Shown piece by piece: positions 1 to 64,000 of a DNA stretch of 64,000 nucleotides. The stretch is from Streptomyces sp. B21-083 (GTDB lineage: Bacteria > Actinomycetota > Actinomycetes > Streptomycetales > Streptomycetaceae), in NCBI RefSeq assembly GCF_036898825.1, contig NZ_JARUND010000002.1:1550001-1614000 (forward strand), read 5' to 3'. The notes below the pieces were generated by a model that saw only the letters and a program-made list of their open reading frames with translations, was not told where the DNA came from and did no database searches. The stretch's first letter is position 1; each line of letters opens with the position of its first letter. The position numbers and the translations under genes were made by a program.

Positions 1-267
1 GTTGACGACGAGGGACACGGTGTACTCACTCACCTCGGTATCGACACCGTGCAGCTCAATGGCGAGGGCTTCGAGTTGCTCGTCAACAAGGGTGACACCG
101 TGACGCGTGGTCAGAGCGTGGTGCGCTGGAACCCGGCCGCCGTGGAAGCAGCCGGCAAGTCCCCGGTGTGCCCGATCGTGGCACTCGAAGCCACGGCCGA
201 TTCCCTCTCCGGTCTCACTGAAGACGGCGCCGTGAAGGCCGGAGACACCCTCTTCGGTTGGCAGTGA
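1..267 (+). CDS. crr: PTS glucose-family EIIA component, C-terminal part
   Basis: This is the last 88 codons of a cytoplasmic EIIA(Glc/GlcNAc) phosphocarrier; the 5' end lies outside the window. The segment THLGIDTV contains the phosphorylatable histidine (codon at 31-33), which takes phosphate from HPr and passes it to a sugar-specific EIIB. It is followed by the conserved GEGFELLV and the beta-barrel end TLFGWQ. ptsI begins 77 bases downstream on the same strand, the usual crr-ptsI arrangement of streptomycetes, where EIIA serves N-acetylglucosamine uptake. The upstream promoter and any dre site are not visible. The family is certain; sugar specificity is inferred from the genus. Confidence 0.93.
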   Translation, partial: VDDEGHGVLTHLGIDTVQLNGEGFELLVNKGDTVTRGQSVVRWNPAAVEAAGKSPVCPIVALEATADSLSGLTEDGAVKAGDTLFGWQ

Positions 268-344
268 CGTCAGCGCCGTTGCATGACGGCGAGCAGGAGA
301 ACCACCGCGGTGGCGGGACCCGCCGCACTAACGGAGACGGTGAG

Positions 345-2015
345 ATGGAGACAACGCTGCGAGGCGTCGGCGTGAGCCACGGGGTGGCTATCGGCGAGGT
401 TCGACACATGGGGACGGCGGTACTCGAACCACCTGCCAAACAGATTTCGGCGGAGGACGCGGAACGCGAGCAAGGACGCGCGCGCCAGGCCGTGGACGCT
501 GTCGCGGCGGACCTCAACGCGCGCGGCAACCTGGCGGGCGGCGAAGCCCAGGCGGTGCTCGAGGCGCAGGCCATGATGGCCCAGGACCCCGAGCTCATGG
601 CGGACGTGGACCGGCGTATCGCGGTCGGCAGTACGGCCGAGCGAGGTGTGTACGACGCGTTCGCCGCGTACCGCGCCCTGCTGGCGAGTGCCGGCGAGTA
701 CCTGGCTGGTCGCGTGGCCGACCTTGACGACGTGCGGAATCGTATCGTCGCCCGGCTGCTCGGGGTTCCCATGCCCGGCGTCCCCGACAGCGACGAGCCG
801 TACGTCCTTATCGCTCGTGACCTCGCTCCCGCCGACACCGCACTGCTGGACCCGACTCTGGTACTCGGCTTCGTGACCGAGGAGGGCGGGCCGACCAGCC
901 ACAGCGCGATCCTGGCGAGGGCCCTGGGGGTTCCCGCTGTCGTGGCCTTGCCTGGTGCGGGTGAGCTCGCCGAGGGCACCGTGATCGCGGTGGACGGCAG
1001 CACGGGTGAGATCTTCGTGGAACCCAGCGAGGAACGGAAAGCGCAGTTGAAGGGGGCAGCGGCCCAGCGCAAGGCGGCGCTGTCGGCCTCGACCGGCCCG
1101 GGCTCCACCTCCGACGGTCACATGGTGCCCCTGCTGGCGAACGTCGGGGGGCCGGCGGACGTTCCGGCTGCCGTCGAGGCCGGGGCCGAGGGTGTCGGTC
1201 TCTTCCGTACCGAGTTCCTTTTCCTGGACGACAGCAAGAACGCGCCGTCCGAGGCGAAGCAGGTCGAGGCGTACCGACAGGTTCTAGAGGCATTTCCCGA
1301 GGGGCGCGTCGTCGTACGAGTACTCGACGCGGGCGCGGACAAGCCACTGGACTTCCTGACGCCGGCCGACGAGCCGAACCCGGCTCTCGGTGTGCGCGGT
1401 CTTCGGACCCTGCTCGACCACCCCGATGTACTGCGGACACAGCTGACGGCACTCGCCAAAGCCGCGGAGGGGCTGCCTGTCTACCTTGAGGTCATGGCTC
1501 CCATGGTCGCGGACCGGGCCGACGCCAAGGCGTTCGCGGACGCGTGCCGTGCGGCCGGGCTGCGGGCGAAGTTCGGTGCCATGGTGGAGATTCCGTCCGC
1601 CGCGCTGCGGGCGCGCTCGATCCTGCAGGAGGTCGAGTTCCTTTCCCTGGGAACCAACGACCTCGCGCAGTACACCTTCGCCGCGGACCGTCAGGTGGGT
1701 GCGGTTTCTCGCCTGCAGGATCCCTGGCAGCCCGCCCTGCTCGACCTGGTCGCCCTGTCCGCCGAGGCGGCGAGGGCCGAGGGCAAGAGCTGTGGTGTAT
1801 GTGGTGAGGCAGCGTCGGATCCGTTGCTCGCGTGTGTGCTGATCGGTCTGGGTGTCACCTCTCTTTCCATGGGTGCGGCTTCGATTCCGTATGTGCGGGC
1901 GTCGTTGGCCAAGTACACGCTGGCTCAGTGTGAGCGGGCCGCCGCGGCGGCCCGTGCTGTGGACAGCGCCGGCGAGGCTCGCGAAGCCGCTCAGGCGGTG
2001 TTGTCGGGCGAGTAG
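345..2015 (+). CDS. ptsI: PTS Enzyme I (phosphoenolpyruvate-protein phosphotransferase)
   Basis: Enzyme I (556 aa) takes phosphate from phosphoenolpyruvate and hands it to HPr, the first cytoplasmic step of all PTS sugar uptake. The active-site histidine is His186 in GGPTSHSAILARALGVPAVV. The PEP-binding barrel follows, with LFRTEFLF, the conserved FGAMVEIPSA and FLSLGTNDLAQYTFAADR, and the catalytic cysteine region CGEAASDP near the C-terminus. The frame is open upstream to 258, but the ATG at 345 is chosen because GGAGACGGTGAG precedes it and it starts the family sequence METTLRGVGVSHGVAIG. Length matches Streptomyces EI. It lies downstream of crr, and a strong hairpin ends transcription just after the stop. 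Confidence 0.97.
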   Translation: METTLRGVGVSHGVAIGEVRHMGTAVLEPPAKQISAEDAEREQGRARQAVDAVAADLNARGNLAGGEAQAVLEAQAMMAQDPELMADVDRRIAVGSTAERGVYDAFAAYRALLASAGEYLAGRVADLDDVRNRIVARLLGVPMPGVPDSDEPYVLIARDLAPADTALLDPTLVLGFVTEEGGPTSHSAILARALGVPAVVALPGAGELAEGTVIAVDGSTGEIFVEPSEERKAQLKGAAAQRKAALSASTGPGSTSDGHMVPLLANVGGPADVPAAVEAGAEGVGLFRTEFLFLDDSKNAPSEAKQVEAYRQVLEAFPEGRVVVRVLDAGADKPLDFLTPADEPNPALGVRGLRTLLDHPDVLRTQLTALAKAAEGLPVYLEVMAPMVADRADAKAFADACRAAGLRAKFGAMVEIPSAALRARSILQEVEFLSLGTNDLAQYTFAADRQVGAVSRLQDPWQPALLDLVALSAEAARAEGKSCGVCGEAASDPLLACVLIGLGVTSLSMGAASIPYVRASLAKYTLAQCERAAAAARAVDSAGEAREAAQAVLSGE

Positions 2016-2068
2016 GTGGCCGGTCTGCCCGCGTCGACAGTCAGGTGGGCCAGGAACAGACCGTTCGT

Positions 2069-2106
2069 CGGGCGAGGGGCGTCCCACTTGGGGCGCCCCT
2101 CGCCCG
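2069..2106. terminator. Bidirectional terminator hairpin after ptsI
   Basis: Perfect 13-bp stem CGGGCGAGGGGCG / CGCCCCTCGCCCG with a 12-base loop. It lies between the convergent ptsI (stop 2015) and the minus-strand gene ending at 2116, so it can serve both. There is no clear U-tract, as is usual in streptomycetes. Confidence 0.8.
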
Positions 2107-2115
2107 TTCCTCGTT

Positions 2116-3009
2116 TCAGTGAGCGTGTCCCGTCGTGGGCTCCCCTTCTTCGAGGTCGGGGGGTGTGCAGTAGTCGACGTCCGGTTCCGGGGAGATGAGG
2201 TCGCCCGATTCGGCGTCGGTGCAGTAGGCGTCGAAGACCTCGCCGGCGGTCAATGGCTCGACTCCGTCAGCGCGCAGGCGCCAGCCGTATACGCGGTCGC
2301 TGTGTCCGGAGGCGGTGGTGCGCATGACGAGGCCGCCGGGGCTCTGTGCGGCGAGTCCGAGCGCCAGGACCGTCGTGAATTCGAGAGCTTCGGCCTCGTC
2401 TAGTTCTGTGGCGCCCTCGCTGTCGTCGTCGGCGTGAAGGACGGCGATCAGTGTTTCGACCGGTGTCGTGACACTGCAGACGAGATGCCTGTTTCCCGGT
2501 GGGGCGGTGTCGATGATGCGGACGAGAAGGCTCGAAGCACGGGCGAAGGCCGCGCGCCCGATGTCCTCGCCGCAGGACGCGCATGCGCCGATACGCGCCA
2601 GGAGTGTGGCGGCGTACTCCCAGGTCGCCTGTCGGACGGCCTCGTCGACCAGGTCCGGGAGCAGTTCGGCGAGGGGTCGGCCGTCGTACGGAACGGTCGG
2701 GCCAGTGGTCGCGAGTTCCGCTGTGAAGCGGGTGCGGCTGGTCGAGGCATCCGGGTCGAGGCCGGTGACGGTGCAGAATTCGGCGTACTCCTCCGGGTCG
2801 AAGAGCGCGACGGTGGTGTGGTTGCCCTGGGCGGCGAGGCTCCTCAGGAGAGCTTCCACCTCCCGGAGGTAGGCCGTGTGGTTGTCGAAGGTGAAGGTGC
2901 GGTAGCGCCGCATCGCCCGGAAGTCGTGCTCGTCGGTGAGCAGGCCGATGGTGCCCGCGATTTCGCGGCGCAGAACGCGCCGCATGGTTGATTGCCCGGT
3001 GTTCGTCAT
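2116..3009 (-). CDS. Conserved protein of unknown function, 297 aa
   Basis: I do not recognise a family with a known function. The protein is soluble (no signal peptide or membrane helix), acidic at the C-terminus, and has a central CASCGED motif near residue 152 and a C-terminal region ending in DLEEGEPTTGHAH. The start at 3009 is chosen because AGGGGG lies five bases upstream; the frame is open a little further to 3042. It starts 22 bases after the MFS transporter stop on the same strand, so the two are probably co-transcribed from the divergent promoter near 4330 and under the MocR-type regulator at 4351. A role linked to the transported compound is possible but unproven. Confidence 0.75.
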   Translation of the reverse strand: MTNTGQSTMRRVLRREIAGTIGLLTDEHDFRAMRRYRTFTFDNHTAYLREVEALLRSLAAQGNHTTVALFDPEEYAEFCTVTGLDPDASTSRTRFTAELATTGPTVPYDGRPLAELLPDLVDEAVRQATWEYAATLLARIGACASCGEDIGRAAFARASSLLVRIIDTAPPGNRHLVCSVTTPVETLIAVLHADDDSEGATELDEAEALEFTTVLALGLAAQSPGGLVMRTTASGHSDRVYGWRLRADGVEPLTAGEVFDAYCTDAESGDLISPEPDVDYCTPPDLEEGEPTTGHAH

Positions 3010-3031
3010 GGTTCCCCCTGTGCGCTGTCGA

Positions 3032-4297
3032 TCAATGCTCACTCACAGTAATCGGAGGCACTGACAATGCCTTTTGTGTCAGGCGGTCGCGGACGACGCG
3101 GTGCTGGATCATGCAGGTCACAGCGATGCCGACGCCGAAGCTGGTCCAGCCGAGAGGCCCGGTGGCGATGGCCGCCGTGACGGCCAGTGGTCCGATGCTG
3201 CGCTGGACGGCTTGCGCGAGTCCGTGGACACCGAGGTACGCGCCCTGTGCGGTGTCGGAAGCGAGGGCGACGGAGATCTCCCAGGAGACGGTGGCGTGGA
3301 GCATCTCGGCCAGGGTGAAGGCGGCGGCCGAGGCGGTGAGGAAGAGCGTCGCGGAGGTGGTCGTACCGGTTGCCGAGAGGGCCATGGTGACGCCGCCCAG
3401 GGCGAAGACCGCGGAGAGCGGGAGCAGCAGTGCGCGAGCGGCCTTGGTGGTGGCGCCGAAGCGGGCCAGGGGGACCTGGAGGGCAACCACCAGCACGTTG
3501 TTGAGGACCATCAGCAGGGGTGCGAGGCCGGTCGGTGCGCTGCCGGTGTGGGCGATCCAGAGGGGCAGGCCGACCTTGAAGACCGCGTCGTCGAGGAAGA
3601 GGACGGCCTCGGTCGCGACGTAGGCGAGGTAGGTGCGATCGCGCCAGGGATTCGCCGGTCTGTCCGTGGGCGTCGGGTCGGACGATGTGATGACCGTGCG
3701 GGAGGGCGAGGGGGGTTCCGCACAGCGGAGGGTGAGCATCGCGATGGCGACGAACGAGAGTGCGTCGCCGACGAGAAGCCATCGGTAGGCCGCGGTGGAG
3801 CCGAGGGCCAGGGCCGCGGCAGCGGCCAGGCCGCCCAAGGCCCAACCGGCGTTGGCGGCGGTCCGGTTGACCGCCTGGTATCGGACGCGGTCCGGGCCGG
3901 CGACGCGGGTGGCATAGAGCTTTGTGATGACGCTGGACGCGCGGTCGCCGAAGCCGCCGACGGCCGTACACGCGAGGAGTACCGCGTAGTGATCGGTCGT
4001 GAGCAGGGCGAACGAGGCCAGAGCACGCGTCACCTGGACGGCGACCAGGACGCGGGTGAGCGGGAAGCGGTCGGCGAGGCGGCCGCCCATGGGTGCTCCG
4101 GCGATGCCGATGGCTCCCGCCGCGGCGACAAGGGTGCCGACCTCCGCGACGGAGAGGCCGGAGACATAGGTGAAGTAGAGGACGGAGACGGATGCCCACA
4201 GTCCGCTGCCGATGCGGTCGACGAGAGTGATGACGAGCATTTTGCGGCCGTCGGGGCCTCCTGGTAGGCGGTCGATCCAGGCTGCCGCACGGCGCAT
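3032..4297 (-). CDS. MFS transporter
   Basis: A 421-aa polytopic protein of the major facilitator superfamily with about 12 hydrophobic segments. The cytoplasmic loop after helix 2 reads GGRLADRFPLTRV, matching the MFS motif-A pattern (G-x-L-a-D-R). Efflux is plausible because of the neighbouring MocR-type regulator, but the substrate is unknown. Two starts are possible: ATG at 4297 (11 bases after AGGGG) or GTG at 4306 (only 2 bases after it); I use the ATG. It is the first gene of a two-gene operon with the 297-aa unknown protein and diverges from the regulator at 4351 across a 44-53 bp gap that is almost filled by a palindrome. Confidence 0.85.
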   Translation of the reverse strand: MRRAAAWIDRLPGGPDGRKMLVITLVDRIGSGLWASVSVLYFTYVSGLSVAEVGTLVAAAGAIGIAGAPMGGRLADRFPLTRVLVAVQVTRALASFALLTTDHYAVLLACTAVGGFGDRASSVITKLYATRVAGPDRVRYQAVNRTAANAGWALGGLAAAAALALGSTAAYRWLLVGDALSFVAIAMLTLRCAEPPSPSRTVITSSDPTPTDRPANPWRDRTYLAYVATEAVLFLDDAVFKVGLPLWIAHTGSAPTGLAPLLMVLNNVLVVALQVPLARFGATTKAARALLLPLSAVFALGGVTMALSATGTTTSATLFLTASAAAFTLAEMLHATVSWEISVALASDTAQGAYLGVHGLAQAVQRSIGPLAVTAAIATGPLGWTSFGVGIAVTCMIQHRVVRDRLTQKALSVPPITVSEH

Positions 4298-4324
4298 TGG
4301 ATACACGTCCCCTCTTGCTTCAAT

Positions 4325-4342
4325 TTATGTATTGATACATAA
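4325..4342. promoter_or_regulatory. Perfect palindrome in the divergent MFS/MocR promoter region
   Basis: TTATGTATTGATACATAA consists of two perfect 8-base arms around a TG centre and is strikingly AT-rich for this genome. It is the core of the only spacer between the MFS gene and the regulator gene. On the plus strand its right arm supplies a -10-like CATAAT (4338-4343) exactly 7 bases before the GTG at 4351. On the minus strand the left arm supplies CATAAA about 20 bases before the MFS ribosome site. It is therefore probably operator and shared -10 region at once, bound by the adjacent GntR/MocR regulator. Binding is inferred. Confidence 0.75.
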
Positions 4343-4350
4343 TCGTCAAC

Positions 4351-5670
4351 GTGGCAACACAATATGGGATCAGCGGTACGACGGCCAAGGGAATTGCCTC
4401 GTCCGTCGAAAGAGGTGTGTCCGAGGGGCTGTTGGGGCCGGGCGCCGCGCTGCCTCCGGTGCGTCGGCTCGCCGACGGTCTGGGGGTGAGCCCGGGGACG
4501 GTCGCGACGGCCTACAAGGAGTTGCAGCGGCGCGGAATCGTCGTCACGCGAGGTCGTGGCGGGACTGTCGTGGCTGCCGCTCCCGCGGTCGCGTCGCGGC
4601 GGCCTCCGAGGGTGCCGGACGGTCTGCGCGACCTGGCCGGCGGCCACCCTGATCCAGACCTGCTCCCCCGGCTGGTACCGCCTTCACACCTCTCTCCCGG
4701 TGCCCGGTCGCACCGCGCGACACCCCGGCTGGGGCGCTTGGAGCACGCCGTCCGGGAGTGGCTCGGGCCGGACGGGGTGCCGACCGAGCAGGTGGCCTTC
4801 GCCCACGGTGCGCTGGATCTGATCGGGCGGCTGCTGTCGGTGGAGCTGCGCCCCGGAGATGCGGTAGCCATGGAGGACCCCGGCTACCACCATCTGCTGG
4901 ATCTGGTGACCGCTCTGGGGTTGCGCAACGTCCCGGTCGCCGTGGACGACGAGGGGCTGCTCCCGGAAGCGCTGCGAGAGGCACTGCGGGCGGGTGTGCG
5001 GGCCGTCGTGTGCAGTCCGCGCGCGCAGAACCCGCGCGGCGGGTGCTTCTCGGCGGCGCGCCGGGACGCGCTTGTCGCGGTGCTCCAGGAGGAGCCGGAG
5101 GTTCTCGTGGTGGAGAACGATCACGCGTCCGCCGTCGCGGACGCGCCCTTGTACACGCTTACGTCGGGCGGACTGGCCCGGTGGGTGCATGTGCGTACGG
5201 TGAGCAAGTTCCTCGGCACCGACCTGCGGTGGGCCGCGGCGGCCTGTGACCCGATCACGCTGGCCCGGCACGACGGACGGATGCTGCTGACGTCCGGCTG
5301 GGTCAGCCATCTGCTCCAGGAGACCGTGTACGGGCTGATGACGGACGACGGCACGCGCGCGTTGGCCACGCGTGCACGGGAAACGTACTCGCTGCGGCGG
5401 AACACCCTTCTTCAGGAGCTCGAACGGCACCGGATCGCCGCCCGGGGAGCGAGCGGGATGAACGTATGGGTGCCGGTGCCGGACGAGTCCGCCGTGGTCA
5501 ACGGACTACGGTCGTACGGCTGGTGGGTGGCCGCCGGGGCGCGGTTCCGGCTCGCCTCCGGGCCGGCGGTCCGGATCTCGGTGGCTGACCTCCAGCCGGC
5601 CGACGCGGCGCGGCTGGCCTCGGACTTCGCCGCCGTACTGGTCGAGTCCGAGGCGACCTATGGTGGTTGA
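4351..5670 (+). CDS. MocR-type GntR regulator with aminotransferase domain
   Basis: A 439-aa fusion of an N-terminal GntR winged helix (about residues 8-70, LPPVRRLADGLGVSPGTVA then YKELQRRGIVVTRGRGG) and a fold-type I PLP aminotransferase domain (about 95-435). The probable PLP lysine lies in VRTVSKFLGTDLR. Such MocR proteins are usually cytoplasmic regulators that sense an amine, amino acid or PLP-linked ligand. The GTG at 4351 has no Shine-Dalgarno sequence, but a -10-like CATAAT ends 7 bases before it, as in leaderless mRNAs. It diverges from the MFS/unknown-protein operon, its likely target. The loop SPRAQNPRGG differs from typical aminotransferase loops, so catalysis is doubtful. Confidence 0.9.
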   Translation: MATQYGISGTTAKGIASSVERGVSEGLLGPGAALPPVRRLADGLGVSPGTVATAYKELQRRGIVVTRGRGGTVVAAAPAVASRRPPRVPDGLRDLAGGHPDPDLLPRLVPPSHLSPGARSHRATPRLGRLEHAVREWLGPDGVPTEQVAFAHGALDLIGRLLSVELRPGDAVAMEDPGYHHLLDLVTALGLRNVPVAVDDEGLLPEALREALRAGVRAVVCSPRAQNPRGGCFSAARRDALVAVLQEEPEVLVVENDHASAVADAPLYTLTSGGLARWVHVRTVSKFLGTDLRWAAAACDPITLARHDGRMLLTSGWVSHLLQETVYGLMTDDGTRALATRARETYSLRRNTLLQELERHRIAARGASGMNVWVPVPDESAVVNGLRSYGWWVAAGARFRLASGPAVRISVADLQPADAARLASDFAAVLVESEATYGG

Positions 5671-5690
5671 CCGCTGTTTCCGGGGGCTGT

Positions 5691-7667
5691 TCAGGCGCGT
5701 TTGCGGGCCAGGTCTTCATAGAAGTGCAGCAGGTCGAGGTTGTCGATGGAGCCGGGGTTGACGGCCTTCTCCAGGGGGCTTCCCTGGAGAAGTCGCTTGA
5801 CCGGGACCTCGATGCGTTTGCCGGTGAGGGTGTGCGGCACGCCCGGGACCTCGATGACCTCGTCGGGGACGTGGCGCGGGGAGAGGTGTTCACGGATGGT
5901 CTGTTTGATGCGGGTCAGCAGGGCCTCGTCGAGGACGGCTCCGGGCGTGAGGTGGACGAAGAGGGGCATCCAGTAGCCGCCGTCGGGTTGTTCGACACCG
6001 ATGACGAGGGATTCCTTGATCTCGGGGAGGCGTTCGACGGCTTCGTAGATGTCGGCCGACCCCATGCGAACGCCCTGGCGGTTGAGTGTGGAGTCGGAGC
6101 GGCCGTGGATGACCACTGAGCCGTGCGAGGTGAGCGTGATCCAGTCGCCGTGGCGCCACACTCCGGGGTAGGTGTCGAAGTAGCTGTCGTGGTAGCGGCT
6201 GCCGTCGGGGTCGTTCCAGAAGTGGATGGGCATGGACGGCATCGGGTTGGTGACCACGAGTTCGCCGACCTCGTCCACGAGTGGGTTTCCGTTCGGGTCC
6301 CAGGACTGGAGGTCGGTGCCGAGGCCGGGCGCCTGGAGTTCACCGATGTGCACCGGCAGGGTCGGCACGGCTCCTGCGAAGCAGGAGCACACGTCCGTGC
6401 CGCCGCTGACGGAGGCGATCCACAGCGCGGCCCCGTCCTTCGCGAACTCGTCGTGCAGCCAGCGGAATCCGTCGGGGGGCAGCGGCGATCCCGTGGTGGC
6501 GACGCACTGCACCTTGGAGAGGTCGAAATCCCGGGACGGGTGCACGCCGGCCTTGCGGCAGGCCATGACGTACGCGGCCGAGGTGCCGAAAAGGGTCGCC
6601 CCCGTTCGTTCGGCGATCCGCCACTGCGCGCCCGTGTCGGGATAGCCGGGGCTGCCGTCGTAGAGGACGATCGTGGTGCCCGTCAGGAGGCCGGAGACGA
6701 GGAAGTTCCACATCATCCAGCCGGTGGACGTGTACCAGAAGAAGCGGTCCTCGGGCCCCAGGTCGCAGTGCAGGCCGAGTTGTTTGAGGTGTTCGACGAG
6801 GATGCCGCCCTGGGACTGGACGATCGCCTTGGGGAGACCGGTCGTGCCCGAGGAGTAGAGCACCCACAGCGGGTGGTCGAAGGAGACCTGGTCGTAGACG
6901 GGTGTCACATCCGCGGATGTGAGGGCGGACCAGTCCAGGGCGCCTTCGGGAGGCTCGGTGCCCAGCAGGGGGATGTGGACCACGGCGCGCAGGGTGGGCA
7001 GTTCGCGGCGGAGTTCGGCGACCGTGTCACGGCGGTCGTGCTCCTTGCCGCCGTAGCGGTAGCCGTCGACGGTGAACAGAACGACCGGTTCGACCTGCTG
7101 GAAGCGGTCGAGGACGCTGCGGGCGCCGAAGTCGGGGGCACAGGACGTCCATACGCCGCCCACGGCGGCCGTGGCGAGCAGGGCGACCACGGCTTGGGGA
7201 ACGTTCGGGAGGTAGCCGCTCACGCGGTCTCCTGGGCGCACTCCGAGTGCACGGAGCTCGGCGGCGAGGGAGCCGACCTGGCGGCGCAGTTCGGACCAGG
7301 CCACGGGGCGGGGTTCGTGGGTCTCGTCGACGTGCAGGAGTGCCGGTTCGTCCGCGCGGGTGTCGGCTGCGCGCAGGGCGTGCTCGGCGTAGTTGAGTGT
7401 CGCGCCGGGGAACCATTCCGCGCCGGGCATCGTGCGATCGCCGAGCACGCGCGCGTAAGGCGTCGAAAAGCGCACGTCGAACCACTCGGTGACGGCTTGC
7501 CAGAACGTGTCGAGCCGGTCCACGGACCAACGGTGCAGTGCTGCGTAGCCGCCGTCGGCGGGGGCTCCGTGGTGTTCGGCCGCCCACGCCTGGAACCTGG
7601 TGATCCGGGCCCGGGCGATGCGTTCTCGGTCGGGCTGCCAGAGCGGCTCGGGGTTCGTGGTGGACAT
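5691..7667 (-). CDS. Acetoacetyl-CoA synthetase
   Basis: A 658-aa cytoplasmic ANL-superfamily enzyme that converts acetoacetate, ATP and CoA to acetoacetyl-CoA, AMP and pyrophosphate. Visible motifs are the P-loop-like LWVLYSSGTTGLPKAIVQS, the ATP-binding FGTSAAYVMACRKAG region, HGRSDSTLNRQGVRMG (A8 hinge) and the C-terminal TLTGKRIEVPVKRLL, whose lysine is catalytic and, in the S. lividans enzyme, a known acetylation target. Length fits acetoacetyl-CoA rather than acetyl-CoA synthetases. The ATG at 7667 is preceded by GGGAG eight bases upstream; the frame is open much further but is non-coding there. Its 3' end converges on the MocR gene with a 20-base gap. Confidence 0.95.
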   Translation of the reverse strand: MSTTNPEPLWQPDRERIARARITRFQAWAAEHHGAPADGGYAALHRWSVDRLDTFWQAVTEWFDVRFSTPYARVLGDRTMPGAEWFPGATLNYAEHALRAADTRADEPALLHVDETHEPRPVAWSELRRQVGSLAAELRALGVRPGDRVSGYLPNVPQAVVALLATAAVGGVWTSCAPDFGARSVLDRFQQVEPVVLFTVDGYRYGGKEHDRRDTVAELRRELPTLRAVVHIPLLGTEPPEGALDWSALTSADVTPVYDQVSFDHPLWVLYSSGTTGLPKAIVQSQGGILVEHLKQLGLHCDLGPEDRFFWYTSTGWMMWNFLVSGLLTGTTIVLYDGSPGYPDTGAQWRIAERTGATLFGTSAAYVMACRKAGVHPSRDFDLSKVQCVATTGSPLPPDGFRWLHDEFAKDGAALWIASVSGGTDVCSCFAGAVPTLPVHIGELQAPGLGTDLQSWDPNGNPLVDEVGELVVTNPMPSMPIHFWNDPDGSRYHDSYFDTYPGVWRHGDWITLTSHGSVVIHGRSDSTLNRQGVRMGSADIYEAVERLPEIKESLVIGVEQPDGGYWMPLFVHLTPGAVLDEALLTRIKQTIREHLSPRHVPDEVIEVPGVPHTLTGKRIEVPVKRLLQGSPLEKAVNPGSIDNLDLLHFYEDLARKRA

Positions 7668-7848
7668 GGGGCTGCTCCCTGACTGTGCGCGTGACACGGC
7701 TGACACGGACCATGCCATCTGATCGACTCGGGCACCAGGGTGCGCCGCGCGGAGGCCGTGTCGTGAAGATGAAGATGTGGTCCCTACCAGGGTGAACGGC
7801 TGCTGAACAGTGCGTCCATCGGGGGAAGTCAGTGGCAGGCTGAGCAGC

Positions 7849-10215
7849 ATGGAAGGTCGTGACCTGGTGCGTTCGGTGAAGGCGGTCGGTTCGGCGGGGG
7901 CTGCCCAGGGGTTGCGCACCGTTCGGGCCGCCTGGCGCAGAAGGCGTGTCGACGCCGCCGGGCTGCCGCCGCGGGGCGCCGAGCGCGCGCGGGTGCCCGG
8001 GCTCGTACGGAAGGTGGAGCCGGGGCCGGGTGGCGGTGTCGTCCGGTTCGCGAGGTCCGAGCTGCGGATCATGGTCACCGTCAACGGGGCGGTCTTCTGG
8101 GGCTGGGACGGGGCCGGTCCCGAGCCGTCGTACGCACTCGCGGACCGCTGGCCGGAGCCGGACCCCCGCGCCTCGCTGGAGCCGGACACGGAGGGGGGCT
8201 GGCGGGTCGTGGCCGAGCGGGTGACGGTCGTGGTCTCCCGGCACGGTGCGGTGGAAGTGCTGACCCCCGGAGGGGTGAGCCTGCGACGGGAACTTCCGCC
8301 CCGGTGGTGGGATCCCGTGGGCGGCGGTCCGAGCCGCTGGATGCAGCGCTCCGAAGTGGCCGCGGACGCACGGTTCTTCGGGCTCGGCGGGCGCGCCTCG
8401 GGGCCCCGGTTGCGCGAGGGAACGTACCGCCTGTGGAACAGGGATCCCGGTCGCGCCTTCCGTCCCGACGAGGATCCGCTGTACATCACCATGCCGGTGC
8501 AGTTGGTGGTGGCCGACGCGGCGACCCATCTGGTGTTCCATGACACCTCCTGGGACGGCACGGTGACCCTGCGGGAGGGTGAGGAAGGGGCGGGTTCGGG
8601 GCACGACCGGACCGGGATGTGCGAACTGCGGTTGGACGGCGGGCCGTTGCGCTGCTGGATGATGGTGGGCACCCCCGCGCGCGTGCTGCACACCTGGGCC
8701 ACCCTCACGGGGGCGCCCGCGCTGCCCCCCGCGTGGGCTCTGGGCCATCATCACGCGCATCGGGGCGTCGGCGGTGAGCAGGAGGTGCGGCGGATCGTCA
8801 CGGGCTGCCAGGAGCACGATCTGCCGCTCGACGCCGTCCATCTCGGCGTCGGCCACTTCGACGAGCACCAGGTGTTCACGGTCGACCAGGAACAGTTCCC
8901 CAAGCTGCCGGTCCTCGCGGAGGATCTGCGGCGCGACGGCATACGGCTGGTGTCGCTCGTCGACCCGGCGGTCAGGGCCGAGCCGGGCAACGCCGTGTAC
9001 GACAGCGGGAGCGCGGAGGACGTCTTCGTGAAGGACGCGTCGGGGCAGCTGGTGCGGGGAGTCGCGTGGCCCGGTGAGTCGGTGTATCCCGATTTCACGC
9101 ACGCGCGCGTGCGTGCCTGGTGGGGGCGACTGTACGAGGAGCGGCTCGGGCAGGGGTTCGCCGGGTTCTGGCACGACATGAACGAGCCGACGTCTTTCAC
9201 CGCGTTCGGAGAGTCGACACTGCCCCGCTCGGCACGCCACGCGCTGGAGGGACACGGCGGCGACCATCGCGAGGCGCACAACGTGTACGCCCTGTGCATG
9301 GCCCAAGCCGCCTACGAAGGGCTGCGTGAACTCGCTTCCGAGGAGCGGCCGTTCATATTCTCGCGCTCCGGGTGGGCCGGTATACAGCGCTACGGCGGAG
9401 CGTGGTCTGCCGGCGTGGCCACGGGCTGGCCGGGGCTGCGCTCGTCACTGTCGCTGGTCATGGGCCTCGGGTTGTGCGGAGTGCCCCATTCGGGATCCGA
9501 CGTGGGCGGTTTCGACGGGAGTCCGTCGCCGGAGCTGTATCTGCGGTGGCTGCAACTGGGTGCCTACCTGCCGCTGTTCCGCACGCGTACGAGTCTTCGG
9601 GCGGGACGCGGGGCGCCCTGGGAGTTCGGTGCGGACGTCCTCACCCACGCGCGCGTGGCACTCGGCGAGCGTCGGCGCCTGCTGCCGTATTTCATGACGC
9701 TGGCGCATCTGGCGCGCCGCACGGGGGCGCCCTATGTGCGGCCGTTGTGGTGGGGGGCGCCCGAGGACCGTGCTCTGCGGGACTGTGAGGACGCCTTCCT
9801 GCTGGGTGACTGTCTTCTGGTGGCGCCGGTCCTGGATCCGGGCGCCGACCGGCGTGCGGTGCGGCTGCCGCGGGGGCGCTGGTACGACACGGCGACGGAG
9901 CAGGCGTACGAGGGGCCCTGTCAGGTGGTGGTCGACGCCCCCTTGTCGCGCATCCCGGTTTTCGCGCGCGCGGGCGCCGTCGTGCCCGTGCGGGGCGACG
10001 ACGGCGGCCTGGAGTTGGAGGCGTGGGCGCCTGCCCGCGGACGTACCGGAGGCGGGCTGGTGGTGCCGGACGCGGGCGAGGGGTGGGAGGAGCCGGAGAT
10101 CGAGCGGTATGTCATGCGCTGGGAGGGACGGCGGGTGGTCGTCGAGCGGGAGGGCGAGGACGGCGTGAGCGAGCCGCCCCACCCCGTGCGCGTGCGAGGG
10201 CTCCAGGGGCGCTGA
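7849..10215 (+). CDS. Glycoside hydrolase family 31 alpha-glucosidase
   Basis: A 788-aa retaining GH31 enzyme that would release alpha-linked glucose or related sugars. The nucleophile is Asp443 in GFWHDMNEPTSF, and the acid/base region is HSGSDVGGFDG. SRSGWAGIQRYGGAWSAG is a conserved GH31 segment, and the C-terminal RLPRGRWYDTATEQ matches the beta-sheet domain. No signal peptide is evident, so it is probably cytoplasmic. The start is uncertain: ATG 7849 has only a weak AGG upstream, and an in-frame GTG lies at 7810. It diverges from the acetoacetyl-CoA synthetase gene and converges on the NUDIX gene with a 6-base gap. Confidence 0.9.
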   Translation: MEGRDLVRSVKAVGSAGAAQGLRTVRAAWRRRRVDAAGLPPRGAERARVPGLVRKVEPGPGGGVVRFARSELRIMVTVNGAVFWGWDGAGPEPSYALADRWPEPDPRASLEPDTEGGWRVVAERVTVVVSRHGAVEVLTPGGVSLRRELPPRWWDPVGGGPSRWMQRSEVAADARFFGLGGRASGPRLREGTYRLWNRDPGRAFRPDEDPLYITMPVQLVVADAATHLVFHDTSWDGTVTLREGEEGAGSGHDRTGMCELRLDGGPLRCWMMVGTPARVLHTWATLTGAPALPPAWALGHHHAHRGVGGEQEVRRIVTGCQEHDLPLDAVHLGVGHFDEHQVFTVDQEQFPKLPVLAEDLRRDGIRLVSLVDPAVRAEPGNAVYDSGSAEDVFVKDASGQLVRGVAWPGESVYPDFTHARVRAWWGRLYEERLGQGFAGFWHDMNEPTSFTAFGESTLPRSARHALEGHGGDHREAHNVYALCMAQAAYEGLRELASEERPFIFSRSGWAGIQRYGGAWSAGVATGWPGLRSSLSLVMGLGLCGVPHSGSDVGGFDGSPSPELYLRWLQLGAYLPLFRTRTSLRAGRGAPWEFGADVLTHARVALGERRRLLPYFMTLAHLARRTGAPYVRPLWWGAPEDRALRDCEDAFLLGDCLLVAPVLDPGADRRAVRLPRGRWYDTATEQAYEGPCQVVVDAPLSRIPVFARAGAVVPVRGDDGGLELEAWAPARGRTGGGLVVPDAGEGWEEPEIERYVMRWEGRRVVVEREGEDGVSEPPHPVRVRGLQGR

Positions 10216-10221
10216 GCGGGC

Positions 10222-10755
10222 TCAGTAGCGGCCCTGGAACCAGGCGCGTGCGGCCACCGTGTGCAGCGGGAAGGCGAGCTCCTCGGGCCTGCGCAGAAGG
10301 TGCCAGCCGTCCGTCTCGTCCGTGGCGGCGGACTGCGGCAGGTGGTCGGCGGGGCGTTCCGGCAGGACTCCGAAGAGCAGCAGGTGCCCGTCGGGCGAGC
10401 TCAGGGCGTCGGCGAGACGGACGTCGCGGCTCGCCGCCTCGATGCCCGTCTCCTCCCTGAGCTCACGGACCAGGGCTTGCCGCCAGTCCTCACGGTGGTC
10501 GACGTACCCGCCGGGCAGGGCGGTGCCTCCGCGCGCGGGGGCGATGGTTCGGGTGATGACGACGAGGGCGGCGCCCAAGGTGTCGTACACGGGCTGGAGT
10601 GCCACTGCGACGGGCAGCGGGTTGCGGTAGGCCACGGTGCCGCAGGCGGGGCAGGTACGGGGCCAGCCGGAGACGCCCTCTCCGTAGAGCGCTCCGCAGC
10701 TCGAACAGTGGGAGTTCGGCGCGGAGTTGTCGGTTGAAAGTTGATTTACGGACAC
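10222..10755 (-). CDS. NUDIX hydrolase with N-terminal zinc ribbon
   Basis: A 177-aa cytoplasmic protein. An N-terminal zinc ribbon (HCSSC about residues 16-20, CPAC about 35-38) precedes a NUDIX domain whose box is G-x5-E-x7-REVREETG-like: GGYVDHRED followed by ALVRELREETGIEA. This architecture resembles NudC/ADP-ribose-pyrophosphatase-type proteins; the nucleotide substrate cannot be told from sequence. The only usable start is GTG 10755, which has no Shine-Dalgarno sequence. A perfect TANNNT hexamer, TACAGT (10763-10768), ends exactly 7 bases upstream, which suggests a leaderless mRNA. It diverges from the DUF35/thiolase pair. Confidence 0.9.
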   Translation of the reverse strand: MSVNQLSTDNSAPNSHCSSCGALYGEGVSGWPRTCPACGTVAYRNPLPVAVALQPVYDTLGAALVVITRTIAPARGGTALPGGYVDHREDWRQALVRELREETGIEAASRDVRLADALSSPDGHLLLFGVLPERPADHLPQSAATDETDGWHLLRRPEELAFPLHTVAARAWFQGRY

Positions 10756-10941
10756 GCCGCGGACTGTATCCGATCATGTGAACGAGGTCCTTCCGGGGGC
10801 ACCCCCGGACACCGTCGTGACGGAGGGGACGGCCGGAACCACCCCCGTGGGCCCCGGCCGACCCCTCCGCTACGACGACGCACACAGGGCCTGTGCGGTT
10901 CTGTGCGACGGCTGCCCAATCCGATGTGACCGTGCCACACT

Positions 10942-10958
10942 TCTGACGTTCCGTCAGA
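10942..10958. promoter_or_regulatory. Perfect palindrome upstream of the DUF35-thiolase operon
   Basis: TCTGACGTTCCGTCAGA has perfect 7-base arms around TTC and ends 18 bases before the GTG of the DUF35 gene. Its size and symmetry suit a TetR-family dimer, and the downstream genes act on acyl-CoA substrates, which TetR regulators often control. No regulator gene is adjacent. A separate short palindrome (10792-10809, TCCGGGGG CA CCCCCGGA) lies further upstream in the same gap. Confidence 0.65.
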
Positions 10959-10976
10959 TTGAGCTCTGGAGGGGAT

Positions 10977-11432
10977 GTGGCACACAGCCGTACACCTGTG
11001 GTCGCCGGGTGGTTCACGGGGGACACCGAGGACACGGACGGATTCCGGCTGCTGGGCACCCGCTGCTCGGCCTGTGCCTCCGTCTTCTTCCCCCGTGAGG
11101 ACGTCCACTGCCGCAATCCGGGGTGCCCGGGCGGCGAGTTGGAGGAGGTGCCCCTGTCCCGGCGCGGGCGCGTTTGGTCGTACACCGACAGCCGGTACCG
11201 GCCTCCGTCACCGTATGTGACCGATTCGGAACTTCCGTGGGAACCGTACGCGTTGATCGCTGTGGAGCTGGAGTCCGAGCGGATGGTGGTGCTGGGACAG
11301 GCGGTTCCCGGGGTCACCGTCGCCGATCTGACGGTGGGTATGGAGGTGGAGGTCGTCCCGGGTGTGCTCCACGAGGACGCGGAGACGACCTGGACGACCT
11401 GGCACTGGCGGCCGACGGGGGCGATGAAATGA
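10977..11432 (+). CDS. DUF35 zinc-ribbon/OB-fold acyl-CoA-associated protein
   Basis: A 151-aa protein with a rubredoxin-like zinc knuckle (CSACASVFFPREDVHCRNPGC, shown here only by its cysteines at CSAC and CRNPGC) followed by an OB-fold (about residues 60-140). DUF35 proteins are acyl-CoA-binding partners of thiolase-like or aldolase enzymes, for example ChsH2-Ltp2 in steroid side-chain breakdown. The GTG at 10977 follows GGAGGGGAT; in-frame TTG 10959 is less likely. Its stop overlaps the start of the thiolase gene (ATGA at 11429-11432), so the two are translationally coupled and probably form one complex. A perfect palindrome sits just upstream. Confidence 0.85.
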   Translation: MAHSRTPVVAGWFTGDTEDTDGFRLLGTRCSACASVFFPREDVHCRNPGCPGGELEEVPLSRRGRVWSYTDSRYRPPSPYVTDSELPWEPYALIAVELESERMVVLGQAVPGVTVADLTVGMEVEVVPGVLHEDAETTWTTWHWRPTGAMK

Positions 11433-12619
11433 CCGGAGAGGTGGCAGTGCTCGGCGTGGGCATGCATCCCTGGGGCAAGTGGGGGCGCGGCTTCACGGAG
11501 TACGGCTCGGCCGCCGCGCGCGCGGCACTCGCCGACGCGGGCGTCGACTGGCGGGACGTCGACTCGGTCGTCGGTGCGGACACCGTGCGCGGCGGCTATC
11601 CCGGGTATGTGGCGGGGGCGACCTTCGCCAAGGCGTTGGGCTGGCAGGGCGCCCGGGTGACCAGCGTGTACGCGGCGTGCGCGTCCGGGGCGCAGGCGGT
11701 CGCCGTCGCCCGTGCGCAGATCCTCGCCGGGCTCGCGGAAGTGGTGCTCGTCGTGGGCGCGGACTCGGCGCCCAAGGGGTTCTTCCGGCCGGCGGGCGGG
11801 GACCGGGCCGATGACCCGGACTGGCTTCGGTTCCGGGTCCTGGGGGCGACGAACCCGACGTACTTCGGGCTGTACGCGCGGCGGCGGATGGCACTGCACG
11901 GCGACACCCTGGAGGACTTCGCGCAGGTCAAGGTGAAGAACGCCGCTCTGGGCGCGCTCAACCCGAACGCGCGCTACCGCAAGCGGGTCACCGCCGACGA
12001 GGTCGCCGCGTCCGCGGTGGTCGCCGATCCGCTTCGGCTGCTCGACATCTGCGCCACCTCCGACGGCGGCGCCGCGCTGGTGCTGACCGGCATGGAGTTC
12101 GCGCGTCGGCACGGGGTGGCGGAGCCGGTGCGGATCCGGGCGGTGTCCACGGTGACGCCGCGGTACCCCACCGCCGTGCTGGACCTGCCTGACATCGCCA
12201 CGGACTCGGCGGTGGCGGTGGAGCCGGCGGACGGCACGTTCCGGTCCTCGATCGCGCAGGCGGCCTACACGGAGGCGGGCATCGGTCCCGAGGACCTCTC
12301 CCTGGCCGAGGTCTACGACCTGTCCACGGCCCTGGAGCTGCAGTGGTACGAGGATCTGGGGCTGTGCGGCGAGGGCGAGGCGGCGAAGCTGCTGCGGGAG
12401 GGCGCGACGGCTCCGGGCGGGCGCATACCCGTCAACACCAGCGGCGGCCTCGCCTCCTTCGGAGAGGCCGTGCCCGCGCAGGCCATCGCCCAGGTGTGCG
12501 AGCTGACTTGGCAGCTGCGAGGCGACGCCGGTGATCGGCAGATCGCCGGAGCACGCGTGGGCATCACGGCCAACCAGGGCCTGTTCGGGCACGGTTCGTC
12601 GGTGATCGCGGTGCGGTGA
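11429..12619 (+). CDS. Thiolase-like lipid-transfer protein (SCP-x/Ltp type)
   Basis: A 396-aa thiolase-fold enzyme of the SCP-x/nonspecific lipid-transfer class. The nucleophilic cysteine is Cys84 in YAACASGAQAV. The C-terminal half has NTSGGLASFGEAVPAQA in place of the usual NVNGGAIALGHP, as seen in Ltp-type proteins. The end ITANQGLFGHGSSVIAVR resembles the final thiolase motif. Together with the overlapping DUF35 gene it would cleave or ligate an acyl-CoA carbon-carbon bond (thiolysis or retro-aldol); the substrate may be a branched or ring-bearing acyl-CoA, but this is inference. The ATG overlaps the upstream stop. Confidence 0.88.
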   Translation: MTGEVAVLGVGMHPWGKWGRGFTEYGSAAARAALADAGVDWRDVDSVVGADTVRGGYPGYVAGATFAKALGWQGARVTSVYAACASGAQAVAVARAQILAGLAEVVLVVGADSAPKGFFRPAGGDRADDPDWLRFRVLGATNPTYFGLYARRRMALHGDTLEDFAQVKVKNAALGALNPNARYRKRVTADEVAASAVVADPLRLLDICATSDGGAALVLTGMEFARRHGVAEPVRIRAVSTVTPRYPTAVLDLPDIATDSAVAVEPADGTFRSSIAQAAYTEAGIGPEDLSLAEVYDLSTALELQWYEDLGLCGEGEAAKLLREGATAPGGRIPVNTSGGLASFGEAVPAQAIAQVCELTWQLRGDAGDRQIAGARVGITANQGLFGHGSSVIAVR

Positions 12620-12795
12620 GGCAACGTTCGTTGTCGTTGCCCACCTTGACGCCCACAGGACGCCGGAGAACACTTCCGGTGTCAGTCGGCCTCGCCGCAC
12701 ATTCTCGGCGTATGCAGACAATGCGCCGTGACGGGAACGCACCCCGCAAGGTCGGCCGGGGCCGGATCGCCCGGGGCGAGGGCCCAGGAGCCACC

Positions 12796-13204
12796 ATGAG
12801 CAATGGGGACGACTTTGTCGGCGAGATCATCGGTACAGCGATTCTCATCCTCTTCGGCACCGGCGTGGTCGGCGCACGCCATGTTCCAGGACTCCGGGGT
12901 GAGCATCACGACCCTGAAGGTGGACGGCGGCATGACCAAGAACAACCTGCTGATGCAGCACCAGGCGGACGTCCTCGGGGTGCCGGTCATCCGTCCGAAG
13001 GTCTCCGAGACGACCTGCCTGGGAGCGGCGTACGCGGCCGGGCTGGCGACCGGGGTGTGGAACGACCTCGACGAGCTCAAGTCGCACTGGCAGAAGGACG
13101 TCGAGTGGACGCCCGCGATGGAGGCGACGGTCCGCGACCGCGAATACCACAACTGGCGCAAGGCCGTGGAGAAGAGCTTCGGCTGGGAGGACGACAGGAC
13201 CTAG
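12796..13204 (+). pseudogene. glpF-glpK deletion relic (aquaglyceroporin start fused to glycerol kinase end)
   Basis: From ATG 12796, 12 bases downstream of an intact AGGAG, the frame encodes a GlpF-type N-terminus (MSNGDDFVGEIIGTAILILF then GTGVVGA). At about 12868-12885 homology switches, in the +1 frame, to the last ~108 residues of glycerol kinase: SGVSITTLKVDGGMTKNN, LLMQHQADVLGVPVIRPK, ETTCLGAAYAAGL, and the end KAVEKSFGWEDDRT with a stop at 13202-13204. In streptomycetes glpF and glpK are adjacent. The simplest reading is one deletion of roughly 1.9 kb that removed most of glpF and the first three quarters of glpK. No functional product is possible. No gylR or glpD is present. Codon bias is still normal, so the event may be recent. 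Confidence 0.88.
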
Positions 13205-13250
13205 CGCCACCGTTCGCGACACAGGTCCACGCGCGCGTGCCACTGGACCG

Positions 13251-13284
13251 CGGCCCGTACCCCGGTCGGCCGGGGTACGGGCCG
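13251..13284. terminator. Terminator hairpin between the glpFK relic and the conservon
   Basis: A perfect 15-bp stem (13251-13265 with 13270-13284; CGGCCCGTACCCCGG and its complement) closed by a TCGG tetraloop. It sits between convergent units: the glpK remnant ends at 13204 and cvnD at 13311. One of the strongest hairpins in the window. Confidence 0.85.
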
Positions 13285-13310
13285 TGCGCGTGTGGGACGG
13301 TGCGGGACCG

Positions 13311-13916
13311 TCAGGTGGTGACGGTCGCGCGGCGGTCGGCCGCGTATGCCATCGCGTGCTGGACGACTCCGATGAGGACCTCCTTGACCGACTCCCGGTT
13401 GCGCGCGTCGCACAGCACGAGCGGCACGCTGGGGTCGAGGTCGAGTGCCGCACGGACGGACTGCGACGGGTAACGGGCAGCTCCGTCGAAGCAGTTGACG
13501 CCGACCACGAAGGGTATGGAGCGCCGCTCGAAGTAGTCGACCGCGGCGAAACTGTCCTCCAGGCGGCGGGTGTCGGCGAGGACGACCGCGCCCAGCGCTC
13601 CGGTGGCGAGCTCGTCCCAGAGGAACCAGAAGCGGTCCTGCCCGGGCGTACCGAAGAGGTACAGCACGAGGTCCTCGCGGAGCGTGATGCGGCCGAAGTC
13701 CATCGCCACGGTGGTGGTGTGCTTGCCCTCCACCCCTCGGATGTCGTCGACCGGGCGGCCCGCCTCCGTGAGCAACTCCTCGGTGCGCAGCGGTTTGATC
13801 TCGCTGACCGCGCCGACCAGTGTCGTCTTGCCCGCGCCGAATCCGCCGGCCACGAGGATCTTGAGCGTGACGGGCTCGACCGGGGGCTTGCCGCGCTCAG
13901 AACGCCCGAAGATCAT
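13311..13916 (-). CDS. cvnD: Conservon GTPase CvnD
   Basis: A 201-aa Ras-like/MglA-related small GTPase, the fourth member of a streptomycete conservon, a membrane-associated complex likened to a eukaryotic GPCR system. Visible motifs are the P-loop GGFGAGKTTLVGAVSE (about residues 24-39), the switch-II/G3 motif LFGTPGQDRFWFLW, and a G4-like VGVNCFDG in place of NKxD. The ATG at 13916 follows CAGGAGAAG. It is the last gene of the cvnABCD operon, separated by 154 bases from cvnC, which is unusually loose. No cytochrome P450 gene follows, unlike some conservons. The operon ends at the strong hairpin 13251-13284. Confidence 0.93.
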   Translation of the reverse strand: MIFGRSERGKPPVEPVTLKILVAGGFGAGKTTLVGAVSEIKPLRTEELLTEAGRPVDDIRGVEGKHTTTVAMDFGRITLREDLVLYLFGTPGQDRFWFLWDELATGALGAVVLADTRRLEDSFAAVDYFERRSIPFVVGVNCFDGAARYPSQSVRAALDLDPSVPLVLCDARNRESVKEVLIGVVQHAMAYAADRRATVTT

Positions 13917-14070
13917 CGGTCTCTTCTCCTGCTTGTTCGGAATCGGTCGGCGGTGGGCCGTGGCCCCCGCCGCCGGGGGGTCTCGATGACGTCATCGGCT
14001 CGTCGCACCGGAGACGGTGAACCGCGCCTCTCCGCCGGACCATTGTCCCGCACCGCCGCTGCCGCGCCGC

Positions 14071-14466
14071 TCAGAGCGCTCGGAGGCCGTTGATCACGTC
14101 GCGCAGAATATTCTCGTCCACCAGCTCGGCGGGGGGCACGGGACGCGTCACATGGACCATTTCCTCGTCCACGAGGTCCCCGATGAGGACCCGCACCACA
14201 CCGATGGGGAGATTGAGTTCGGCAGCGAGTTCGGCAACCGACTGGGGGGTGTCACGACAGAGTTCGACGATGTCCACGTGTTCCGGGGACAGCGTGTGAT
14301 CAGCTTCCGGGTCGTCCGCGTGCGCCTCCGCGACGACCACCGCGATCAGGTCGAGGCGGTGCTGGGCCGCATGGCTGGTGCGGCCTCGCGTCATGGCGTA
14401 CGGACGGACGACCGGTCCCGCCTCGTCGTCGAACCAGTGGCTTCTGGGTTGACCGTCTCCGCTCAT
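14071..14466 (-). CDS. cvnC: Conservon DUF742 protein CvnC
   Basis: A 131-aa DUF742 protein. The C-terminal half has the features of a winged helix: VDIVELCRDTPQSVAELAAE then LNLPIGVVRVLIGDLVDEEM. The N-terminal part, with SHWFDDEAGPVVRPYAMTRG, is the conserved family entry. CvnC is known to associate with CvnA, CvnB and the GTPase CvnD near the membrane; a DNA-binding role has been suggested but not shown. It starts 9 bases after the cvnB stop, with GGGTAGTGGG upstream, so it is co-transcribed. Confidence 0.93.
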   Translation of the reverse strand: MSGDGQPRSHWFDDEAGPVVRPYAMTRGRTSHAAQHRLDLIAVVVAEAHADDPEADHTLSPEHVDIVELCRDTPQSVAELAAELNLPIGVVRVLIGDLVDEEMVHVTRPVPPAELVDENILRDVINGLRAL

Positions 14467-14475
14467 GTCATCCCA

Positions 14476-14916
14476 CTACCCGCCTGTGGGCAGATCGGTG
14501 CGCGGAGCAGCCGCCAGATGCACACCGACGCGCTTCACCAGGAGGGTCATCTCGTAGGCGACCTGGCCCACGTCCGAGTCGGCGTCCGACAGCACGGCCA
14601 GAGCGCTGCCGTCCCCGGCTGCCGTCACGAACAGGAATGCGTCGTCGAGTTCGACGACCGTCTGGCGGACGTTACCGGCGTCGAAATGGCGCCCCACACC
14701 CTTGGCGAGGCTGTGGAATCCGGAGGCGACGGCGGCAAGGTGCTCACTGTCCTCCCGGCTGAGGTCCTTGGAGACCCCGGTGGGCAGCCCGTCGCCGGAG
14801 AGCACAAGCGCTCTGCGGATGCTGGCGACCCGGTCGACGAGGTCGTCGAGGAGCCAGTTGAGCTCCCCCGACGCCTTGTCGTTCGCGGTCTGGCCGGTCG
14901 CCTTCGGTGCGGTCAT
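14476..14916 (-). CDS. cvnB: Conservon roadblock/LC7 protein CvnB
   Basis: A 146-aa roadblock/LC7 (MglB-like) protein. It begins after a short N-terminal tail with LNWLLDDLVDRVASIRRALV and LSGDGLPTGVSKDL and continues with ELDDAFLFVTAAGDGSALAV and VAYEMTLLVKRVGVHL, the typical alternating helix-sheet pattern. Roadblock dimers act as regulators or activators of the partner GTPase, here CvnD. The start ATG at 14916 overlaps the stop of cvnA (14913-14916, ATGA), so the sensor and roadblock proteins are translationally coupled. Confidence 0.94.
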   Translation of the reverse strand: MTAPKATGQTANDKASGELNWLLDDLVDRVASIRRALVLSGDGLPTGVSKDLSREDSEHLAAVASGFHSLAKGVGRHFDAGNVRQTVVELDDAFLFVTAAGDGSALAVLSDADSDVGQVAYEMTLLVKRVGVHLAAAPRTDLPTGG

Positions 14917-17786
14917 CGACCGTCCCCCTTACTCGTTCCTTGTGCTGTGCCGTCCGTGGCGCCGTCGTCCACGGCGTTCTCCTCACGACCACGCTGCCAA
15001 CCGCGCTGCAGCGAGGCCATGCGGCTGCGGACCTCGTCGGCGTCGCGATCGAGGGGGTCCGCCCCGTCCTGGGTACGTGGGTTCATGCGTTCGGTGCGCC
15101 GCTCCGGGCCGTCCCTCAGCTGGGGGGCCAGGTTGGCCTGCCGGACACGGCGAGGCAGTCCTGCCGTACCGGACGCGGCGGGGTCGGGTGCCGTACCGGA
15201 GCCCCCGCGCCGGTCACGCTGCGGAAGTGCCGGGGCCTCCGGCAACCGGTCGCCGAGGCTGTTGCGGGACGCCTCCGCCCGTCCGGCGGTGCCGCGGGCG
15301 GGCACGTCGGGGCGGTCGCTGACAGAACGGTCACCGAAGCGCGAGGCAAAGGGTTCCGCCGGCTTCCCTCTGCTGTCCCGGGCTCGCCCCGGGGACTCCG
15401 TGCGGTCGCCGAAGCCCTCACGCGGGTCGGTTTCTCGGCGGATCGCTGCCTCGCCCCGACGCCGTGCCGGCAGCGGAGCCAGCGTGTCGGGGTCCGTCGA
15501 GCCCACGCTCTCCACCGGCTGCTCGTCCGACGACGGGTTGCGACGGGACGGCTGTTCGGTGACCGGACGGCCGTGGGAACTGACCAGCTTGGGAGTCCGG
15601 CGGCGCGGCAGCTCCACGGGGTCGCTCAGGTCGCCCGTCGCCCCGGTGACCGAGCGGCGCGTGCGGGAAAGTACACCCTGTTCACTGTCCGCGTCGTCGA
15701 AGGAGCCGGGAAAGTCGTTGAGGGCGTCCAGGTCGACCGGCGCCTCAAGCTCGATCGGCCCGTCGATGAGCGAGGGGGGCAGGCCGGGGAGGCGTACGGG
15801 CGCCGGGGAGAGCGCGGCCCTGCGGCTCCCCTCGAACTCGGCCTTGGAGGGCTGCGCGCGGTCGAGGCGGAAGCCGATGCCGTTGGTGTCCGGGACGTCG
15901 TCCGTGAGCAGCGCGTCGGGGACGAAGACGACGGCCGTCGTGCCACCGTACGGGGACGGCTGGAGGGAGACCCGGACGTTCTGCCGCTGGGCGAGCCGAC
16001 TGACGACGAACAGGCCGAGCCGGTCCGTGTCGGACAGTTCGAACTCGGGTGTCTCGGCGAGCCGCAGGTTGGCGTCGAGAAGCGCTTCCGCCGCCATACC
16101 CAGACCCCGGTCGTGAATCTCCAGGGTGAAGCCGTTGGCGACACGTTCACCCAGAACCTGGATGGCGGTGTGAGGGGGCGAGAACACCGTGGCGTTCTCC
16201 AGGAGTTCGGCCACGAGGTGCGTCAGGTCGGCGACGGCCGGTCCGGTGACGGCCATGCGCGGCAGCCTGCGGACCTCGATGCGCTCGTAGTCCTCGACCT
16301 CGGCGACGGCGGCGCGTACGACGTCCATCAGCTGGACGGGTTTGCGCCACTGCCGGGAGGGGGCGGCCCCGGAGAGGATCACCAGGCCTTCGGCGTGCCG
16401 ACGCATACGGGTGGTCAGGTGGTCGAGGCGGAACAGGTCGGCGAGTTCGTCGGTGTCCTCGGTCCGGCGTTCCATGGTGTCGAGCAGGGTGAGCTGCTTG
16501 TGCAGCAGGACCTGGCTGCGCCGGGCGAGGTTGACGAAGACCTCCGAGACTCCGGAGCGGAGTTCGGCCTGTTTGACGGCGGCCTCGACGGCAGCGCGCT
16601 GCAGGGTGTTGAGGGCCTGACCGACCTCGCCGATCTCGTTCTTGTCGTACTCGAGACGCGGGACCTCGGTCTCCACGTCGACCTGTTCGCCGGCCGACAG
16701 ACGGCGCATCACGCTGGGCAGTCGTACGCCGGACGCCTCGTGGGCCTCAAGGCGCAGTTGGCGCAGGTCTCGGATGAGGGCGCGGCCGATGCGTACGGAC
16801 AGGAAGAGCGAGAAGAGCAGGGCGACCAGTCCGAGAACGCCGGCGACGACGGCCTTGACGATGACGCCCGTCACGACCGGACGGACCCGGTCCTGATAGC
16901 GGTCGCCCGACTCGTCGTTGAGCTTGCGGAGTTCGTCGAGGACATCGCCCGCAGTGGTGTCCCAGCTCTTCGCCGTGACGCCCCTCGGGTGGCCGGACTC
17001 GGCGCCGATGGCGGCCTGTTCGGCCACTCGCAACGGCGCGGTGGAGGCGTTCTTCCAGAACCGGTCGTAGCGTGCGCGGTCCGACAGCGGGAGCAGCGGC
17101 AGGCTGACGTCGTACATGACGGTGCGCTGGGCCACGAGGTCGGAGATGTCGCGGGACTCGTCGCGGGAGAGCCTGCCGACGACCAGGGCCGAGCCGAGCA
17201 AAGCGTCCTCGCGGGAGAGCAGTTCGCGGGCGCGGGCGGTGTTGACGAGCGCGCGGGCCTGCTTGTCCATCTCCAGGTTGTCGATGATGTGCAGGTTGGC
17301 GAGCAGGACGTAACAGGGGTCGACCAGGTTGTTGTAGAGGTCGAGGGCCTGGGTCCGGGTGACGGTGCCTTCCTCGACGCTGCGGCGCAGGGGGCCGATG
17401 CCGTCGAACGCCTCAAGGACGGCGGTGAGTCGCTCGCTGTCGCTGTCGCTGATCGAGTTGCGCACGTCGGACTTGTCGGCGTTGGCGCGAATTTTGTCGA
17501 TGACTCCGTCGGTGGCGGTGCGGCTGCGCCGAAGGGCGGCCAGCGCGTCGGAGGCACGGGGGTCGGCGAGATAGACGAGGGTCTGGCGGCGCTCCTGCTG
17601 GAGCACGCGTACAGCGTCCTCCGTGGGGTAACTGACCTTCTCCACGATCGACGAGACGTTGAACAACTCGGCCGCCTCACGACCCGTGAGCACCGTGGCG
17701 AAGCCCCAGATCACGGTCAGGGACACCAGCGGCACGAGAAGCAGCGCCACGATCTTCCGGCGGATGGACTTCCCGCGAAAGCGCAT
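14913..17786 (-). CDS. cvnA: Conservon sensor histidine-kinase-like protein CvnA
   Basis: A 957-aa membrane protein. It has an N-terminal cytoplasmic basic stretch, a first membrane helix (about residues 14-36), a large extracellular nitrate-sensor-like helical domain, a second helix (VAGVLGLVALLFSLFLSV), a HAMP region, then a kinase-like region with the ATP-lid features ENATVFSPPHTAIQV and DRGLGM. No clear phospho-accepting H-box is visible. The last third is long, charged, proline-rich and probably disordered. Start: ATG 17786 after GGGGGAGGCC; the upstream GTG (17825) is rejected. It is the first gene of the operon and the likely signal input for CvnB-D. Confidence 0.93.
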   Translation of the reverse strand: MRFRGKSIRRKIVALLLVPLVSLTVIWGFATVLTGREAAELFNVSSIVEKVSYPTEDAVRVLQQERRQTLVYLADPRASDALAALRRSRTATDGVIDKIRANADKSDVRNSISDSDSERLTAVLEAFDGIGPLRRSVEEGTVTRTQALDLYNNLVDPCYVLLANLHIIDNLEMDKQARALVNTARARELLSREDALLGSALVVGRLSRDESRDISDLVAQRTVMYDVSLPLLPLSDRARYDRFWKNASTAPLRVAEQAAIGAESGHPRGVTAKSWDTTAGDVLDELRKLNDESGDRYQDRVRPVVTGVIVKAVVAGVLGLVALLFSLFLSVRIGRALIRDLRQLRLEAHEASGVRLPSVMRRLSAGEQVDVETEVPRLEYDKNEIGEVGQALNTLQRAAVEAAVKQAELRSGVSEVFVNLARRSQVLLHKQLTLLDTMERRTEDTDELADLFRLDHLTTRMRRHAEGLVILSGAAPSRQWRKPVQLMDVVRAAVAEVEDYERIEVRRLPRMAVTGPAVADLTHLVAELLENATVFSPPHTAIQVLGERVANGFTLEIHDRGLGMAAEALLDANLRLAETPEFELSDTDRLGLFVVSRLAQRQNVRVSLQPSPYGGTTAVVFVPDALLTDDVPDTNGIGFRLDRAQPSKAEFEGSRRAALSPAPVRLPGLPPSLIDGPIELEAPVDLDALNDFPGSFDDADSEQGVLSRTRRSVTGATGDLSDPVELPRRRTPKLVSSHGRPVTEQPSRRNPSSDEQPVESVGSTDPDTLAPLPARRRGEAAIRRETDPREGFGDRTESPGRARDSRGKPAEPFASRFGDRSVSDRPDVPARGTAGRAEASRNSLGDRLPEAPALPQRDRRGGSGTAPDPAASGTAGLPRRVRQANLAPQLRDGPERRTERMNPRTQDGADPLDRDADEVRSRMASLQRGWQRGREENAVDDGATDGTAQGTSKGDGR

Positions 17787-18204
17787 GGCCTCCCCCAGCT
17801 CGCCCCCGTCGACGCGGGGGTACACATGTGCGTCAATAATCGGCGTGAGCCTACTACTGACCCACAGATAACTCGAAGACCTGTCTGGGTACTGAACTTC
17901 CGTGCTCCCGACGAGACATGGCGAGTTGTCCCGTCATTACGGGAGATTGCCTCCTCGAATCCGGCGCCGACCGCACGCGACATCCCCCGGCCAACTTGAC
18001 CGTTTGGCTGGATTTTTACGTTTGACGGGAATCTTCGGGACACGCTGATCGTCTTTGTACATAGGCAATGGGTGGCGGACCCGCCAGCAGGTCCGCATCC
18101 CGCGTCCAGACCGCGTAAAACAGCGTTAGCCGGGCAACCACTGGGGAGCCGGTGTCACCGACACCGGGACGGGCGGTGTGCTGGGCGGTGGGGAGTGACA
18201 CGTG
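17787..18204. other. Divergent intergenic region between cvnA and the 18205 gene
   Basis: About 420 bases without a convincing gene. It must hold the conservon promoter and that of the plus-strand gene at 18205. The stretch 17990-18070 is comparatively AT-rich (TTTGGCTGGATTTTTACG, TCGTCTTTGTACATAGG), which is typical of a promoter zone here, but I cannot assign a definite -35/-10 pair. Confidence 0.5.
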
Positions 18205-18777
18205 ATGGGCACGGCGGAACGACGCGAAGCGTTCGGGAACGACGTGGTGGCGCCATTGGTGGTGCACGAGGGCGCCAGGAGCACCAGCGCGAACCAGGAC
18301 CCAGGAGGCGGCGGTGAACCGTCCGCGGCCTCCGGTGCGACCGGGCAACTCCCTTCGTCCGCCGGGACGGAGAGGCGGCCCGCATACCGGCAGCTGTGGG
18401 TGGAGGAACCCGCGCGTCGGCGCCGACTGCCGGATCCGGTGCGTACGGCGGCCGTTCGAGCCGTGCTGGTCATCTCGGTCACGCTGATCCAGGCGATGGT
18501 GGCCTTCCTGTCCACGCTGGCCGGATCCTATTTGGCCTTCCCGATGGTGATCAGCAGCGTGGCCAGCACTGTCGTGGCCACTTGGGCGGCGCTCGACGTG
18601 TGGGTGACTCGCCAGGTCTGGAACCAGCGCAACGGCGTGGTGTCGACCCCGAGCAGCACGGCACGGGCGCTGCGACGCGAGCGCCGCAAGGCCCGGAGGC
18701 AAGCGCGGGTGACCGCGCGGGCCCAGGAGCGCATACGCAGGCAGAGCGGCGGGTCCGGGCAGCTGTCGCACTCCTAG
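18205..18777 (+). CDS. Putative membrane protein with two helices, 190 aa
   Basis: No recognised family. An N-terminal region of about 75 residues rich in Gly, Ser, Glu and Ala is probably disordered. It is followed by two hydrophobic segments (about 88-107, LVISVTLIQAMVAFLSTLAG, and 111-131, LAFPMVISSVASTVVATWAA) and a very basic tail (RRERRKARRQARVTARAQER). It could be a membrane-anchored nucleic-acid or partner-binding protein. ATG 18205 and GTG 18202 are both well placed behind GGGGAG; I choose the ATG. It diverges from the conservon, so a link with it is possible but unsupported. Confidence 0.75.
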   Translation: MGTAERREAFGNDVVAPLVVHEGARSTSANQDPGGGGEPSAASGATGQLPSSAGTERRPAYRQLWVEEPARRRRLPDPVRTAAVRAVLVISVTLIQAMVAFLSTLAGSYLAFPMVISSVASTVVATWAALDVWVTRQVWNQRNGVVSTPSSTARALRRERRKARRQARVTARAQERIRRQSGGSGQLSHS

Positions 18778-19356
18778 AAGGCCCCGGGCGAGAGGAGTCT
18801 GGGCGGGTAGGACGCGTGCAGGGACCCATCTGAGCTGCGACGGCCCGGCCCCGCGTGGCGTGCCCGTCGTAGTCGCCCCGCCCCGCACGCCGGGGCAGGG
18901 CGGGGCCCCATGAACGAGCGCCGGTGGCAGCACGAGCCGTCCGTTCGGTTGGAGCGAGCGCTGCGGCAGGAAGTTGATGATCGGCGACGTCCCGAGGAGT
19001 CTCCGCGCACCGGTCCGGCCCGCGAGCACCGCCGCACTCCTGCCCTCGGCACCAGGTGCGCCGGCGCTCCCCTCGATGCCGATGCGCCGTAGTTTCTACC
19101 ATCGGCGAGCGATCGAGCTGACTTTCGATTCCTGCGGGTGCGTGCGGACCTCGATGGCATCGCGAGCGCGCCCGAACGGTGGTCTGCTGGTGCCGGACGA
19201 AGGGTTCACAGGTGGAGCCGCTCCTTTCGGCCATGGACCCCCGACCACCTGGCCAGACGTGTCGAAGATCACATTCGGCATGAATCACCGTCGGCCGGTA
19301 AGGCGCCTTCTCGCCAGGGCGCCTTTGACGCGGCGCCGATCAGGAGGAACGAGAAC
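18778..19356. other. Gene-poor region upstream of the betaine operon
   Basis: About 580 bases in which I find no credible gene on either strand; the open frames have poor codon bias and no recognisable homology. It contains the hairpin listed at 18875-18906, and the leader and promoter of the choline operon must lie within it. The last 15 bases carry the strong AGGAGG that sets the start at 19357. Confidence 0.5.
18875..18906 (+). terminator. GC-rich hairpin, probable terminator
   Basis: A 9-bp stem GCCCCGCCC / GGGCGGGGC with a 14-base loop, 98 bases after the stop of the two-helix membrane protein gene. Its role as terminator is inferred from position. Confidence 0.5.
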
Positions 19357-20817
19357 ATGCCCGAACTCTTCATCGGTGGTACGTGGAGGTCAGCGCTCGA
19401 CGAGCGCACCCGGGAGATCCGCTGTCCCGCCGACGGCTCTCTGGTCGGTGTCGTCGACGAGGCGGGCGGCAAGGACACGGTGGAGGCCATCACCGCCGCG
19501 CGCCGTGCCTTCGACGAGGGCCCCTGGCCCGGCACACCGGCGAGCGAGCGCGGCGACCTGCTGCTGCGCGTCGCCGACCTCATGGTCCGCGACAAGGACG
19601 AGCTGGCCCGCGCGGAATCCCTCGACACCGGAAAACGCCTGGTGGAGAGCGCCTACGACATCGACGACATCGTCAACTGCTTCCGCTATTTCGGTCGGCT
19701 CGCGGCAAGCGAGAACGGACGCGTCATCGACACCGGCTCGCCGGGCGTGGACAGCCGGGTCGTGTACGAGCCGGTCGGTGTCTGCGCGCTGATCACCCCG
19801 TGGAACTATCCGCTCCTCCAGACCGCGTGGAAGGTCGCCCCGGCGCTCGCGGCCGGGAACACCTTCGTCCTCAAGCCGAGCGAGCTGACCCCGCACACCG
19901 CGATCCACCTGATGCGGCTCCTGGAGGAGACCGGACTGCCCGCGGGCGTGGCCAACCTCGTCCTCGGTGCCGGTCCGGAGGCGGGCGCGCCGCTCGGCGA
20001 CCATCCGGATGTCGACCTCCTCTCCTTCACGGGCGGACTCCAGACGGGCCGCAGGCTCATGGCCGCCGCGGCCGGCACCGTGAAGAAGGTCGCGCTCGAA
20101 CTCGGCGGCAAGAACCCCAACATCGTGTTCGCGGACGCCGACTTCGACACTGCCGTCGACATGGCGCTCACCGCGGTGTTCCTGCACTCCGGGCAGGTCT
20201 GCTCGGCCGGGGCACGACTGCTGGTGGAGGACTCGCTGCACGACCGGTTCGTCGACGAGGTCGTCCGGCGGGCCCAGCTGATCCGGCTCGGCGGCCCGTT
20301 CGACGAAGAGGCCCAGACCGGCCCGCTGATCTCCGAGGCACATCGCGCGAAGGTCGAGGCGTATGTCGCCCAGGGTCTGGCCGAGGGCGCGGTCCTGCGC
20401 TGCGGCGGGGCGCGTCCCGAGGGGCTCGACGACGGCTTCTACTACCCGCCGACGGTGCTCGACGAGTGCGACGCCCGGATGACCGTCGTACAGGAGGAGT
20501 CGTTCGGGCCGGTGCTCACCGTGGAGCGGTTCACGGACGAGGCGGAGGCGGTCCGCCTCGCCAACGACACCGTGTACGGGCTCGCCGGAGGCGTCTTCAC
20601 CACCGACGAGGCCAAGGCGCAGCGGGTCGCGGCCCGGTTGCGGATCGGCACGGTGTGGATCAACGACTACCACCCGTATCTCCCGCAGGCGGAGTGGGGC
20701 GGCTTCAAGCAGTCCGGCTTCGGCCGTGAACTCGGGCCCTCAGGACTCGCCGAGTACCGCGAGGCGAAGCACATCTATCGCAACACCGATCCGTCGCCGC
20801 AGGGCTGGTTCTCGTAA
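19357..20817 (+). CDS. Betaine-aldehyde dehydrogenase family protein
   Basis: A 486-aa NAD(P)-dependent aldehyde dehydrogenase. Signature pieces are the cofactor-binding VCALITPWNYPLLQ, the catalytic glutamate in LELGGKNPNIVFADADFD and the catalytic cysteine in SGQVCSAGARLLVE. In this operon it most likely oxidises betaine aldehyde to glycine betaine. The ATG at 19357 has a perfect AGGAGG nine bases upstream, and the protein starts with the family's MPELFIGGTW; the frame is open further upstream but non-coding. It is the first of three genes with the permease (20976) and choline oxidase (22564). Sequence alone does not exclude another amino-aldehyde. Confidence 0.92.
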   Translation: MPELFIGGTWRSALDERTREIRCPADGSLVGVVDEAGGKDTVEAITAARRAFDEGPWPGTPASERGDLLLRVADLMVRDKDELARAESLDTGKRLVESAYDIDDIVNCFRYFGRLAASENGRVIDTGSPGVDSRVVYEPVGVCALITPWNYPLLQTAWKVAPALAAGNTFVLKPSELTPHTAIHLMRLLEETGLPAGVANLVLGAGPEAGAPLGDHPDVDLLSFTGGLQTGRRLMAAAAGTVKKVALELGGKNPNIVFADADFDTAVDMALTAVFLHSGQVCSAGARLLVEDSLHDRFVDEVVRRAQLIRLGGPFDEEAQTGPLISEAHRAKVEAYVAQGLAEGAVLRCGGARPEGLDDGFYYPPTVLDECDARMTVVQEESFGPVLTVERFTDEAEAVRLANDTVYGLAGGVFTTDEAKAQRVAARLRIGTVWINDYHPYLPQAEWGGFKQSGFGRELGPSGLAEYREAKHIYRNTDPSPQGWFS

Positions 20818-20975
20818 CTCCACTTGCGCCCCCTTCGCTCCCCACTTGCACCCTGTATGCGCCATTCCCCATACGCGTGTCCTGAATGTGCGCCCCCCAT
20901 TGATCCCACCTGTTCATCCGGCACCCGCAACGAGCCGCTCCCTCCCCCCTCCCCGGTCCCCCCAGGAGTCCGCTC

Positions 20976-22547
20976 ATGGCAACCACCGAACAACCGACAG
21001 GCCCAGGGCACACGGACGACGCCGAACTCGCCGAGTTCGGCTACAAGCCCGAACTCAAGCGCACCCTGGGCAACTTCCATACCTTCGCGGCCGGGATCAG
21101 CTACATCTCGATCCTGACCGGCACCTTCCAGCTGTTCTACTTCGGCTACGGCAGCGGCGGTCCCGCCTACTGGTGGTCGTGGCCGATGGTGTTCGTCGGC
21201 CAGTTCATGGTCGCGCTCTGCTTCGCGGAGCTGGCCGCCCGCTATCCCGTGGCGGGCTCGGTCTACAACTGGTCGAAGAAGATCGGCAATCCGCATCTGG
21301 GCTGGCTGGCCGGCTGGATGATGCTGATCGCCTCGATCGTGTCGATCGCCGCGGTGGCGCTCGCCTACCAGCTGACGCTGCCGCAGATCTCCAGCGTGTT
21401 CCAGATCGTCGGTGACGGCACCGGCAAGTACGACGTGGCGACCAACGCGGTGATCCTGGCCGGAGTGTTGATCCTGTTCACGACCGTGGTGAACGCCTTC
21501 GGCGTGAAGCTGATGGCCACGATCAACACGGCGGGTGTCTTCATCGAGCTCGTCGCCACCGTGGTGCTGATCGTCCTGTTCGCCGTGCACATCACCCGAG
21601 GCCCGCAGGTCGTACTGGAGACGAACGGCACGGGCGCGGGCCACGGCGCCGGCTACCTCGGCGCGTTCCTGGTGGCCTCACTGGCGTCCGCGTACGTCAT
21701 GTACGGCTTCGACACCGCCGCCTCGCTCGGTGAGGAGTCCCGCGACCCGTCCCGGAACGCGCCGCGCGCCATCATCCGGGCGATCGTCGCCTCCTTCGTC
21801 CTCGGCGGCCTGATCCTTCTCCTCGCGCTGATGAGCGTCTCCAGCCTCAAGGGCAAGGAGCTGTCCACGGACGGTCTGCAGTACGTCGTGCTCGACGTGC
21901 TCGGGCCGACGGCCGGCAAGGCGATGCTGTGGTGCGTGCTGATCGCGGTCACCGTCTGCGCGCTGGCCGTCCACACGGCGGCGATCCGGCTGGCGTTCGC
22001 GATGGCCCGCGACAACAACCTCCCGGCGTCCTCCCTCCTCGCGAAGGTCAGCCCGCGCTTCCAGACGCCGGTGCTGCCCGCCGTGATCGTCGGAGTGCTG
22101 GCGCTGGCGATCCTGGTGGTCAACATCCGCCAGCCGCAGATCTTCACCGTCGTCACCAGCATCGGCATCATCATGATCTACCTCGCCTATCTGGGCGTGA
22201 CCGTACCCATGCTGGTGGCACGGCTGCGCGGCAGGTGGCAGCCGGCCGGCGACGGCAAGTTCTCGCTGGGCCGCTGGGGCCTGCTCGTCAACATCGGGGC
22301 CGTGATCTGGGGCGGCGCCATGACGACGAACCTGATCTGGCCTCGGGCCTCGGTCTACAACGCCACCGCCCCCTTCCACTGGTACCTCCAGTGGGGCGCC
22401 GTGCTGTTCGTCGCGGTCATCGCGGGTGGCGGTTTCGCCTACTACTGGTTCGTCCAGCGCCACCGGACGGGTGTGCTCGCCGGACACCGCCTTGAGGGAG
22501 CCCCGGCCGCGTCGGCCGCTCCCCTCGCCGCCCCGGCGGCCGACTGA
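20976..22547 (+). CDS. APC-family amino acid/amine permease
   Basis: A 523-aa polytopic membrane protein of the amino acid-polyamine-organocation superfamily with about 12 helices. It begins with a soluble acidic tail and then the family entry FHTFAAGISYISILTGTF; ELAARYPVAGSVYNWSKKIG is the typical helix 2-3 region. Lying between an aldehyde dehydrogenase and a choline oxidase, it probably imports choline or a related amine; choline is more often brought in by BCCT or ABC systems, so this is inference. AGGAG precedes the ATG. The gap to the dehydrogenase is 158 bases and to choline oxidase 16 bases. Confidence 0.9.
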   Translation: MATTEQPTGPGHTDDAELAEFGYKPELKRTLGNFHTFAAGISYISILTGTFQLFYFGYGSGGPAYWWSWPMVFVGQFMVALCFAELAARYPVAGSVYNWSKKIGNPHLGWLAGWMMLIASIVSIAAVALAYQLTLPQISSVFQIVGDGTGKYDVATNAVILAGVLILFTTVVNAFGVKLMATINTAGVFIELVATVVLIVLFAVHITRGPQVVLETNGTGAGHGAGYLGAFLVASLASAYVMYGFDTAASLGEESRDPSRNAPRAIIRAIVASFVLGGLILLLALMSVSSLKGKELSTDGLQYVVLDVLGPTAGKAMLWCVLIAVTVCALAVHTAAIRLAFAMARDNNLPASSLLAKVSPRFQTPVLPAVIVGVLALAILVVNIRQPQIFTVVTSIGIIMIYLAYLGVTVPMLVARLRGRWQPAGDGKFSLGRWGLLVNIGAVIWGGAMTTNLIWPRASVYNATAPFHWYLQWGAVLFVAVIAGGGFAYYWFVQRHRTGVLAGHRLEGAPAASAAPLAAPAAD

Positions 22548-22563
22548 AGGAGGTCAAGCACTG

Positions 22564-24144
22564 ATGGAGCAACCCCCCATGGACCGATCACTCATGACCA
22601 CCGACGAGTTCGACTACGTGGTGGTGGGCGGTGGCACCGCAGGCAACGTGGTGGCCGCGCGCCTCTCGGAGGACCCGTCCGTCACGGTGTGCGTGCTGGA
22701 AGCGGGCCCGAGCGATGTCGGCGACGACGACGTCCTCAGACTCGAACGCTGGATGGGCCTGCTGGAGTCCGGCTACGACTGGGACTACCCGGTCGAACCG
22801 CAGGCCAGCGGCAACAGCTTCATGCGGCACGCCCGAGCGAAGGTGCTCGGCGGCTGCTCCTCCCACAACTCCTGCATCGCCTTCTGGGCCCCGGCGGAGG
22901 ATCTCGACGACTGGGCGGCGGCGGGCTGTACGGGCTGGAGCGCGGCCGATCTCTTCCCGCTCTACCGGCGCCTGGAGACCAACGACGCCCCCGGCGACCA
23001 CCACGGCCGCACCGGACCGGTGACGCTCCGTACTCTGAAGAGCGAGGACCCGTGCGGCGCCGCCCTGCTGGAGGCGTGTGCACAGGCGGGCATCCCCACC
23101 ACGCCCTTCAACACCGGGAACACCGTGCTCCGCGGGGCCAACTGGTTCCAGATCAACTCCGACGAGAACAACATCCGTCAGTCGTCCTCCGTCGCCTATC
23201 TCCATCCGGTCATGGGCAGGCGGCCGAACCTGGAGGTACGAACGGGGGTGCGGGCGAAGCAGCTCGTGCTGGAGGGGCGTCGGTGCGTGGGCGCCGAGTA
23301 CCTCGACCCGGATCTCATCCACACCAGGACCGTACGGGCGCGCCGCGAGGTCATCGTGTCCTGCGGGGCGATCGACACCCCGAAGCTGCTCATGCTGTCC
23401 GGTATCGGCCCGGCCGAGCAGTTGCGCGAGGTCGGCGTCGAGGTGGTCGTGGACTCCGCCGGCGTCGGTGAGAACCTGCAGGACCACCCCGAGGGCGTCA
23501 TCATGTGGGACGCCGCACAGCCGATGACCACGACTTCGAGTCAGTGGTGGGAGGCGGGCATCTTCTACGACACCGAACCGGGCCTGGACCGGCCCGACCT
23601 GATGTTCCACTACGGTTCGGTGCCGTTCGACATGAACACCGCGCGTTGGGGCTATCCGACCTCGGAGAACGCGTTCTGCCTCACCCCCAACGTGACCCGG
23701 GCGAAGTCGCGCGGCACGGTGCGGCTGCGTACCCGCGACTACCGGGACAAGCCGATGGTCGATCCGCGGTACTTCACGCACGAGCACGACGCGCGTGTGA
23801 TGACGTACGGGCTGAAACTGGCACGACGGATCGCCGCCCAGCCCGCGCTGAGCGGCTGGGCGGGGGCGGAACTGGCCCCCGGGCCGGATGTCCGGACGGA
23901 CGACGAGCTGCTGGACTACATCCACAAGACCCACAACACCGTCTACCACCCGGCCTGCACCGTGAAGATGGGTGCGGACGACGACGCCTCGGCGCCGCTG
24001 GACGCGCGGCTGCGGGTGAAGGGCGTCGATGGGTTGCGGGTCGCCGACGGGTCGGTGATGCCGGATCTGGTGACGGTGAATCCGTGTATCACGACGATGA
24101 TGATCGGTGAGAAGTGTGCGGACCTTTTGAAGCAGGACGCGTAG
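22564..24144 (+). CDS. codA: Choline oxidase (GMC oxidoreductase)
   Basis: A 526-aa FAD-dependent GMC enzyme that oxidises choline to betaine aldehyde and glycine betaine. The dinucleotide fold is VVVGGGTAGNVVAARLSE. It closely follows the Arthrobacter choline oxidase sequence as I remember it: His101 in GGCSSHNSCIAFWAP matches the histidine that carries covalent FAD (His99), Ser103 follows it, His462 in NTVYHPACTVKMG matches His466, and Asn506 in VTVNPCITTMMIGE matches Asn510. The residue two after Asn506 is cysteine, where the known enzyme has asparagine. The ATG is preceded by AAGGAGGT that overlaps the permease stop region. It is the last gene of the operon, and a hairpin follows. Confidence 0.9.
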   Translation: MEQPPMDRSLMTTDEFDYVVVGGGTAGNVVAARLSEDPSVTVCVLEAGPSDVGDDDVLRLERWMGLLESGYDWDYPVEPQASGNSFMRHARAKVLGGCSSHNSCIAFWAPAEDLDDWAAAGCTGWSAADLFPLYRRLETNDAPGDHHGRTGPVTLRTLKSEDPCGAALLEACAQAGIPTTPFNTGNTVLRGANWFQINSDENNIRQSSSVAYLHPVMGRRPNLEVRTGVRAKQLVLEGRRCVGAEYLDPDLIHTRTVRARREVIVSCGAIDTPKLLMLSGIGPAEQLREVGVEVVVDSAGVGENLQDHPEGVIMWDAAQPMTTTSSQWWEAGIFYDTEPGLDRPDLMFHYGSVPFDMNTARWGYPTSENAFCLTPNVTRAKSRGTVRLRTRDYRDKPMVDPRYFTHEHDARVMTYGLKLARRIAAQPALSGWAGAELAPGPDVRTDDELLDYIHKTHNTVYHPACTVKMGADDDASAPLDARLRVKGVDGLRVADGSVMPDLVTVNPCITTMMIGEKCADLLKQDA

Positions 24145-24159
24145 AGGGGGCGGGCCGTG

Positions 24160-24200
24160 GGGGAACTGCGGCGCCGTCGTGGCTGGTCGCGCAGTTCCCC
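24160..24200. terminator. Bidirectional terminator between codA and the JetC-like gene
   Basis: An 11-bp perfect stem GGGGAACTGCG / CGCAGTTCCCC with a 19-base loop between two convergent genes (stops at 24144 and 24207). Its right half is part of the dispersed 28-base repeat at 24181-24208. Confidence 0.75.
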
Positions 24201-24208
24201 GCGCCCCT
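24181..24208 (-). repeat. Dispersed intergenic repeat, copy 1
   Basis: Read on the minus strand, AGGGGCGCGGGGAACTGCGC followed by GACCAGCC. It matches 26 of 28 positions with copy 2 at 29881-29908. It overlaps the stop codon of the JetC-like gene (TAG at 24207-24209). Similar short GC-rich elements are, to my knowledge, scattered between genes in many Streptomyces chromosomes. Confidence 0.75.
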
Positions 24209-27200
24209 AAGTAGCTGACGTGGTCGATCGTTTGAACATTCGTGTTGCCGTGATTTCGCTGCGGACCGCGTCTCCCTCCCCGGCCTGGGTCTGCTGCGGC
24301 AGTCCCGGTCGGAGGTGTTCCTCGACGCTGATGTACTTCAGACCCGCGCGGAGGTCGGCGTCGTTGCGGAGGCGGATGACGAGCGGGAACTCGGCTAGCG
24401 CGGTCGTGTCGAACAGGCCGGTGGTGTACAGGAGTTGGACGCCGAGCGCGTCGGACACGGCTCGCTGGAGCTCCAGCAGGTAGGTCGCGTTGGCTCGCCC
24501 GATGGGGTTGTCGAGGAACAGCGTGCCGGCGTGCCGGTGCTTGTCGCGGCCCCGGTCGTTGCTGCGCAGCGCGGCCATCGTGCAGTACAGGGCGATGGCC
24601 GCGGTGAGCAGCTGGCCGCCCGAGAACACGTCGCCCATCTGCCCGACGGGGACGCGTTCGGCGCGCAGTACGGCGTCGGGCTTGAGGATCTCGACGGCGA
24701 TGCCCTTGGGCTGGAGGGCGGCGCCGACTCCCCTCAGGAGGAGGGACATTCCGTCCCGGCGCAGGTCGGAGTTCTTCTTCACGGCCGCCCGGGTCGCGTC
24801 GTCGACGACCTCGCCGAGCCGCTCGGTGAGGGTCGCCTGGTCGGGCTCCTCGAACCGGATGCGCAGGAACTCCTGCCCGGACCACTCGCCGAGCCCCTCG
24901 GGCAGCCGGGACAGCCGCTGCGCGGACCGCAGGGTGGCCAGCGACGACTCCACCAGCCCGCGCAGCCGGTCCACGATCGAGTCCCGGTTCCGCTCCAGTT
25001 GCGCCAACTCGTCGGTCAGGACCCGGAGTCGGGGTGCGAAGGCGTCCGCCCACTTCTGCGCGTGCTCGGGCAGCGCGGACGCGGGCAGTTCACGGATCTG
25101 CTGGCGGGCGGGGGTACGCACCGCCTCGTACCGCGTGGAGTTGGCATGCCGTACGAGGATGTCGCTCGCCTCGCGGACGGCGGCCTCGGCCGCGGACAGG
25201 TCGGCGGCGCAGCCGCGCAAGGAGCGGCGGGCCTCGGCGGCCGACTGCCGGGCTTCCTCCGGGCTTCCGGGGTAGGGCTCCGGGGCTTCCCGCTCATCGT
25301 CCGAGGTGTGCTCGCGCAGCAGGTCGCGGAGCATCGCGGCGATCTCGTCGAACCCTGAGGCCGCGTCCTCGGCTGCCCGGTTGGAGTCGAGAAGTTCGGC
25401 GTGCGCCTCCCTGGCCTGGGCCAACGCCTCGGTACGGGAGGCCAGTTCGGCGGTGGCGGTGCGCAGCAGGACCTGAGCGTGTTCGGCGTCGCGCGGGACG
25501 AGTTCCTCGGCCAGCTCGGTGTGCGCCTCGCCGTCCTCGGGCGCGTGCCGCTCGGCCTCGCCGCGCAGCCGCCCGAGCTGCTCGCTGGCCGTGGACACCC
25601 GGGTCTCCAGGAGCTGCACGAGTTCCTCGGCCCGCGCGGAGGCGGCCTGCCGGGACGGTCCGTCGGACCCCTCGGGCACCTGCAGCAGCTGTTCGGCGCG
25701 CGTACGCACCTTGTTGCTCAGTCGGTCCAGGTCCGCGCGGGCGGCGCTCTCGTCGCTCTCGGAGCGTGCCTGCTCCGCGCGCAGGTCGGCCCCGACGCCG
25801 ACCTTCTCGTACAGCTGGGAGGCGGCCCGGTAGGCCTCGCGGAGGGCGGGCAGCGACGACTTCGCGGCGTCCTCGTCGGCTTCCGGCAGGTCATCGGGGG
25901 CGCCCGCGATCTCAGCGCGCTCGGCGCGCAGGGCGCGGGCCGTGCGGCGCGCGTCGTCGGCGGCGCGCTGGACAGCGCGCCGGTCCTCGTCGGCGGACCG
26001 TGCACGCTCCAAGCAGACCTGGGCGCGGGCCTCCGACTCCACCGCCTCGTCGGCCAGTTCACGCACCTTGACCTGCCAGCCGGCGCGTTCACGCAGCCGG
26101 TACGCCAGGCCGGCGAGCGCGTCGGCGGCGCGCCGGGCCCGCTGGGCGGCCTCCTGCCGCTCGTCCCGGACTCGGGACGCCTCGCTCGCCACCTCGTCGG
26201 CCTCGGCCCGCACGGTCCGCGCCTCGGCCAGCTCGGCCTCGGCCTCCTCGGCGAAGGCACGCGCGTCCTGCGCGGCACGGGCCAGCTCGACAAGCCGCCC
26301 GGCCGGACAGCCCGTACGCCAGGAGGCGAGCCGCGCGCCCAGTTCCCGGTCCTTGCCGAGCCGCGCGGCGAGTGTGCGGATCTCCTCCTCGCGCTCACCC
26401 GCCCTGGCCCGCAGCGTCTGCCGTTCCTCGTCGGCGGCGTGTTCGTCGTGCATGGCCGGGTTCGGCGGTACGAGGAACACGTCGCCGTCGCCCGGTCCGG
26501 GGGCCGGGGTGGGGGCGAGCAGGGCTGCTGCCGTACCGACCGCCACGGCCGAGCGGGGCAGCAGAGCCGCGTCGGCGAGGGCCTCGCGGGCACGCGCGTG
26601 TGTGCCTGGGTCGGTGATGATGACGCCGTCGACCAGTTCGGGGCGGGCTGCCAGCACGCGCGCGTGGTCGACGGGGTCGACGGCCTGGGCGAGATAGCGC
26701 CAGCCGGGCAGCGCGGGGATGCCGTGCTCGCCGAGGAACTCGACGGTGGCGAGCACATCGGGGCCGGCCGGCAGCAGCCCGCCGTCACCGAGCGCGCCGA
26801 GGATCCGGGCGTCGTCGGCGGCGGCGGTCCGCAACTCGAAGAGCTGCCGCTCGGCGGAGGTGACACCGCCGTCGAGCAGCTCATGGAGTTCGTCGGCGAA
26901 GCGGTCCAGGTCCTCAGGGGTCAGAGGACCTTCGGCGGCGGCACGGGAAGCGCCCTTCCCATCGTCCCCGGCCGTACTCTCGGCACCGCTGTCCTCACCC
27001 GGGCCGTGCTGGCGCGGCACCGCGGCCCGTCCCCGCTGCCTACCGCCGGCGGACGGCAGGCTCAGCAGGTCGGCGAGCCGTTCCTCCGCCGCCAGGGCCT
27101 CTGCGGTGCGCCGCTCGGCGTCGTACGCGCGCTCGGCCGCCGTGGCGGCGTCCGCCGCGCGGGCGGCCGTCAGCTCCGCGCGGGACTCGGCGGACGCCGC

Positions 27201-28895
27201 CTCCCGCGCGTGCTCGGAAGCCCGCCCGGAGGCCTCACGGGAGGTGTCCCAGGCCGCGACGGCTGTCTTCTCGGCGTCGCTGGCGGCGAGCGCGGCCCGT
27301 GCCGGGTCCGCGTCGGGAGCACTGTCGTCGAGCCAGCCCGCGCGCACCGCCTCGGCGGTCTCCTGTTCGACCTCACTGAGCCGCTGCCGCAGATGCCCGA
27401 CCTCGCTGCGGGCGCGCTGTGCCTCGGTGGCCGCGCCGGTCGAGTCCCGGTGGGCGACCTCGCTGATCTCCTGGAGGGCGGCCGACCGCTCCTCCTCCTC
27501 GTTGGCGAGCGCCTCCGCACCTTCCGCCGCCGAGTGCAGCGCCCGTACGAGGTCGACGGCGGCCTTGGCGCGGGCGGCGAGCGCCGGGGCCGCGTCCCGT
27601 TCGGCCTCGCGGATCGCGACGGCCACACGCGCGGAACGATCGGCGGCGGCGCGGTGCCGCAGGACGACCTCGGCGGCCTGCCAGGCGGAGTGCATGGTGC
27701 GCGCGTCGGCGAGTTCGCGCTTCTGCGCGGCTGCCGTCTTCTCCGCCGCCGCGAGGGCCAGGGAAGCATGCCGGAAGGCGAGTTCGGCGGCGATCAGCGC
27801 GCTGCGCTCCCGCGCGCCCTCGGAATGGGTGACGGTGTAGGCGGCGGCGGTGACCCGCTGGGCGAGATCCCCGGCCCTGACCCGTTCCTGGACGCCCCGC
27901 GCGGTAAGCCGCCGGGCCAGGGTGCGTGTCCGGCGCTCCGCACCGGCGTGGACGTCCCGCGCGCGGGACCGTGTTTCCGCCGCTTCGACGATGCGTCCGA
28001 GCAGGTCGACGGACCCGGCGGTGAAGTCCCGTTCGGCGATCAGTTCGGACCGTCGCCCCAGCTTGTTGCCGAAGCCTCCGACCAGGTCGGCAAGCCCGTC
28101 CGTGTCCCGGGTGTCGGTGACCGCGCGCAGCAGCAGGTCGGTGAAGTCGGAGTCCTTCTTGACCGCGAAGAGGCCGGCGGCCTCACCCTCGTCGGCGTTC
28201 ATCTCCCGCTGGTAGCGGAAGAGTTCGGGGTCGAGACCCAGTTCCCCCAGATGCTCGACCCAGCGGTCGTGGATCTCCTCCCAGTGCACTTCGAGATGCG
28301 GATACGCCTTGCCCGCCTCGGTGATCGCGTCCCGGAAGCCCTTCATCGTGCGGCGCCGCCCCTGGGCACCGGATACGCCCTCCACCGGCGGCCGTACGGC
28401 GGTGGACTCGGCGACGGGAAGGTTGTCGAGGCTCAGCCCCGGGCCGGGCCGGAAGGAGTACCAGGCCTCGGCGAACTTCCGCGGGTCGTTGGAGACCTGC
28501 CGGCCCCGCCACTCGCTCGCCTTGCCGACCACCACCAGCTCACCGGTGAGCGTGTGCTGCCACTCCAGGACGACATGCCCGCAGTCGTCGGCGAGCAGGA
28601 ACTTCCGCAGCACACCGGAGCTGGCGCCACCCAGGGTGTTGCGGTGCCCGGGGAGCATCACGGAGAAGATCAGCTTGAGGAGTACCGACTTGCCGCCGCC
28701 GTTCTCCAGGAAGAGCACACCGGCGGGCGCGGGCCGGCGCGGCGGTCCGACGGGCTCGTCCTCGAAGAACTCCGCCTGGGTGGGCGCGGGGTCGGGCACC
28801 GGCGCGCCGACACCCCGCAGGTCAAGCACGGTGTCGGCGTAGCGCGCACCGGCGGGACCGATGGAGTAGAGGCGGACCCGGGACAGCTCGTACAT
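24207..28895 (-). CDS. JetC/MukB-like SMC-family ATPase
   Basis: A 1562-aa protein with split ABC-type ATP-binding motifs at the two ends and a huge Ala/Glu/Arg-rich coiled coil between them, interrupted by a globular hinge-like part near residues 720-860. Walker A is ENGGGKSVLL (Lys69, Ser70), the ABC signature is FSGGQLLTAAIAL (about 1424), and the Walker B region is GTLFLDNPIGRANA (Asp1462, Asn1463). Asn follows the Walker B Asp where classical SMC proteins have the catalytic Glu. This layout is that of JetC/MksB, the motor of Wadjet and Mks condensin-like complexes that load on and extrude DNA. It is third in a jetA-jetB-jetC-ordered operon; no jetD follows. The family assignment rests on motifs and gene order. 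Confidence 0.82.
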   Translation of the reverse strand: MYELSRVRLYSIGPAGARYADTVLDLRGVGAPVPDPAPTQAEFFEDEPVGPPRRPAPAGVLFLENGGGKSVLLKLIFSVMLPGHRNTLGGASSGVLRKFLLADDCGHVVLEWQHTLTGELVVVGKASEWRGRQVSNDPRKFAEAWYSFRPGPGLSLDNLPVAESTAVRPPVEGVSGAQGRRRTMKGFRDAITEAGKAYPHLEVHWEEIHDRWVEHLGELGLDPELFRYQREMNADEGEAAGLFAVKKDSDFTDLLLRAVTDTRDTDGLADLVGGFGNKLGRRSELIAERDFTAGSVDLLGRIVEAAETRSRARDVHAGAERRTRTLARRLTARGVQERVRAGDLAQRVTAAAYTVTHSEGARERSALIAAELAFRHASLALAAAEKTAAAQKRELADARTMHSAWQAAEVVLRHRAAADRSARVAVAIREAERDAAPALAARAKAAVDLVRALHSAAEGAEALANEEEERSAALQEISEVAHRDSTGAATEAQRARSEVGHLRQRLSEVEQETAEAVRAGWLDDSAPDADPARAALAASDAEKTAVAAWDTSREASGRASEHAREAASAESRAELTAARAADAATAAERAYDAERRTAEALAAEERLADLLSLPSAGGRQRGRAAVPRQHGPGEDSGAESTAGDDGKGASRAAAEGPLTPEDLDRFADELHELLDGGVTSAERQLFELRTAAADDARILGALGDGGLLPAGPDVLATVEFLGEHGIPALPGWRYLAQAVDPVDHARVLAARPELVDGVIITDPGTHARAREALADAALLPRSAVAVGTAAALLAPTPAPGPGDGDVFLVPPNPAMHDEHAADEERQTLRARAGEREEEIRTLAARLGKDRELGARLASWRTGCPAGRLVELARAAQDARAFAEEAEAELAEARTVRAEADEVASEASRVRDERQEAAQRARRAADALAGLAYRLRERAGWQVKVRELADEAVESEARAQVCLERARSADEDRRAVQRAADDARRTARALRAERAEIAGAPDDLPEADEDAAKSSLPALREAYRAASQLYEKVGVGADLRAEQARSESDESAARADLDRLSNKVRTRAEQLLQVPEGSDGPSRQAASARAEELVQLLETRVSTASEQLGRLRGEAERHAPEDGEAHTELAEELVPRDAEHAQVLLRTATAELASRTEALAQAREAHAELLDSNRAAEDAASGFDEIAAMLRDLLREHTSDDEREAPEPYPGSPEEARQSAAEARRSLRGCAADLSAAEAAVREASDILVRHANSTRYEAVRTPARQQIRELPASALPEHAQKWADAFAPRLRVLTDELAQLERNRDSIVDRLRGLVESSLATLRSAQRLSRLPEGLGEWSGQEFLRIRFEEPDQATLTERLGEVVDDATRAAVKKNSDLRRDGMSLLLRGVGAALQPKGIAVEILKPDAVLRAERVPVGQMGDVFSGGQLLTAAIALYCTMAALRSNDRGRDKHRHAGTLFLDNPIGRANATYLLELQRAVSDALGVQLLYTTGLFDTTALAEFPLVIRLRNDADLRAGLKYISVEEHLRPGLPQQTQAGEGDAVRSEITATRMFKRSTTSAT

Positions 28896-28957
28896 GGCGG
28901 ACTCTCGTAGTCGTAAGGGAGTAGTCGGGTTGGGGGTGAAGGCCGTCGGAGTGGCGG

Positions 28958-29827
28958 TCAGGAGTGGTGGAACGGCAGTCCGGCGTCGGCCACCAGCTCC
29001 AGGTCGTCGGAGTCCTCGGCGGGCAGCAGCGTCGGTGTCCCGTCGGTGACCGGCACGACGCCCAGCTCCAGCAGCTCGGCCATGGCGGCGTTGCCGGCCA
29101 TGTCCCGGACCTGGAGCTGATAGCGGGCCGTCGTGCGATACGTACCGCCGTTGTCGTCACCCGTGCGCTGGAGGAAGCCGGAGTCGGTGAGGAAGACGAC
29201 GGCCTTGCCGACGATGCCGGTGGTCGAACCGGCCGGTCTCCGCGCGTCCTTGGTGGCCCCCGTGGCGCTGCGCCTTATCCAGATCCGCCAGGCTGCTTCG
29301 AGTCCCGGGGCGTCGCTGACCGGGTCGGTGATCTCGCCCTGCGCCTCGGCCCGCTCCTCCAGTCGCCGGCAGGCCTGCCGTACGAAGGCCTCGACGCCGT
29401 TTACGGTGACACGCCCGATGTAGCCGTCGTCGGCGAGGTCCTCGGGCCGCGGAAACGCCATGGCGGCCACGGCGAGGTGCGCGAGCCCGTGCAGGAACCG
29501 GTCCGACCCGTCGGCGGAGGTACGGCGGGCGTAGTCCCCCATCCGAACGGCGAACAAGGAGTCCTCGGCGGCGGTCACCGCCATCCCCGCGCGCGGGGAC
29601 ACCTCCAGCACCACCAGTCCCAGCCCGGCGGCCACGGCGTCGGCGAGCCGGGCGAAGGCCGAGTCCTCGCGGTACCGACGCAACAACTCGGCGTACTCCT
29701 GGTCCCGGGCGGCCTGCAGCTTGGGCTGAAGCCCGAAGGCGACCAGCCGCGCGGCATCAGCGGCATCGCCAGGAGTGATGACGGCAGCGACGGCCTCCGG
29801 CTCACTCCGGTCGACGTGCTCGTTCAC
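28958..29827 (-). CDS. JetB/MksE-like accessory subunit
   Basis: A 289-aa soluble protein with no catalytic motif that I can see. It is helical and winged-helix-like in pattern (YIGRVTVNGVEAFVRQACRR then STTGIVGKAVVFLTDSGFLQ), as expected of a small KITE-type subunit. It lies between the kleisin-like and SMC-like genes, the position of jetB in Wadjet and mksE in Mks operons; in those systems this subunit bridges kleisin and motor. The GTG at 29827 follows AGGGAG by nine bases. The SMC-like gene starts 62 bases downstream. It is shorter than the type II Wadjet JetB as I recall. Function is inferred from context. Confidence 0.7.
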   Translation of the reverse strand: MNEHVDRSEPEAVAAVITPGDAADAARLVAFGLQPKLQAARDQEYAELLRRYREDSAFARLADAVAAGLGLVVLEVSPRAGMAVTAAEDSLFAVRMGDYARRTSADGSDRFLHGLAHLAVAAMAFPRPEDLADDGYIGRVTVNGVEAFVRQACRRLEERAEAQGEITDPVSDAPGLEAAWRIWIRRSATGATKDARRPAGSTTGIVGKAVVFLTDSGFLQRTGDDNGGTYRTTARYQLQVRDMAGNAAMAELLELGVVPVTDGTPTLLPAEDSDDLELVADAGLPFHHS

Positions 29828-29880
29828 AGCTGGGACTCCCTACGGTTCAGGTGGACGGGGGTGTGGTCAAGTGCCCCTAC

Positions 29881-29908
29881 AGGGGCGCGGGGAACCGCGC
29901 GACAAGCC
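29881..29908 (+). repeat. Dispersed intergenic repeat, copy 2
   Basis: AGGGGCGCGGGGAACCGCGC followed by GACAAGCC, 26/28 identical to copy 1. It lies in the 118-base gap between the JetA-like and JetB-like genes, inside what should be one operon, with a short GCCCCTACAGGGGC hairpin at its left edge. It may attenuate expression of jetB-jetC. Confidence 0.7.
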
Positions 29909-29945
29909 CCCACCGGCCGCGAGCCGACGAACAAACCGCACATCA

Positions 29946-31472
29946 TCACGCCGCCTCCTTACGCCCCGCGGCCATCCCCACCACATCCAGCAACGCCATC
30001 CCGACGATCAGATCGGCGCCCCCGAACTCCGGGTCGTCCAGCTCCGTCCCGTCATCGACGGCGAACAACAACTTCCTCTCACCCTGCCGATAGGCCGTCC
30101 CGACCGGCGGACTGGCCGCGTGAACAGCCAACAGCGCCACCAGATAAGGGAGTTCCGCGTCCCGGAGACGCGCCTCGGCGAGCAGCCCCGACAGCCTCCG
30201 AGGCGCGTCCGCGGGCAGATCCAGCAACTCCATGGCCGCCGCCAGCTGTTCCTCGCTGAACCGGCTGTCGTACGGCGTGGCGATCAGATCCGGCTCCGGC
30301 ATCTCGGCCCCGAGGTGCTCCCGCTCCAGTGGCGGCGTCAGCAGTATGTCCACGAGGTCGCCGACCCGGACCGACACCGGCGTACGAAGCCCCGTCCCGC
30401 GCGCGAAGAACGCGTCCGTGACCCGCACCGCTGCTTCCAGGGGCAACGGCAGGACAGGGGCGACCAGATGGCCGTACAGATCTATCCCCGAGGACGTCAT
30501 CGGGGTCGCGAAGGCCTGCCGGTCCTGTTCGGCGCGGAACAGCGGTCCCGCCTCAAGGAGGCGGGACTGGAGAAGCGTGTGCCGCCGGATGCAGTCCTTC
30601 ACGATGTCGACGAGTTCGGCGGCCCGCCGCTTCTGCTCCGGGTCCTCGGACTCGTCACGGGCCTTGCGGATGTTGGTCAGGATCGCGTTCTCGTGGCGGT
30701 ACCGGTCGGCGACGTGGTCGAGCGCCTCGGCGATCATGTCGGGGACCGTCTGGAGCCAGTCCACCGCGCGCACGTTGCGCCGGGTCGCGTCCAGCGCCCT
30801 GCGCAGGATCTCGGAGTACTGCACGGTGCGGTAGCGGGCCTGCTCCGCGGCGAGCTGGGCGTCGGCCAGCCGGCCCCGGCTGATCAGCACCTCCAGCTTG
30901 ACCTCCGCGGCGATCTGGGCGCTGGTGACATCGGTGTCGAGGGCGCCGACGAGTACGTTGACGGCCTCGTCCGTCGTACGGAGGTAGACGCTTCCGCCGT
31001 ACCCCGGGACCTCTTCGATCAGCTTGAAGTCGTAGTCACGGCGTACATACGTGCCGTCCGGCGCGAACGTGCCGTACACGGCCCGGAAGCCGCGGTCGAC
31101 GCTGCCGACGTTGATGAGGTTCTCCAGCACCCAGCGGGCGACGCGCTCGTGTTCGCTGACGGGCCGCCGCGGGGCTTGGGCGGCGATGCGCGGGATGAGG
31201 CGGGCGACGATCTGATCGTGGTCGGCGCCCGTGTCGAAGTCCATGTTGAGGGTGACCAGGTCGATGGCCGCGAGGGCCACCTCCGCCATGCCGTACACCG
31301 AGTACTCGCCCGCGAGATTCGCCTTGCGCGCGTCCAGGTCGTGGAGCGGGGCGGTGCAGGCGAGCGCGCGCAGGCGCCGCGCCAGTCCCTCGTCGGCGGC
31401 CGGGCCCGGAGCGGGCCGCGGCCCCGCGCTGAGCTGGGGCGGAACGCTGTCCGTCGATGCAGGCGAAGTCAC
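29946..31472 (-). CDS. JetA/MksF-like (kleisin-type) subunit
   Basis: A 508-aa soluble, largely helical protein: a helical N-terminal half with a wing-like region (about residues 60-230), a long charged middle (DHVADRYRHENAILTNIRKA), and a C-terminal half with PVSVRVGDLVDILLTPPLER. It is first in a three-gene operon with JetB-like and JetC-like products, so it takes the place of the kleisin JetA/MksF that closes the SMC ring. No nuclease motif is seen. GTG 31472 has no Shine-Dalgarno sequence, but TAGTCT (31480-31485) ends exactly 7 bases upstream, suggesting a leaderless transcript; the alternative TTG at 31502 directly abuts GGGGAG. Assignment is by order and general shape. Confidence 0.7.
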   Translation of the reverse strand: MTSPASTDSVPPQLSAGPRPAPGPAADEGLARRLRALACTAPLHDLDARKANLAGEYSVYGMAEVALAAIDLVTLNMDFDTGADHDQIVARLIPRIAAQAPRRPVSEHERVARWVLENLINVGSVDRGFRAVYGTFAPDGTYVRRDYDFKLIEEVPGYGGSVYLRTTDEAVNVLVGALDTDVTSAQIAAEVKLEVLISRGRLADAQLAAEQARYRTVQYSEILRRALDATRRNVRAVDWLQTVPDMIAEALDHVADRYRHENAILTNIRKARDESEDPEQKRRAAELVDIVKDCIRRHTLLQSRLLEAGPLFRAEQDRQAFATPMTSSGIDLYGHLVAPVLPLPLEAAVRVTDAFFARGTGLRTPVSVRVGDLVDILLTPPLEREHLGAEMPEPDLIATPYDSRFSEEQLAAAMELLDLPADAPRRLSGLLAEARLRDAELPYLVALLAVHAASPPVGTAYRQGERKLLFAVDDGTELDDPEFGGADLIVGMALLDVVGMAAGRKEAA

Positions 31473-31637
31473 GGTGCCCAGACTAGGTCCTCGGTCTGAC
31501 AACTCCCCAAACGACGCGGATCGGCGCCGGCGGCCGGACGCGGGCCACCGGTCACCGGTCGTCCACGGGCCGGTCGTGGCAGGTTGGGAGCCGGCCGCGT
31601 CCGCGCGGCGGAGCCGAACTGCCGGAGGCCTCGTCCC

Positions 31638-32342
31638 TCAGCGGAGGGTTTCGTCCTCGCCCACCCTGCGCCGGTAGACGTCCACCACCCGCTCCAGCGA
31701 GTCGGCGAGATACACCGCGAGCAGCTCCTCGGCCTCGGCCCTGTTGCCTCGTTCGAGCGCCCGCAGTATCTGCTGGTTGCGGGCGAGATAGGGCTCGTGC
31801 AGGCGACGCGGATCGTCCACGACGTGGAAGGCGAGGCGCAGTTCGGCGAAGACGCTGCGCATCAGTTCGTCGGTGCGGGCGCTGCCGGCCAGCGCGACGA
31901 GTTCGCCGTGGAAGTGGATGTTGGCCGTGCCCAGCCTTTTCCAGTCACCGTCGCGCACCGCCCCCTGCCCCTCCTCGACGGCCGCGGCGAGGTTCTCCAG
32001 GGCGTACGGCGGCTCCCCGAGACCGCGGACCACGGCGCACTCGACGAGGGCGCGGGTGCGGTAGATGTCCTCGACGTCCTCGACCGCGAGGACCCGTACG
32101 AAGACGCCCCTGTTGAGCTCGTGGATCAGCAGGCGCTCGTGCGTGAGCAGGCGGAACGCCTCACGAAGCGTGTTGCGGGAGACGCCGAGGGCCCCGCCGA
32201 TGCTGTCCTCGGAGAGCCGGGTCCCGGGCGGGAAGTACCCGTCGGCGATGCGGCTCCTGAGGATGTCCGACACCCGCTCGGCGGTGCTGGTGCGCCCGAG
32301 GAGCGCGCGGTCGTCGGCCAGTCCCGTCAACTGCTCTGCCAT
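31638..32342 (-). CDS. GntR/FCD-family regulator
   Basis: A 234-aa FadR-subfamily repressor. An N-terminal winged helix (about residues 18-85; LSEDSIGGALGVSRNTLREA, FRLLTHERLLIHELNRGVFV) is followed by an FCD ligand domain with metal-type histidines in NIHFHGELVAL and FHVVDD. FCD regulators sense small carboxylates. It diverges from the 5-oxoproline operon at 32508, and a perfect 19-base palindrome lies between them inside the operon promoter, so it most likely represses pxp expression until its ligand appears. The start ATG 32342 has a poor ribosome site; TACGAT (32355-32360) could be its -10. Confidence 0.9.
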   Translation of the reverse strand: MAEQLTGLADDRALLGRTSTAERVSDILRSRIADGYFPPGTRLSEDSIGGALGVSRNTLREAFRLLTHERLLIHELNRGVFVRVLAVEDVEDIYRTRALVECAVVRGLGEPPYALENLAAAVEEGQGAVRDGDWKRLGTANIHFHGELVALAGSARTDELMRSVFAELRLAFHVVDDPRRLHEPYLARNQQILRALERGNRAEAEELLAVYLADSLERVVDVYRRRVGEDETLR

Positions 32343-32386
32343 GCCCGGAATTCAATCGTAGATACGAGAACGAAACAACACGGGTA

Positions 32387-32416
32387 TTGAAGGATCGTTC
32401 AACGATCCTCTACCTT
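32387..32416 (+). promoter_or_regulatory. Promoter with operator of the 5-oxoproline operon
   Basis: A -35-like TTGAAG (32387-32392) and a -10-like TACCTT (32411-32416) are 18 bases apart. The spacer is filled by the perfect palindrome AGGATCGTTCAACGATCCT (32391-32409; 9-base arms, central C). A dimer bound there would block RNA polymerase, so this is the likely operator for the adjacent GntR/FCD repressor. Confidence 0.75.
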
Positions 32417-32507
32417 GCTGAACAGACGCCATCGGATCCCACGGCGCCGACCGCTTCGACACAGCTCATTCCGGAAGCACCCTCCGTCCCTCATCTGCGA
32501 GGTGCAC

Positions 32508-33827
32508 ATGAGCACGACCCCTCCACCGCGGGCCCTGACCGGCGACGTCCACCCCGGAGCGCATGAGACCGCCGTCGACGAAGGCGCGTTCGCCTGGCTG
32601 CGGGCACTGGGCCCGCGCGGCCGCCGCGCCTTCGGCGGCGCGTTCGGCGGCTATGCCCTGGACTCGTACGACTACTTCACGCTGCCTCTGAGCATGGTGG
32701 CGCTGTCCGCGTACTTCGGCCTGGACAAAGGCCAGACCGGGCTGTTCACCACCGTCACCCTGGTCGTCTCCGCCATAGGCGGCGCCGGCGCGGGCGTGCT
32801 CGCGGACCGGATCGGCCGGGTCAAGGCCCTGATGATCACGGTGATCACGTACGCGGTCTTCACCGTCGCCTGCGGCTTCGCGCCCAACTACGAGACGCTG
32901 CTGGTGTTCCGCGCCCTCCAGGGCCTCGGTTTCGGCGGTGAATGGGCCGTCGGCGCGATCCTGGTGGCCGAGTACGCGAGCCCGAAGCACCGCGGCCGTA
33001 CGCTCGGCGCGATCCAGAGTTCCTGGGCCGTGGGCTGGGGCCTCGCAGTGATCGTCTACACCATGGTCTTCTCGTTCCTCGACGACGACCTGGCCTGGCG
33101 CGTGATGTTCTGGACCGGCGCTCTGCCCGCGCTGCTGGTCATCTGGGTGCGACGCTCGGTGCACGACGCTCCGCGGGCGGTCGCCGAGCGCGAGAAGAAC
33201 CCCAAGAAGGGCTCGTTCACGGAGATCTTCCGGCCCGGCACCGCCGAGTCCCCCGGCCTGCTGCGCATCACGGTCTTCGCGGCTCTGCTGTCCACCGGCG
33301 TCCAGGGCGGCTACTACACCCTCGCGACCTGGGTCCCCACCTATCTGAAGACCGAACGGGGACTGTCGGTCGTCGGCACCGGCACGTATCTCACGTTCCT
33401 GATCTCCGGCGCCTTCATCGGCTATCTGACCGGCGGGTACCTCACCGACCGGATCGGCCGCAAGCGCAACATCTGGCTGTTCGCGGTCCTCTCGGCGCTG
33501 TGCATCCTCGCCTACGCCAACATCCCCAACGGCTCCAACACCCTCCTCCTGGTGCTCGGTTTCCCGCTCGGATTCTGTATGTCGGCGATCTTCAGCGGCT
33601 TCGGCTCCTATCTGAGCGAGCTGTACCCGACCGCTGTACGGGGCACCGGGCAGGGCTTCACATACAACACGGGCCGGGCCGTCGGCGCCGTCTTCCCCAC
33701 CACCGTCGGCTTCCTGGCCGACAGTTGGGGCGTGGGCGGTGCGCTGGTCTTCGGCGCCGTCGGATACGGCATCGCGGCCCTGGCACTGCTCGGGCTGCCG
33801 GAGACCCTCGGAAAGGAACTGCGGTGA
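32508..33827 (+). CDS. MFS transporter of the 5-oxoproline operon
   Basis: A 439-aa MFS protein of the sialate/aromatic-acid:H+ symporter type with 12 predicted helices. Motifs are [14 protein letters not shown] (motif A after helix 2), [17 protein letters not shown] (helix 4), and [14 protein letters not shown] (repeat of motif A in the second half). It probably imports 5-oxoproline, D-glutamate or a related carboxylate for the enzymes encoded downstream. The ATG at 32508 follows GAGGTG and begins the expected N-terminus; earlier in-frame codons lie in the leader. Its stop overlaps the start of the DUF1445 gene. Confidence 0.92.
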
Positions 33828-34645
33828 ACCGTACGGAAGACCGCCCCCTGTCCCTCGTCGACGAGCACGCGCACGCGTGGAGCCCGAAATCCGCGCGAGC
33901 CCGGTTTCGCGCGGGCCTCACGGGTCCCACGGCAGGCGTCGCGGCCGGCCACACCCAGGCCAACCTGATCTCGGTGCCCGCCGACTGGGCGTACGACATG
34001 CTGCTGTTCTGCCAGCGCAACCAGAAGCCCTGCCCGGTCCTGGACGTCACGGACGCCGGCTCGTGGACCACCGTCCTCGCCGAGGGCGCGGACCTGCGCA
34101 CCGACCTGCCGCGCTACCGGGTCTGGCGGGACGGCGAACTGGTGGGGGAGCCCACGGACGTGCTCGCCCACTGGCGCGAGGATCTCGTGACGTTCCTCAT
34201 CGGGTGCAGCTTCACCTTCGAGTGGGCGCTCGCCGGGGCGGGCGTCCCGATCCGGCACATCGAGCAGGGCCGCAACGTCCCGATGTACGTGACCGGCCGT
34301 CAGTGCCGTCCCGCCGGGCGGCTGCACGGCCCCATGGTGGTGTCCATGCGTCCGGTGCCGCCGCAGCACCTGGCGGCCGCGATCCGGGAGAGCAGCCTGC
34401 TCCCGGCGGTGCACGGCAGCCCCGTACACTGCGGCGATCCGTCCGGGCTCGGCATCGACGACCTCGGCCGTCCCGACTTCGGCGATCCAGTGGACCTCGC
34501 GCCGGACGACATCCCGGTGTTCTGGGCCTGCGGGGTGACCCCGCAGGCCGCGGTGATGGCGTCCCGGCCGCCCTTCGCCATCACGCACGCGCCGGGCCAG
34601 ATGTTCCTCACCGACACCCGCGACGAGCAGTACCGCGTCGCCTGA
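33824..34645 (+). CDS. DUF1445 putative hydro-lyase (D-glutamate cyclase type)
   Basis: A 273-aa member of the DUF1445 (YcsI) family, recognised by [57 protein letters not shown], and [10 protein letters not shown] near the end. Mammalian homologues turn D-glutamate into 5-oxo-D-proline; bacterial members usually sit with pxpABC. Here it would supply or process the substrate of the 5-oxoprolinase. GTG 33824 overlaps the MFS stop (GTGA) and has AAAGGAA upstream. It is followed 25 bases later by pxpA. Confidence 0.9.
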
Positions 34646-34670
34646 CCGGAGCGTGACAGGAGTCCGGAAG

Positions 34671-35423
34671 ATGATCGACCTCAACGCCGACCTCGGCGAG
34701 GGCTTCGGCCGCTGGCGGCTGACCGACGACGAACAGCTGCTGTCCGTCGTCACCAGCGCCAACGTGGCCTGCGGCTTCCACGCCGGGGACCCGCCCACCA
34801 TGCGGCGGGTGTGCGAACTGGCGGCCGAGCGCGGCGTACGGATCGGCGCCCAGGTCTCCTACCGCGACCTCGCGGGGTTCGGGCGGCGCGCGATGGACGT
34901 GCCGCCCGACGAACTGACGGCCGAGGTGGCCTACCAGATCGGCGCCCTGGAGGTCTTCGCGCGCGCGGCGGGCGCACGCGTGTCGTACGTCAAACCGCAC
35001 GGCGCTCTCTACAACCGGGCCGTGCACGACGAGGAACAGGCCAGGGCGGTGATCGACGGAGTGCTCCTCGCCGGCAGGGGCCTGCCGGTGCTCGGTCTGC
35101 CGGGCTCGCGCCTGCTGGCGCTGGCCGAGGCGGCGGGCCTTCCCACCGTCCCCGAGGCGTTCGCCGACCGCGCGTACACCGAGGAGGCCACTCTGGTGCC
35201 GCGCGGCCAGGACGGGGCACTGGTGACCGACCCGGAGGCCGTCGTGGCCCGCTCCGTGACCCTCGCCCGGACCGGCGTGGTCGCCTCGCACTCCGGAACA
35301 CCCCTGGCGATCCGCGCCCGCTCCCTGTGCGTCCACGGCGACACGCCCGGCGCGGTGGACCTGGCCCGCCGGGTCCGCGAGCGCCTTGAGGCCTCCGGCG
35401 TCCGCGTGGAGGCCTTCACATGA
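34671..35423 (+). CDS. pxpA: 5-oxoprolinase subunit PxpA (LamB/YcsF family)
   Basis: A 250-aa LamB/YcsF protein and part of the ATP-dependent 5-oxoprolinase PxpABC that opens 5-oxoproline to L-glutamate. It starts MIDLNADLGEGFGRW and continues with TSANVACGFHAGDPPTM, IGAQVSYRDLAGFGRR, VSYVKPHGALYN and the C-terminal LCVHGDTPGAVDLARRV, all hallmark positions. ACAGGAG lies upstream of the ATG at 34671. The stop overlaps the start of pxpB (ATGA), so translation is coupled. Confidence 0.96.
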   Translation: MIDLNADLGEGFGRWRLTDDEQLLSVVTSANVACGFHAGDPPTMRRVCELAAERGVRIGAQVSYRDLAGFGRRAMDVPPDELTAEVAYQIGALEVFARAAGARVSYVKPHGALYNRAVHDEEQARAVIDGVLLAGRGLPVLGLPGSRLLALAEAAGLPTVPEAFADRAYTEEATLVPRGQDGALVTDPEAVVARSVTLARTGVVASHSGTPLAIRARSLCVHGDTPGAVDLARRVRERLEASGVRVEAFT

Positions 35424-36082
35424 GCGGGACGAACGGGACGAGCGCCTTGAACGGCACGAGCGGCATGAGGGCGTTGCCCGTCGGCGACGACGCGCTGCTG
35501 ATCGAGGTCTCCTCCGGTGACCAGGCCCAGGCCCTGCACGCGGAACTGCTGCGCCGGCGCGCGGAGGGCACGCTGTCCGTACGGGAGATCGTCCCCGCCG
35601 CGCGGACGGTCCTCCTAGACGGCCTCACCGACCCCGCCCGGCTGGCCTCCGAGCTGACCGCCTCCGACGTACCCCCGACGCTCCCCCGCACCGGGAGCGT
35701 CATCGAACTCCCGGTCCGCTACGACGGCCCGGACCTCGCCGACGTCGCCTCCCTCTGGGGCGTGTCCGAGGAAGCGGTGGCACGCATTCACGCGGGCACC
35801 GAGTTCCGGGTCGCCTTCTGCGGCTTCGCGCCCGGATTCGGCTACCTCACCGGTCTCCCGGCACGCTACGACGTTCCGCGCCGGGCCACCCCCCGGACGT
35901 CCGTCCCGGCCGGCTCCGTCGGGCTGGCGGGGCCGTACACGGGCGTGTACCCGCGTGCGTCGCCGGGCGGCTGGCAGCTGATCGGTACGACGGACGCGGT
36001 CCTGTGGGACCACACGCGCGTGCCGGCCGCACTGCTGTCGCCGGGCACCCGGGTCCGTTTCGTCCCGGTGGACCGCCGATGA
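35420..36082 (+). CDS. pxpB: 5-oxoprolinase subunit PxpB
   Basis: A 220-aa KipI/allophanate-hydrolase-subunit-1 family protein and partner of PxpC in 5-oxoproline ring opening. Signature segments are FRVAFCGFAPGFGYLTGLP, VPAGSVGLAGPYTGVYPRAS and GGWQLIGTTDAVLWD. The first ~16 residues are rich in Gly, Thr and Ser and dispensable-looking; an in-frame ATG at 35465 (MRALPVGDDALL) could be an alternative start, but the ATGA overlap with pxpA supports 35420. The stop overlaps pxpC. Confidence 0.95.
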   Translation: MSGTNGTSALNGTSGMRALPVGDDALLIEVSSGDQAQALHAELLRRRAEGTLSVREIVPAARTVLLDGLTDPARLASELTASDVPPTLPRTGSVIELPVRYDGPDLADVASLWGVSEEAVARIHAGTEFRVAFCGFAPGFGYLTGLPARYDVPRRATPRTSVPAGSVGLAGPYTGVYPRASPGGWQLIGTTDAVLWDHTRVPAALLSPGTRVRFVPVDRR

Positions 36083-36948
36083 CGGATCGTGCGCTCTTCG
36101 TCGTACGGGCCGGGGCGCTGACCACCGTGCAGGACCTCGGGCGTCCCGGTCACGCCCATCTCGGGGTGCCCCGCTCCGGGGCCCTGGACGCGCCCACGGC
36201 CGCGCTCGTCAACCGGCTGGTCGGCAACCCGTCCAAGGCGGCCGTCCTGGAGACCACCCTCAACGGCTGCACCCTGCGCCCCCGTTGCCCGGTCACCGTC
36301 GCGGTCGGCGGCGCCCCCTGCCCGGTCACGGTCAACGGCCGCCCGGCCGCCTGGGGCGCTCCGGTGCGGGTGCCCGCCGGCGCGCTGCTGGACATCGGGA
36401 CGGCCCTGTCCGGCGTACGGGCCTACGTGGCCGTCTCCGGCGGAGTCGCCGTCGAGCGGGTGCTCGGCAGCCGCTCCACCGACCTGTTGTCCGGGCTGGG
36501 TCCGCCGCCGCTGACGGACGGCGCGGTGCTGCCCCTGGGGCCTGCGATCGGCGGGCACGCGCGCGTGGACGTCGTTCCGCAGCCCGCACCCCCGGCCGAA
36601 CTCGTGTTCAGGGTGACCGTCGGGCCACGCGACGACTGGTTCACGCCAACCGCACTACGGGCCTTCACCACGTCCACGTACCGGGTGTCCTCCGCGAGCA
36701 ACCGCATCGGGCTGCGCACGGAAGGGCCCGCCCTGGAGCGGGCCGTCTCCGGCGAACTCCCCAGTGAGGGCATGGTCCTGGGCGCGGTCCAGGTGCCCCC
36801 GGACGGCAGGCCGGTGGTGTTTCTCGCCGACCATCCGACCACCGGCGGCTATCCGGTGATCGCCGTCGTACGCACCGCCGACCTGCCCGCAGCCGCCCAG
36901 GCGGCGCCGGGTACCCAGGTGAGGTTCGTGCCCGTACGCCGACGCTGA
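36079..36948 (+). CDS. pxpC: 5-oxoprolinase subunit PxpC
   Basis: A 289-aa KipA/allophanate-hydrolase-subunit-2 family protein and the third subunit of the 5-oxoprolinase. It begins MTDRALFVVRAGALTTVQDL, followed by GRPGHAHLGVPRSGALD; the C-terminal part has PSEGMVLGAVQVPPDGRPVV and FLADHPTTGGYPVIAVV. The ATG at 36079 overlaps the pxpB stop (ATGA). It is the last gene of the operon; its end lies 7 bases from the remnant SGNH hydrolase gene on the other strand, with no obvious hairpin. Confidence 0.95.
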   Translation: MTDRALFVVRAGALTTVQDLGRPGHAHLGVPRSGALDAPTAALVNRLVGNPSKAAVLETTLNGCTLRPRCPVTVAVGGAPCPVTVNGRPAAWGAPVRVPAGALLDIGTALSGVRAYVAVSGGVAVERVLGSRSTDLLSGLGPPPLTDGAVLPLGPAIGGHARVDVVPQPAPPAELVFRVTVGPRDDWFTPTALRAFTTSTYRVSSASNRIGLRTEGPALERAVSGELPSEGMVLGAVQVPPDGRPVVFLADHPTTGGYPVIAVVRTADLPAAAQAAPGTQVRFVPVRRR

Positions 36949-36955
36949 GCCGCCC

Positions 36956-37459
36956 CTACGCCGCCTCCGGTTCGGGCCCGGTGCTCCGCCACCGACAAGG
37001 CCCCCAGGGCCGCCGCCACGGCGTGGGAGGCCCCCAGGTCGAGGCGGGCGCTGGTACCCCGCGCACGGTGGCGGACCTCCTGGGCGGCGAGCCGGAGGAG
37101 TTGCGGCAGCAGGTCGGTGCACCGCCGCGCCACCCAGCCCGTCCCCGCGGTGCCCAGCCGGCGCAGGTTGGCCGACCGGGTTGGCGCGGGTTGTTCCGGC
37201 GCGGCCGACGGACCCGCACCGCCCGTGACGCCCGCCTCCGTGAGCAGCGCGTGGAAGCGGACCGCGAGCTGCCGGTGCCCCTGCTCGCCGGGGTGCAGCC
37301 GGTCCGAGCTCCACATCTCACGCCCGCCGAGCCACTCACCCTCGGCGGCGTGCACATACCCCGCCCCGTAGCGCTCGGAAAGCGCGTGAATGTCGGCGCA
37401 GGGTGTCGTTCACCCTCGGTCAGCGAGTCGCCGAGCGCCACCAACCGCAGCGGTCTCAT
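36956..37459 (-). pseudogene. SGNH/GDSL hydrolase gene with internal deletion and frameshift
   Basis: From ATG 37459, behind GGAGGG, the frame encodes the start of an SGNH hydrolase, MRPLRLVALGDSLTEG, with the catalytic-serine block. Homology then jumps, in another frame (about 37400 down to 36980), to the C-terminal part of the same family: ADIHALSERYGAGYVHAAEG then SSDRLHPGEQGHRQLAVRF, containing the catalytic Asp-x-x-His. The middle of the enzyme (blocks with the oxyanion Gly and Asn, roughly 100 residues) is missing, so a deletion has removed it and shifted the frame. The start overlaps the stop of the upstream glycosyltransferase gene, so it was the third gene of that operon. A 167-residue frame remains open but is not enzyme-like. 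Confidence 0.78.
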
Positions 37460-38634
37460 CCGACACCCTCCGGTACGACGGGCCGCACGGGCGCGTCGTG
37501 CGCCGCGAGGAACGCCTCGACCGCTGTCGACCAGCCGAAACACTCCGCCCGCGCGCGTGCGGTCTCCCGGCGCTCGCGCTCGGGCCGCCCCAGCAGCAGC
37601 CGTATCGCGTCCGCGAAGGCCTCTCCGTCGTCTGCCGCGACGGCCCCGGCGGACCCGATCACCTCGGGCAGCGCGGAGGAGGCGCTGACGACCACGGGAG
37701 TACCGCAGGCCATCGCCTCCAGCGCGGCGAGTCCGAACGTCTCGGCGGGCCCGGGTGCCAGGCACACGTCGGCGGACGCCTGGAGTGCGCCCAGCAGTGC
37801 CCGGTCGGCGACGTGCCCGAGGAAAGTGACCGGCAGTCCGCGGTCCCGCGCCCGCTGCTCCAGACGGGCCCGCAGGGGCCCGTCCCCGGCGACCACCAGC
37901 CTCGCCCGCCGCCCGCGCCGCAGCAGCGCCCGCAGCGCGTCCAGGGCCGTGCCGGGCCGTTTCTCGACGGACAGCCGGGAGCACATCACCAGGAGCAGTT
38001 CGTCCTCGCGCGCGTGCGTGGCCCGCACCGCCGGGTCACGCAGTGACGGATGCCGTCGCACCAGGTCGACGCCCAGGGGAGCCCGTACGACGTTGCGCGC
38101 CCCGATCCGTACGAACTCCCGCTCGGCGAACTCCGTGGTGCACACCACGCGCGCGTAGGTGTGCGCGGTACGGGCGTTGAGGGTGTCGGCGGTGCGCCGG
38201 GAGAGGTTCTCCGGCAGGCCCCAGGTGCGCAGGACGCCGTCGGCGGTCTCGTGGGAGACCATCACCGCGGGGACGCGGGCCCGGCGCGCCCACTTGCCGG
38301 TCCATCTGAGGGTCGTGCGGTCGGACACCTCCAGGCGGTCCGGCGCGAGTTCCTCCAGGAGGGCGGCGACGCGCCGCCTGTCGGTGAGGACGCGGTAGCC
38401 ACCGGTGCCGGGCAGCAGCGGGCCGGGCAGGGTGATCACGCGCCCCTGTTCGGTGTCGCTGTCGGTCGCCCGCTCACCGGGCACGATCAGGACGGGTTCG
38501 TGGCCTGCGGCCCGGTATCCGGCGCCCAGTTCGCGCAGCGCGGTGCGCAGCCCGCCCGAGGACGGGGCGACGAAGTTCGCCAGCCGGACGATACGCAGCG
38601 GTCCGCTCGCCCCGCGCGGTGTCTCGCCGTTCAC
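37456..38634 (-). CDS. Family 4 glycosyltransferase (second of pair)
   Basis: A 392-aa GT-B fold retaining glycosyltransferase of the GT4 type. The donor-binding C-terminal half has MCSRLSVEKRPGTALDALRA, LVVAGDGPLRARLEQ and the E-x7-E motif PAETFGLAALEAMACGTPVV. The N-terminal acceptor domain starts LRIVRLANFVAPSSGGLRTA. No signal peptide is present; it probably acts at the inner face of the membrane on a lipid or prenyl acceptor. GTG 38634 overlaps the stop of the first glycosyltransferase (GTGA), and its own stop overlaps the broken SGNH hydrolase, so these were one coupled operon. Donor and acceptor are unknown; mannose is plausible. Confidence 0.88.
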   Translation of the reverse strand: MNGETPRGASGPLRIVRLANFVAPSSGGLRTALRELGAGYRAAGHEPVLIVPGERATDSDTEQGRVITLPGPLLPGTGGYRVLTDRRRVAALLEELAPDRLEVSDRTTLRWTGKWARRARVPAVMVSHETADGVLRTWGLPENLSRRTADTLNARTAHTYARVVCTTEFAEREFVRIGARNVVRAPLGVDLVRRHPSLRDPAVRATHAREDELLLVMCSRLSVEKRPGTALDALRALLRRGRRARLVVAGDGPLRARLEQRARDRGLPVTFLGHVADRALLGALQASADVCLAPGPAETFGLAALEAMACGTPVVVSASSALPEVIGSAGAVAADDGEAFADAIRLLLGRPERERRETARARAECFGWSTAVEAFLAAHDAPVRPVVPEGVG

Positions 38635-39755
38635 GCGGCCACCGCCGTCCGCGCGCTGAGGATGTCGGCGTAGTGCCCGACGAGTTGGTCGCCGACAGCC
38701 GCCCAGGTACGGCCCTCGACCGTCGCCCTCGCGACGGCGCCGTAGGCGGCCCGCAGGTCCGGGTCACGGGCCAGGGACCACACCGCGTCCCGGACGGCGG
38801 CCGCGTCGCGCGGCGGGACCAGCAGACCGGTGCGCCCATGGGCGACCAGGTCCAGCGGTCCGCCCGCGGCGGGCGCGACGACGGGCACACCGCTCGCCAT
38901 GGCCTCCTGCACCGTCTGGCAGAAGGTCTCGAACGGGCCGGTGTGCGCGAACACGTCCAGCGAGGCGAAGATCCGGGCGAGTTCGTCGCCGGTCCGGCGT
39001 CCCAGGAAGACCGCGCCGGGCAGTTGCTCGCGCAGGGCCGGCTCGCTGGGTCCGTCGCCCACGACGACGACCCGCACGCCGTCCAGCCCGCAGACCCCGG
39101 CGAGGAGTTCGACCTGCTTCTCGGGGGCGAGCCGGCCGACGTAGCCGACGATCAGCTCACCATTGGGGGCGAGTTCACGGCGGATGGCCTCGTCCCGGAG
39201 TTCGGGGCGGAAGCGCACGGTGTCCACCCCGCGCTGCCACAGCTTCACCCGGGGCACGCCGTGCGACTCCAGGTCGTGCAGGGCGGCGCTGGAGGGAGCG
39301 AGGGTGAGGTCGGCGGAGGCGTGGACGGAGCGGATGCGCCGCCAGGCGGCCGCCTCGCCCGCGTGGACGTACGTGCGGGCGTATCCGGCCAGGTCGGTCT
39401 GGTAGACGGCCACGGCGGGGATACCGAGCCGGGCGGCGGCGGCCATGCCGCGTACGCCGAGGACGAAGGGGCTGGCCAGGTGGACGATGTCCGCGCGGTG
39501 CTCGGTGATCGCGGCGGCGACGCGTCGGCTGGGGAGGGCGACGCGGACCTGGGGATAGCCCGGGAGCGGGAGGGAGGGGACTCGGACGACGGGGCACGGC
39601 GCCGAGGCGTCGGACCCGGCCCCGGCGGCGGTGGCCGGGGCGACGACGAGGGGAACGTGACCGCTGTCGACGAGGTGCCGGGCGGTCTGGAGCGCGCAGT
39701 GGGCCACGCCGTTCACATCGGGGGGAAAGGATTCGGTCACGATGACGACACGCAT
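38631..39755 (-). CDS. Family 4 glycosyltransferase (first of pair)
   Basis: A 374-aa GT-B glycosyltransferase close in type to GDP-mannose-dependent alpha-mannosyltransferases (MgtA/PimB-like). It has the N-terminal MRVVIVTESFPPDVNGVAHC, the middle GVDTVRFRPE, and C-terminal VGYVGRLAPEKQVELLAGV, VVVGDGPSEPALREQLPGAV and the E-x7-E motif ETFCQTVQEAMASGVPVVAP. It is likely to build a glycolipid or lipoglycan at the cytoplasmic membrane face. It begins 128 bases after the HEAT-repeat gene on the same strand and is coupled to the next glycosyltransferase by a 4-base overlap. Substrate is inferred only from family resemblance. Confidence 0.9.
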   Translation of the reverse strand: MRVVIVTESFPPDVNGVAHCALQTARHLVDSGHVPLVVAPATAAGAGSDASAPCPVVRVPSLPLPGYPQVRVALPSRRVAAAITEHRADIVHLASPFVLGVRGMAAAARLGIPAVAVYQTDLAGYARTYVHAGEAAAWRRIRSVHASADLTLAPSSAALHDLESHGVPRVKLWQRGVDTVRFRPELRDEAIRRELAPNGELIVGYVGRLAPEKQVELLAGVCGLDGVRVVVVGDGPSEPALREQLPGAVFLGRRTGDELARIFASLDVFAHTGPFETFCQTVQEAMASGVPVVAPAAGGPLDLVAHGRTGLLVPPRDAAAVRDAVWSLARDPDLRAAYGAVARATVEGRTWAAVGDQLVGHYADILSARTAVAA

Positions 39756-39883
39756 AGGGAGGTTGTCGCCGTACCGGACGTGCTCGCGTCAACGTCGATC
39801 TTTCCGTACGGGGAACGTCCCATGAGCGTTGCGCACCGGCCCCTCCCGGGTCGGCGCGCGTCCACACGCTCCTGATCCCCGGG

Positions 39884-41314
39884 TCATCCCCCGTTCACAT
39901 GGCGGGTGGAATCGGGCCCGATACGGCTTCTCACCGCGGTCTGGACCTCGGCCTCCTCGGCCGGGTCGGCGGCGAGTCTGCGCAGTTGTTCGACGACCCT
40001 GGCGTCACCGGTCTCGGCGTGCCGGGCGGCGACCTCTCGGGTGGTCTCCTCGCAGTCCCACAGGCATTCGACGGCGAATCCGGCGGCGAAGGAGGGGTCG
40101 GTGGCGGCGAGGGCCCGGGCGGCCCGACCGCGCAGATGGGAGGAGGCGGTCTCGCGGTAGATGTGGCGCAGTACGGGGGCGGCGCAGACGATGCCGAGCC
40201 GTCCCGTGCCGTCCACGAGGGTCCACAGGGTCGGCGCGTCGGGTCCTTCGCCCCGTACGGCCTCCCGCAGTGCGCCGAGGACGAGGTCGCTGTCCCGGGT
40301 GGCTCCCAGGCAGGCGAGCATCCGTCCGGCGGCGGCGCCCAGGGGGTCGGGTCGGTGGACCCACCCGCGCGCGCGGTCGACGGCGGCGATACTGCGCATA
40401 CGTTCGAATGCGTCGACGGCGGCCTCCACGACAGCCGTCGTGCCGTCGGCGACCGCGCCCTCGACCAGGTCGAGGGCATCGGGATCATTGCTGTCCGCGA
40501 GATAGCGCAGGGCCGTACAGCGGGCGCCGTCGCCACCGCTGCGGGCCGCCTCCACGATCTGGGGCCGGTCCTCCGGACCTGCCACAGCCGTCAGACAGCG
40601 CGCGGCGGGCACATGCAGGACTGCACCTCGGTCGAGGCCCTGCTGGGCCCACTCGAAGACGGCCTGCACGCTCCAGCCCGGGCGAGGCCCGGAGGGTCGC
40701 ATCTGGCGTTGCCAGCGGTCGAAACAGCCGGTTTCCTGGGCGGCACGCACCCGCGCGGAGATCGATTCGCGTGAGTCCTCGGCCCACAGCCGCCAGGGCC
40801 GGGGTTCGAAGGCGTCCCGCACGGCGGCGGCGAGTTCCGCCTCGCCCTCCGGGTCGGTGCCGAAGCGGGCCAGCACGGGGGCGGCGAGGGCGCGCAGCCC
40901 CGCGTCGTCGTCCCTGAGTGCCAGCTCGTCCAGCGCCCAGGCCCAGCTGGTGCCGGTGGCGGCGTACCCGCGCAGCAGTTCGAGCGCGTCCCGCCTGCCG
41001 TAGGAGGCGAGGTGCCCGAGGACCGCGAGGGCGAGCCCGGTGCGTGACTCGTCGGTGTCGAGGATGTCCTCGGCGTCGAAGAGATGGGCCTCGATCTCGT
41101 CGAGCTCACCGTGGAGGTCGACATAGAGACGGGCGTAGTAGAGGGAGCGGTTCTCCACCTGCCAGTCGTGGCGGGGGTCGCGGAGCACGCATTGGTTCAG
41201 TGCCGCGAGCGCCTCGGCCCGCGGTGCGGTGAGTGCGTGCAGCGTGCCGTCGCCGCGGCCCCTCTGGAGCAGGCCGAGCAGCGTACCGCTGGGCGCTATG
41301 ACCGGATCGAACAT
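39884..41314 (-). CDS. HEAT-repeat protein
   Basis: A 476-aa soluble protein made mostly of alpha-helical pairs of HEAT type: for example RPQIVEAARSGGDGARCTAL, DPDALDLVEGAVADG, DSDLVLGALREAVRG and AARALAATDPSFAAGFAVEC. No catalytic motif is visible. The N-terminal region contains HDWQVENRSLYYARLYVDLH, which is distinctive. It probably serves as a protein-interaction scaffold. ATG 41314 lies ten bases after GAGG; GTG 41329 is an alternative start. The two glycosyltransferases follow on the same strand, but the 128-base gap makes co-transcription uncertain. Confidence 0.8.
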   Translation of the reverse strand: MFDPVIAPSGTLLGLLQRGRGDGTLHALTAPRAEALAALNQCVLRDPRHDWQVENRSLYYARLYVDLHGELDEIEAHLFDAEDILDTDESRTGLALAVLGHLASYGRRDALELLRGYAATGTSWAWALDELALRDDDAGLRALAAPVLARFGTDPEGEAELAAAVRDAFEPRPWRLWAEDSRESISARVRAAQETGCFDRWQRQMRPSGPRPGWSVQAVFEWAQQGLDRGAVLHVPAARCLTAVAGPEDRPQIVEAARSGGDGARCTALRYLADSNDPDALDLVEGAVADGTTAVVEAAVDAFERMRSIAAVDRARGWVHRPDPLGAAAGRMLACLGATRDSDLVLGALREAVRGEGPDAPTLWTLVDGTGRLGIVCAAPVLRHIYRETASSHLRGRAARALAATDPSFAAGFAVECLWDCEETTREVAARHAETGDARVVEQLRRLAADPAEEAEVQTAVRSRIGPDSTRHVNGG

Positions 41315-41615
41315 GGGAAACAGCCTCACATCAAGCGTCGACGCAACCGGGATCCTGCTTTACCTGGCCGCGTGACAACACGTCGGGGCGCCCGCCGTTT
41401 CCTGCTTGCTGTAGACCATCTTCCTCTGCCTCTCGTAGGTGGGCCCATGCGGACCGCATCACGGCCCGCGCGGTGCGGCAACATCTGCCCGGCCATCACG
41501 TCCATGAATCACGACGTCATGATGACCCGGCTGTTCAAGCTGCCGCGACCGTATTTCCGGCGGCCCCGTTCCGCCTCCCCCGTTTTCCTTGTCCTAGCTG
41601 GTCAGTGCGTACGGC
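41315..41615. other. Intergenic region between ankyrin and HEAT genes
   Basis: About 300 bases. A plus-strand frame is open here, but its codon use and predicted sequence do not look like a protein. I see no clear hairpin or operator; the promoter of the HEAT-repeat gene presumably lies here. Confidence 0.4.
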
Positions 41616-42008
41616 TCAGTGCGCGCCGAACACCTCCAGCAGTTCCGTCTTGCCGAACATCCGGGCGGTGTCGAGAGCCGACGGCATGCCCGCTTCCGGG
41701 TCGGCGCCACTCTCCAGGAGCGCCTGGATCACGTCCTGCGCACCCTTGAAAACGGCGCCTGCGAGCGGCGTCTGGCCACGGTCGTTGATCCGGTCCCCGT
41801 CGGCACCGCGCGCGAGGAGCGCCCGGACCGCCTCGGCGTGGCCGTGGTAGGCGGCGAGCATCACCAGGGAGTCGCCTCGGTCGTTGGTGAGGTCGGCCGG
41901 AACGCCCGCGTCGACGTACGCCACGAGTGCCTCGGTCTGCCCCTGCCGCGCCAGATCGAAGATCTTGGTCGCCAGCTCCACGACCTCGGGGTCGGGGGCT
42001 TCACTCAT
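41616..42008 (-). CDS. Ankyrin-repeat protein
   Basis: A 130-aa soluble protein that is almost entirely ankyrin repeats: repeats begin near residues 40 (TNDRGDSLVMLAAYHGHAEA), 74 (INDRGQTPLAGAVFKGAQDV) and 108 (PSALDTARMFGKTELLEVF), with the typical G-D/Q-T/S-x-L pattern. The N-terminal EVVELATKIFDLARQGQTEA is the capping helix pair. Such small ankyrin proteins bind a partner protein; none is indicated. ATG 42008 follows GAGAGG at some distance. It diverges from the small membrane protein gene at 42245. Confidence 0.92.
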   Translation of the reverse strand: MSEAPDPEVVELATKIFDLARQGQTEALVAYVDAGVPADLTNDRGDSLVMLAAYHGHAEAVRALLARGADGDRINDRGQTPLAGAVFKGAQDVIQALLESGADPEAGMPSALDTARMFGKTELLEVFGAH

Positions 42009-42244
42009 CGACCGGACCGCCTCTCGTTACAACCGTACGGGTGAATCGCCAGAGTACTGGCTTAACAGGCGCAAGACCCGACTCCTGAGCAGCAAAGATC
42101 AGCCCGCCCAAATGACACCGAACAGGTACACCAGTGGAGTGAAATACGCCGAAATTCACCCAATTGCACCTTTTATCGTATGGATACATGCTGTGATCCT
42201 GGAAGAACTCATGGTGACTGTCCCCACCACACCAGGAGATCCTC

Positions 42245-42439
42245 ATGATCCTCTCCATGTCAGGCGTCGTTCTGCTCGGCATCATCGTCTTCCTCTTCTT
42301 CAAGAAGGACGGCCTCAAGGGGTCGCACGCCTTCGTCGCCGCGCTGTTCGGCTTCTACCTCGCGAGCACAGCCATCGCACCGAGCATCAAGGCCGGCGGC
42401 GAGAGCCTGGCGAGCCTGCTCGGCGGAATCAAGTTCTGA
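42245..42439 (+). CDS. Small membrane protein, 64 aa
   Basis: The 64-residue protein has a first hydrophobic helix (SMSGVVLLGIIVFLFF), a short positive loop (KKDGLKGS) and a second helix (AFVAALFGFYLASTAIAPS), ending in GESLASLLGGIKF. CAGGAG lies seven bases before the ATG. It is followed 38 bases later by the FtsK-like gene, so the two probably work together; small membrane proteins accompany TraB/FtsK-like genes on Streptomyces conjugative elements, but I see no other plasmid or integrative-element genes here. The 235-base upstream gap is AT-rich for this genome and should contain the promoter. Confidence 0.8.
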   Translation: MILSMSGVVLLGIIVFLFFKKDGLKGSHAFVAALFGFYLASTAIAPSIKAGGESLASLLGGIKF

Positions 42440-42477
42440 CGCCCGTCCCGACCGCACGCACCTCCAAGGAGACAGCA

Positions 42478-44046
42478 GTGGCCCGGCGCCCCCTCCCCCG
42501 CATCCTGAGCAACGGCAGCGCACAGATCGCCCGGAGCCGGGAGCTGGCCCGGACCGCGGCCGACAGTGCCACGGACGTCCTTCACCCGCTGATCACGATC
42601 AGCCGGGGTCTTCGCCGACTGGCCACGGCCGGGCGGCGCAGGTGGGCGGACACGCCCAAGGACAAGCGTGGGCCACTGCTGTTCCTGGTGGCCGCAGTGG
42701 TCCTGGTCGTGGCCCTCGTGCCCTACGGCCCGCTGCTCGCCGTCACGTCGGTGATGGCGGCTGCGGCCTGGCACGGCCGTGACCGCGGCCCGGCGGAGCC
42801 CGAGGGCCCCGACGAGTCCCAGACCCAGCGCCTCCAGTCCCTGTACGACGCGCTGGTCCCCTACTTCTCGACCCCCGACGACCCCACTCCCCTGTACGTC
42901 CACGGCGGCGACTGGGAGCAGACCTTCCCCGCGTACGAGTTCGACGGCACCGGCCGCGTCTCTCACCTGGTGGTCCGCTACCCGGCGTACTTCACCGACG
43001 GCGAGGCGGACTCCCGCGCGCGGATCGAGCAGTTGCTGCACGCCAAGTCGGGCCGGGGCCGCGAGTACCACTTCGCGTGGGACGAGGAGGGCAACGAACT
43101 CACGGTCACCGTCCTGCCGCCGCTGCCCACCGACATCGCCGCGCAGCGCTTCGTCACGTCCCCGGGCGAGACGGTGCTCGGCTTCACGGACCCCACCCAG
43201 GTACACCGCACGCTCCCCCTCAGCCACGGCGAGGAGCAGCGTGACGTCCCCCCGGTCGTCTGGCGCACGGGTCCCCGTTCCACCGAACCGCACCTCCTGG
43301 TGATGGGCGAACCGGGCAGCGGCACCACCACACTCCTGCGTTCGATCGCCCTGCAGGCCCTCCAGTACGGCGACGTCCTGATCGTCGACGGCAGCGGCAC
43401 CGGCGAGTACGCGTGCCTGACCGGCCGGGACGGCGTGCTGGCCGTCGAGTGCGCCCCGACCTCGGCCGTGGCGAGCCTCGAATGGGCCTCTCACGAAACG
43501 GAACGCCGGCTGATCACGGCCAACCGCGCCCGCCAGGCCGGTGAGCCGCTCCCCGACGACACCCGACGCCCGCTGTGGCTCCTCCTCGACCGTCCCGGAG
43601 CCCTCGCCCATCTGGCCGCCGCCGACGGCCGCCCCGACCCCCAGTCCCTGCTCCAGGTCCCCCTGAGACACGGCCGGGCGGCGAACGTCACCGTCGTGGT
43701 GGCGGAACAGTTCGACAGCGCGGACACCCTGAGCGACGCCGTACGGCAGCACACCCGCGCGCGGGTCGTCCTCGGCACCGCGTCCTCCACCCAGCTGGAA
43801 GCGGTCCTGGGCGCGCGCCCGCATACGACACCGGTCCCGGTCATGGCCCCGGGCCGCGGCTACGCCCGGCTGGGCACGGGCCCGGTCCACCGCCTTCAGG
43901 TCCCGGCCACCCCGGACCCCCACGACGACGCGACGAGCGACGCACAGCGCCAGGCGGTCCTGGAACTGCTCCCCCCGAGAACGACTCCGGCACTCCTCGT
44001 CAAGCAAGAGCAAGAGCAAGAGCAGGAACAGGAGCCGGTGGCCTGA
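42478..44046 (+). CDS. FtsK/TraB-like membrane protein with altered P-loop
   Basis: A 522-aa protein with a basic N-terminus, a hydrophobic hairpin (about residues 63-97, GPLLFLVAAVVLVVALVPYG then LLAVTSVMAAAAW), a middle domain (about 115-265) and a C-terminal RecA-like FtsK-type domain. The P-loop is MGEPGSGTTTLLRSIALQ, with Thr where Walker A needs Lys; the Walker B-like strand is PLWLLLDRPGALAHL. The nucleotide site may therefore be degenerate. GTG 42478 follows AAGGAGACAGCA. The end carries a Gln-Glu repeat. It is probably a membrane-anchored, hexamer-forming or structural relative of DNA pumps; I do not know its role. It converges on yczR with a 13-base gap. Confidence 0.82.
   Translation: MARRPLPRILSNGSAQIARSRELARTAADSATDVLHPLITISRGLRRLATAGRRRWADTPKDKRGPLLFLVAAVVLVVALVPYGPLLAVTSVMAAAAWHGRDRGPAEPEGPDESQTQRLQSLYDALVPYFSTPDDPTPLYVHGGDWEQTFPAYEFDGTGRVSHLVVRYPAYFTDGEADSRARIEQLLHAKSGRGREYHFAWDEEGNELTVTVLPPLPTDIAAQRFVTSPGETVLGFTDPTQVHRTLPLSHGEEQRDVPPVVWRTGPRSTEPHLLVMGEPGSGTTTLLRSIALQALQYGDVLIVDGSGTGEYACLTGRDGVLAVECAPTSAVASLEWASHETERRLITANRARQAGEPLPDDTRRPLWLLLDRPGALAHLAAADGRPDPQSLLQVPLRHGRAANVTVVVAEQFDSADTLSDAVRQHTRARVVLGTASSTQLEAVLGARPHTTPVPVMAPGRGYARLGTGPVHRLQVPATPDPHDDATSDAQRQAVLELLPPRTTPALLVKQEQEQEQEQEPVA
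44005..44034 (+). repeat. Hexanucleotide tandem repeat coding for Gln-Glu
   Basis: Three exact CAAGAG units (44005-44022) followed by two diverged ones (CAGGAA, CAGGAG). They encode five Gln-Glu pairs just before the stop of the FtsK-like gene. The unit is in frame, so copy-number change would alter tail length without a frameshift. Confidence 0.85.
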
Positions 44047-44059
44047 GGGCCTGGGCCAC

Positions 44060-45559
44060 TCACGCCACGAAGGTGCGGGGGGACTCGGCGCCCGCCGACC
44101 CGCCACTCACCACGATCCGCGCCGCGGCGGCCAGCCGGGCGGCCGCCTCGTCGGCCACCGCTCCTCCCACGGTGAACGGCAACCGCACATACCCCTCGAA
44201 GGCACCGTCGACCCCGAACCGGGGCCCCGAAGGAACTCGCACCCCCACCCGCTCCCCCGCCTCGGCGAGCCGGGACCCCGACAGGCCACCCGTACGGACC
44301 CACAGCGTGAGCCCGCCCCTGGGCACCGTGAACTCCCAGTCCGGCAGCTCCCGTCGTACCGCCGCGACCAGCGCGTCCCGGTTGTCCCGGGCCTGTTCGC
44401 GCCGCATCTCGACCGCCTGCTCCCAGCCACCCGTGCTCAGCAACCAGTTGATGGCCAGCTGTTCGAGTACGGGCGTGCCCAGGTCCGCGTAGGCCCGCGC
44501 GGCCACGAGGCTGCGGATCACGTCCGGAGCCGCCCGCACCCAGCCGATGCGCATCCCCGCCCAGAATGCCTTGCTGGCGGAACCGACCGTGATGACCGTG
44601 GACCCGGCGGGATCGAACCCGCAGACCGGCCGTGGCATCTCGACGTCCGGGTCCAGCCACAGCTCGGTCATCGTCTCGTCGGCGACGAGCACCGTCCCCG
44701 CCGACCGGGCCGCGTCGACGAGTTGTCGTCGCTGGTCCTCGTCGGCGAGCGCGCCGGTGGGATTGTGGAAGTCGGCGACGACGTACGCGATCCGGGGCGC
44801 GGCCTCGCGCAGCACCTGACGCCAGCGGTCCAGGTCCCAGCCGGCCAGCCCCTCGGCCATCGCGACCGGCACCAGCCGGGCACCCGCCTCCCGCATCAGC
44901 TGCAGGATGTTGGCGTACGAGGGCGACTCGACGGCGATGCGCTCACCCCGGCCGGAGAACAGATGGCAGATCGCGTCGATGGCACCCATCGCGCCGGTCG
45001 TCACCATGATCTGTTCGGGCATGGTGGGGATCCCGCGCGCGGTGTACCGCTCGGCGATCATCGCGCGCAGCGCGGGCAGTCCGGCCGGGTAGTCGCCGTG
45101 CGTGTGCGCGTACGGGGGCAGTTCCTCCAGGGCGCCCTGCACGGCCCGGGTGAGCCAGGGCTCGGGCGCGGGCAGGGCCGCCGTACCGAGGTCGATCACC
45201 GAGCCGAGGGCCTCGGGGGGCAGGGGTTCGAGCCCGCGCGCGGGAAGTGGGTTACCGGCAGGTACGGCGGTCCAGCTGCCCGCGCCTCGCCGGGACTCCA
45301 GGAAGCCCTCGGCGCGCAGTGCCTCGTAGGCGGCGGCGACCGTGGTGCGGCTGACGGAGAGGGAGAGAGCCAGTTCGCGTTCGGCGGGGAGACGGGCTGC
45401 GACCGGCACCCGGCCCTCCAGCACCAGCAGACGGATGCCGTCAGCGAGTGAACGGTAGGCGGGCGGGCGACGGGTGCCGGGGCCCGCGGGGCGGTCCTGC
45501 TGGGAGGTGAGCAGCCGGGCGAGCTGCGCGGTACCCACCGCGGAAGTCCACTGCACCAT
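44060..45559 (-). CDS. yczR: YczR-type MocR regulator
   Basis: A 499-aa fusion of a GntR winged helix (about residues 38-105; LPAERELALSLSVSRTTVAA, YEALRAEGFLESRRGAGSW) and a PLP aminotransferase-like domain. The PLP lysine lies in VGSASKAFWAGMRIGW, preceded by NPTG in VVADFHNPTGALADEDQ. It diverges from yczE, the arrangement that defines the YczR branch of MocR regulators, which control the neighbouring YczE-type membrane protein. ATG 45559 has no Shine-Dalgarno sequence. Two GTGGACT direct repeats flank the start codon 22 bases apart (listed separately), and further in-frame codons upstream are non-coding. Confidence 0.9.
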   Translation of the reverse strand: MVQWTSAVGTAQLARLLTSQQDRPAGPGTRRPPAYRSLADGIRLLVLEGRVPVAARLPAERELALSLSVSRTTVAAAYEALRAEGFLESRRGAGSWTAVPAGNPLPARGLEPLPPEALGSVIDLGTAALPAPEPWLTRAVQGALEELPPYAHTHGDYPAGLPALRAMIAERYTARGIPTMPEQIMVTTGAMGAIDAICHLFSGRGERIAVESPSYANILQLMREAGARLVPVAMAEGLAGWDLDRWRQVLREAAPRIAYVVADFHNPTGALADEDQRRQLVDAARSAGTVLVADETMTELWLDPDVEMPRPVCGFDPAGSTVITVGSASKAFWAGMRIGWVRAAPDVIRSLVAARAYADLGTPVLEQLAINWLLSTGGWEQAVEMRREQARDNRDALVAAVRRELPDWEFTVPRGGLTLWVRTGGLSGSRLAEAGERVGVRVPSGPRFGVDGAFEGYVRLPFTVGGAVADEAAARLAAAARIVVSGGSAGAESPRTFVA

Positions 45560-45573
45560 GCAGATCAGTCCAC
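45545..45573 (-). promoter_or_regulatory. Direct repeats GTGGACT flanking the yczR start codon
   Basis: On the minus strand GTGGACT occurs at 45573-45567 and again at 45551-45545, 22 bases apart, two helical turns. The ATG of yczR (45559-45557) lies between them. MocR regulators are known to bind direct repeats, so this is a candidate autoregulatory site that would block yczR itself. Confidence 0.5.
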
Positions 45574-45589
45574 CTTCCCCGAATTGGCC

Positions 45590-45604
45590 ATGGATGCGAT
45601 CCAT
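45590..45604. promoter_or_regulatory. Short palindrome in the yczR-yczE intergenic region
   Basis: ATGGATGCGATCCAT has 6-base arms around GCG and lies in the 99-base gap between yczR and yczE. It may be part of an operator or of the divergent promoters; no consensus is known to me. Confidence 0.4.
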
Positions 45605-45658
45605 CAGCAAGCCACAGGGTGTCATGTGCCAGGCCACTACCACCACAGGGGGCAGCTC

Positions 45659-46321
45659 GTGAGTTCGTTGTCAGCGCCGGATCGTCTCGGCAGACGGTTG
45701 GTCCAGCTCTACACCGGTCTCGCGCTGTACGGCGCCAGCTCGGCCCTGCTCGTCGAGTCGGGCCTCGGCCTGGAGCCCTGGGGCGTGCTGCACCAGGGGC
45801 TGGCCGAACTGACCGGACTGACCATCGGCGTCGTGTCGATCTTCGTGGGCGCCGCCGTGCTGCTCCTGTGGATCCCGCTGCGTCAGCGTCCGGGCCTCGG
45901 CACGGTCTCGAACGTATTCGTCGTCGGCCTCGCCATGGACGGCACGCTCGCCCTGGTCCCCGACGCGCACGCCCTCGCCGCCCGCATCCCCCTCCTGCTG
46001 GCGGGCATCGTCCTGAACGGTGTGGCCACCGGCCTGTACATCGCGGCGAGCTTCGGCCCGGGCCCGCGCGACGGCCTGATGACCGGCCTGCACCGGATCA
46101 CCGGCCGCTCGATCCGGCTCGTCCGTACGGCGATCGAGGTGGCGGTCGTCGCGACGGGTTTCGCCCTGGGCGGCACGGTGGGGATCGGCACGGTGCTGTA
46201 CGCGGTGGCGATCGGACCGCTGGCCCAGCTGTTCCTGCGCGTGTTCGCCGTTCCGGCGGCATCGGCCGGCAGCCCGGTCGTTGCCGCCGGTCAACCGGAG
46301 GAGGCGATACTGCGACCGTGA
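45659..46321 (+). CDS. yczE: YczE/YitT-like membrane protein
   Basis: A 220-aa integral membrane protein with about five hydrophobic helices. The family start RLVQLYTGLALYGASSALLV is followed by ESGLGLEPWGVLHQGLAELT and later GPGPRDGLMTGLHRITGRSI, matching the conserved YczE pattern (GLGPWDVLHQGL-like and GPRDGLM). Its transport substrate is unknown; the link with a PLP-binding regulator suggests an amine, amino acid or vitamin B6 compound. GTG 45659 follows GGGGG, and the stop overlaps the next start (GTGA). Confidence 0.88.
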   Translation: MSSLSAPDRLGRRLVQLYTGLALYGASSALLVESGLGLEPWGVLHQGLAELTGLTIGVVSIFVGAAVLLLWIPLRQRPGLGTVSNVFVVGLAMDGTLALVPDAHALAARIPLLLAGIVLNGVATGLYIAASFGPGPRDGLMTGLHRITGRSIRLVRTAIEVAVVATGFALGGTVGIGTVLYAVAIGPLAQLFLRVFAVPAASAGSPVVAAGQPEEAILRP

Positions 46322-47085
46322 CCACGCGGATACGTCATCCATACCTGGACCATCCCGGCCCGATCCCCTTCGCCCACCGGGGCGGGGCGGCGGACGGGCT
46401 GGAGAACACCCTGTTCCAGTTCCGGCGGGCGGTGGAGGCGGGCTACCGCTATCTGGAGACCGACGTGCACCGCACGGCGGACGGAAAGCTCGTCGCCTTC
46501 CACGACTCGACGCTGGACCGGGTGACGGACGGCGGCGGCCGGATCGCTGACCTCCCGTGGTCCGACGTACGCCACGCGCGCGTGGCGGGCAGCGAGCCGG
46601 TGCCCCTCTTCGAAGACCTGCTCGAAGCCTTCCCCGACGCGCGCTGGAACATCGACGTCAAGGCCGAGCCCGCGCTGCGCCCACTCCTGGACCTCATCGA
46701 GCGCACCGGCTCCTGGGACCGCGTCTGCGTCGGCTCCTTCTCCGAGTCGCGTGTGGTGCGCGCCCAGCGGCTCGCCGGTCCGCGCCTGGCAACGTCGTAC
46801 GGCACCCGGGGTGTCCTCAACCTGCGGCTGCGCTCATGGGGTCTGCCGGTGGGGGTGCGCCGGTCGGCGGTCGCCGCGCAGGTGCCGGAGTCCCAGTCGG
46901 GCGTTCCGGTGGTCGACCGCAGCTTCGTGCGCGCCGCCCACGCGCGCGGGCTGCACGTCCACGTGTGGACGGTCAACGATGCCGATCGCATGCACCGGCT
47001 CCTGGACCTGGGAGTCGATGGCATCATGACCGATCACATCGACACGTTGCGCAAGGTTCTGGAGGACCGGGGCACCTGGTTCTGA
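46318..47085 (+). CDS. Glycerophosphodiester phosphodiesterase
   Basis: A 255-aa GDPD-family enzyme that splits glycerophosphodiesters into sn-glycerol 3-phosphate and an alcohol. It has the key motif FAHRGGAADGLENTLFQF (His-Arg and Glu-Asn), then YLETDVHRTADGKLVAFHD with the metal-binding Glu, Asp and His, and WNIDVKAE. The C-terminal VHVWTVNDADRMHRLLDLG and DGIMTDHID complete the TIM barrel. There is no signal peptide, so it is intracellular. GTG 46318 overlaps the yczE stop; the MFS gene follows after 42 bases. Confidence 0.95.
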   Translation: MTTRIRHPYLDHPGPIPFAHRGGAADGLENTLFQFRRAVEAGYRYLETDVHRTADGKLVAFHDSTLDRVTDGGGRIADLPWSDVRHARVAGSEPVPLFEDLLEAFPDARWNIDVKAEPALRPLLDLIERTGSWDRVCVGSFSESRVVRAQRLAGPRLATSYGTRGVLNLRLRSWGLPVGVRRSAVAAQVPESQSGVPVVDRSFVRAAHARGLHVHVWTVNDADRMHRLLDLGVDGIMTDHIDTLRKVLEDRGTWF

Positions 47086-47127
47086 CTCCCCGCGCGCACC
47101 ACCTTCACGGGGAAAGCGAGGGCACGG

Positions 47128-48486
47128 GTGGGCATCGAAACCGTGCGGGACGAGGCGTCCGACGAGGCCGCTGACCGACGCGAGCGGCGCGGCTGGTACT
47201 TCTACGACTGGGCCTGCTCCGTCTACTCGACGAGCGTCCTCACCGTGTTCCTGGGCCCCTATCTGACGTCGGTCGCGGAGAAGGCGGCCGACGCGGACGG
47301 GTTCGTGCACCCGCTGGGCATACCGGTCCGCGCCGGTTCGGTCTTCGCCTACTCGGTGTCCCTGTCGATCATCGTGGCCGTGCTCGTCATGCCCGTGGTG
47401 GGCGCGGCCGCCGACCGCACCGGACGCAAGAAGCCGCTCCTGGGCGCCGCCGCCTACGTGGGTGCCACGGCGACGACGGGCATGTTCTTCCTCGACGGCG
47501 ACCGCTATCTGCTCGGCGGGCTGCTGCTGATCATCGCCAACGCGGCTCTGTCCGTCTCGATGATGCTCTACAACTCCTTCCTCCCCCAGATCGCCCCGGT
47601 CGAGGAACGCGACTCGGTCTCCTCGCGCGGCTGGGCGTTCGGTTACGCGGCGGGCTCGCTGGTCCTCGTCGTCAACCTGGTGCTGTACACGGCCCACGAC
47701 TCCTTCGGCCTCTCGGAGGGCATGGCCGTCCGCGTCTGCCTGGCCTCGGCGGGCCTGTGGTGGGGCGCCTTCACCCTCGTACCGCTGCGCAGACTCCGCG
47801 ACCGCCAAGCCGCCCCGGCGGAAGCCGCCGACAAGGAGGCCACCTCCCCAGGACTGCGGCAGCTCGCCGCGACGGTCCGCGACATGCGCCGCCACCCGCT
47901 CACCCTCGCCTTCCTGCTCGCCTACCTCGTCTACAACGACGGCATCCAGACCGTGATCTCCCAGGCCTCGGTCTACGGCTCCGAGGAGCTCGGGCTGGGC
48001 CAGTCCACCCTCATCGGGGCGGTGCTGCTGGTCCAGGTGCTCGCGGTGGCGGGAGCGTTGGGGATGGGCCGGCTGGCCCGTGTGTACGGGGCCAAGCGGA
48101 CGATTCTCGGATCGCTGGTGGCGTGGACGGTGACGCTGGCGGCGGGGTACTTCCTGCCGGCCGGCGCACCGGCGTGGTTCTTCGTGCTGGCCGCCGGGAT
48201 CGGCCTGGTCCTCGGCGGCAGTCAGGCGCTGTCCCGGTCACTGTTCTCGCATCTGGTGCCGCCCGGCAAAGAGGCCGAATACTTCTCGGCGTACGAGATG
48301 AGCGACCGCGGGATGAGCTGGCTGGGCCCGCTTCTGTTCGGGATCACCTACCAGCTGACCGGCAGTTACCGGGACGCGATCATCTCGCTCGTGGCCTTCT
48401 TCGTCATCGGGTTCGTGCTGCTGGCCCGGGTTCCGGTGGGACGCGCGATCCGCGACGCGGGCAATCCCGTTCCCGAAAGGATTTAG
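47128..48486 (+). CDS. MFS transporter of the Atg22/UMF1 type
   Basis: A 452-aa polytopic protein with about 12 helices. The entry RRGWYFYDWACSVYSTSVLT and the segment GAAADRTGRKKPLL are characteristic of Atg22-like permeases, whose yeast relative exports amino acids from the vacuole. The helices resume after a soluble loop (about residues 225-255). In this operon it lies behind yczE and GDPD, so it may move an amino acid or a glycerophosphodiester product; unproven. GTG 47128 is preceded by GCGAGGG. Confidence 0.9.
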   Translation: MGIETVRDEASDEAADRRERRGWYFYDWACSVYSTSVLTVFLGPYLTSVAEKAADADGFVHPLGIPVRAGSVFAYSVSLSIIVAVLVMPVVGAAADRTGRKKPLLGAAAYVGATATTGMFFLDGDRYLLGGLLLIIANAALSVSMMLYNSFLPQIAPVEERDSVSSRGWAFGYAAGSLVLVVNLVLYTAHDSFGLSEGMAVRVCLASAGLWWGAFTLVPLRRLRDRQAAPAEAADKEATSPGLRQLAATVRDMRRHPLTLAFLLAYLVYNDGIQTVISQASVYGSEELGLGQSTLIGAVLLVQVLAVAGALGMGRLARVYGAKRTILGSLVAWTVTLAAGYFLPAGAPAWFFVLAAGIGLVLGGSQALSRSLFSHLVPPGKEAEYFSAYEMSDRGMSWLGPLLFGITYQLTGSYRDAIISLVAFFVIGFVLLARVPVGRAIRDAGNPVPERI

Positions 48487-48665
48487 CATCGGCGGCCAAA
48501 GAGCGGTAGTGTACGCCGTTGGCCTGCCAGGCGTACCGTTACTGCGCGTCAAAGATGACGAAACGCTGGGTGATATCTGCTTGCAGATGTGACAAACCGG
48601 GCGCTGGTGGGTACAACAAGGGGCGGCTACGACGGCGCGCATGACCCCGAAACGGGACACGGGAC

Positions 48666-48692
48666 GGGAATCTTTACCGCCGACCGGACGTT
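48666..48692 (+). promoter_or_regulatory. Sigma-R-type promoter of rbpA
   Basis: GGGAAT (48666-48671), then exactly 18 bases, then GTT (48690-48692) matches the sigma-R (thiol-oxidative stress ECF factor) consensus of streptomycetes. It lies about 60 bases before the rbpA start. rbpA is an established sigma-R target in S. coelicolor. A perfect inverted repeat ATCTGC-TT-GCAGAT lies further upstream at 48575-48588. Confidence 0.85.
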
Positions 48693-48753
48693 GACCGGAT
48701 GACGACGACAGCGACACCTGTCCTGTGGGCGACAAGCCCGGGAGGCACGATTC

Positions 48754-49128
48754 ATGAGTGAGCGAGCTCTTCGCGGCACACGCCTCGTAGTGACCAGCTA
48801 TGAGACGGACCGCGGCATCGACCTGGCTCCGCGCCAGGCCGTGGAGTACGCATGCGAGAAGGGGCATCGGTTTGAGATGCCCTTCTCGGTGGAGGCCGAA
48901 ATTCCGCCGGAGTGGGAGTGCAAGGTCTGCGGGGCCCAGGCACTTCTCGTGGACGGTGACGGCCCTGAGGAGAAGAAGGCCAAGCCCGCGCGTACGCATT
49001 GGGACATGCTGATGGAGCGACGCACCCGCGAGGAACTCGAAGAGGTCCTTGAGGAGCGACTGGCTGTACTGCGCTCCGGAGCGATGAACATCGCGGTACA
49101 TCCGCGGGACAGCCGCAAGTCCGCGTAG
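48754..49128 (+). CDS. rbpA: RNA polymerase-binding protein RbpA
   Basis: A 124-aa actinobacterial RNA polymerase-binding protein that stabilises the sigma factor and the open complex at housekeeping promoters. The zinc-binding core has Cys34, His38, Cys56 and Cys59 (YACEKGHRFEMPFS and WECKVCGAQA). A basic linker with KKAKPARTHWDMLMERR leads to the C-terminal sigma-interaction helix region EELEEVLEERLAVLRSG. The length is normal. It has its own sigma-R-type promoter at 48666, so levels rise under thiol oxidation. A strong hairpin separates it from the convergent fxsA gene. Confidence 0.98.
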   Translation: MSERALRGTRLVVTSYETDRGIDLAPRQAVEYACEKGHRFEMPFSVEAEIPPEWECKVCGAQALLVDGDGPEEKKAKPARTHWDMLMERRTREELEEVLEERLAVLRSGAMNIAVHPRDSRKSA

Positions 49129-49236
49129 TCCCTCTCGGGGCTGGGCGGCATACAACGCACACGTGACACCGCGGGTGCCGGACGTGAATTTGGCGTGCGG
49201 TGCCTGCGGTTTTGCGTTTTTCAGAAGTCTTTGACG

Positions 49237-49276
49237 ACGCGACGGGCCCGCGCCAGGTGGCGCGAGCCCGTCGCGT
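49237..49276. terminator. Bidirectional terminator between rbpA and fxsA
   Basis: An 11-bp outer stem ACGCGACGGGC / GCCCGTCGCGT continues, after one C-A mismatch, into a 6-bp inner stem CGCGCC / GGCGCG with an AGGT loop. It lies between convergent stops at 49128 and 49290. Confidence 0.85.
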
Positions 49277-49289
49277 GTGGGGAAAGCCG

Positions 49290-49889
49290 TCAGCCGGTCA
49301 GCGGTGGGCGCCGGTCTCCCGCGGTGCCGCCCGCCCCGTCCTCCCGGACGACCTCGCCGTGGATGACCTCACCCTGGACCACCTTGCCGTCCGGGCGGTG
49401 CATCCTCGCCTGCTGGAAGGCGTCGCCCAGGGTGCCGGGGGTCGCCTGCCTCAGTTTGCGCTCGAAGGTGCGTTCCGCGTAGCGGCTGATCGCCTTCTGA
49501 AGCGGGGGGATCAGCAACAGCACACCCACCGCGTCCGAGATCAGGCCCGGCAGCATCAGGAGCAGACCGCCGAGCATCAGCAGGCCGTTGCCCTCGCTGC
49601 CGCCGGGGCGGGCCGTGCTCGCCGACGGCGGGCCGCCCTGCTGCTGTTGCAGCGTCTCGGTGAGGTTGCGGAAGGCCCGGCGGCCCGCCCGCTTGATGAC
49701 CACGGAGCCCAGCACGAAACCGGCGACCAGGAGCAGGAAGACCGTGAAGCCGCTCGCCGCGCCGGCCACCACGGTCAGCAGCCAGATCTCCAGCACCAGC
49801 CACGCGGCGATGCCCAACGGCAGAAATGTGCGCAGCCGGGAACGCCGGGGCTGGGCAGGGTATGTGGGGGTCGGTGCGCCAGTCGTCAT
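49290..49889 (-). CDS. fxsA: FxsA-family membrane protein
   Basis: A 199-aa FxsA protein with helices at about residues 22-41 (TFLPLGIAAWLVLEIWLLTV) and 46-66 and a third segment near 105-128 (LLMLGGLLLMLPGLISDAVG). The latter, LLMLPGLISDAVGVLLLIPP, is the family signature. The soluble tail is charged. In E. coli, FxsA affects exclusion of phage T7; its general role is unclear. The ATG at 49889 starts MTTGAPTPTYPAQPRR. It shares its strand with ppm1, 91 bases upstream of it in transcription order. Confidence 0.92.
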   Translation of the reverse strand: MTTGAPTPTYPAQPRRSRLRTFLPLGIAAWLVLEIWLLTVVAGAASGFTVFLLLVAGFVLGSVVIKRAGRRAFRNLTETLQQQQGGPPSASTARPGGSEGNGLLMLGGLLLMLPGLISDAVGVLLLIPPLQKAISRYAERTFERKLRQATPGTLGDAFQQARMHRPDGKVVQGEVIHGEVVREDGAGGTAGDRRPPLTG

Positions 49890-49980
49890 ACGTCCAGTGT
49901 GCCTGGGCCGGGCTCAGCACAGGATAAGAGGATGATCAACAGAGCCTGTGACGTCGTACGGGCGCAGCCGCGAAGGACTG

Positions 49981-50775
49981 CTACGGCTTCCAGGTCCTGC
50001 CCCGGACCCGGTTCACTCGCTCGCCCACGCCCCAGGTCGTGACCCGCCACAGGGCCTCGACCAGGATGTCGCGGCTCATCTTGGAGTCGCCGAACTCGCG
50101 CTCGACGAAGGTGATGGGTACCTCGACCACGTGGTAACCGGCTCTGATCGCGCGCCGGGCCAGGTCGACCTGGAAGCAGTAGCCCTGCGAGGCGACCTCG
50201 TCGAGGCCCAGGCCTTCGAGGGTCTCGCGGCGGAAGGCGCGGTAGCCGCCGGTGACGTCCCGGATGGGCACGTCGAGCAGGACCCGGGAGTAGAGGCTGC
50301 CGCCGCGGGAGATGAACTCGCGGGACCTGGGCCAGTTGACCACCCGGCCACCGGGCACCCAGCGGGACCCGAGGACCAGGTCGGCGCCCTTCAGGGCGGT
50401 CAGCAGGCGGGGCAGCTCCTCAGGCTGGTGGGAGCCGTCGGCGTCCATCTCGATCAGGACGCCGTAGCCGTTGTCCATGCCCCAGTGAAAGCCCGCGAGG
50501 TAGGCGGCACCGAGGCCTTCCTTGCCCTTGCGGTGCAGCACCTGGACCTGGTCGTCACCGGCGGCCAGTTCGTCGGCGAGCTTGCCGGTGCCGTCGGGGC
50601 TGTTGTCGTCCGCCACGAGGACGTGCGCGTCAGGGACAGCCTCGCGCACCCGGCCGACGATCTTCTTGATGTTCTCCGCCTCGTTGTAGGTCGGAATGAT
50701 CACCAAAGCCGTGCCGAGCGGGCCGAACCGCCGCTCCTGGGCCTCTGCCGCGAGAGTCCCGTCGCCGTCGTTCAC
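49981..50775 (-). CDS. ppm1: Polyprenol monophosphomannose synthase
   Basis: A 264-aa family 2 glycosyltransferase that moves mannose from GDP-mannose to polyprenyl phosphate at the inner membrane face; the product feeds protein O-mannosylation and lipoglycan synthesis. Motifs are TALVIIPTYNEAENIKKIV, VLVADDNSPDGTGK, the metal-binding VLIEMDADGSHQPEELP and the C-terminal GYCFQVDLARRAIRAGYHVV with VPITFVEREFGDSKMS. No C-terminal membrane domain is present, as usual for the stand-alone streptomycete type. GTG 50775 follows AAGGGG; the longer frame to 50910 is non-coding at its start. Confidence 0.95.
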   Translation of the reverse strand: MNDGDGTLAAEAQERRFGPLGTALVIIPTYNEAENIKKIVGRVREAVPDAHVLVADDNSPDGTGKLADELAAGDDQVQVLHRKGKEGLGAAYLAGFHWGMDNGYGVLIEMDADGSHQPEELPRLLTALKGADLVLGSRWVPGGRVVNWPRSREFISRGGSLYSRVLLDVPIRDVTGGYRAFRRETLEGLGLDEVASQGYCFQVDLARRAIRAGYHVVEVPITFVEREFGDSKMSRDILVEALWRVTTWGVGERVNRVRGRTWKP

Positions 50776-51312
50776 TGCTGCCCCTTCGAGTCCGTACGCA
50801 GAGGTCCACCATAGTCGGCGCGGCCTGCGCCGACGTGTCAGCACATGCCTACGGGGGTGTCTATTCGGCAAGAGCCGGGTAAGCGAGTCCGCTTCGTCAC
50901 CTGTGCGCACTGCGGATCGGGGCCCGGCGCCCTTCGGGCCGACCTGGGACCCGCTGGCTGCGGGTCGACCGAAAGCCGTTGTCTACTGGACGTCCGGGCC
51001 CCACCCGGGTCACACCTTGCCGACCGGGTGGAACGTTCCGTCGCCGTGGCGCGGGCGCTGAGCCTGGCTGCCAGTGGTGGTGCGCCGGTGCGGCACACCA
51101 TCCCTGACCCAGCGGCGCTACGGCGACTGCGCGGAGGTTCCCCGGTCGGGCGTCCGGTGGTGGACCCGGCAGAACCTACCGGCCATCCGCCGTCGGCTGT
51201 CAACAGTTGCTTGAACTGCGGTTATTTCGACAACTTCCTGGTCAGGGCCGGGGATACGCGGGTCGCGCGACGGCGTGTCGGCCCCCCGTCCGTACCGCGC
51301 CACCCCGGTAGA
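50776..51312. other. Gene-poor region between ppm1 and the amidohydrolase
   Basis: About 540 bases without a gene that I can support. Long open frames here on both strands are the product of GC bias; their proteins show no recognisable motif. The region should contain the ppm1 promoter. A stretch near 51190-51240 (AACAGTTGCTTGAACTGCGG, TTATTTCGACAACTTCC) is relatively AT-rich. Confidence 0.45.
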
Positions 51313-52929
51313 TCACTCGCCCGGCCGTACGAACACGGTCCGTCCGCCCACCACTGTGCGCAGACAGACCGGGAGGTCGGTGCCCGGGGTGAGATCGGGC
51401 AGGCCCGGGGTACCGGAGCGGGGGTCGGTGGACCAGCGGGCGACCCTGTCGTCGGGGGCTTGGACCACGAGGGCGTCGGCGCGCCAGAGGGCGTAGTCCG
51501 CGGGCGCGCCCGGCACCAGGACGCCGGCGTCGTCGCGCCCGACGGCACGCCAGCCGCCGCGGGTATGGGCCGTGAAGGCCGCGCGGACCGAGATGCGGTG
51601 CTCCGGGGTGCGGTGGAAGGCGGCGGCGCGGACCGTACCCCAGGGGCCGAGCGGGGTGACGGGGCTGTCCGAGCCCAGCGCGAGCGGGACGCCGGCCTTC
51701 AGGAGGGCCGCGAAGGGATTCAGGGCCCGAGCGCGGTCCGCGCCCAGGCGTTGGGCGTACATACCCTCCTCGCCGCCCCACAGGGCGTCGAAGGCAGGCT
51801 GCACGGACGCGGTGAGACCCAGCTCGGCGAAGGCGGCGATGGTCTCGGGGGTGAGCATCTCGGCGTGTTCGACGCGGTGGCGGGCTGCGCGGACACGGGC
51901 CAGGCCGACCTTCTCGGCGGCGGCGCGCACACCCTCGACCACGGAGGTCACGGCGGCGTCCCCGATGGCGTGGAAGCCCGCCTGGAGGCCGGCTTCGCTG
52001 CAGGCGACGACATGGGCGGCGACGGCCGCGGTGTCCAGGTAGGCGGTGCCCGTACGGCCCGCCTCGTCGCTGTACGGCTCGTGCAGACAGGCGGTGTGCG
52101 AGCCGAGGGCGCCGTCGACGAACAGATCACCTGCGGCGCCGACCGCGCCCAGGGCGCGGGCCCTCTCGACCCCCTCTTCGCCCTGCTGAGCCCAGTAGCC
52201 GACCACCCGGGGGCCGATCTCCTCGGCGGCGAGACGCAGCAGCCCGGTGAAGTCGTCCTCCGAGGAGATCTCCGGCCCCGCGCACTCGTGTACGGAGCCG
52301 ATGCCGAGCGAGGCGGCGCGCGCGAGGGCGGCCCGCTGGGCCTCGGTGCGCTGTGCCGGGGTGACCGCGCCCAGGGCGGCGGCCCGGACGGTGTGGTGGG
52401 CGTCGCCGGTCAGCGGGGCGTCGGAGCGGCCGGTGTCGCCCCGTACCAGGTCGAGCAGTGCCGTCGTCACGACCGCCGAGTGGACGTCGATGCGACTGAG
52501 GTACAGCGGGCGTCCGCCGGTGGCCTCGTCCAGTTCGGCGCGGGTCGGCGGGCGGCCACCGGGCCAGCGGGCGGCGTCCCAGCCGTGACCGAGGAGCACC
52601 CGGTCGGCGGGGCGGCCGGCAGCGAACGCGCGCACGAGGGTGAGGGCCGCGTCCAGCGAGGGTGCCTCGGACAGGTCGAGGCCGGTGAGCGCGAGTCCGG
52701 TGGCGGTGGTGTGCACATGTGCGTCGGTGAACGCCGGGGTGACGAGGGCGCCGTCGAGGTCGATCACCTCGTCCGCGGCGCCCGCGACGGCGTCTGCGGC
52801 ACCTTCCGAGCCGACCCAGGCGACATGGCCGCGCTCGACGAGCATCGCGGTCGCGAAGGGGTCGGCGGGGCTGTGGACTTCGCCGCCTCGCAGGAGGACG
52901 GTGTCGGGGGGTACCGGGCGTTCACTCAT
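51313..52929 (-). CDS. Amidohydrolase (YtcJ-like)
   Basis: A 538-aa metal-dependent amidohydrolase of the YtcJ branch. It has the N-terminal beta-sandwich and metal motif TPAFTDAHVHTTATGLAL, then GHGWDAARWPGG, IGSVHECAGPEIS, VDGALGSHTACLHEPYSD, metal-binding histidines in FHAIGDAAVTSV and RHRVEHAEML, and the catalytic Asp in LALGSDSPVTPLGPW. It probably hydrolyses an amide or cyclic imide; substrate unknown. ATG 52929 has no Shine-Dalgarno sequence; a weak -10-like GAAACT lies 7 bases upstream. It lies 86 bases downstream of the Lrp-type regulator gene on the same strand, so the two may be linked. Confidence 0.88.
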   Translation of the reverse strand: MSERPVPPDTVLLRGGEVHSPADPFATAMLVERGHVAWVGSEGAADAVAGAADEVIDLDGALVTPAFTDAHVHTTATGLALTGLDLSEAPSLDAALTLVRAFAAGRPADRVLLGHGWDAARWPGGRPPTRAELDEATGGRPLYLSRIDVHSAVVTTALLDLVRGDTGRSDAPLTGDAHHTVRAAALGAVTPAQRTEAQRAALARAASLGIGSVHECAGPEISSEDDFTGLLRLAAEEIGPRVVGYWAQQGEEGVERARALGAVGAAGDLFVDGALGSHTACLHEPYSDEAGRTGTAYLDTAAVAAHVVACSEAGLQAGFHAIGDAAVTSVVEGVRAAAEKVGLARVRAARHRVEHAEMLTPETIAAFAELGLTASVQPAFDALWGGEEGMYAQRLGADRARALNPFAALLKAGVPLALGSDSPVTPLGPWGTVRAAAFHRTPEHRISVRAAFTAHTRGGWRAVGRDDAGVLVPGAPADYALWRADALVVQAPDDRVARWSTDPRSGTPGLPDLTPGTDLPVCLRTVVGGRTVFVRPGE

Positions 52930-53015
52930 GGGGAACAGTTTCTCGTGAGCGCTCGGCGGATCCGCACCTGGGGCGGGCCTGCCGGGCGTCCGGACCTGTC
53001 GGTCGCGTCCGCTGA

Positions 53016-53456
53016 TCAGATCTTCGGCGGGCGGGCCTCGTACGGCGTGGACAGGACCACCGTCGTACGGGTCGAGACGCCCGCGAGGGTGCGCACCCTC
53101 GCCAGCAGCTCCTCCAGCTCGTGGGGAGTGGCGACGCGGACCTTCAGGATGTAGTTCTCCTCGCCCGCCACGCTGTGGCACGCCTCGATCTCGGGGACGT
53201 CCCGGAGTCGTTCCGCGATGTCGTCCGGGGCGCTGGGATCGAAGGGTTTCACCGAGATGAAGGCCGTCAGGGGCAGCCCCACCGCCTCCGGATCGACGAC
53301 CGCGGCATAGCCGCGGACGACGCCTCGCTGTTCCAGCCGGCGCACTCGCTGGTGCACGGCAGACGTGGACAGGCCCGTGGCCTTGCCCAGGTCGGTGTAA
53401 CTCATCCGCCCGTCCTTGACGAGCAGCTGCACGATCTGTCGGTCCAGCTCCTCCAT
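53016..53456 (-). CDS. Lrp/AsnC-family regulator
   Basis: A 146-aa leucine-responsive-type regulator. The N-terminal helix-turn-helix MEELDRQIVQLLVKDGRMSY continues with TDLGKATGLSTSAVHQRVRR; the C-terminal RAM ligand domain runs from about residue 65, with AFISVKPFDP and GEENYILKVRVATPHELEEL. Such proteins form octamers that sense amino acids. The ATG at 53456 lacks a Shine-Dalgarno sequence, but TAGGTT (53464-53469) ends exactly 7 bases upstream, pointing to a leaderless transcript. The amidohydrolase gene follows on the same strand after 86 bases and may be its target. Confidence 0.93.
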   Translation of the reverse strand: MEELDRQIVQLLVKDGRMSYTDLGKATGLSTSAVHQRVRRLEQRGVVRGYAAVVDPEAVGLPLTAFISVKPFDPSAPDDIAERLRDVPEIEACHSVAGEENYILKVRVATPHELEELLARVRTLAGVSTRTTVVLSTPYEARPPKI

Positions 53457-53724
53457 GGCGCAGAACCTACAGTGCGGTTGATCTCCTCCGATACCTGAGC
53501 GGTGCTGGTCATGCCCTGTTCGTGATGTGACGACCGGTGCCCTGTGAGCCGGATGAGGGACAAAAGCATCGCCACGGGCACCTGCGGACGGCATGTGACG
53601 AACGCCACAGTCCTCGAACGTGCTCCGTGATGGTCTCGTGATTACCGCCGAGACCGGGCGGGAAGTGCTTGCTGTGGCCGAGGCCGCAGTTGCCTGGTCG
53701 GCCCAGCCCGAGGGGGAGTAACCC

Positions 53725-54171
53725 ATGCAGAGTCTTAAGCGCCCTGGTCGCACCGCGCCCAAGAGGCCCCAGTTGGTCGTCGAATCCGAGCCGGAGTACG
53801 TCGAATCCGACGCACCTGACGCACTCGACGGCGAGGAACTCGACGACTACGACACCTTCGAGATGTTCCGGGTGATCTGCCCGGACTGCACGCAGCCCAT
53901 CGCGCTGCTCGCCGACGAGGAGATCCTGCCGGAGCACGCACTGTGCGCGTCACCGTGGAACCCGTTCGGGCTCACGGTCTGCGCCGGTACTGGCCGTGCG
54001 GCGGCCGACGCCCGGTCCGCGGACGAGTCCCCGGAACCCCAGGAGCAGCACACCGCCCTGCTGTTGACGCTCCCTCAGGGGCTCGACTGGCGGACCCAGC
54101 CCTTCTCGCACGTCGGCGGCCCGGGCTCACGCCCGATGCGGGTCACCGAGCTGCGGCGCCACGCCGCCTGA
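53725..54171 (+). CDS. Conserved small protein with cysteine knuckle, 148 aa
   Basis: No known function. The N-terminal third is basic then strongly acidic (EYVESDAPDALDGEELDDYD). The middle has cysteines arranged as CPDC then further Cys at PEHALCASPWN and TVCAGTG, a possible zinc-binding set. The end HVGGPGSRPMRVTELRRHAA is basic. A good GGGGGAG precedes the ATG, so I regard it as real. It stands alone on its strand between the divergent Lrp gene and a small downstream gene. Confidence 0.8.
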   Translation: MQSLKRPGRTAPKRPQLVVESEPEYVESDAPDALDGEELDDYDTFEMFRVICPDCTQPIALLADEEILPEHALCASPWNPFGLTVCAGTGRAAADARSADESPEPQEQHTALLLTLPQGLDWRTQPFSHVGGPGSRPMRVTELRRHAA

Positions 54172-54329
54172 GCGCATCCGCTCGAATCTGCTCGAACTCT
54201 CCTGGCCGTCCCCGCACCATGGCACGCAGGCCGCCGTGGCGTGGGTCGGGTACGGGCGTGTGCCGTCGCGAACGCAGAGCCGAATCCGGGGCGCGGTGAC
54301 CTGAACGACCGTCACCGCGTTGCCCTGGC

Positions 54330-54632
54330 ATGACGACCCCCAGGTACGCGGCGCCGGGACGTTTGCGCCGGCTCTACGACTCCGGCCCGGCAGAATCGGT
54401 TCCGCAGAGCTCACTGAACCAGAGTCGGCCGAACCAGGGCCGGCCCGATCCACCGGCTCCGCCCGACCCGCCCATCTACCGTGCCCTGCTGCGCACTTGG
54501 GCCGACGGTGGCCGCACCCTGCCGGGGCGCCACGACCCGGAGTGGGTCCGGCTCGCGGCGCCGCCGGTCGGGCTCGGGATCGTGACCGACCCGTTCAGCG
54601 TGTCTCCGGGCCCGCCACATGACGGGCGATGA
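54330..54632 (+). CDS. Small conserved hypothetical protein, 100 aa
   Basis: An open frame of 100 residues rich in Pro and Arg, with a more structured C-terminal part (IYRALLRTWADGGRTLPGRH then DPEWVRLAAPPVG). The latter looks like a conserved streptomycete segment from memory. It has no clear ribosome site; its last 38 bases overlap the 3' end of the convergent acyl-CoA dehydrogenase gene. The competing frame starting at 54320 looks like a shadow. Confidence 0.55.
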   Translation: MTTPRYAAPGRLRRLYDSGPAESVPQSSLNQSRPNQGRPDPPAPPDPPIYRALLRTWADGGRTLPGRHDPEWVRLAAPPVGLGIVTDPFSVSPGPPHDGR

Positions 54633-55767
54633 CCATCCGCTGGATCTGGTTGGTGCCCTCGACGATCTGCAGGACCTTGGCCTCGCGCATATAGCGCTCG
54701 ACCGGGAAGTCCGCGGTGTAGCCGTAGCCGCCGAGCACCTGGACGGCGTCCGTCGTGACCTTCATCGCGGCGTCGGTGCACAGGAGTTTGGCCATCGCGG
54801 CCTGCTTGGCGAACGGCCGGCCGGTGTCGCGCAGCCGTGCCGCCGCGAGGTACAGCGCCCTGCCCGCCTCGATCTGGGTGGCCATGTCGGCGAGCAAGAA
54901 GCGCAGTCCCTGGAAGTCGGAGATCGGCCGCCCGAACTGCCGACGCCCGGTCGCGTAGGCCACCGCCTCGTCAAGTGCCGCCTGGGCCAGGCCGATCGCG
55001 CAGGCCGCGATGCCGAGGCGCCCGGAGTCGAGCGCGGCCAGGGCGATCGCGAAGCCCTGTCCCTCCTCACCGACGCGCCGGCTTCCGTCGAGCCGGACTC
55101 CGTCGAAGTTGATCTGCGCGGTGGGCGAGCCCTTGAGGCCCATCTTCCGTTCCGGCGCGGCGGCGCTCAGCCCCTCCGCGTCTGCGGGGGCCAGGAACGC
55201 GGTGATTCCCCGCGGGCCCTCCTCGCCGGTGCGCGCCATGACCGTGTAGAAGTCGGCGACGCCGCCGTGTGTGATCCAGGCCTTGGTACCGGTGAGAAGC
55301 CAGTCCTCGCCCTCCCGGACCGCCTTCGTGCGCAGGGAGGCGGCATCGGAGCCGGACGCGGGCTCGGAGAGGCAGTACGCGCCGAGGAGGCCGCCGCCGA
55401 GCATCGCGGGCAGGTGCTCGGCCTGTTGTTCCTTGGTGCCGTAGTTCGCGAGGGCGTGGCAGGACAGCGTGTGCACGCTGACTCCGAGCCCGACGGTGAG
55501 GCGGGCCGCAGCGAGCTCTTCGACGACCTGGAGGTAGACCTCGTAGGGCTGGTCGCCACCGCCGTGTTCGGAGGCGTACGGGAGGCCGAGCAGCCCCGAC
55601 TCCGAGAGCAGGGCGAAGACTTCACGCGGGAAGCGACCGGCTTCCTCCTCCTCGGCGGCCTTCGGGACGATCTCGCGCCCGGTGATGTCACGGACGAGCG
55701 AGATCAGGTCCCGGGCCTCGTCCGTGGGCAGTTGACGGTCCACCGGCTGCGGGGCGTGGTCGGGCAT
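54595..55767 (-). CDS. Acyl-CoA dehydrogenase
   Basis: A 390-aa FAD-dependent acyl-CoA dehydrogenase that introduces the alpha-beta double bond in acyl-CoA (or a similar step). Family signatures are GAYCLSEPASGSDAASLRTK, WITHGGVADFYTVMARTG, YATGRRQFGRPISDFQGLRF, and the C-terminal QVLGGYGYTADFPVERYMRE followed by VEGTNQIQRMV, where the Glu of EGTxQIQ is the catalytic base. ATG 55767 follows GGGAGGAG; the longer frame is rejected. It stands alone, divergent from the chitinase gene. Confidence 0.95.
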   Translation of the reverse strand: MPDHAPQPVDRQLPTDEARDLISLVRDITGREIVPKAAEEEEAGRFPREVFALLSESGLLGLPYASEHGGGDQPYEVYLQVVEELAAARLTVGLGVSVHTLSCHALANYGTKEQQAEHLPAMLGGGLLGAYCLSEPASGSDAASLRTKAVREGEDWLLTGTKAWITHGGVADFYTVMARTGEEGPRGITAFLAPADAEGLSAAAPERKMGLKGSPTAQINFDGVRLDGSRRVGEEGQGFAIALAALDSGRLGIAACAIGLAQAALDEAVAYATGRRQFGRPISDFQGLRFLLADMATQIEAGRALYLAAARLRDTGRPFAKQAAMAKLLCTDAAMKVTTDAVQVLGGYGYTADFPVERYMREAKVLQIVEGTNQIQRMVIARHVAGPETR

Positions 55768-55986
55768 GTCGACGCTCTCCTCCCTGTCGGGCGCGACGGC
55801 ACACGCGCGCCTGAGTCGGGTGGCGTCCGCCGGTCTCACTGGTCACGGCCGATGCTGGCCCTTCCGGGTCGCGGAAGTGGTCGGCGAACGGCTGTGGAGC
55901 TGCGAGTATGCCCGATCGGCGGCACGGCGTCACCGGTTAACGAGCGTTTATTCGATCACATCCCGGCACTCCCACCTCGACCCGGG

Positions 55987-56030
55987 ATTGGTCCGAACCA
56001 TTGACCGTACTGGTCTAGTCCACTTACTGT
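55987..56030 (+). promoter_or_regulatory. Chitinase promoter with two DasR-type (dre) sites
   Basis: Two dre-like palindromes, ATTGGTCCGAACCATT (55987-56002) and ACTGGTCTAGTCCACT (56009-56024), start 22 bases apart. A -35-like TTGACC (56001-56006) and a -10-like TACTGT (56025-56030) are 18 bases apart; the second dre fills that spacer and the first overlaps the -35. This matches the direct-repeat architecture of known streptomycete chitinase promoters, where DasR, a GntR repressor relieved by amino-sugar phosphates, binds such sites. Confidence 0.88.
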
Positions 56031-56089
56031 GCCCGCAGTTCCCGGCACCACCTCCGCCGTGCTCCCCTCCCTTCCGAGGAGACAGCTCC

Positions 56090-57346
<1,257 letters not shown>

Positions 57347-57400
57347 GCGCACCCGGAAGGCGGTTGGGGCGGAGACCACGAGCCTTCGCCCCGGCCGCCG

Positions 57401-58060
57401 TCAGTTGTCCCGGCGGGCCGGCTCCGGTGTCACGTACGTCGGGTCGAGTTCCTCGATGGCGCGCATGGCGCCGCCCAGCATCTTCACGAGGAGTTCGCGC
57501 ATGATGTCGCGCGAGAGTTCCGGCCGGTCGATCCAGTCGAGGGTGGCGCCCTCCACGCTGCACACCCAGCCGAACAGACCCATGCGCGCCAGCGGGGCGA
57601 TGTCCTGTCTGCCGTACGCGCCTTCGGCGATGGTCGCGACGATCGCCTCGCGCACCCCGTCCCGGATGGCATGCACCTCGGCGTCGAAGCCGACACCGCC
57701 GCTGACGATCGTGCGGTAGGCGGCCTGGTTGTGCTCGGCGAAACGCAGGTAGCAGTCGATCGTGCGGTGCACTCGGTCCACGGGGGCGTGGGCGAGGCCG
57801 CTGGACGCGAAGGTGACCAGGTCGGCGACCGAGTCCTCGACGATGGCGAGGTAGTAGCCGCGCTTGGACTGGAAGTAGTAGTAGATCAGTCCCTTGGCGA
57901 CCTGCGCCTGACGGGCGATGTCGTCCATCGACAGCGCGTCGTACGACCTGTCGGCGAACAGCTTCCGTCCGATGGCGATGAGTTCGGCGCGACGCGCTTG
58001 GGAGCGGTCGGTGCCGCGGGCCCTCGGACGCTCGGCGGCGGACTGACGACTACTGTTCAA
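57401..58060 (-). CDS. TetR-family regulator
   Basis: A TetR/AcrR repressor of about 219 residues. The helix-turn-helix is LSMDDIARQAQVAKGLIYYY, followed by FQSKRGYYLAIVEDS; the C-terminal ligand domain includes MGLFGWVCSVEGATLDWIDR. The start is uncertain: I use TTG 58060 (LNSSRQSAAERPRARG), because upstream codons back to GTG 58126 have poor codon bias, and neither has a good ribosome site. It converges on the chitinase gene and shares its strand with the small membrane protein gene upstream. Targets unknown. Confidence 0.85.
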   Translation of the reverse strand: MNSSRQSAAERPRARGTDRSQARRAELIAIGRKLFADRSYDALSMDDIARQAQVAKGLIYYYFQSKRGYYLAIVEDSVADLVTFASSGLAHAPVDRVHRTIDCYLRFAEHNQAAYRTIVSGGVGFDAEVHAIRDGVREAIVATIAEGAYGRQDIAPLARMGLFGWVCSVEGATLDWIDRPELSRDIMRELLVKMLGGAMRAIEELDPTYVTPEPARRDN

Positions 58061-58178
58061 TTTGGGGCCCTGGTCTCCAACTGCGGGCGGGACATCCGAA
58101 GTATGGCAGACCCGAGCCACCTGCACGTTCGACTCTGATCGACGGAGCGAGCACCTCGTTCGCGGCGGATCGCACCGG

Positions 58179-58322
58179 TCAGATCAGGCCGAGCTGGGCG
58201 ACGAGCATGGCGAGCACGACCACAAACGTCCAGCCCATGACGTGCTCGAAGATCTTCGGGCCGTCTTCTCGGGGACCGCCGGTACGGGCGCGGGCGGGGG
58301 CTGCGGCAGTGGTCGCGGTCAT
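58179..58322 (-). CDS. Small membrane protein, 47 aa (SCO1431 family)
   Basis: A 47-residue protein: a short polar N-terminus (MTATTAAAPARARTGGPRED) and one C-terminal membrane helix (HVMGWTFVVVLAMLVAQLGL). I recognise it as the small SCO1431-type membrane protein of streptomycetes; function unknown. The start at ATG 58322 is preferred to the longer frame because GCGAGATG precedes it. It lies between the TetR gene and the secreted C39-like protein gene, in the order seen in S. coelicolor. Confidence 0.8.
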   Translation of the reverse strand: MTATTAAAPARARTGGPREDGPKIFEHVMGWTFVVVLAMLVAQLGLI

Positions 58323-58486
58323 GGCATCTCGCTGAGGTCGGTGTGCGATGGACTCCCCCCATCGTGGTGTCCACCTTGCCATTCATCGGTGCTTTCACGC
58401 CGGAGACGTTGGTCACATCCAGTCGGAAAACGGACAGCCCCAGGTCTTCCGGGGGCCTCCGCACGCCGTCACACCCTGTCCTCGGC

Positions 58487-59854
58487 TCAGCGCACGCCCA
58501 CCGCCGCGAGCGCGGCGAGCTGGGCGGCGTTCGGCCGCGCCGGGAAGTACAGGTAGCAGACGCCGCCGGTGCCGGACACGACCTTGCCACTGGCGTTGTA
58601 CCGCTTCGTCCGCAGCCAGATGTTCTCGAACTCGCGCCGGGCGTAGACCCGGCGCACGGCCTGGTCGGTCGCCGAGAACGGATCGCCCGCGATCACATCG
58701 CCGTCGGCGGTGAAGCCGATCACGGTCATCAGATGGCCGGGGGTGCCGTAACCCGCCCCCGTCAGCTCGGTCTTGAGGAACGACTGGGACGTTATGGCCG
58801 GGACGCCGGCCGCGATCAACGTCTGCAGGTCGGTGAGCGAGCCGAGCCGGGTGACCACGCCCTGGAGGTCCTTGTAGGTCGCCGCGTAGGCCGCGTTGAA
58901 GGGCCAGTTGCCGCAGCCCGCGTACTGGAAGTCGTAGGTGAAGCGGGCCGCGTGGCACACCTGCGGGTCGGCGTAGGCCGGGTCGACCCAGGCCAGTTGT
59001 GCCGCCGTGGGCTTACGGCCCCAGTACTCGATGATCATCTGCGAGGAGGTGGGGCTGCACCAGGCCTCGCCGCCGTTGTCGTACTCGGGGTACTGGCCGC
59101 TGTGGATCTCCTGCGAGTAGCGCGGGACGATCAGTTCCCTGGCCGGGCCGGGCGCAGAGGCGGGGACCGTGAAGCGGTCCGGGACGTCGGAGCCCATCGC
59201 GCCCAGCCGCCAGACCGTGGGTGTGACGGTGCTGCCGGGTTTGCGGTACAGAGTGAGCCGCAGCCGGTACGAGACCAGCCGCAGGCCCGAAACGGGGTCG
59301 TCGATGGCGAACGTGTCGGTCCAGACCGTGCTCCTGCCGTCGGTCTGGTCGTCGACGGAGGTCCGCCTGATGTCCTGGTCGCCGGAGGCCCAGCGGCCCA
59401 TCACGTACCAGGGGGTGGCGGTGCCGTCGGAGTACGTCCCGGCCAGCTCGACCTGGATCCAGGTCCCGGCCGGGGTACGCGCGTTCCAGGACGCGATGAC
59501 CTCCGTGGCGGGCACGGTGAGCCGGTGCACGAGGGACGTCCAGGTCGCGTACTCCCAGGCCGCCGTCGTACCGGTGTGCGGATCGGTGTAGTCGACCGTG
59601 CCGACCGGAGCGCCGATCGCGACCCCGGGCCGCGCGCCGTCCACGGCCCGGGCCCCCTTGGTCGCACCGCCGGCGCACCAGTCCGCGTACGAGGTCCAGG
59701 CGCGGTTGTCGACGGTGCGGGCGGAGTCGGCCTCGATCCTGCGGCCGGTCGCGTCAGGGGTGTCGGCCGCAGCCGGACCGGCGCTGCCCGCGACGGCGGC
59801 GGCGACCGCCGCGGCGAGGACGGTTCTGCGGGACGGCTCTTCGGCTCTGCTCAT
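58487..59854 (-). CDS. Secreted C39-like cysteine peptidase
   Basis: A 455-aa protein with a twin-arginine-type signal peptide (SRRTVLAAAVAAAVAGSAG, cleavage near residue 30). A beta-rich middle part (about 50-235) precedes a C-terminal C39/papain-like domain with Cys266 in GEAWCSPTSSQMIIEYWG, His374 in GHLMTVIGF and Asp391 in IAGDPFSATD as probable catalytic triad. It probably acts outside the cell on peptides or cell-wall proteins. The ATG at 59854 is clear. It is the upstream neighbour of the small membrane protein on the same strand, 164 bases apart. Confidence 0.88.
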   Translation of the reverse strand: MSRAEEPSRRTVLAAAVAAAVAGSAGPAAADTPDATGRRIEADSARTVDNRAWTSYADWCAGGATKGARAVDGARPGVAIGAPVGTVDYTDPHTGTTAAWEYATWTSLVHRLTVPATEVIASWNARTPAGTWIQVELAGTYSDGTATPWYVMGRWASGDQDIRRTSVDDQTDGRSTVWTDTFAIDDPVSGLRLVSYRLRLTLYRKPGSTVTPTVWRLGAMGSDVPDRFTVPASAPGPARELIVPRYSQEIHSGQYPEYDNGGEAWCSPTSSQMIIEYWGRKPTAAQLAWVDPAYADPQVCHAARFTYDFQYAGCGNWPFNAAYAATYKDLQGVVTRLGSLTDLQTLIAAGVPAITSQSFLKTELTGAGYGTPGHLMTVIGFTADGDVIAGDPFSATDQAVRRVYARREFENIWLRTKRYNASGKVVSGTGGVCYLYFPARPNAAQLAALAAVGVR

Positions 59855-60048
59855 GGGCGGGTGACCCCCAGGTGTCCTAGGCGGGCGGGACAGTGCACGG
59901 ATGTGCGCCCACTATGACCGCCGATTACCTGCTCCTGCCAGCACTTCGGGCCGTGCCGCGCTGAGGAATATTGGTCTCGCCCATTGACGCGGCCTGGGGC
60001 GTGGTCGGCGGCGGACCCCGGCCGGTCCCTAGAATGATCCCCGGCAAT

Positions 60049-60702
60049 ATGTCCGAATCTCATCGCCCCCAGGGGACCGCCATCCACGACCTCGCCCGCA
60101 CCCTGCGCCGACTGCCGCCCTCCTGCGGCCCGGTCCGGCTGATCGCCGTCGACGGCCACGCGGGCTCCGGGAAGACCACGTTCACCGGACGGCTGGCCGC
60201 CGCTCTCGGTGGGGCACCCGTGCTGCACCTCGACGACATCGCCACCCACGACGAGCTGTTCGAGTGGACGAGTCGCCTGGTCGGCCAGGTGATCGAGCCA
60301 CTGCGACGGGGCGAGAGCGCGTCCTACACCCCCTACGACTGGACGTCCCGGCGCTTCGGGCCACCACTGACGCTGCGAGCCGCGCCCGTGGTGCTGGTGG
60401 AGGGGGTCGGGGCCGGCCGGCGGGCGGTACGGCCGTTCCTGGCGCGACTGCTGTGGATGGAGCTGGCGGGCGAGGACGCCTGGGCACGCGGGCGGGCGCG
60501 GGACGGGGCGGAACAGAGCGAGTTCTGGGCCGAGTGGGTCGGCGCGGAACGGCGGCACTTCGCCGCGGACCCCTCACGTCCGTTCGCCGACCTGTTGGTA
60601 CGGCAGTGCGGCGAGGGGTACGAGATGCTCCCGGGACCTGCCGGGGCCGTTGGATCAGACCAGGATCTCACTCACCGTGACGGGCCATCCGCAATGTGCT
60701 GA
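60049..60702 (+). CDS. P-loop kinase, uridine-kinase-like
   Basis: A 217-aa cytoplasmic nucleoside/nucleotide kinase-like protein. Walker A is AVDGHAGSGKTTFTGRL (about residue 35); PVLHLDDIATHDELFEW and VVLVEGVGAGRRAV (Walker B-like with Glu) are the matching second and third elements of the uridine kinase/phosphoribulokinase superfamily. A phosphate-acceptor substrate is not predictable. The start is uncertain: ATG 60049 (MSESHRPQG) has no Shine-Dalgarno sequence; ATG 60034 is an alternative, and TAGAAT (60030-60035) could be a -10 for the shorter form. A hairpin follows downstream. Confidence 0.82.
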   Translation: MSESHRPQGTAIHDLARTLRRLPPSCGPVRLIAVDGHAGSGKTTFTGRLAAALGGAPVLHLDDIATHDELFEWTSRLVGQVIEPLRRGESASYTPYDWTSRRFGPPLTLRAAPVVLVEGVGAGRRAVRPFLARLLWMELAGEDAWARGRARDGAEQSEFWAEWVGAERRHFAADPSRPFADLLVRQCGEGYEMLPGPAGAVGSDQDLTHRDGPSAMC

Positions 60703-61133
60703 ACTTGTGAAGACCCTTGCCGCGCAACTTGTCCGAGAGCCTCAACTCGGCTTGACCGGTGGGCCGTACAGGACTTACGTTCTCAATGCGCGGCCCTTTG
60801 GGAGCCGCCCGCAGTCGCGAAGCCCCCGGTTGTTCCCCCGTGATCGGGGGCTTCGTTCTGCCCGCGGCCCGTTTTTCGGCCGCCCCCGGGGTCGTCATGT
60901 TCACCCTCGGTGACCGCGCCGTGTGCGCCCCATCTGCTCCCACCTCGTCAAACGGCCTGTGCGGCACCCTGCTGCGGGCACGTGCCGCGCAGGTACGATG
61001 CCCTCGGTGCGACTCGGACGGCTGCTCTGCGCACCGTTGCAACTCCCGTCCGCGGCACAGCGGTTCGACCAAGCTGCCGACGGGCACCGGCCTGTCGGAG
61101 AGGCAATCGGGGGCACGGTTCGTGGGGGACGTG
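60703..61133. other. Intergenic region before the EccA-like gene
   Basis: About 430 bases with no supported gene. It contains the terminator at 60818-60855 and, after it, the presumed promoter of the ATPase gene at 61134. The long frames running through it have no recognisable protein. Confidence 0.5.
60818..60855 (+). terminator. Terminator hairpin after the P-loop kinase gene
   Basis: An 11-bp perfect stem CGAAGCCCCCG / CGGGGGCTTCG with a 16-base loop, followed by TTCTG. It lies about 115 bases after the kinase stop and before the ATPase gene. Confidence 0.75.
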
Positions 61134-62999
61134 ATGGACTTCGGCACGCAGGGCCCCGAGGCCCCGGCCGACCTCGCCTGGCTGCGAGGTGTGGACGCCT
61201 ACACGATGGGCGCCTACCCGCAGGCGGAGGAGGAGTTCCGCACCGCGGTGCGGATCGATCCCGGGATGGCCGACGGCTGGCTCGGACTGCACGCGCTGCG
61301 CGTCGACACGACGACCGCGCTGCTACGGATGTTCCGGCACCGGGAGCGCTTCGGGGAGCAGCGCGCCCGCCATCGCCGGACCCTCAACTCCTGGTACTGG
61401 CTGGGCTGGTGGGTGCAGCCCGTGCTCGAAAGCCCGCGCGATCTGCTCCTCGCGCACGCCTCGCACTGGCTGGACGGCCGCCATGTGCCGGAGCTGGACC
61501 GGGCGTTGGCGGGTCTGCCGCCGGTGGACACCGACCCGCAGGTCCGTTTCCTGCACGCGTGTCGCGCCTATCTCGTCAAGGACTGGGAGCAACTGGTCCG
61601 GCACACCGACCCGTTGATCAACGACGCGATGCTGGGCATCGAGGCGGGCCTGTTCGGCGGCATGGCCCGGGTGCGCCTGGAGATGTACGGGCAGGCGGAA
61701 CCGCTGCTCTCGGCGGCCCTGATGCGCTGCCGCAGCGAGCAGCCGCAGCGCAAGGAGCTGCGGTACTGGCTGGCGCGGGCCCACGAGGGCACGGGCCGCT
61801 CGGCGGCGGCCCTCCCTCTGTACCGGGCCGTGCACCGCGTGGACGCCGCCTTCATGGACACCTCGGCGCGGCTCGCGGCGATCTCCGAGGGCGACGGGTA
61901 CGACGAGGCGGTCGACCTCGCGGGGATCACGCTCACCGGGATCGGTCAGGAACTGCTGGAGAGCCCGGACGGCATCGATCCCCTGTTCGGCGGCGAGGGG
62001 CGCGACCTGAAGCTCTCGGAGCCCGAACTCCCACCGCCAGGCGGCCCGTTGCCGTCCGCGACCGACCCGGTGCGCGAGAAGGCCGCCGTCCCGGTGCAGC
62101 CGCTGCCGACCGGCCCGACGGACCCCGCCCTCCTCGATGAGGCGCTGGCCCAGCTGGAGTGCATGGTGGGCCTGGAACCGGTGAAGCGGCAGGTGAAGGC
62201 GCTCTCCGCCCAGTTGAACATGGCACGGCTGCGGGCGGGGCAGGGACTGCCGGTACAGCCGCCGAAGCGGCACTTCGTCTTCTCGGGACCCTCCGGCACC
62301 GGCAAGACGACAGTGGCGCGCATCCTCGGCCGGGTGTTCTACGCGCTGGGGCTGCTCGGCGGCGACCATCTGGTGGAGGCGCAGCGGGCCGACCTGGTCG
62401 GCGAGTATCTCGGCCAGACCGCGGTGAAGGCCAACGAGCTGATCGACTCCGCGATCGGGGGCGTCCTCTTCGTCGACGAGGCGTACTCGCTCTCCAACTC
62501 CGGGTACGGCAAGGGCGACGCGTACGGCGACGAGGCCCTGCAGGTGCTGCTGAAACGGGCCGAGGACAACCGGGACCACCTGGTGGTGATCCTGGCCGGC
62601 TATCCGGAGGGCATGGACCGGCTGCTGGCCGCCAACCCCGGGCTGTCGTCCCGCTTCACGACCCGCGTCGACTTCCCCTCATACCGTCCGCTCGAACTCA
62701 CCTCCATCGGCGAGGTGCTGGCCTCCGAGAACGGCGATGTGTGGGACGAGGAGGCGCTGGACGAGCTGCGCTCGATCGCCGGACATGTGGTCGACCAGGG
62801 ATGGATCGACGAGCTGGGCAACGGGCGGTTCCTGCGGACCTTGTACGAGAAGAGCTGTGCGTACCGGGATCTGCGGCTGTCGGTGTATCCGGGGACACTC
62901 ACCCGGGACGACTTGTCGACTCTGCGACTGCCGGACCTCATGCAGGCGTACGGGGAGGTCCTGTCGGGACGGGGACCGCAGGATCCGTCGGCCCTCTGA
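61134..62999 (+). CDS. EccA-like AAA+ ATPase with TPR domain (CbxX/CfqX family)
   Basis: A 621-aa cytoplasmic protein. The N-terminal half is TPR-like helical repeats (LAWLRGVDAYTMGAYPQAEE at the start, ELRYWLARAHEGTGRSAAAL later); the C-terminal half is a CbxX/CfqX AAA+ domain with Walker A FSGPSGTGKTTVARILGRVF, Walker B GGVLFVDEAYSL, sensor-1 VVILAGYPEGMD and the arginine-finger region NPGLSSRFTTRVDFP. This matches EccA, the ATPase of type VII secretion. No ESX-type membrane or WXG100 genes are in this window, so it is an orphan here. ATG 61134 follows GGGGGAC; a GTG 3 bases earlier is in frame. Confidence 0.9.
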   Translation: MDFGTQGPEAPADLAWLRGVDAYTMGAYPQAEEEFRTAVRIDPGMADGWLGLHALRVDTTTALLRMFRHRERFGEQRARHRRTLNSWYWLGWWVQPVLESPRDLLLAHASHWLDGRHVPELDRALAGLPPVDTDPQVRFLHACRAYLVKDWEQLVRHTDPLINDAMLGIEAGLFGGMARVRLEMYGQAEPLLSAALMRCRSEQPQRKELRYWLARAHEGTGRSAAALPLYRAVHRVDAAFMDTSARLAAISEGDGYDEAVDLAGITLTGIGQELLESPDGIDPLFGGEGRDLKLSEPELPPPGGPLPSATDPVREKAAVPVQPLPTGPTDPALLDEALAQLECMVGLEPVKRQVKALSAQLNMARLRAGQGLPVQPPKRHFVFSGPSGTGKTTVARILGRVFYALGLLGGDHLVEAQRADLVGEYLGQTAVKANELIDSAIGGVLFVDEAYSLSNSGYGKGDAYGDEALQVLLKRAEDNRDHLVVILAGYPEGMDRLLAANPGLSSRFTTRVDFPSYRPLELTSIGEVLASENGDVWDEEALDELRSIAGHVVDQGWIDELGNGRFLRTLYEKSCAYRDLRLSVYPGTLTRDDLSTLRLPDLMQAYGEVLSGRGPQDPSAL

Positions 63000-63005
63000 C
63001 GAGTA

Positions 63006-63031
63006 CCGGGCGCCTTGAGAAGGGCGCCCGG
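63006..63031 (+). terminator. Terminator hairpin after the EccA-like gene
   Basis: A 9-bp stem CCGGGCGCC / GGCGCCCGG with an 8-base loop starts 6 bases after the stop codon at 62999. Confidence 0.85.
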
Positions 63032-63215
63032 CACTGGTGCTGGGGGGCGGGTCGCGCAGCCGGCGGCTTGCGGGTGCCGCTCTCTCGGCGGCACGGATGC
63101 CCCCAGCTGGGCGGGAGCCGGCCGCCCGGCTCGTCGCCTGCGAACGCCGCCCCGCAGGGCGCGACCAGCACCCACCGGGCCCGCGGCCGAACGAACCGCA
63201 TCTCCAGCGGAGCGC

Positions 63216-64000
63216 CTAACTCGCCAGCGCCTCCTTCTGCGCCGCCGACCGGGGCTCCGTCACCTTCGGCGCCGGCGAGATCTGGCGGTGGGCCGGGTCC
63301 CGTACCTCGCCGACCAGGAGTTCCAGAACGTCCTCCATGGCGACCAGGCCGATCACCCGGCCCGAACCGTCCGCGACCTGGGCCAGATGGGTCGCCGCCC
63401 GGCGCATCACCGTCAGCGCGTCGTCCAGCGGGAGTTCGGAGCGCAGCGTCGTCATGGCACGCCAGATGTGCTGCGGCACCGCCCGTTCCGAGTCCTCCAG
63501 GTCCAGTACGTCCTTCACGTGCAGGTAGCCCATGAAGGCGCCGTTGTCCGCCACCACCGGGAAGCGGGAGTAGCCGGTGCGGGCGGTGAGGGCGACGACC
63601 TGGCCCGCGGTGACCGACGGGTCCACCGTCACCAGGGACTCACGGTCGAGGAGGACGTCGGTGACCGGGCGGGAGCCCAGTTCCAGCGCGTCCTCCAGGC
63701 GTTCCTGCTCACCGGGGTCGAGCAGCCCGGCCTGGCCGGCGTCCTCCACCAGCCGGTTGAGCTGCTCGCTGGTGAAGACCGCCTCGACCTCGTCCTTGGG
63801 CTCGACGCGGAAGAGCTTCAGGACGAGTCGCGCACAGGCGCCCAGGCCCACCGTGACCGGCCCGCACACACGGGCGAAGGCGACCAGGCCCGGGCTCAGC
63901 CACAGCGCGGTCTTCTCGGGTGCCGCCATCGCCAGGTTCTTCGGGAGCATCTCCCCGACGACGAGGTGGAGGAAGACCACGAGCGCGAGCGCGATGACGT
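63216..64000 (-). CDS. CNNM/TlyC-type CBS-domain membrane protein, N-terminally truncated by the window
   Basis: At least 261 C-terminal residues of a CNNM/HlyC-CorC-type ion transporter or regulator; the 5' end lies beyond 64000. Visible parts are the end of the membrane domain (ALALVVFLHLVVGEMLPKNL), a linker with EVEAVFTSEQLNRLVEDAGQ, and two CBS domains (about LGSRPVTDVLLDRESLVTVD; later IGLVAMEDVLELLVGEVRDP). Such proteins are linked to magnesium or cobalt efflux and sense adenine nucleotides through the CBS pair. The end DPAHRQISPAPKVTEPRSAA is an extra tail. Confidence 0.93.
   Translation of the reverse strand, partial: VIALALVVFLHLVVGEMLPKNLAMAAPEKTALWLSPGLVAFARVCGPVTVGLGACARLVLKLFRVEPKDEVEAVFTSEQLNRLVEDAGQAGLLDPGEQERLEDALELGSRPVTDVLLDRESLVTVDPSVTAGQVVALTARTGYSRFPVVADNGAFMGYLHVKDVLDLEDSERAVPQHIWRAMTTLRSELPLDDALTVMRRAATHLAQVADGSGRVIGLVAMEDVLELLVGEVRDPAHRQISPAPKVTEPRSAAQKEALAS

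Follow-up and report, generated by a model that had tools for sequence, protein, structure and literature searches.

Streptomyces sp. B21-083 carries a three-gene SMC operon, jetABC, whose kleisin and SMC proteins belong to the Wadjet type III families and whose nuclease gene jetD is absent, both here and at the corresponding loci of its relatives. The best reading, to which we give a probability of about 0.5, is that a Wadjet III motor lost JetD on one or two occasions and took on a role in chromosome maintenance or repair. The combination of a repair-type promoter with a missing cutter suggests that a defence system has become a machine for chromosome care or repair.

An SMC operon of the Wadjet type III families

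Coordinates are positions in the window, the whole 64,000-nt stretch of Streptomyces sp. B21-083 DNA that was analysed. The operon occupies 24207-31472 of the minus strand and consists of a jetA-like kleisin gene (29946..31472, 508 aa from the GTG at 31472), a jetB-like gene for a putative KITE subunit (28958..29827, 289 aa) and a jetC-like SMC ATPase gene (24207..28895, 1562 aa), separated by gaps of 62 and 118 bp. The positions, the common strand and the order jetA-jetB-jetC given for these frames in a preliminary description of the same DNA were confirmed. The mechanically called jetA frame is 30 nt longer and starts at the TTG at 31502, with which the promoter motif described below begins. 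All three frames have a base composition typical of coding genes here (GC3 0.89-0.90 versus GC2 0.47-0.53), and since jetB and jetC were each found in 79 of the 80 named Streptomyces loci retrieved via jetA, their grouping is not due to chance. A candidate for the standard SMC, a 1408-aa frame, is also present in the same genome.

JetA matches the PADLOC model JetA3 (PDLC00567, 610 bits, residues 34-510) and JetC the model JetC3 (DUF3584; PDLC00588, 1394 bits), so that the profile searches proposed in the preliminary description place both in the Wadjet type III kleisin and SMC families. JetB matched no PADLOC model, none of the three proteins was named by a Pfam or NCBIfam model, the MukB/MksB models of these libraries included (an absence from a library that is not proof), and sequence searches of the PDB with each of them yielded nothing useful. 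Structure models resemble KITE proteins in the case of JetB and kleisin subunits in the case of JetA with moderate confidence, and at that confidence JetB is predicted to be the KITE subunit of a type III complex. JetC contains a Walker A motif (FLENGGGKS), a signature motif (FSGGQ) and a Walker B motif (LFLDNP).

Absence of jetD at the core locus

No jetD was found at the 80 named Streptomyces loci, 69 of which reach at least 2.5 kb past jetC, nor at 18 core loci from the wider family, where the sequence continues for 3.6 kb or more after jetC. A nearby jetD in relatives would have spoken against a nuclease-free complex; none was found at these 98 core loci, of which 87 extend 2.5 kb or further past jetC. 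In the window itself, the 62-bp gap after jetC holds no jetD and leaves no space for a remnant. The same HMM that finds nothing at the core operon detects the complete copies: 10 of the 101 genus genomes have a strong type III JetD match, the same 10 in which a second, divergent jetA is present, and the matches lie in second, complete jetABCD operons. As jetD directly follows jetC in all ten of these copies fetched from the genus, they serve as a positive control for JetD detection. JetD-like matches of any strength were found in 14/101 genomes with PF09983 and 17/101 with PDLC00594 (18 in union), none of them next to core jetABC. The idea that another conserved nuclease takes its place immediately downstream was likewise rejected, as the next gene, encoding a GMC oxidoreductase, is present in 21/80 loci and no downstream gene of the window is near-universal there.

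How often JetD was lost is answered differently by different trees, all of which carry a long-branch warning. In a JetA tree of 49 rows, the core operon and a second JetD-less lineage, f20, fall into one clade (100/96); in a 57-row tree, where nine rows without a clear operon end were scored as unknown, JetD-less rows group together in 22% of bootstrap trees; and a tree of A, B and C combined favours two losses (p-AU 0.053). A single loss was therefore rejected as a settled answer, and the sequences point to one or two losses.

Distribution, selection and ATPase motifs

Of the 101 genus genomes, 98 carry the core jetA. Among 150 genomes of the family, with genus and family assigned from named relatives, 148 have a JetA3 match, 146 of these with E below 1e-130; G219, the sole genome of its genus (g14), and G272, from the family draw, gave only weak or divergent matches. 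The earlier proposal of a JetABC-type complex without JetD on a conserved chromosome is right. The operon is under purifying selection, with dN/dS values of 0.061 (jetA), 0.109 (jetB) and 0.135 (jetC) compared to 0.137-0.264 for six neighbouring genes. In JetC, Walker A is found in 79/80 named loci and the signature and Walker B in 69/80, and all three motifs are found in 18/18 family loci. Walker B reads D-N, which at first suggested an inactive site, in JetC3 proteins both with and without JetD; ATP hydrolysis by JetC is therefore not to be taken for granted, and a degraded ATPase specific to the JetD-less form was rejected.

A damage-type promoter motif before jetA

Upstream of jetA lies a motif of the RecA-NDp/PafBC type, TTGTCAGACCGAGGACCTAGTCT (31480..31502, minus strand), which ends 7 nt before the GTG in a leaderless arrangement. 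It fits the consensus given in a passage of PMC5656591 (tTGTCRgtg-8nt-TannnT) in the capital positions and the spacing but has GAC at the weak 'gtg'. To judge by passages of PMC5656591 and PMC5087735, it shares motif and spacing with the actinobacterial RecA-NDp/PafBC regulon, and passages of such regulon papers name no SMC complex of the JetABC kind. The putative damage-type promoter is a new finding of this analysis.

The published core precedes jetA in 78/78 testable named loci, the upstream sequence being too short in the other two of the 80; in 77 it lies 7 nt from the GTG. As these loci come from close relatives, they are not 78 independent cases and other genera provide the better test; there, the core was found in 13 of 18 family loci and was missing in five. 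Controls were nearly empty in the named loci (jetB 0/79, jetC 0/79, the HEAT-repeat gene described below 0/19) as well as in the family loci (jetB 0/18, jetC 1/18). In random windows the core occurred 167 times in 20000, a rate that overstates chance since the windows come from these very loci, whose jetA promoters they may include. Alternative patterns recovered the motif before jetA in 53 (strict) and 78 (loose) of 79 loci, and in 53 aligned upstream regions, the window included, it forms a conserved block that is the most conserved part of the region. No LexA box (GAAC-N4-GTTC) was found before jetA in any of the 80 named loci. In f20 the core is missing in 16/18 loci; with its absence from 5/18 family loci, this means that damage control is no universal trait of JetD-less forms. 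Conversely, the core also precedes 4/18 JetD-bearing operons and is therefore not tied to the loss of JetD. The preliminary description had not foreseen a promoter of this type.

The genome contains 48 such sites, that of jetA among them, versus 6 in the control. The weight matrix of the motif was computed without the jetA site itself. Motifs of the same kind precede recA, uvrA, uvrB, ruvC, ligA and xthA. Five of the 48 sites had no clear open reading frame, and of the other 43 genes, each chosen mechanically from the first possible start, 40 entered the NCBIfam scan (jetA, L221 and L232 stood outside it). Names from DNA repair or DNA/dNTP metabolism were obtained for 16/40, including RecA, UvrA, UvrB, RuvC, LigA, XthA, XseA, Ung and PcrA, a count that includes sub-cut-off matches, many of them on frames truncated by the end of a locus, and some weak matches (RecD2-like, Hel308-like, RarA-like); the remaining 24 had other names or none. 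According to a passage of PMC9380542, an initial search suggested that S. venezuelae does not conserve the PafBC motif of M. smegmatis, which makes damage control in Streptomyces less certain.

The operon end and a HEAT-repeat neighbour

The preliminary description had placed a terminator and then a convergent gene behind jetC. The convergent GMC oxidoreductase gene is indeed next, and the 62-bp gap before it (24145..24206) holds a strong, terminator-like hairpin (24140-24212: -36.8 kcal/mol, z -3.14); a scan for T-run terminators found none at the operon end.

Upstream of jetA and on the same strand, a gene for a 481-aa HEAT-repeat protein (39884..41329, minus strand; PF13646, 30.9 bits) occurs in 72/80 named loci, the other eight covering just 0.05-8.5 kb upstream of jetA. 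Judged by coordinates it is adjacent to jetA in L116, L119 and L127, it was not found in the roughly 19 kb before jetA in two of three g18 genomes (L141, L144), and it is only weakly matched in f20 genomes. The gene is genetically linked to jetABC and its product is a possible partner of the complex; the linkage may also be plain inheritance of gene order. Its membership in the damage regulon was rejected, as the motif precedes it in 0/19 named and 0/7 family loci.

Comparison with known complexes and possible functions

Core jetABC shares the JetA and JetC families and the A-B-C order with Wadjet type III (JetABCD; JetA3/JetC3/JetD3), complete copies of which are found in some of the genomes that carry it. 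It differs by the missing JetD, a core rather than patchy distribution, the damage-type promoter in Streptomyces, and its intergenic gaps, where the frames of the complete copy in the same genome abut or overlap. In P. aeruginosa MksBEF, the same set of SMC, kleisin and KITE stands without a nuclease, and the review PMC10586767 contains a passage proposing it as a case of JetD loss with a chromosome role. The operon's earlier description as a candidate for an undescribed system is half right: by sequence its proteins belong to Wadjet type III, and the loss has this proposed precedent. Unlike MksBEF, jetABC belongs to the type III lineage by PADLOC, matches no MukB/MksB model, is an actinobacterial core gene set and has a damage-type promoter; the two nuclease losses were probably independent. 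Another actinobacterial Wadjet motor, MksBEFG (Wadjet I) of C. glutamicum, is described in a passage of PMC10123090 as keeping its MksG nuclease and acting on plasmids, with chromosome organisation unaffected.

In the preferred reading, the ancestor would have been a Wadjet type III defence system; after losing its nuclease, the complex would have been retained as part of the core gene set in Streptomyces and most of the family. The motor would consist of two JetC ATPase subunits, with the JetA kleisin and the JetB KITE closing the dimer. In Streptomyces the leaderless operon is probably transcribed from the RecA-NDp/PafBC-type promoter, and on account of that promoter it would be expected to rise together with recA, uvrA, uvrB and other repair genes after damage. 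JetABC could then entrap chromosomal DNA and extrude loops without cutting and, beside the ordinary SMC, help with the compaction, cohesion or clearance of a damaged linear chromosome that is present in multiple copies. More tentatively, and with rather less than even odds, it could be a nuclease-free Wadjet domesticated into the DNA-damage response, induced with recA and uvrAB and, on damaged chromosomes in Streptomyces and its family, equivalent in function to eukaryotic Smc5/6, perhaps with the HEAT protein as partner.

Alternatively, JetABC could be an MksBEF-like housekeeping condensin for chromosome organisation or segregation, for example in sporulation, with the motif serving basal expression only and DNA damage being irrelevant. 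The core distribution, the purifying selection, the MksBEF precedent and the lack of the motif in some genera and most of f20 are all in line with this; we nevertheless consider it unlikely, as nothing else in the upstream region is as conserved as the motif, which is common to recA, uvrA, uvrB and other repair genes of the same genome. Somewhat less credible is a surveillance system that extrudes, compacts or silences foreign plasmid or phage circles without cleavage. Wadjet motors recognise small circles, according to a passage of the review PMC10586767, and the relatives found here are Wadjet defence operons by model, but a system present nearly throughout the genus and with low dN/dS contrasts with the complete second copies, which are patchy (10/101 genomes).

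The preliminary description had left two options, a complex working without a nuclease and one using a nuclease encoded elsewhere, of which the former is now the better. The genome does contain a type III jetD (C2:347852) and a second JetD-like gene (C1:120635), and another nuclease family is conceivable; completion of Wadjet in trans is nonetheless improbable, as 80 of the 98 genomes with a core jetA have no PF09983 or PDLC00594 match, any JetD-like match being confined to the other 18, the strong type III JetDs sit in their own jetABCD operons, and the type III jetD of this genome is divided between two frames and forms part of an operon of its own. That jetABC is a decaying defence remnant would agree with the loss of jetD and can hardly be entertained given intact frames in the window, dN/dS of 0.06-0.14, conserved Walker A and signature motifs and near-universal presence in the genus.

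Work on the Streptomyces chromosome treats SMC as the condensin, and no mention of a JetABC-type complex was met in passages of PMC13121528, PMC8410768 and PMC12511625. Defence-finding tools that use JetA and JetC alone could score nuclease-free jetABC as immunity, and the motif list bears on the LexA-independent damage response in Streptomyces, a question posed in a passage of PMC9380542. A linked HEAT partner, if true, would be a prokaryotic parallel to the HEAT subunits of eukaryotic SMC complexes. If the preferred reading is true, it offers a natural experiment in which a plasmid-cutting immune motor became a chromosome-maintenance motor, with 10/101 Streptomyces genomes holding both versions. 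The family would then have a second, old SMC complex, preceded in Streptomyces by a damage-type promoter, and this would be relevant to how bacteria with many linear chromosome copies tolerate breaks.

Distribution and ancestry of the core operon

The core jetA was present in 98 of the 101 genomes of the genus, the three others being G050 (82% complete), G073 (1140 contigs) and G079 (78% complete). Across the family, the PADLOC type III model JetA3 matched in 148 of 150 genomes and in all 17 genera, with E < 1e-130 in 146 genomes; genus g14, represented by the single genome G219, gave a weak match. The rest of the order contained divergent JetA only (2 of 15 genomes), and a draw from the class gave JetA matches in 23 of 197 genomes; outside the genus, these came from seven genomes, all belonging to a single other family, f20. 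In f20 itself, jetA occurred in 19 of 35 genomes. Among the 23 jetA loci sampled there (L148-L154, L170-L185), eight end too early to score jetD, 12 show no jetD over the 1 kb or more that they cover beyond jetC (L148-L152, L154, L170, L172, L174, L179, L181, L182), and L176, L180 and L184 carry it. Core JetA proteins formed one clade in all three trees, each of which carries long-branch warnings. The first tree united the core and f20 proteins (100/96), the second leaves undecided whether the two groups lost JetD in common or separately, and the third prefers two losses (p-AU 0.053).

JetD at the core operon and at second copies

An HMM built on an alignment of eight JetD proteins found no match in any of 80 Streptomyces core loci (jetC was matched in 79 of them, and 69 reach at least 2.5 kb past it) or in 18 further family loci (14 from other genera, all reaching at least 3.6 kb past jetC). 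Genome-wide, JetD-like proteins were matched by PF09983 in 14 and by PDLC00594 in 17 of the 101 genus genomes, together in just 18, so that 80 of the 98 genomes with a core jetA have no such match. Divergent second jetA copies were found in 10 of the 101 genomes, exactly the set in which type III JetD is matched strongly (at least 150 bits), and at all ten second-copy loci (L105, L107-L115) jetD lies 3' of jetC. The genome studied here, G000, is one of them, with a second operon at C2:341-349 kb in the order jetA-jetB-jetC-jetD, whose jetA has 52% identity to the core gene. The jetD match of this copy (L105 13781-15016; G000:C2:347852-348923) is split across two frames near its 3' end, and the sole strong type III JetD of G000 may thus be broken or mis-sequenced.

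Two further arrangements were observed. At G000:C1:116-121 kb (L106), 0.12 Mb from a contig end, a second JetD-like protein (489 aa), which scores up to 53.5 bits with JetD1 models, is preceded by a 1073-aa SMC-like gene whose sole PADLOC match is mad3 (31.6 bits), forming an unassigned SMC plus TOPRIM-like operon. In G090, divergent jetA genes with equal scores lie in opposite orientation near both chromosome ends (C1:8876 and 9228840 of 9.24 Mb), as expected of terminal inverted repeats.

Selection, ATPase motifs and repeats

Comparison of the window with up to 20 Streptomyces loci gave median dN/dS values of 0.061 for jetA, 0.109 for jetB and 0.135 for jetC, and of 0.137-0.264 for six neighbour genes. 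Walker A of JetC was present in 79 of the 80 Streptomyces loci and the signature and Walker B in 69, contig ends being the likely reason for the 11 misses; all three motifs occur in 18/18 family loci. The textbook SMC Walker B carries D-E. That of the window JetC (P0001) reads LFLDNPIG, and D-N is likewise found in JetD-bearing copies (e.g. L105, L107-L111); judged from these residues, the catalytic base of the type III JetC branch may differ from the textbook SMC.

The repeat GCGCAGTTCCCCGCGCCCCT (at most 2 mismatches) has just two copies in the window, with 0 expected: one at the jetC end (24189-24208, plus strand) and one in the jetA-jetB gap (29881-29900, minus strand). In the 80 Streptomyces loci a close variant was counted 26 times, spread over 18 loci.

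A damage-type promoter motif upstream of jetA

Alignment of 53 upstream regions, the window included, revealed a single strongly conserved block that reaches into the GTG of jetA, with the consensus CGTTGTCAGACCGAGGACCTAGTCTGTGCACCGTG. The published consensus of the RecA-NDp promoter, a DNA-damage promoter type of actinobacteria, is tTGTCRgtg-8nt-TannnT (PMC5656591), and PafBC is its activator in mycobacteria (PMC6789036, PMC8223512). The window motif (31480-31502, minus strand) has all capital positions and the exact spacing of this consensus and deviates at the weak gtg. Leaving out two of the 80 loci for too short an upstream sequence, the core of the motif preceded jetA in 78/78 Streptomyces loci, in 77 of them with the GTG exactly 7 nt downstream, and it was also found in 13 of the 18 family loci. 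It preceded jetB in none of 79 Streptomyces and none of 18 family loci, jetC in 0/79 and 1/18, and occurred in 167 of 20000 random windows from the same loci. A fuller form, TTGTCGGTGG, precedes jetA in L120, L121 and L128. In f20 the core was found before jetA in 2/18 loci, and among 18 JetD-bearing jetABCD operons in four (L110, L111, L113, L160), which suggests from the promoter motif that some complete Wadjets may be damage-inducible. The LexA box GAAC-N4-GTTC preceded jetA in none of the 80 Streptomyces loci.

A slightly stricter pattern found 48 sites throughout G000 versus 6 with a reversed control. Forty genes behind such sites were scanned for family names, of which 16 bear names from DNA repair or DNA/dNTP metabolism (XthA, SCO1167 helicase, YoaA/DinG, RecA, LigA, XseA, PcrA/UvrD, Ung, RarA-like, RuvC, Hel308-like, RecD2-like, UvrA, Ogt, UvrB and dGTPase) and 24 other names or none. 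The variant TTGTCAGACC is common to the motifs of jetA, xthA and ligA, and the distance from motif to first possible start is also 7 nt in recA and xthA. The window holds another such motif (3045-3067, minus strand), and 2 nt downstream of it is the first possible start of a gene on the same strand (308 aa, about 2119-3042) that has no NCBIfam match and may be a novel damage-response gene. According to PMC5087735, a UV-inducible S. coelicolor gene has a RecA-NDp promoter, a type said there to precede numerous damage genes. By contrast, PMC9380542 reports that in an initial search the PafBC motif of M. smegmatis was apparently not conserved in S. venezuelae, leaving a LexA-independent response open, whereas in G000 a RecA-NDp-type motif precedes recA, uvrA, uvrB, ruvC and others.

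A linked HEAT-repeat gene

The window also carries a gene for a 481-aa HEAT-repeat protein (PF13646; 39884-41329), encoded on the jetA strand. In 72 of the 80 Streptomyces loci this gene lies upstream of jetA and is co-oriented with it, and the remaining eight loci include just 0.05-8.5 kb of upstream sequence. Coordinates place it next to jetA in L116, L119 and L127, which represent three other genera. Read by eye, it lies within about 20 kb upstream in each sampled genus but g18, where it is missing from that range in 2 of 3 genomes. No RecA-NDp core precedes it in 19 Streptomyces or 7 family loci, and no counterpart was found beside the 12 complete jetABCD operons compared or beside jetABC of f20 (L148-L154). 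The gene is a candidate lead rather than an established part of the jetABC system.

Proposed role of the core complex

Among the matches listed in a literature search with most subscription journals outside its scope, no title or abstract describes a JetD-less jetABC of Streptomyces; the nearest precedent is MksBEF of P. aeruginosa. According to PMC10482375, over 43% of the Wadjet systems of Streptomyces lie in the outer 10% of the chromosome ends, a bias that would fit the complete operons rather than the core operon.

In SMC complexes of this type, DNA is entrapped by a JetC dimer that JetA and JetB close, and ATP drives the extrusion of loops. In Wadjet, the JetD nuclease then cuts smaller circles (PMC10586767). 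Lacking JetD, the core motor cannot finish in such a cut. Genus-wide fixation, low dN/dS and the repair-type promoter in Streptomyces together suggest that the substrate of core JetABC would be the cell's own DNA, most probably following damage.
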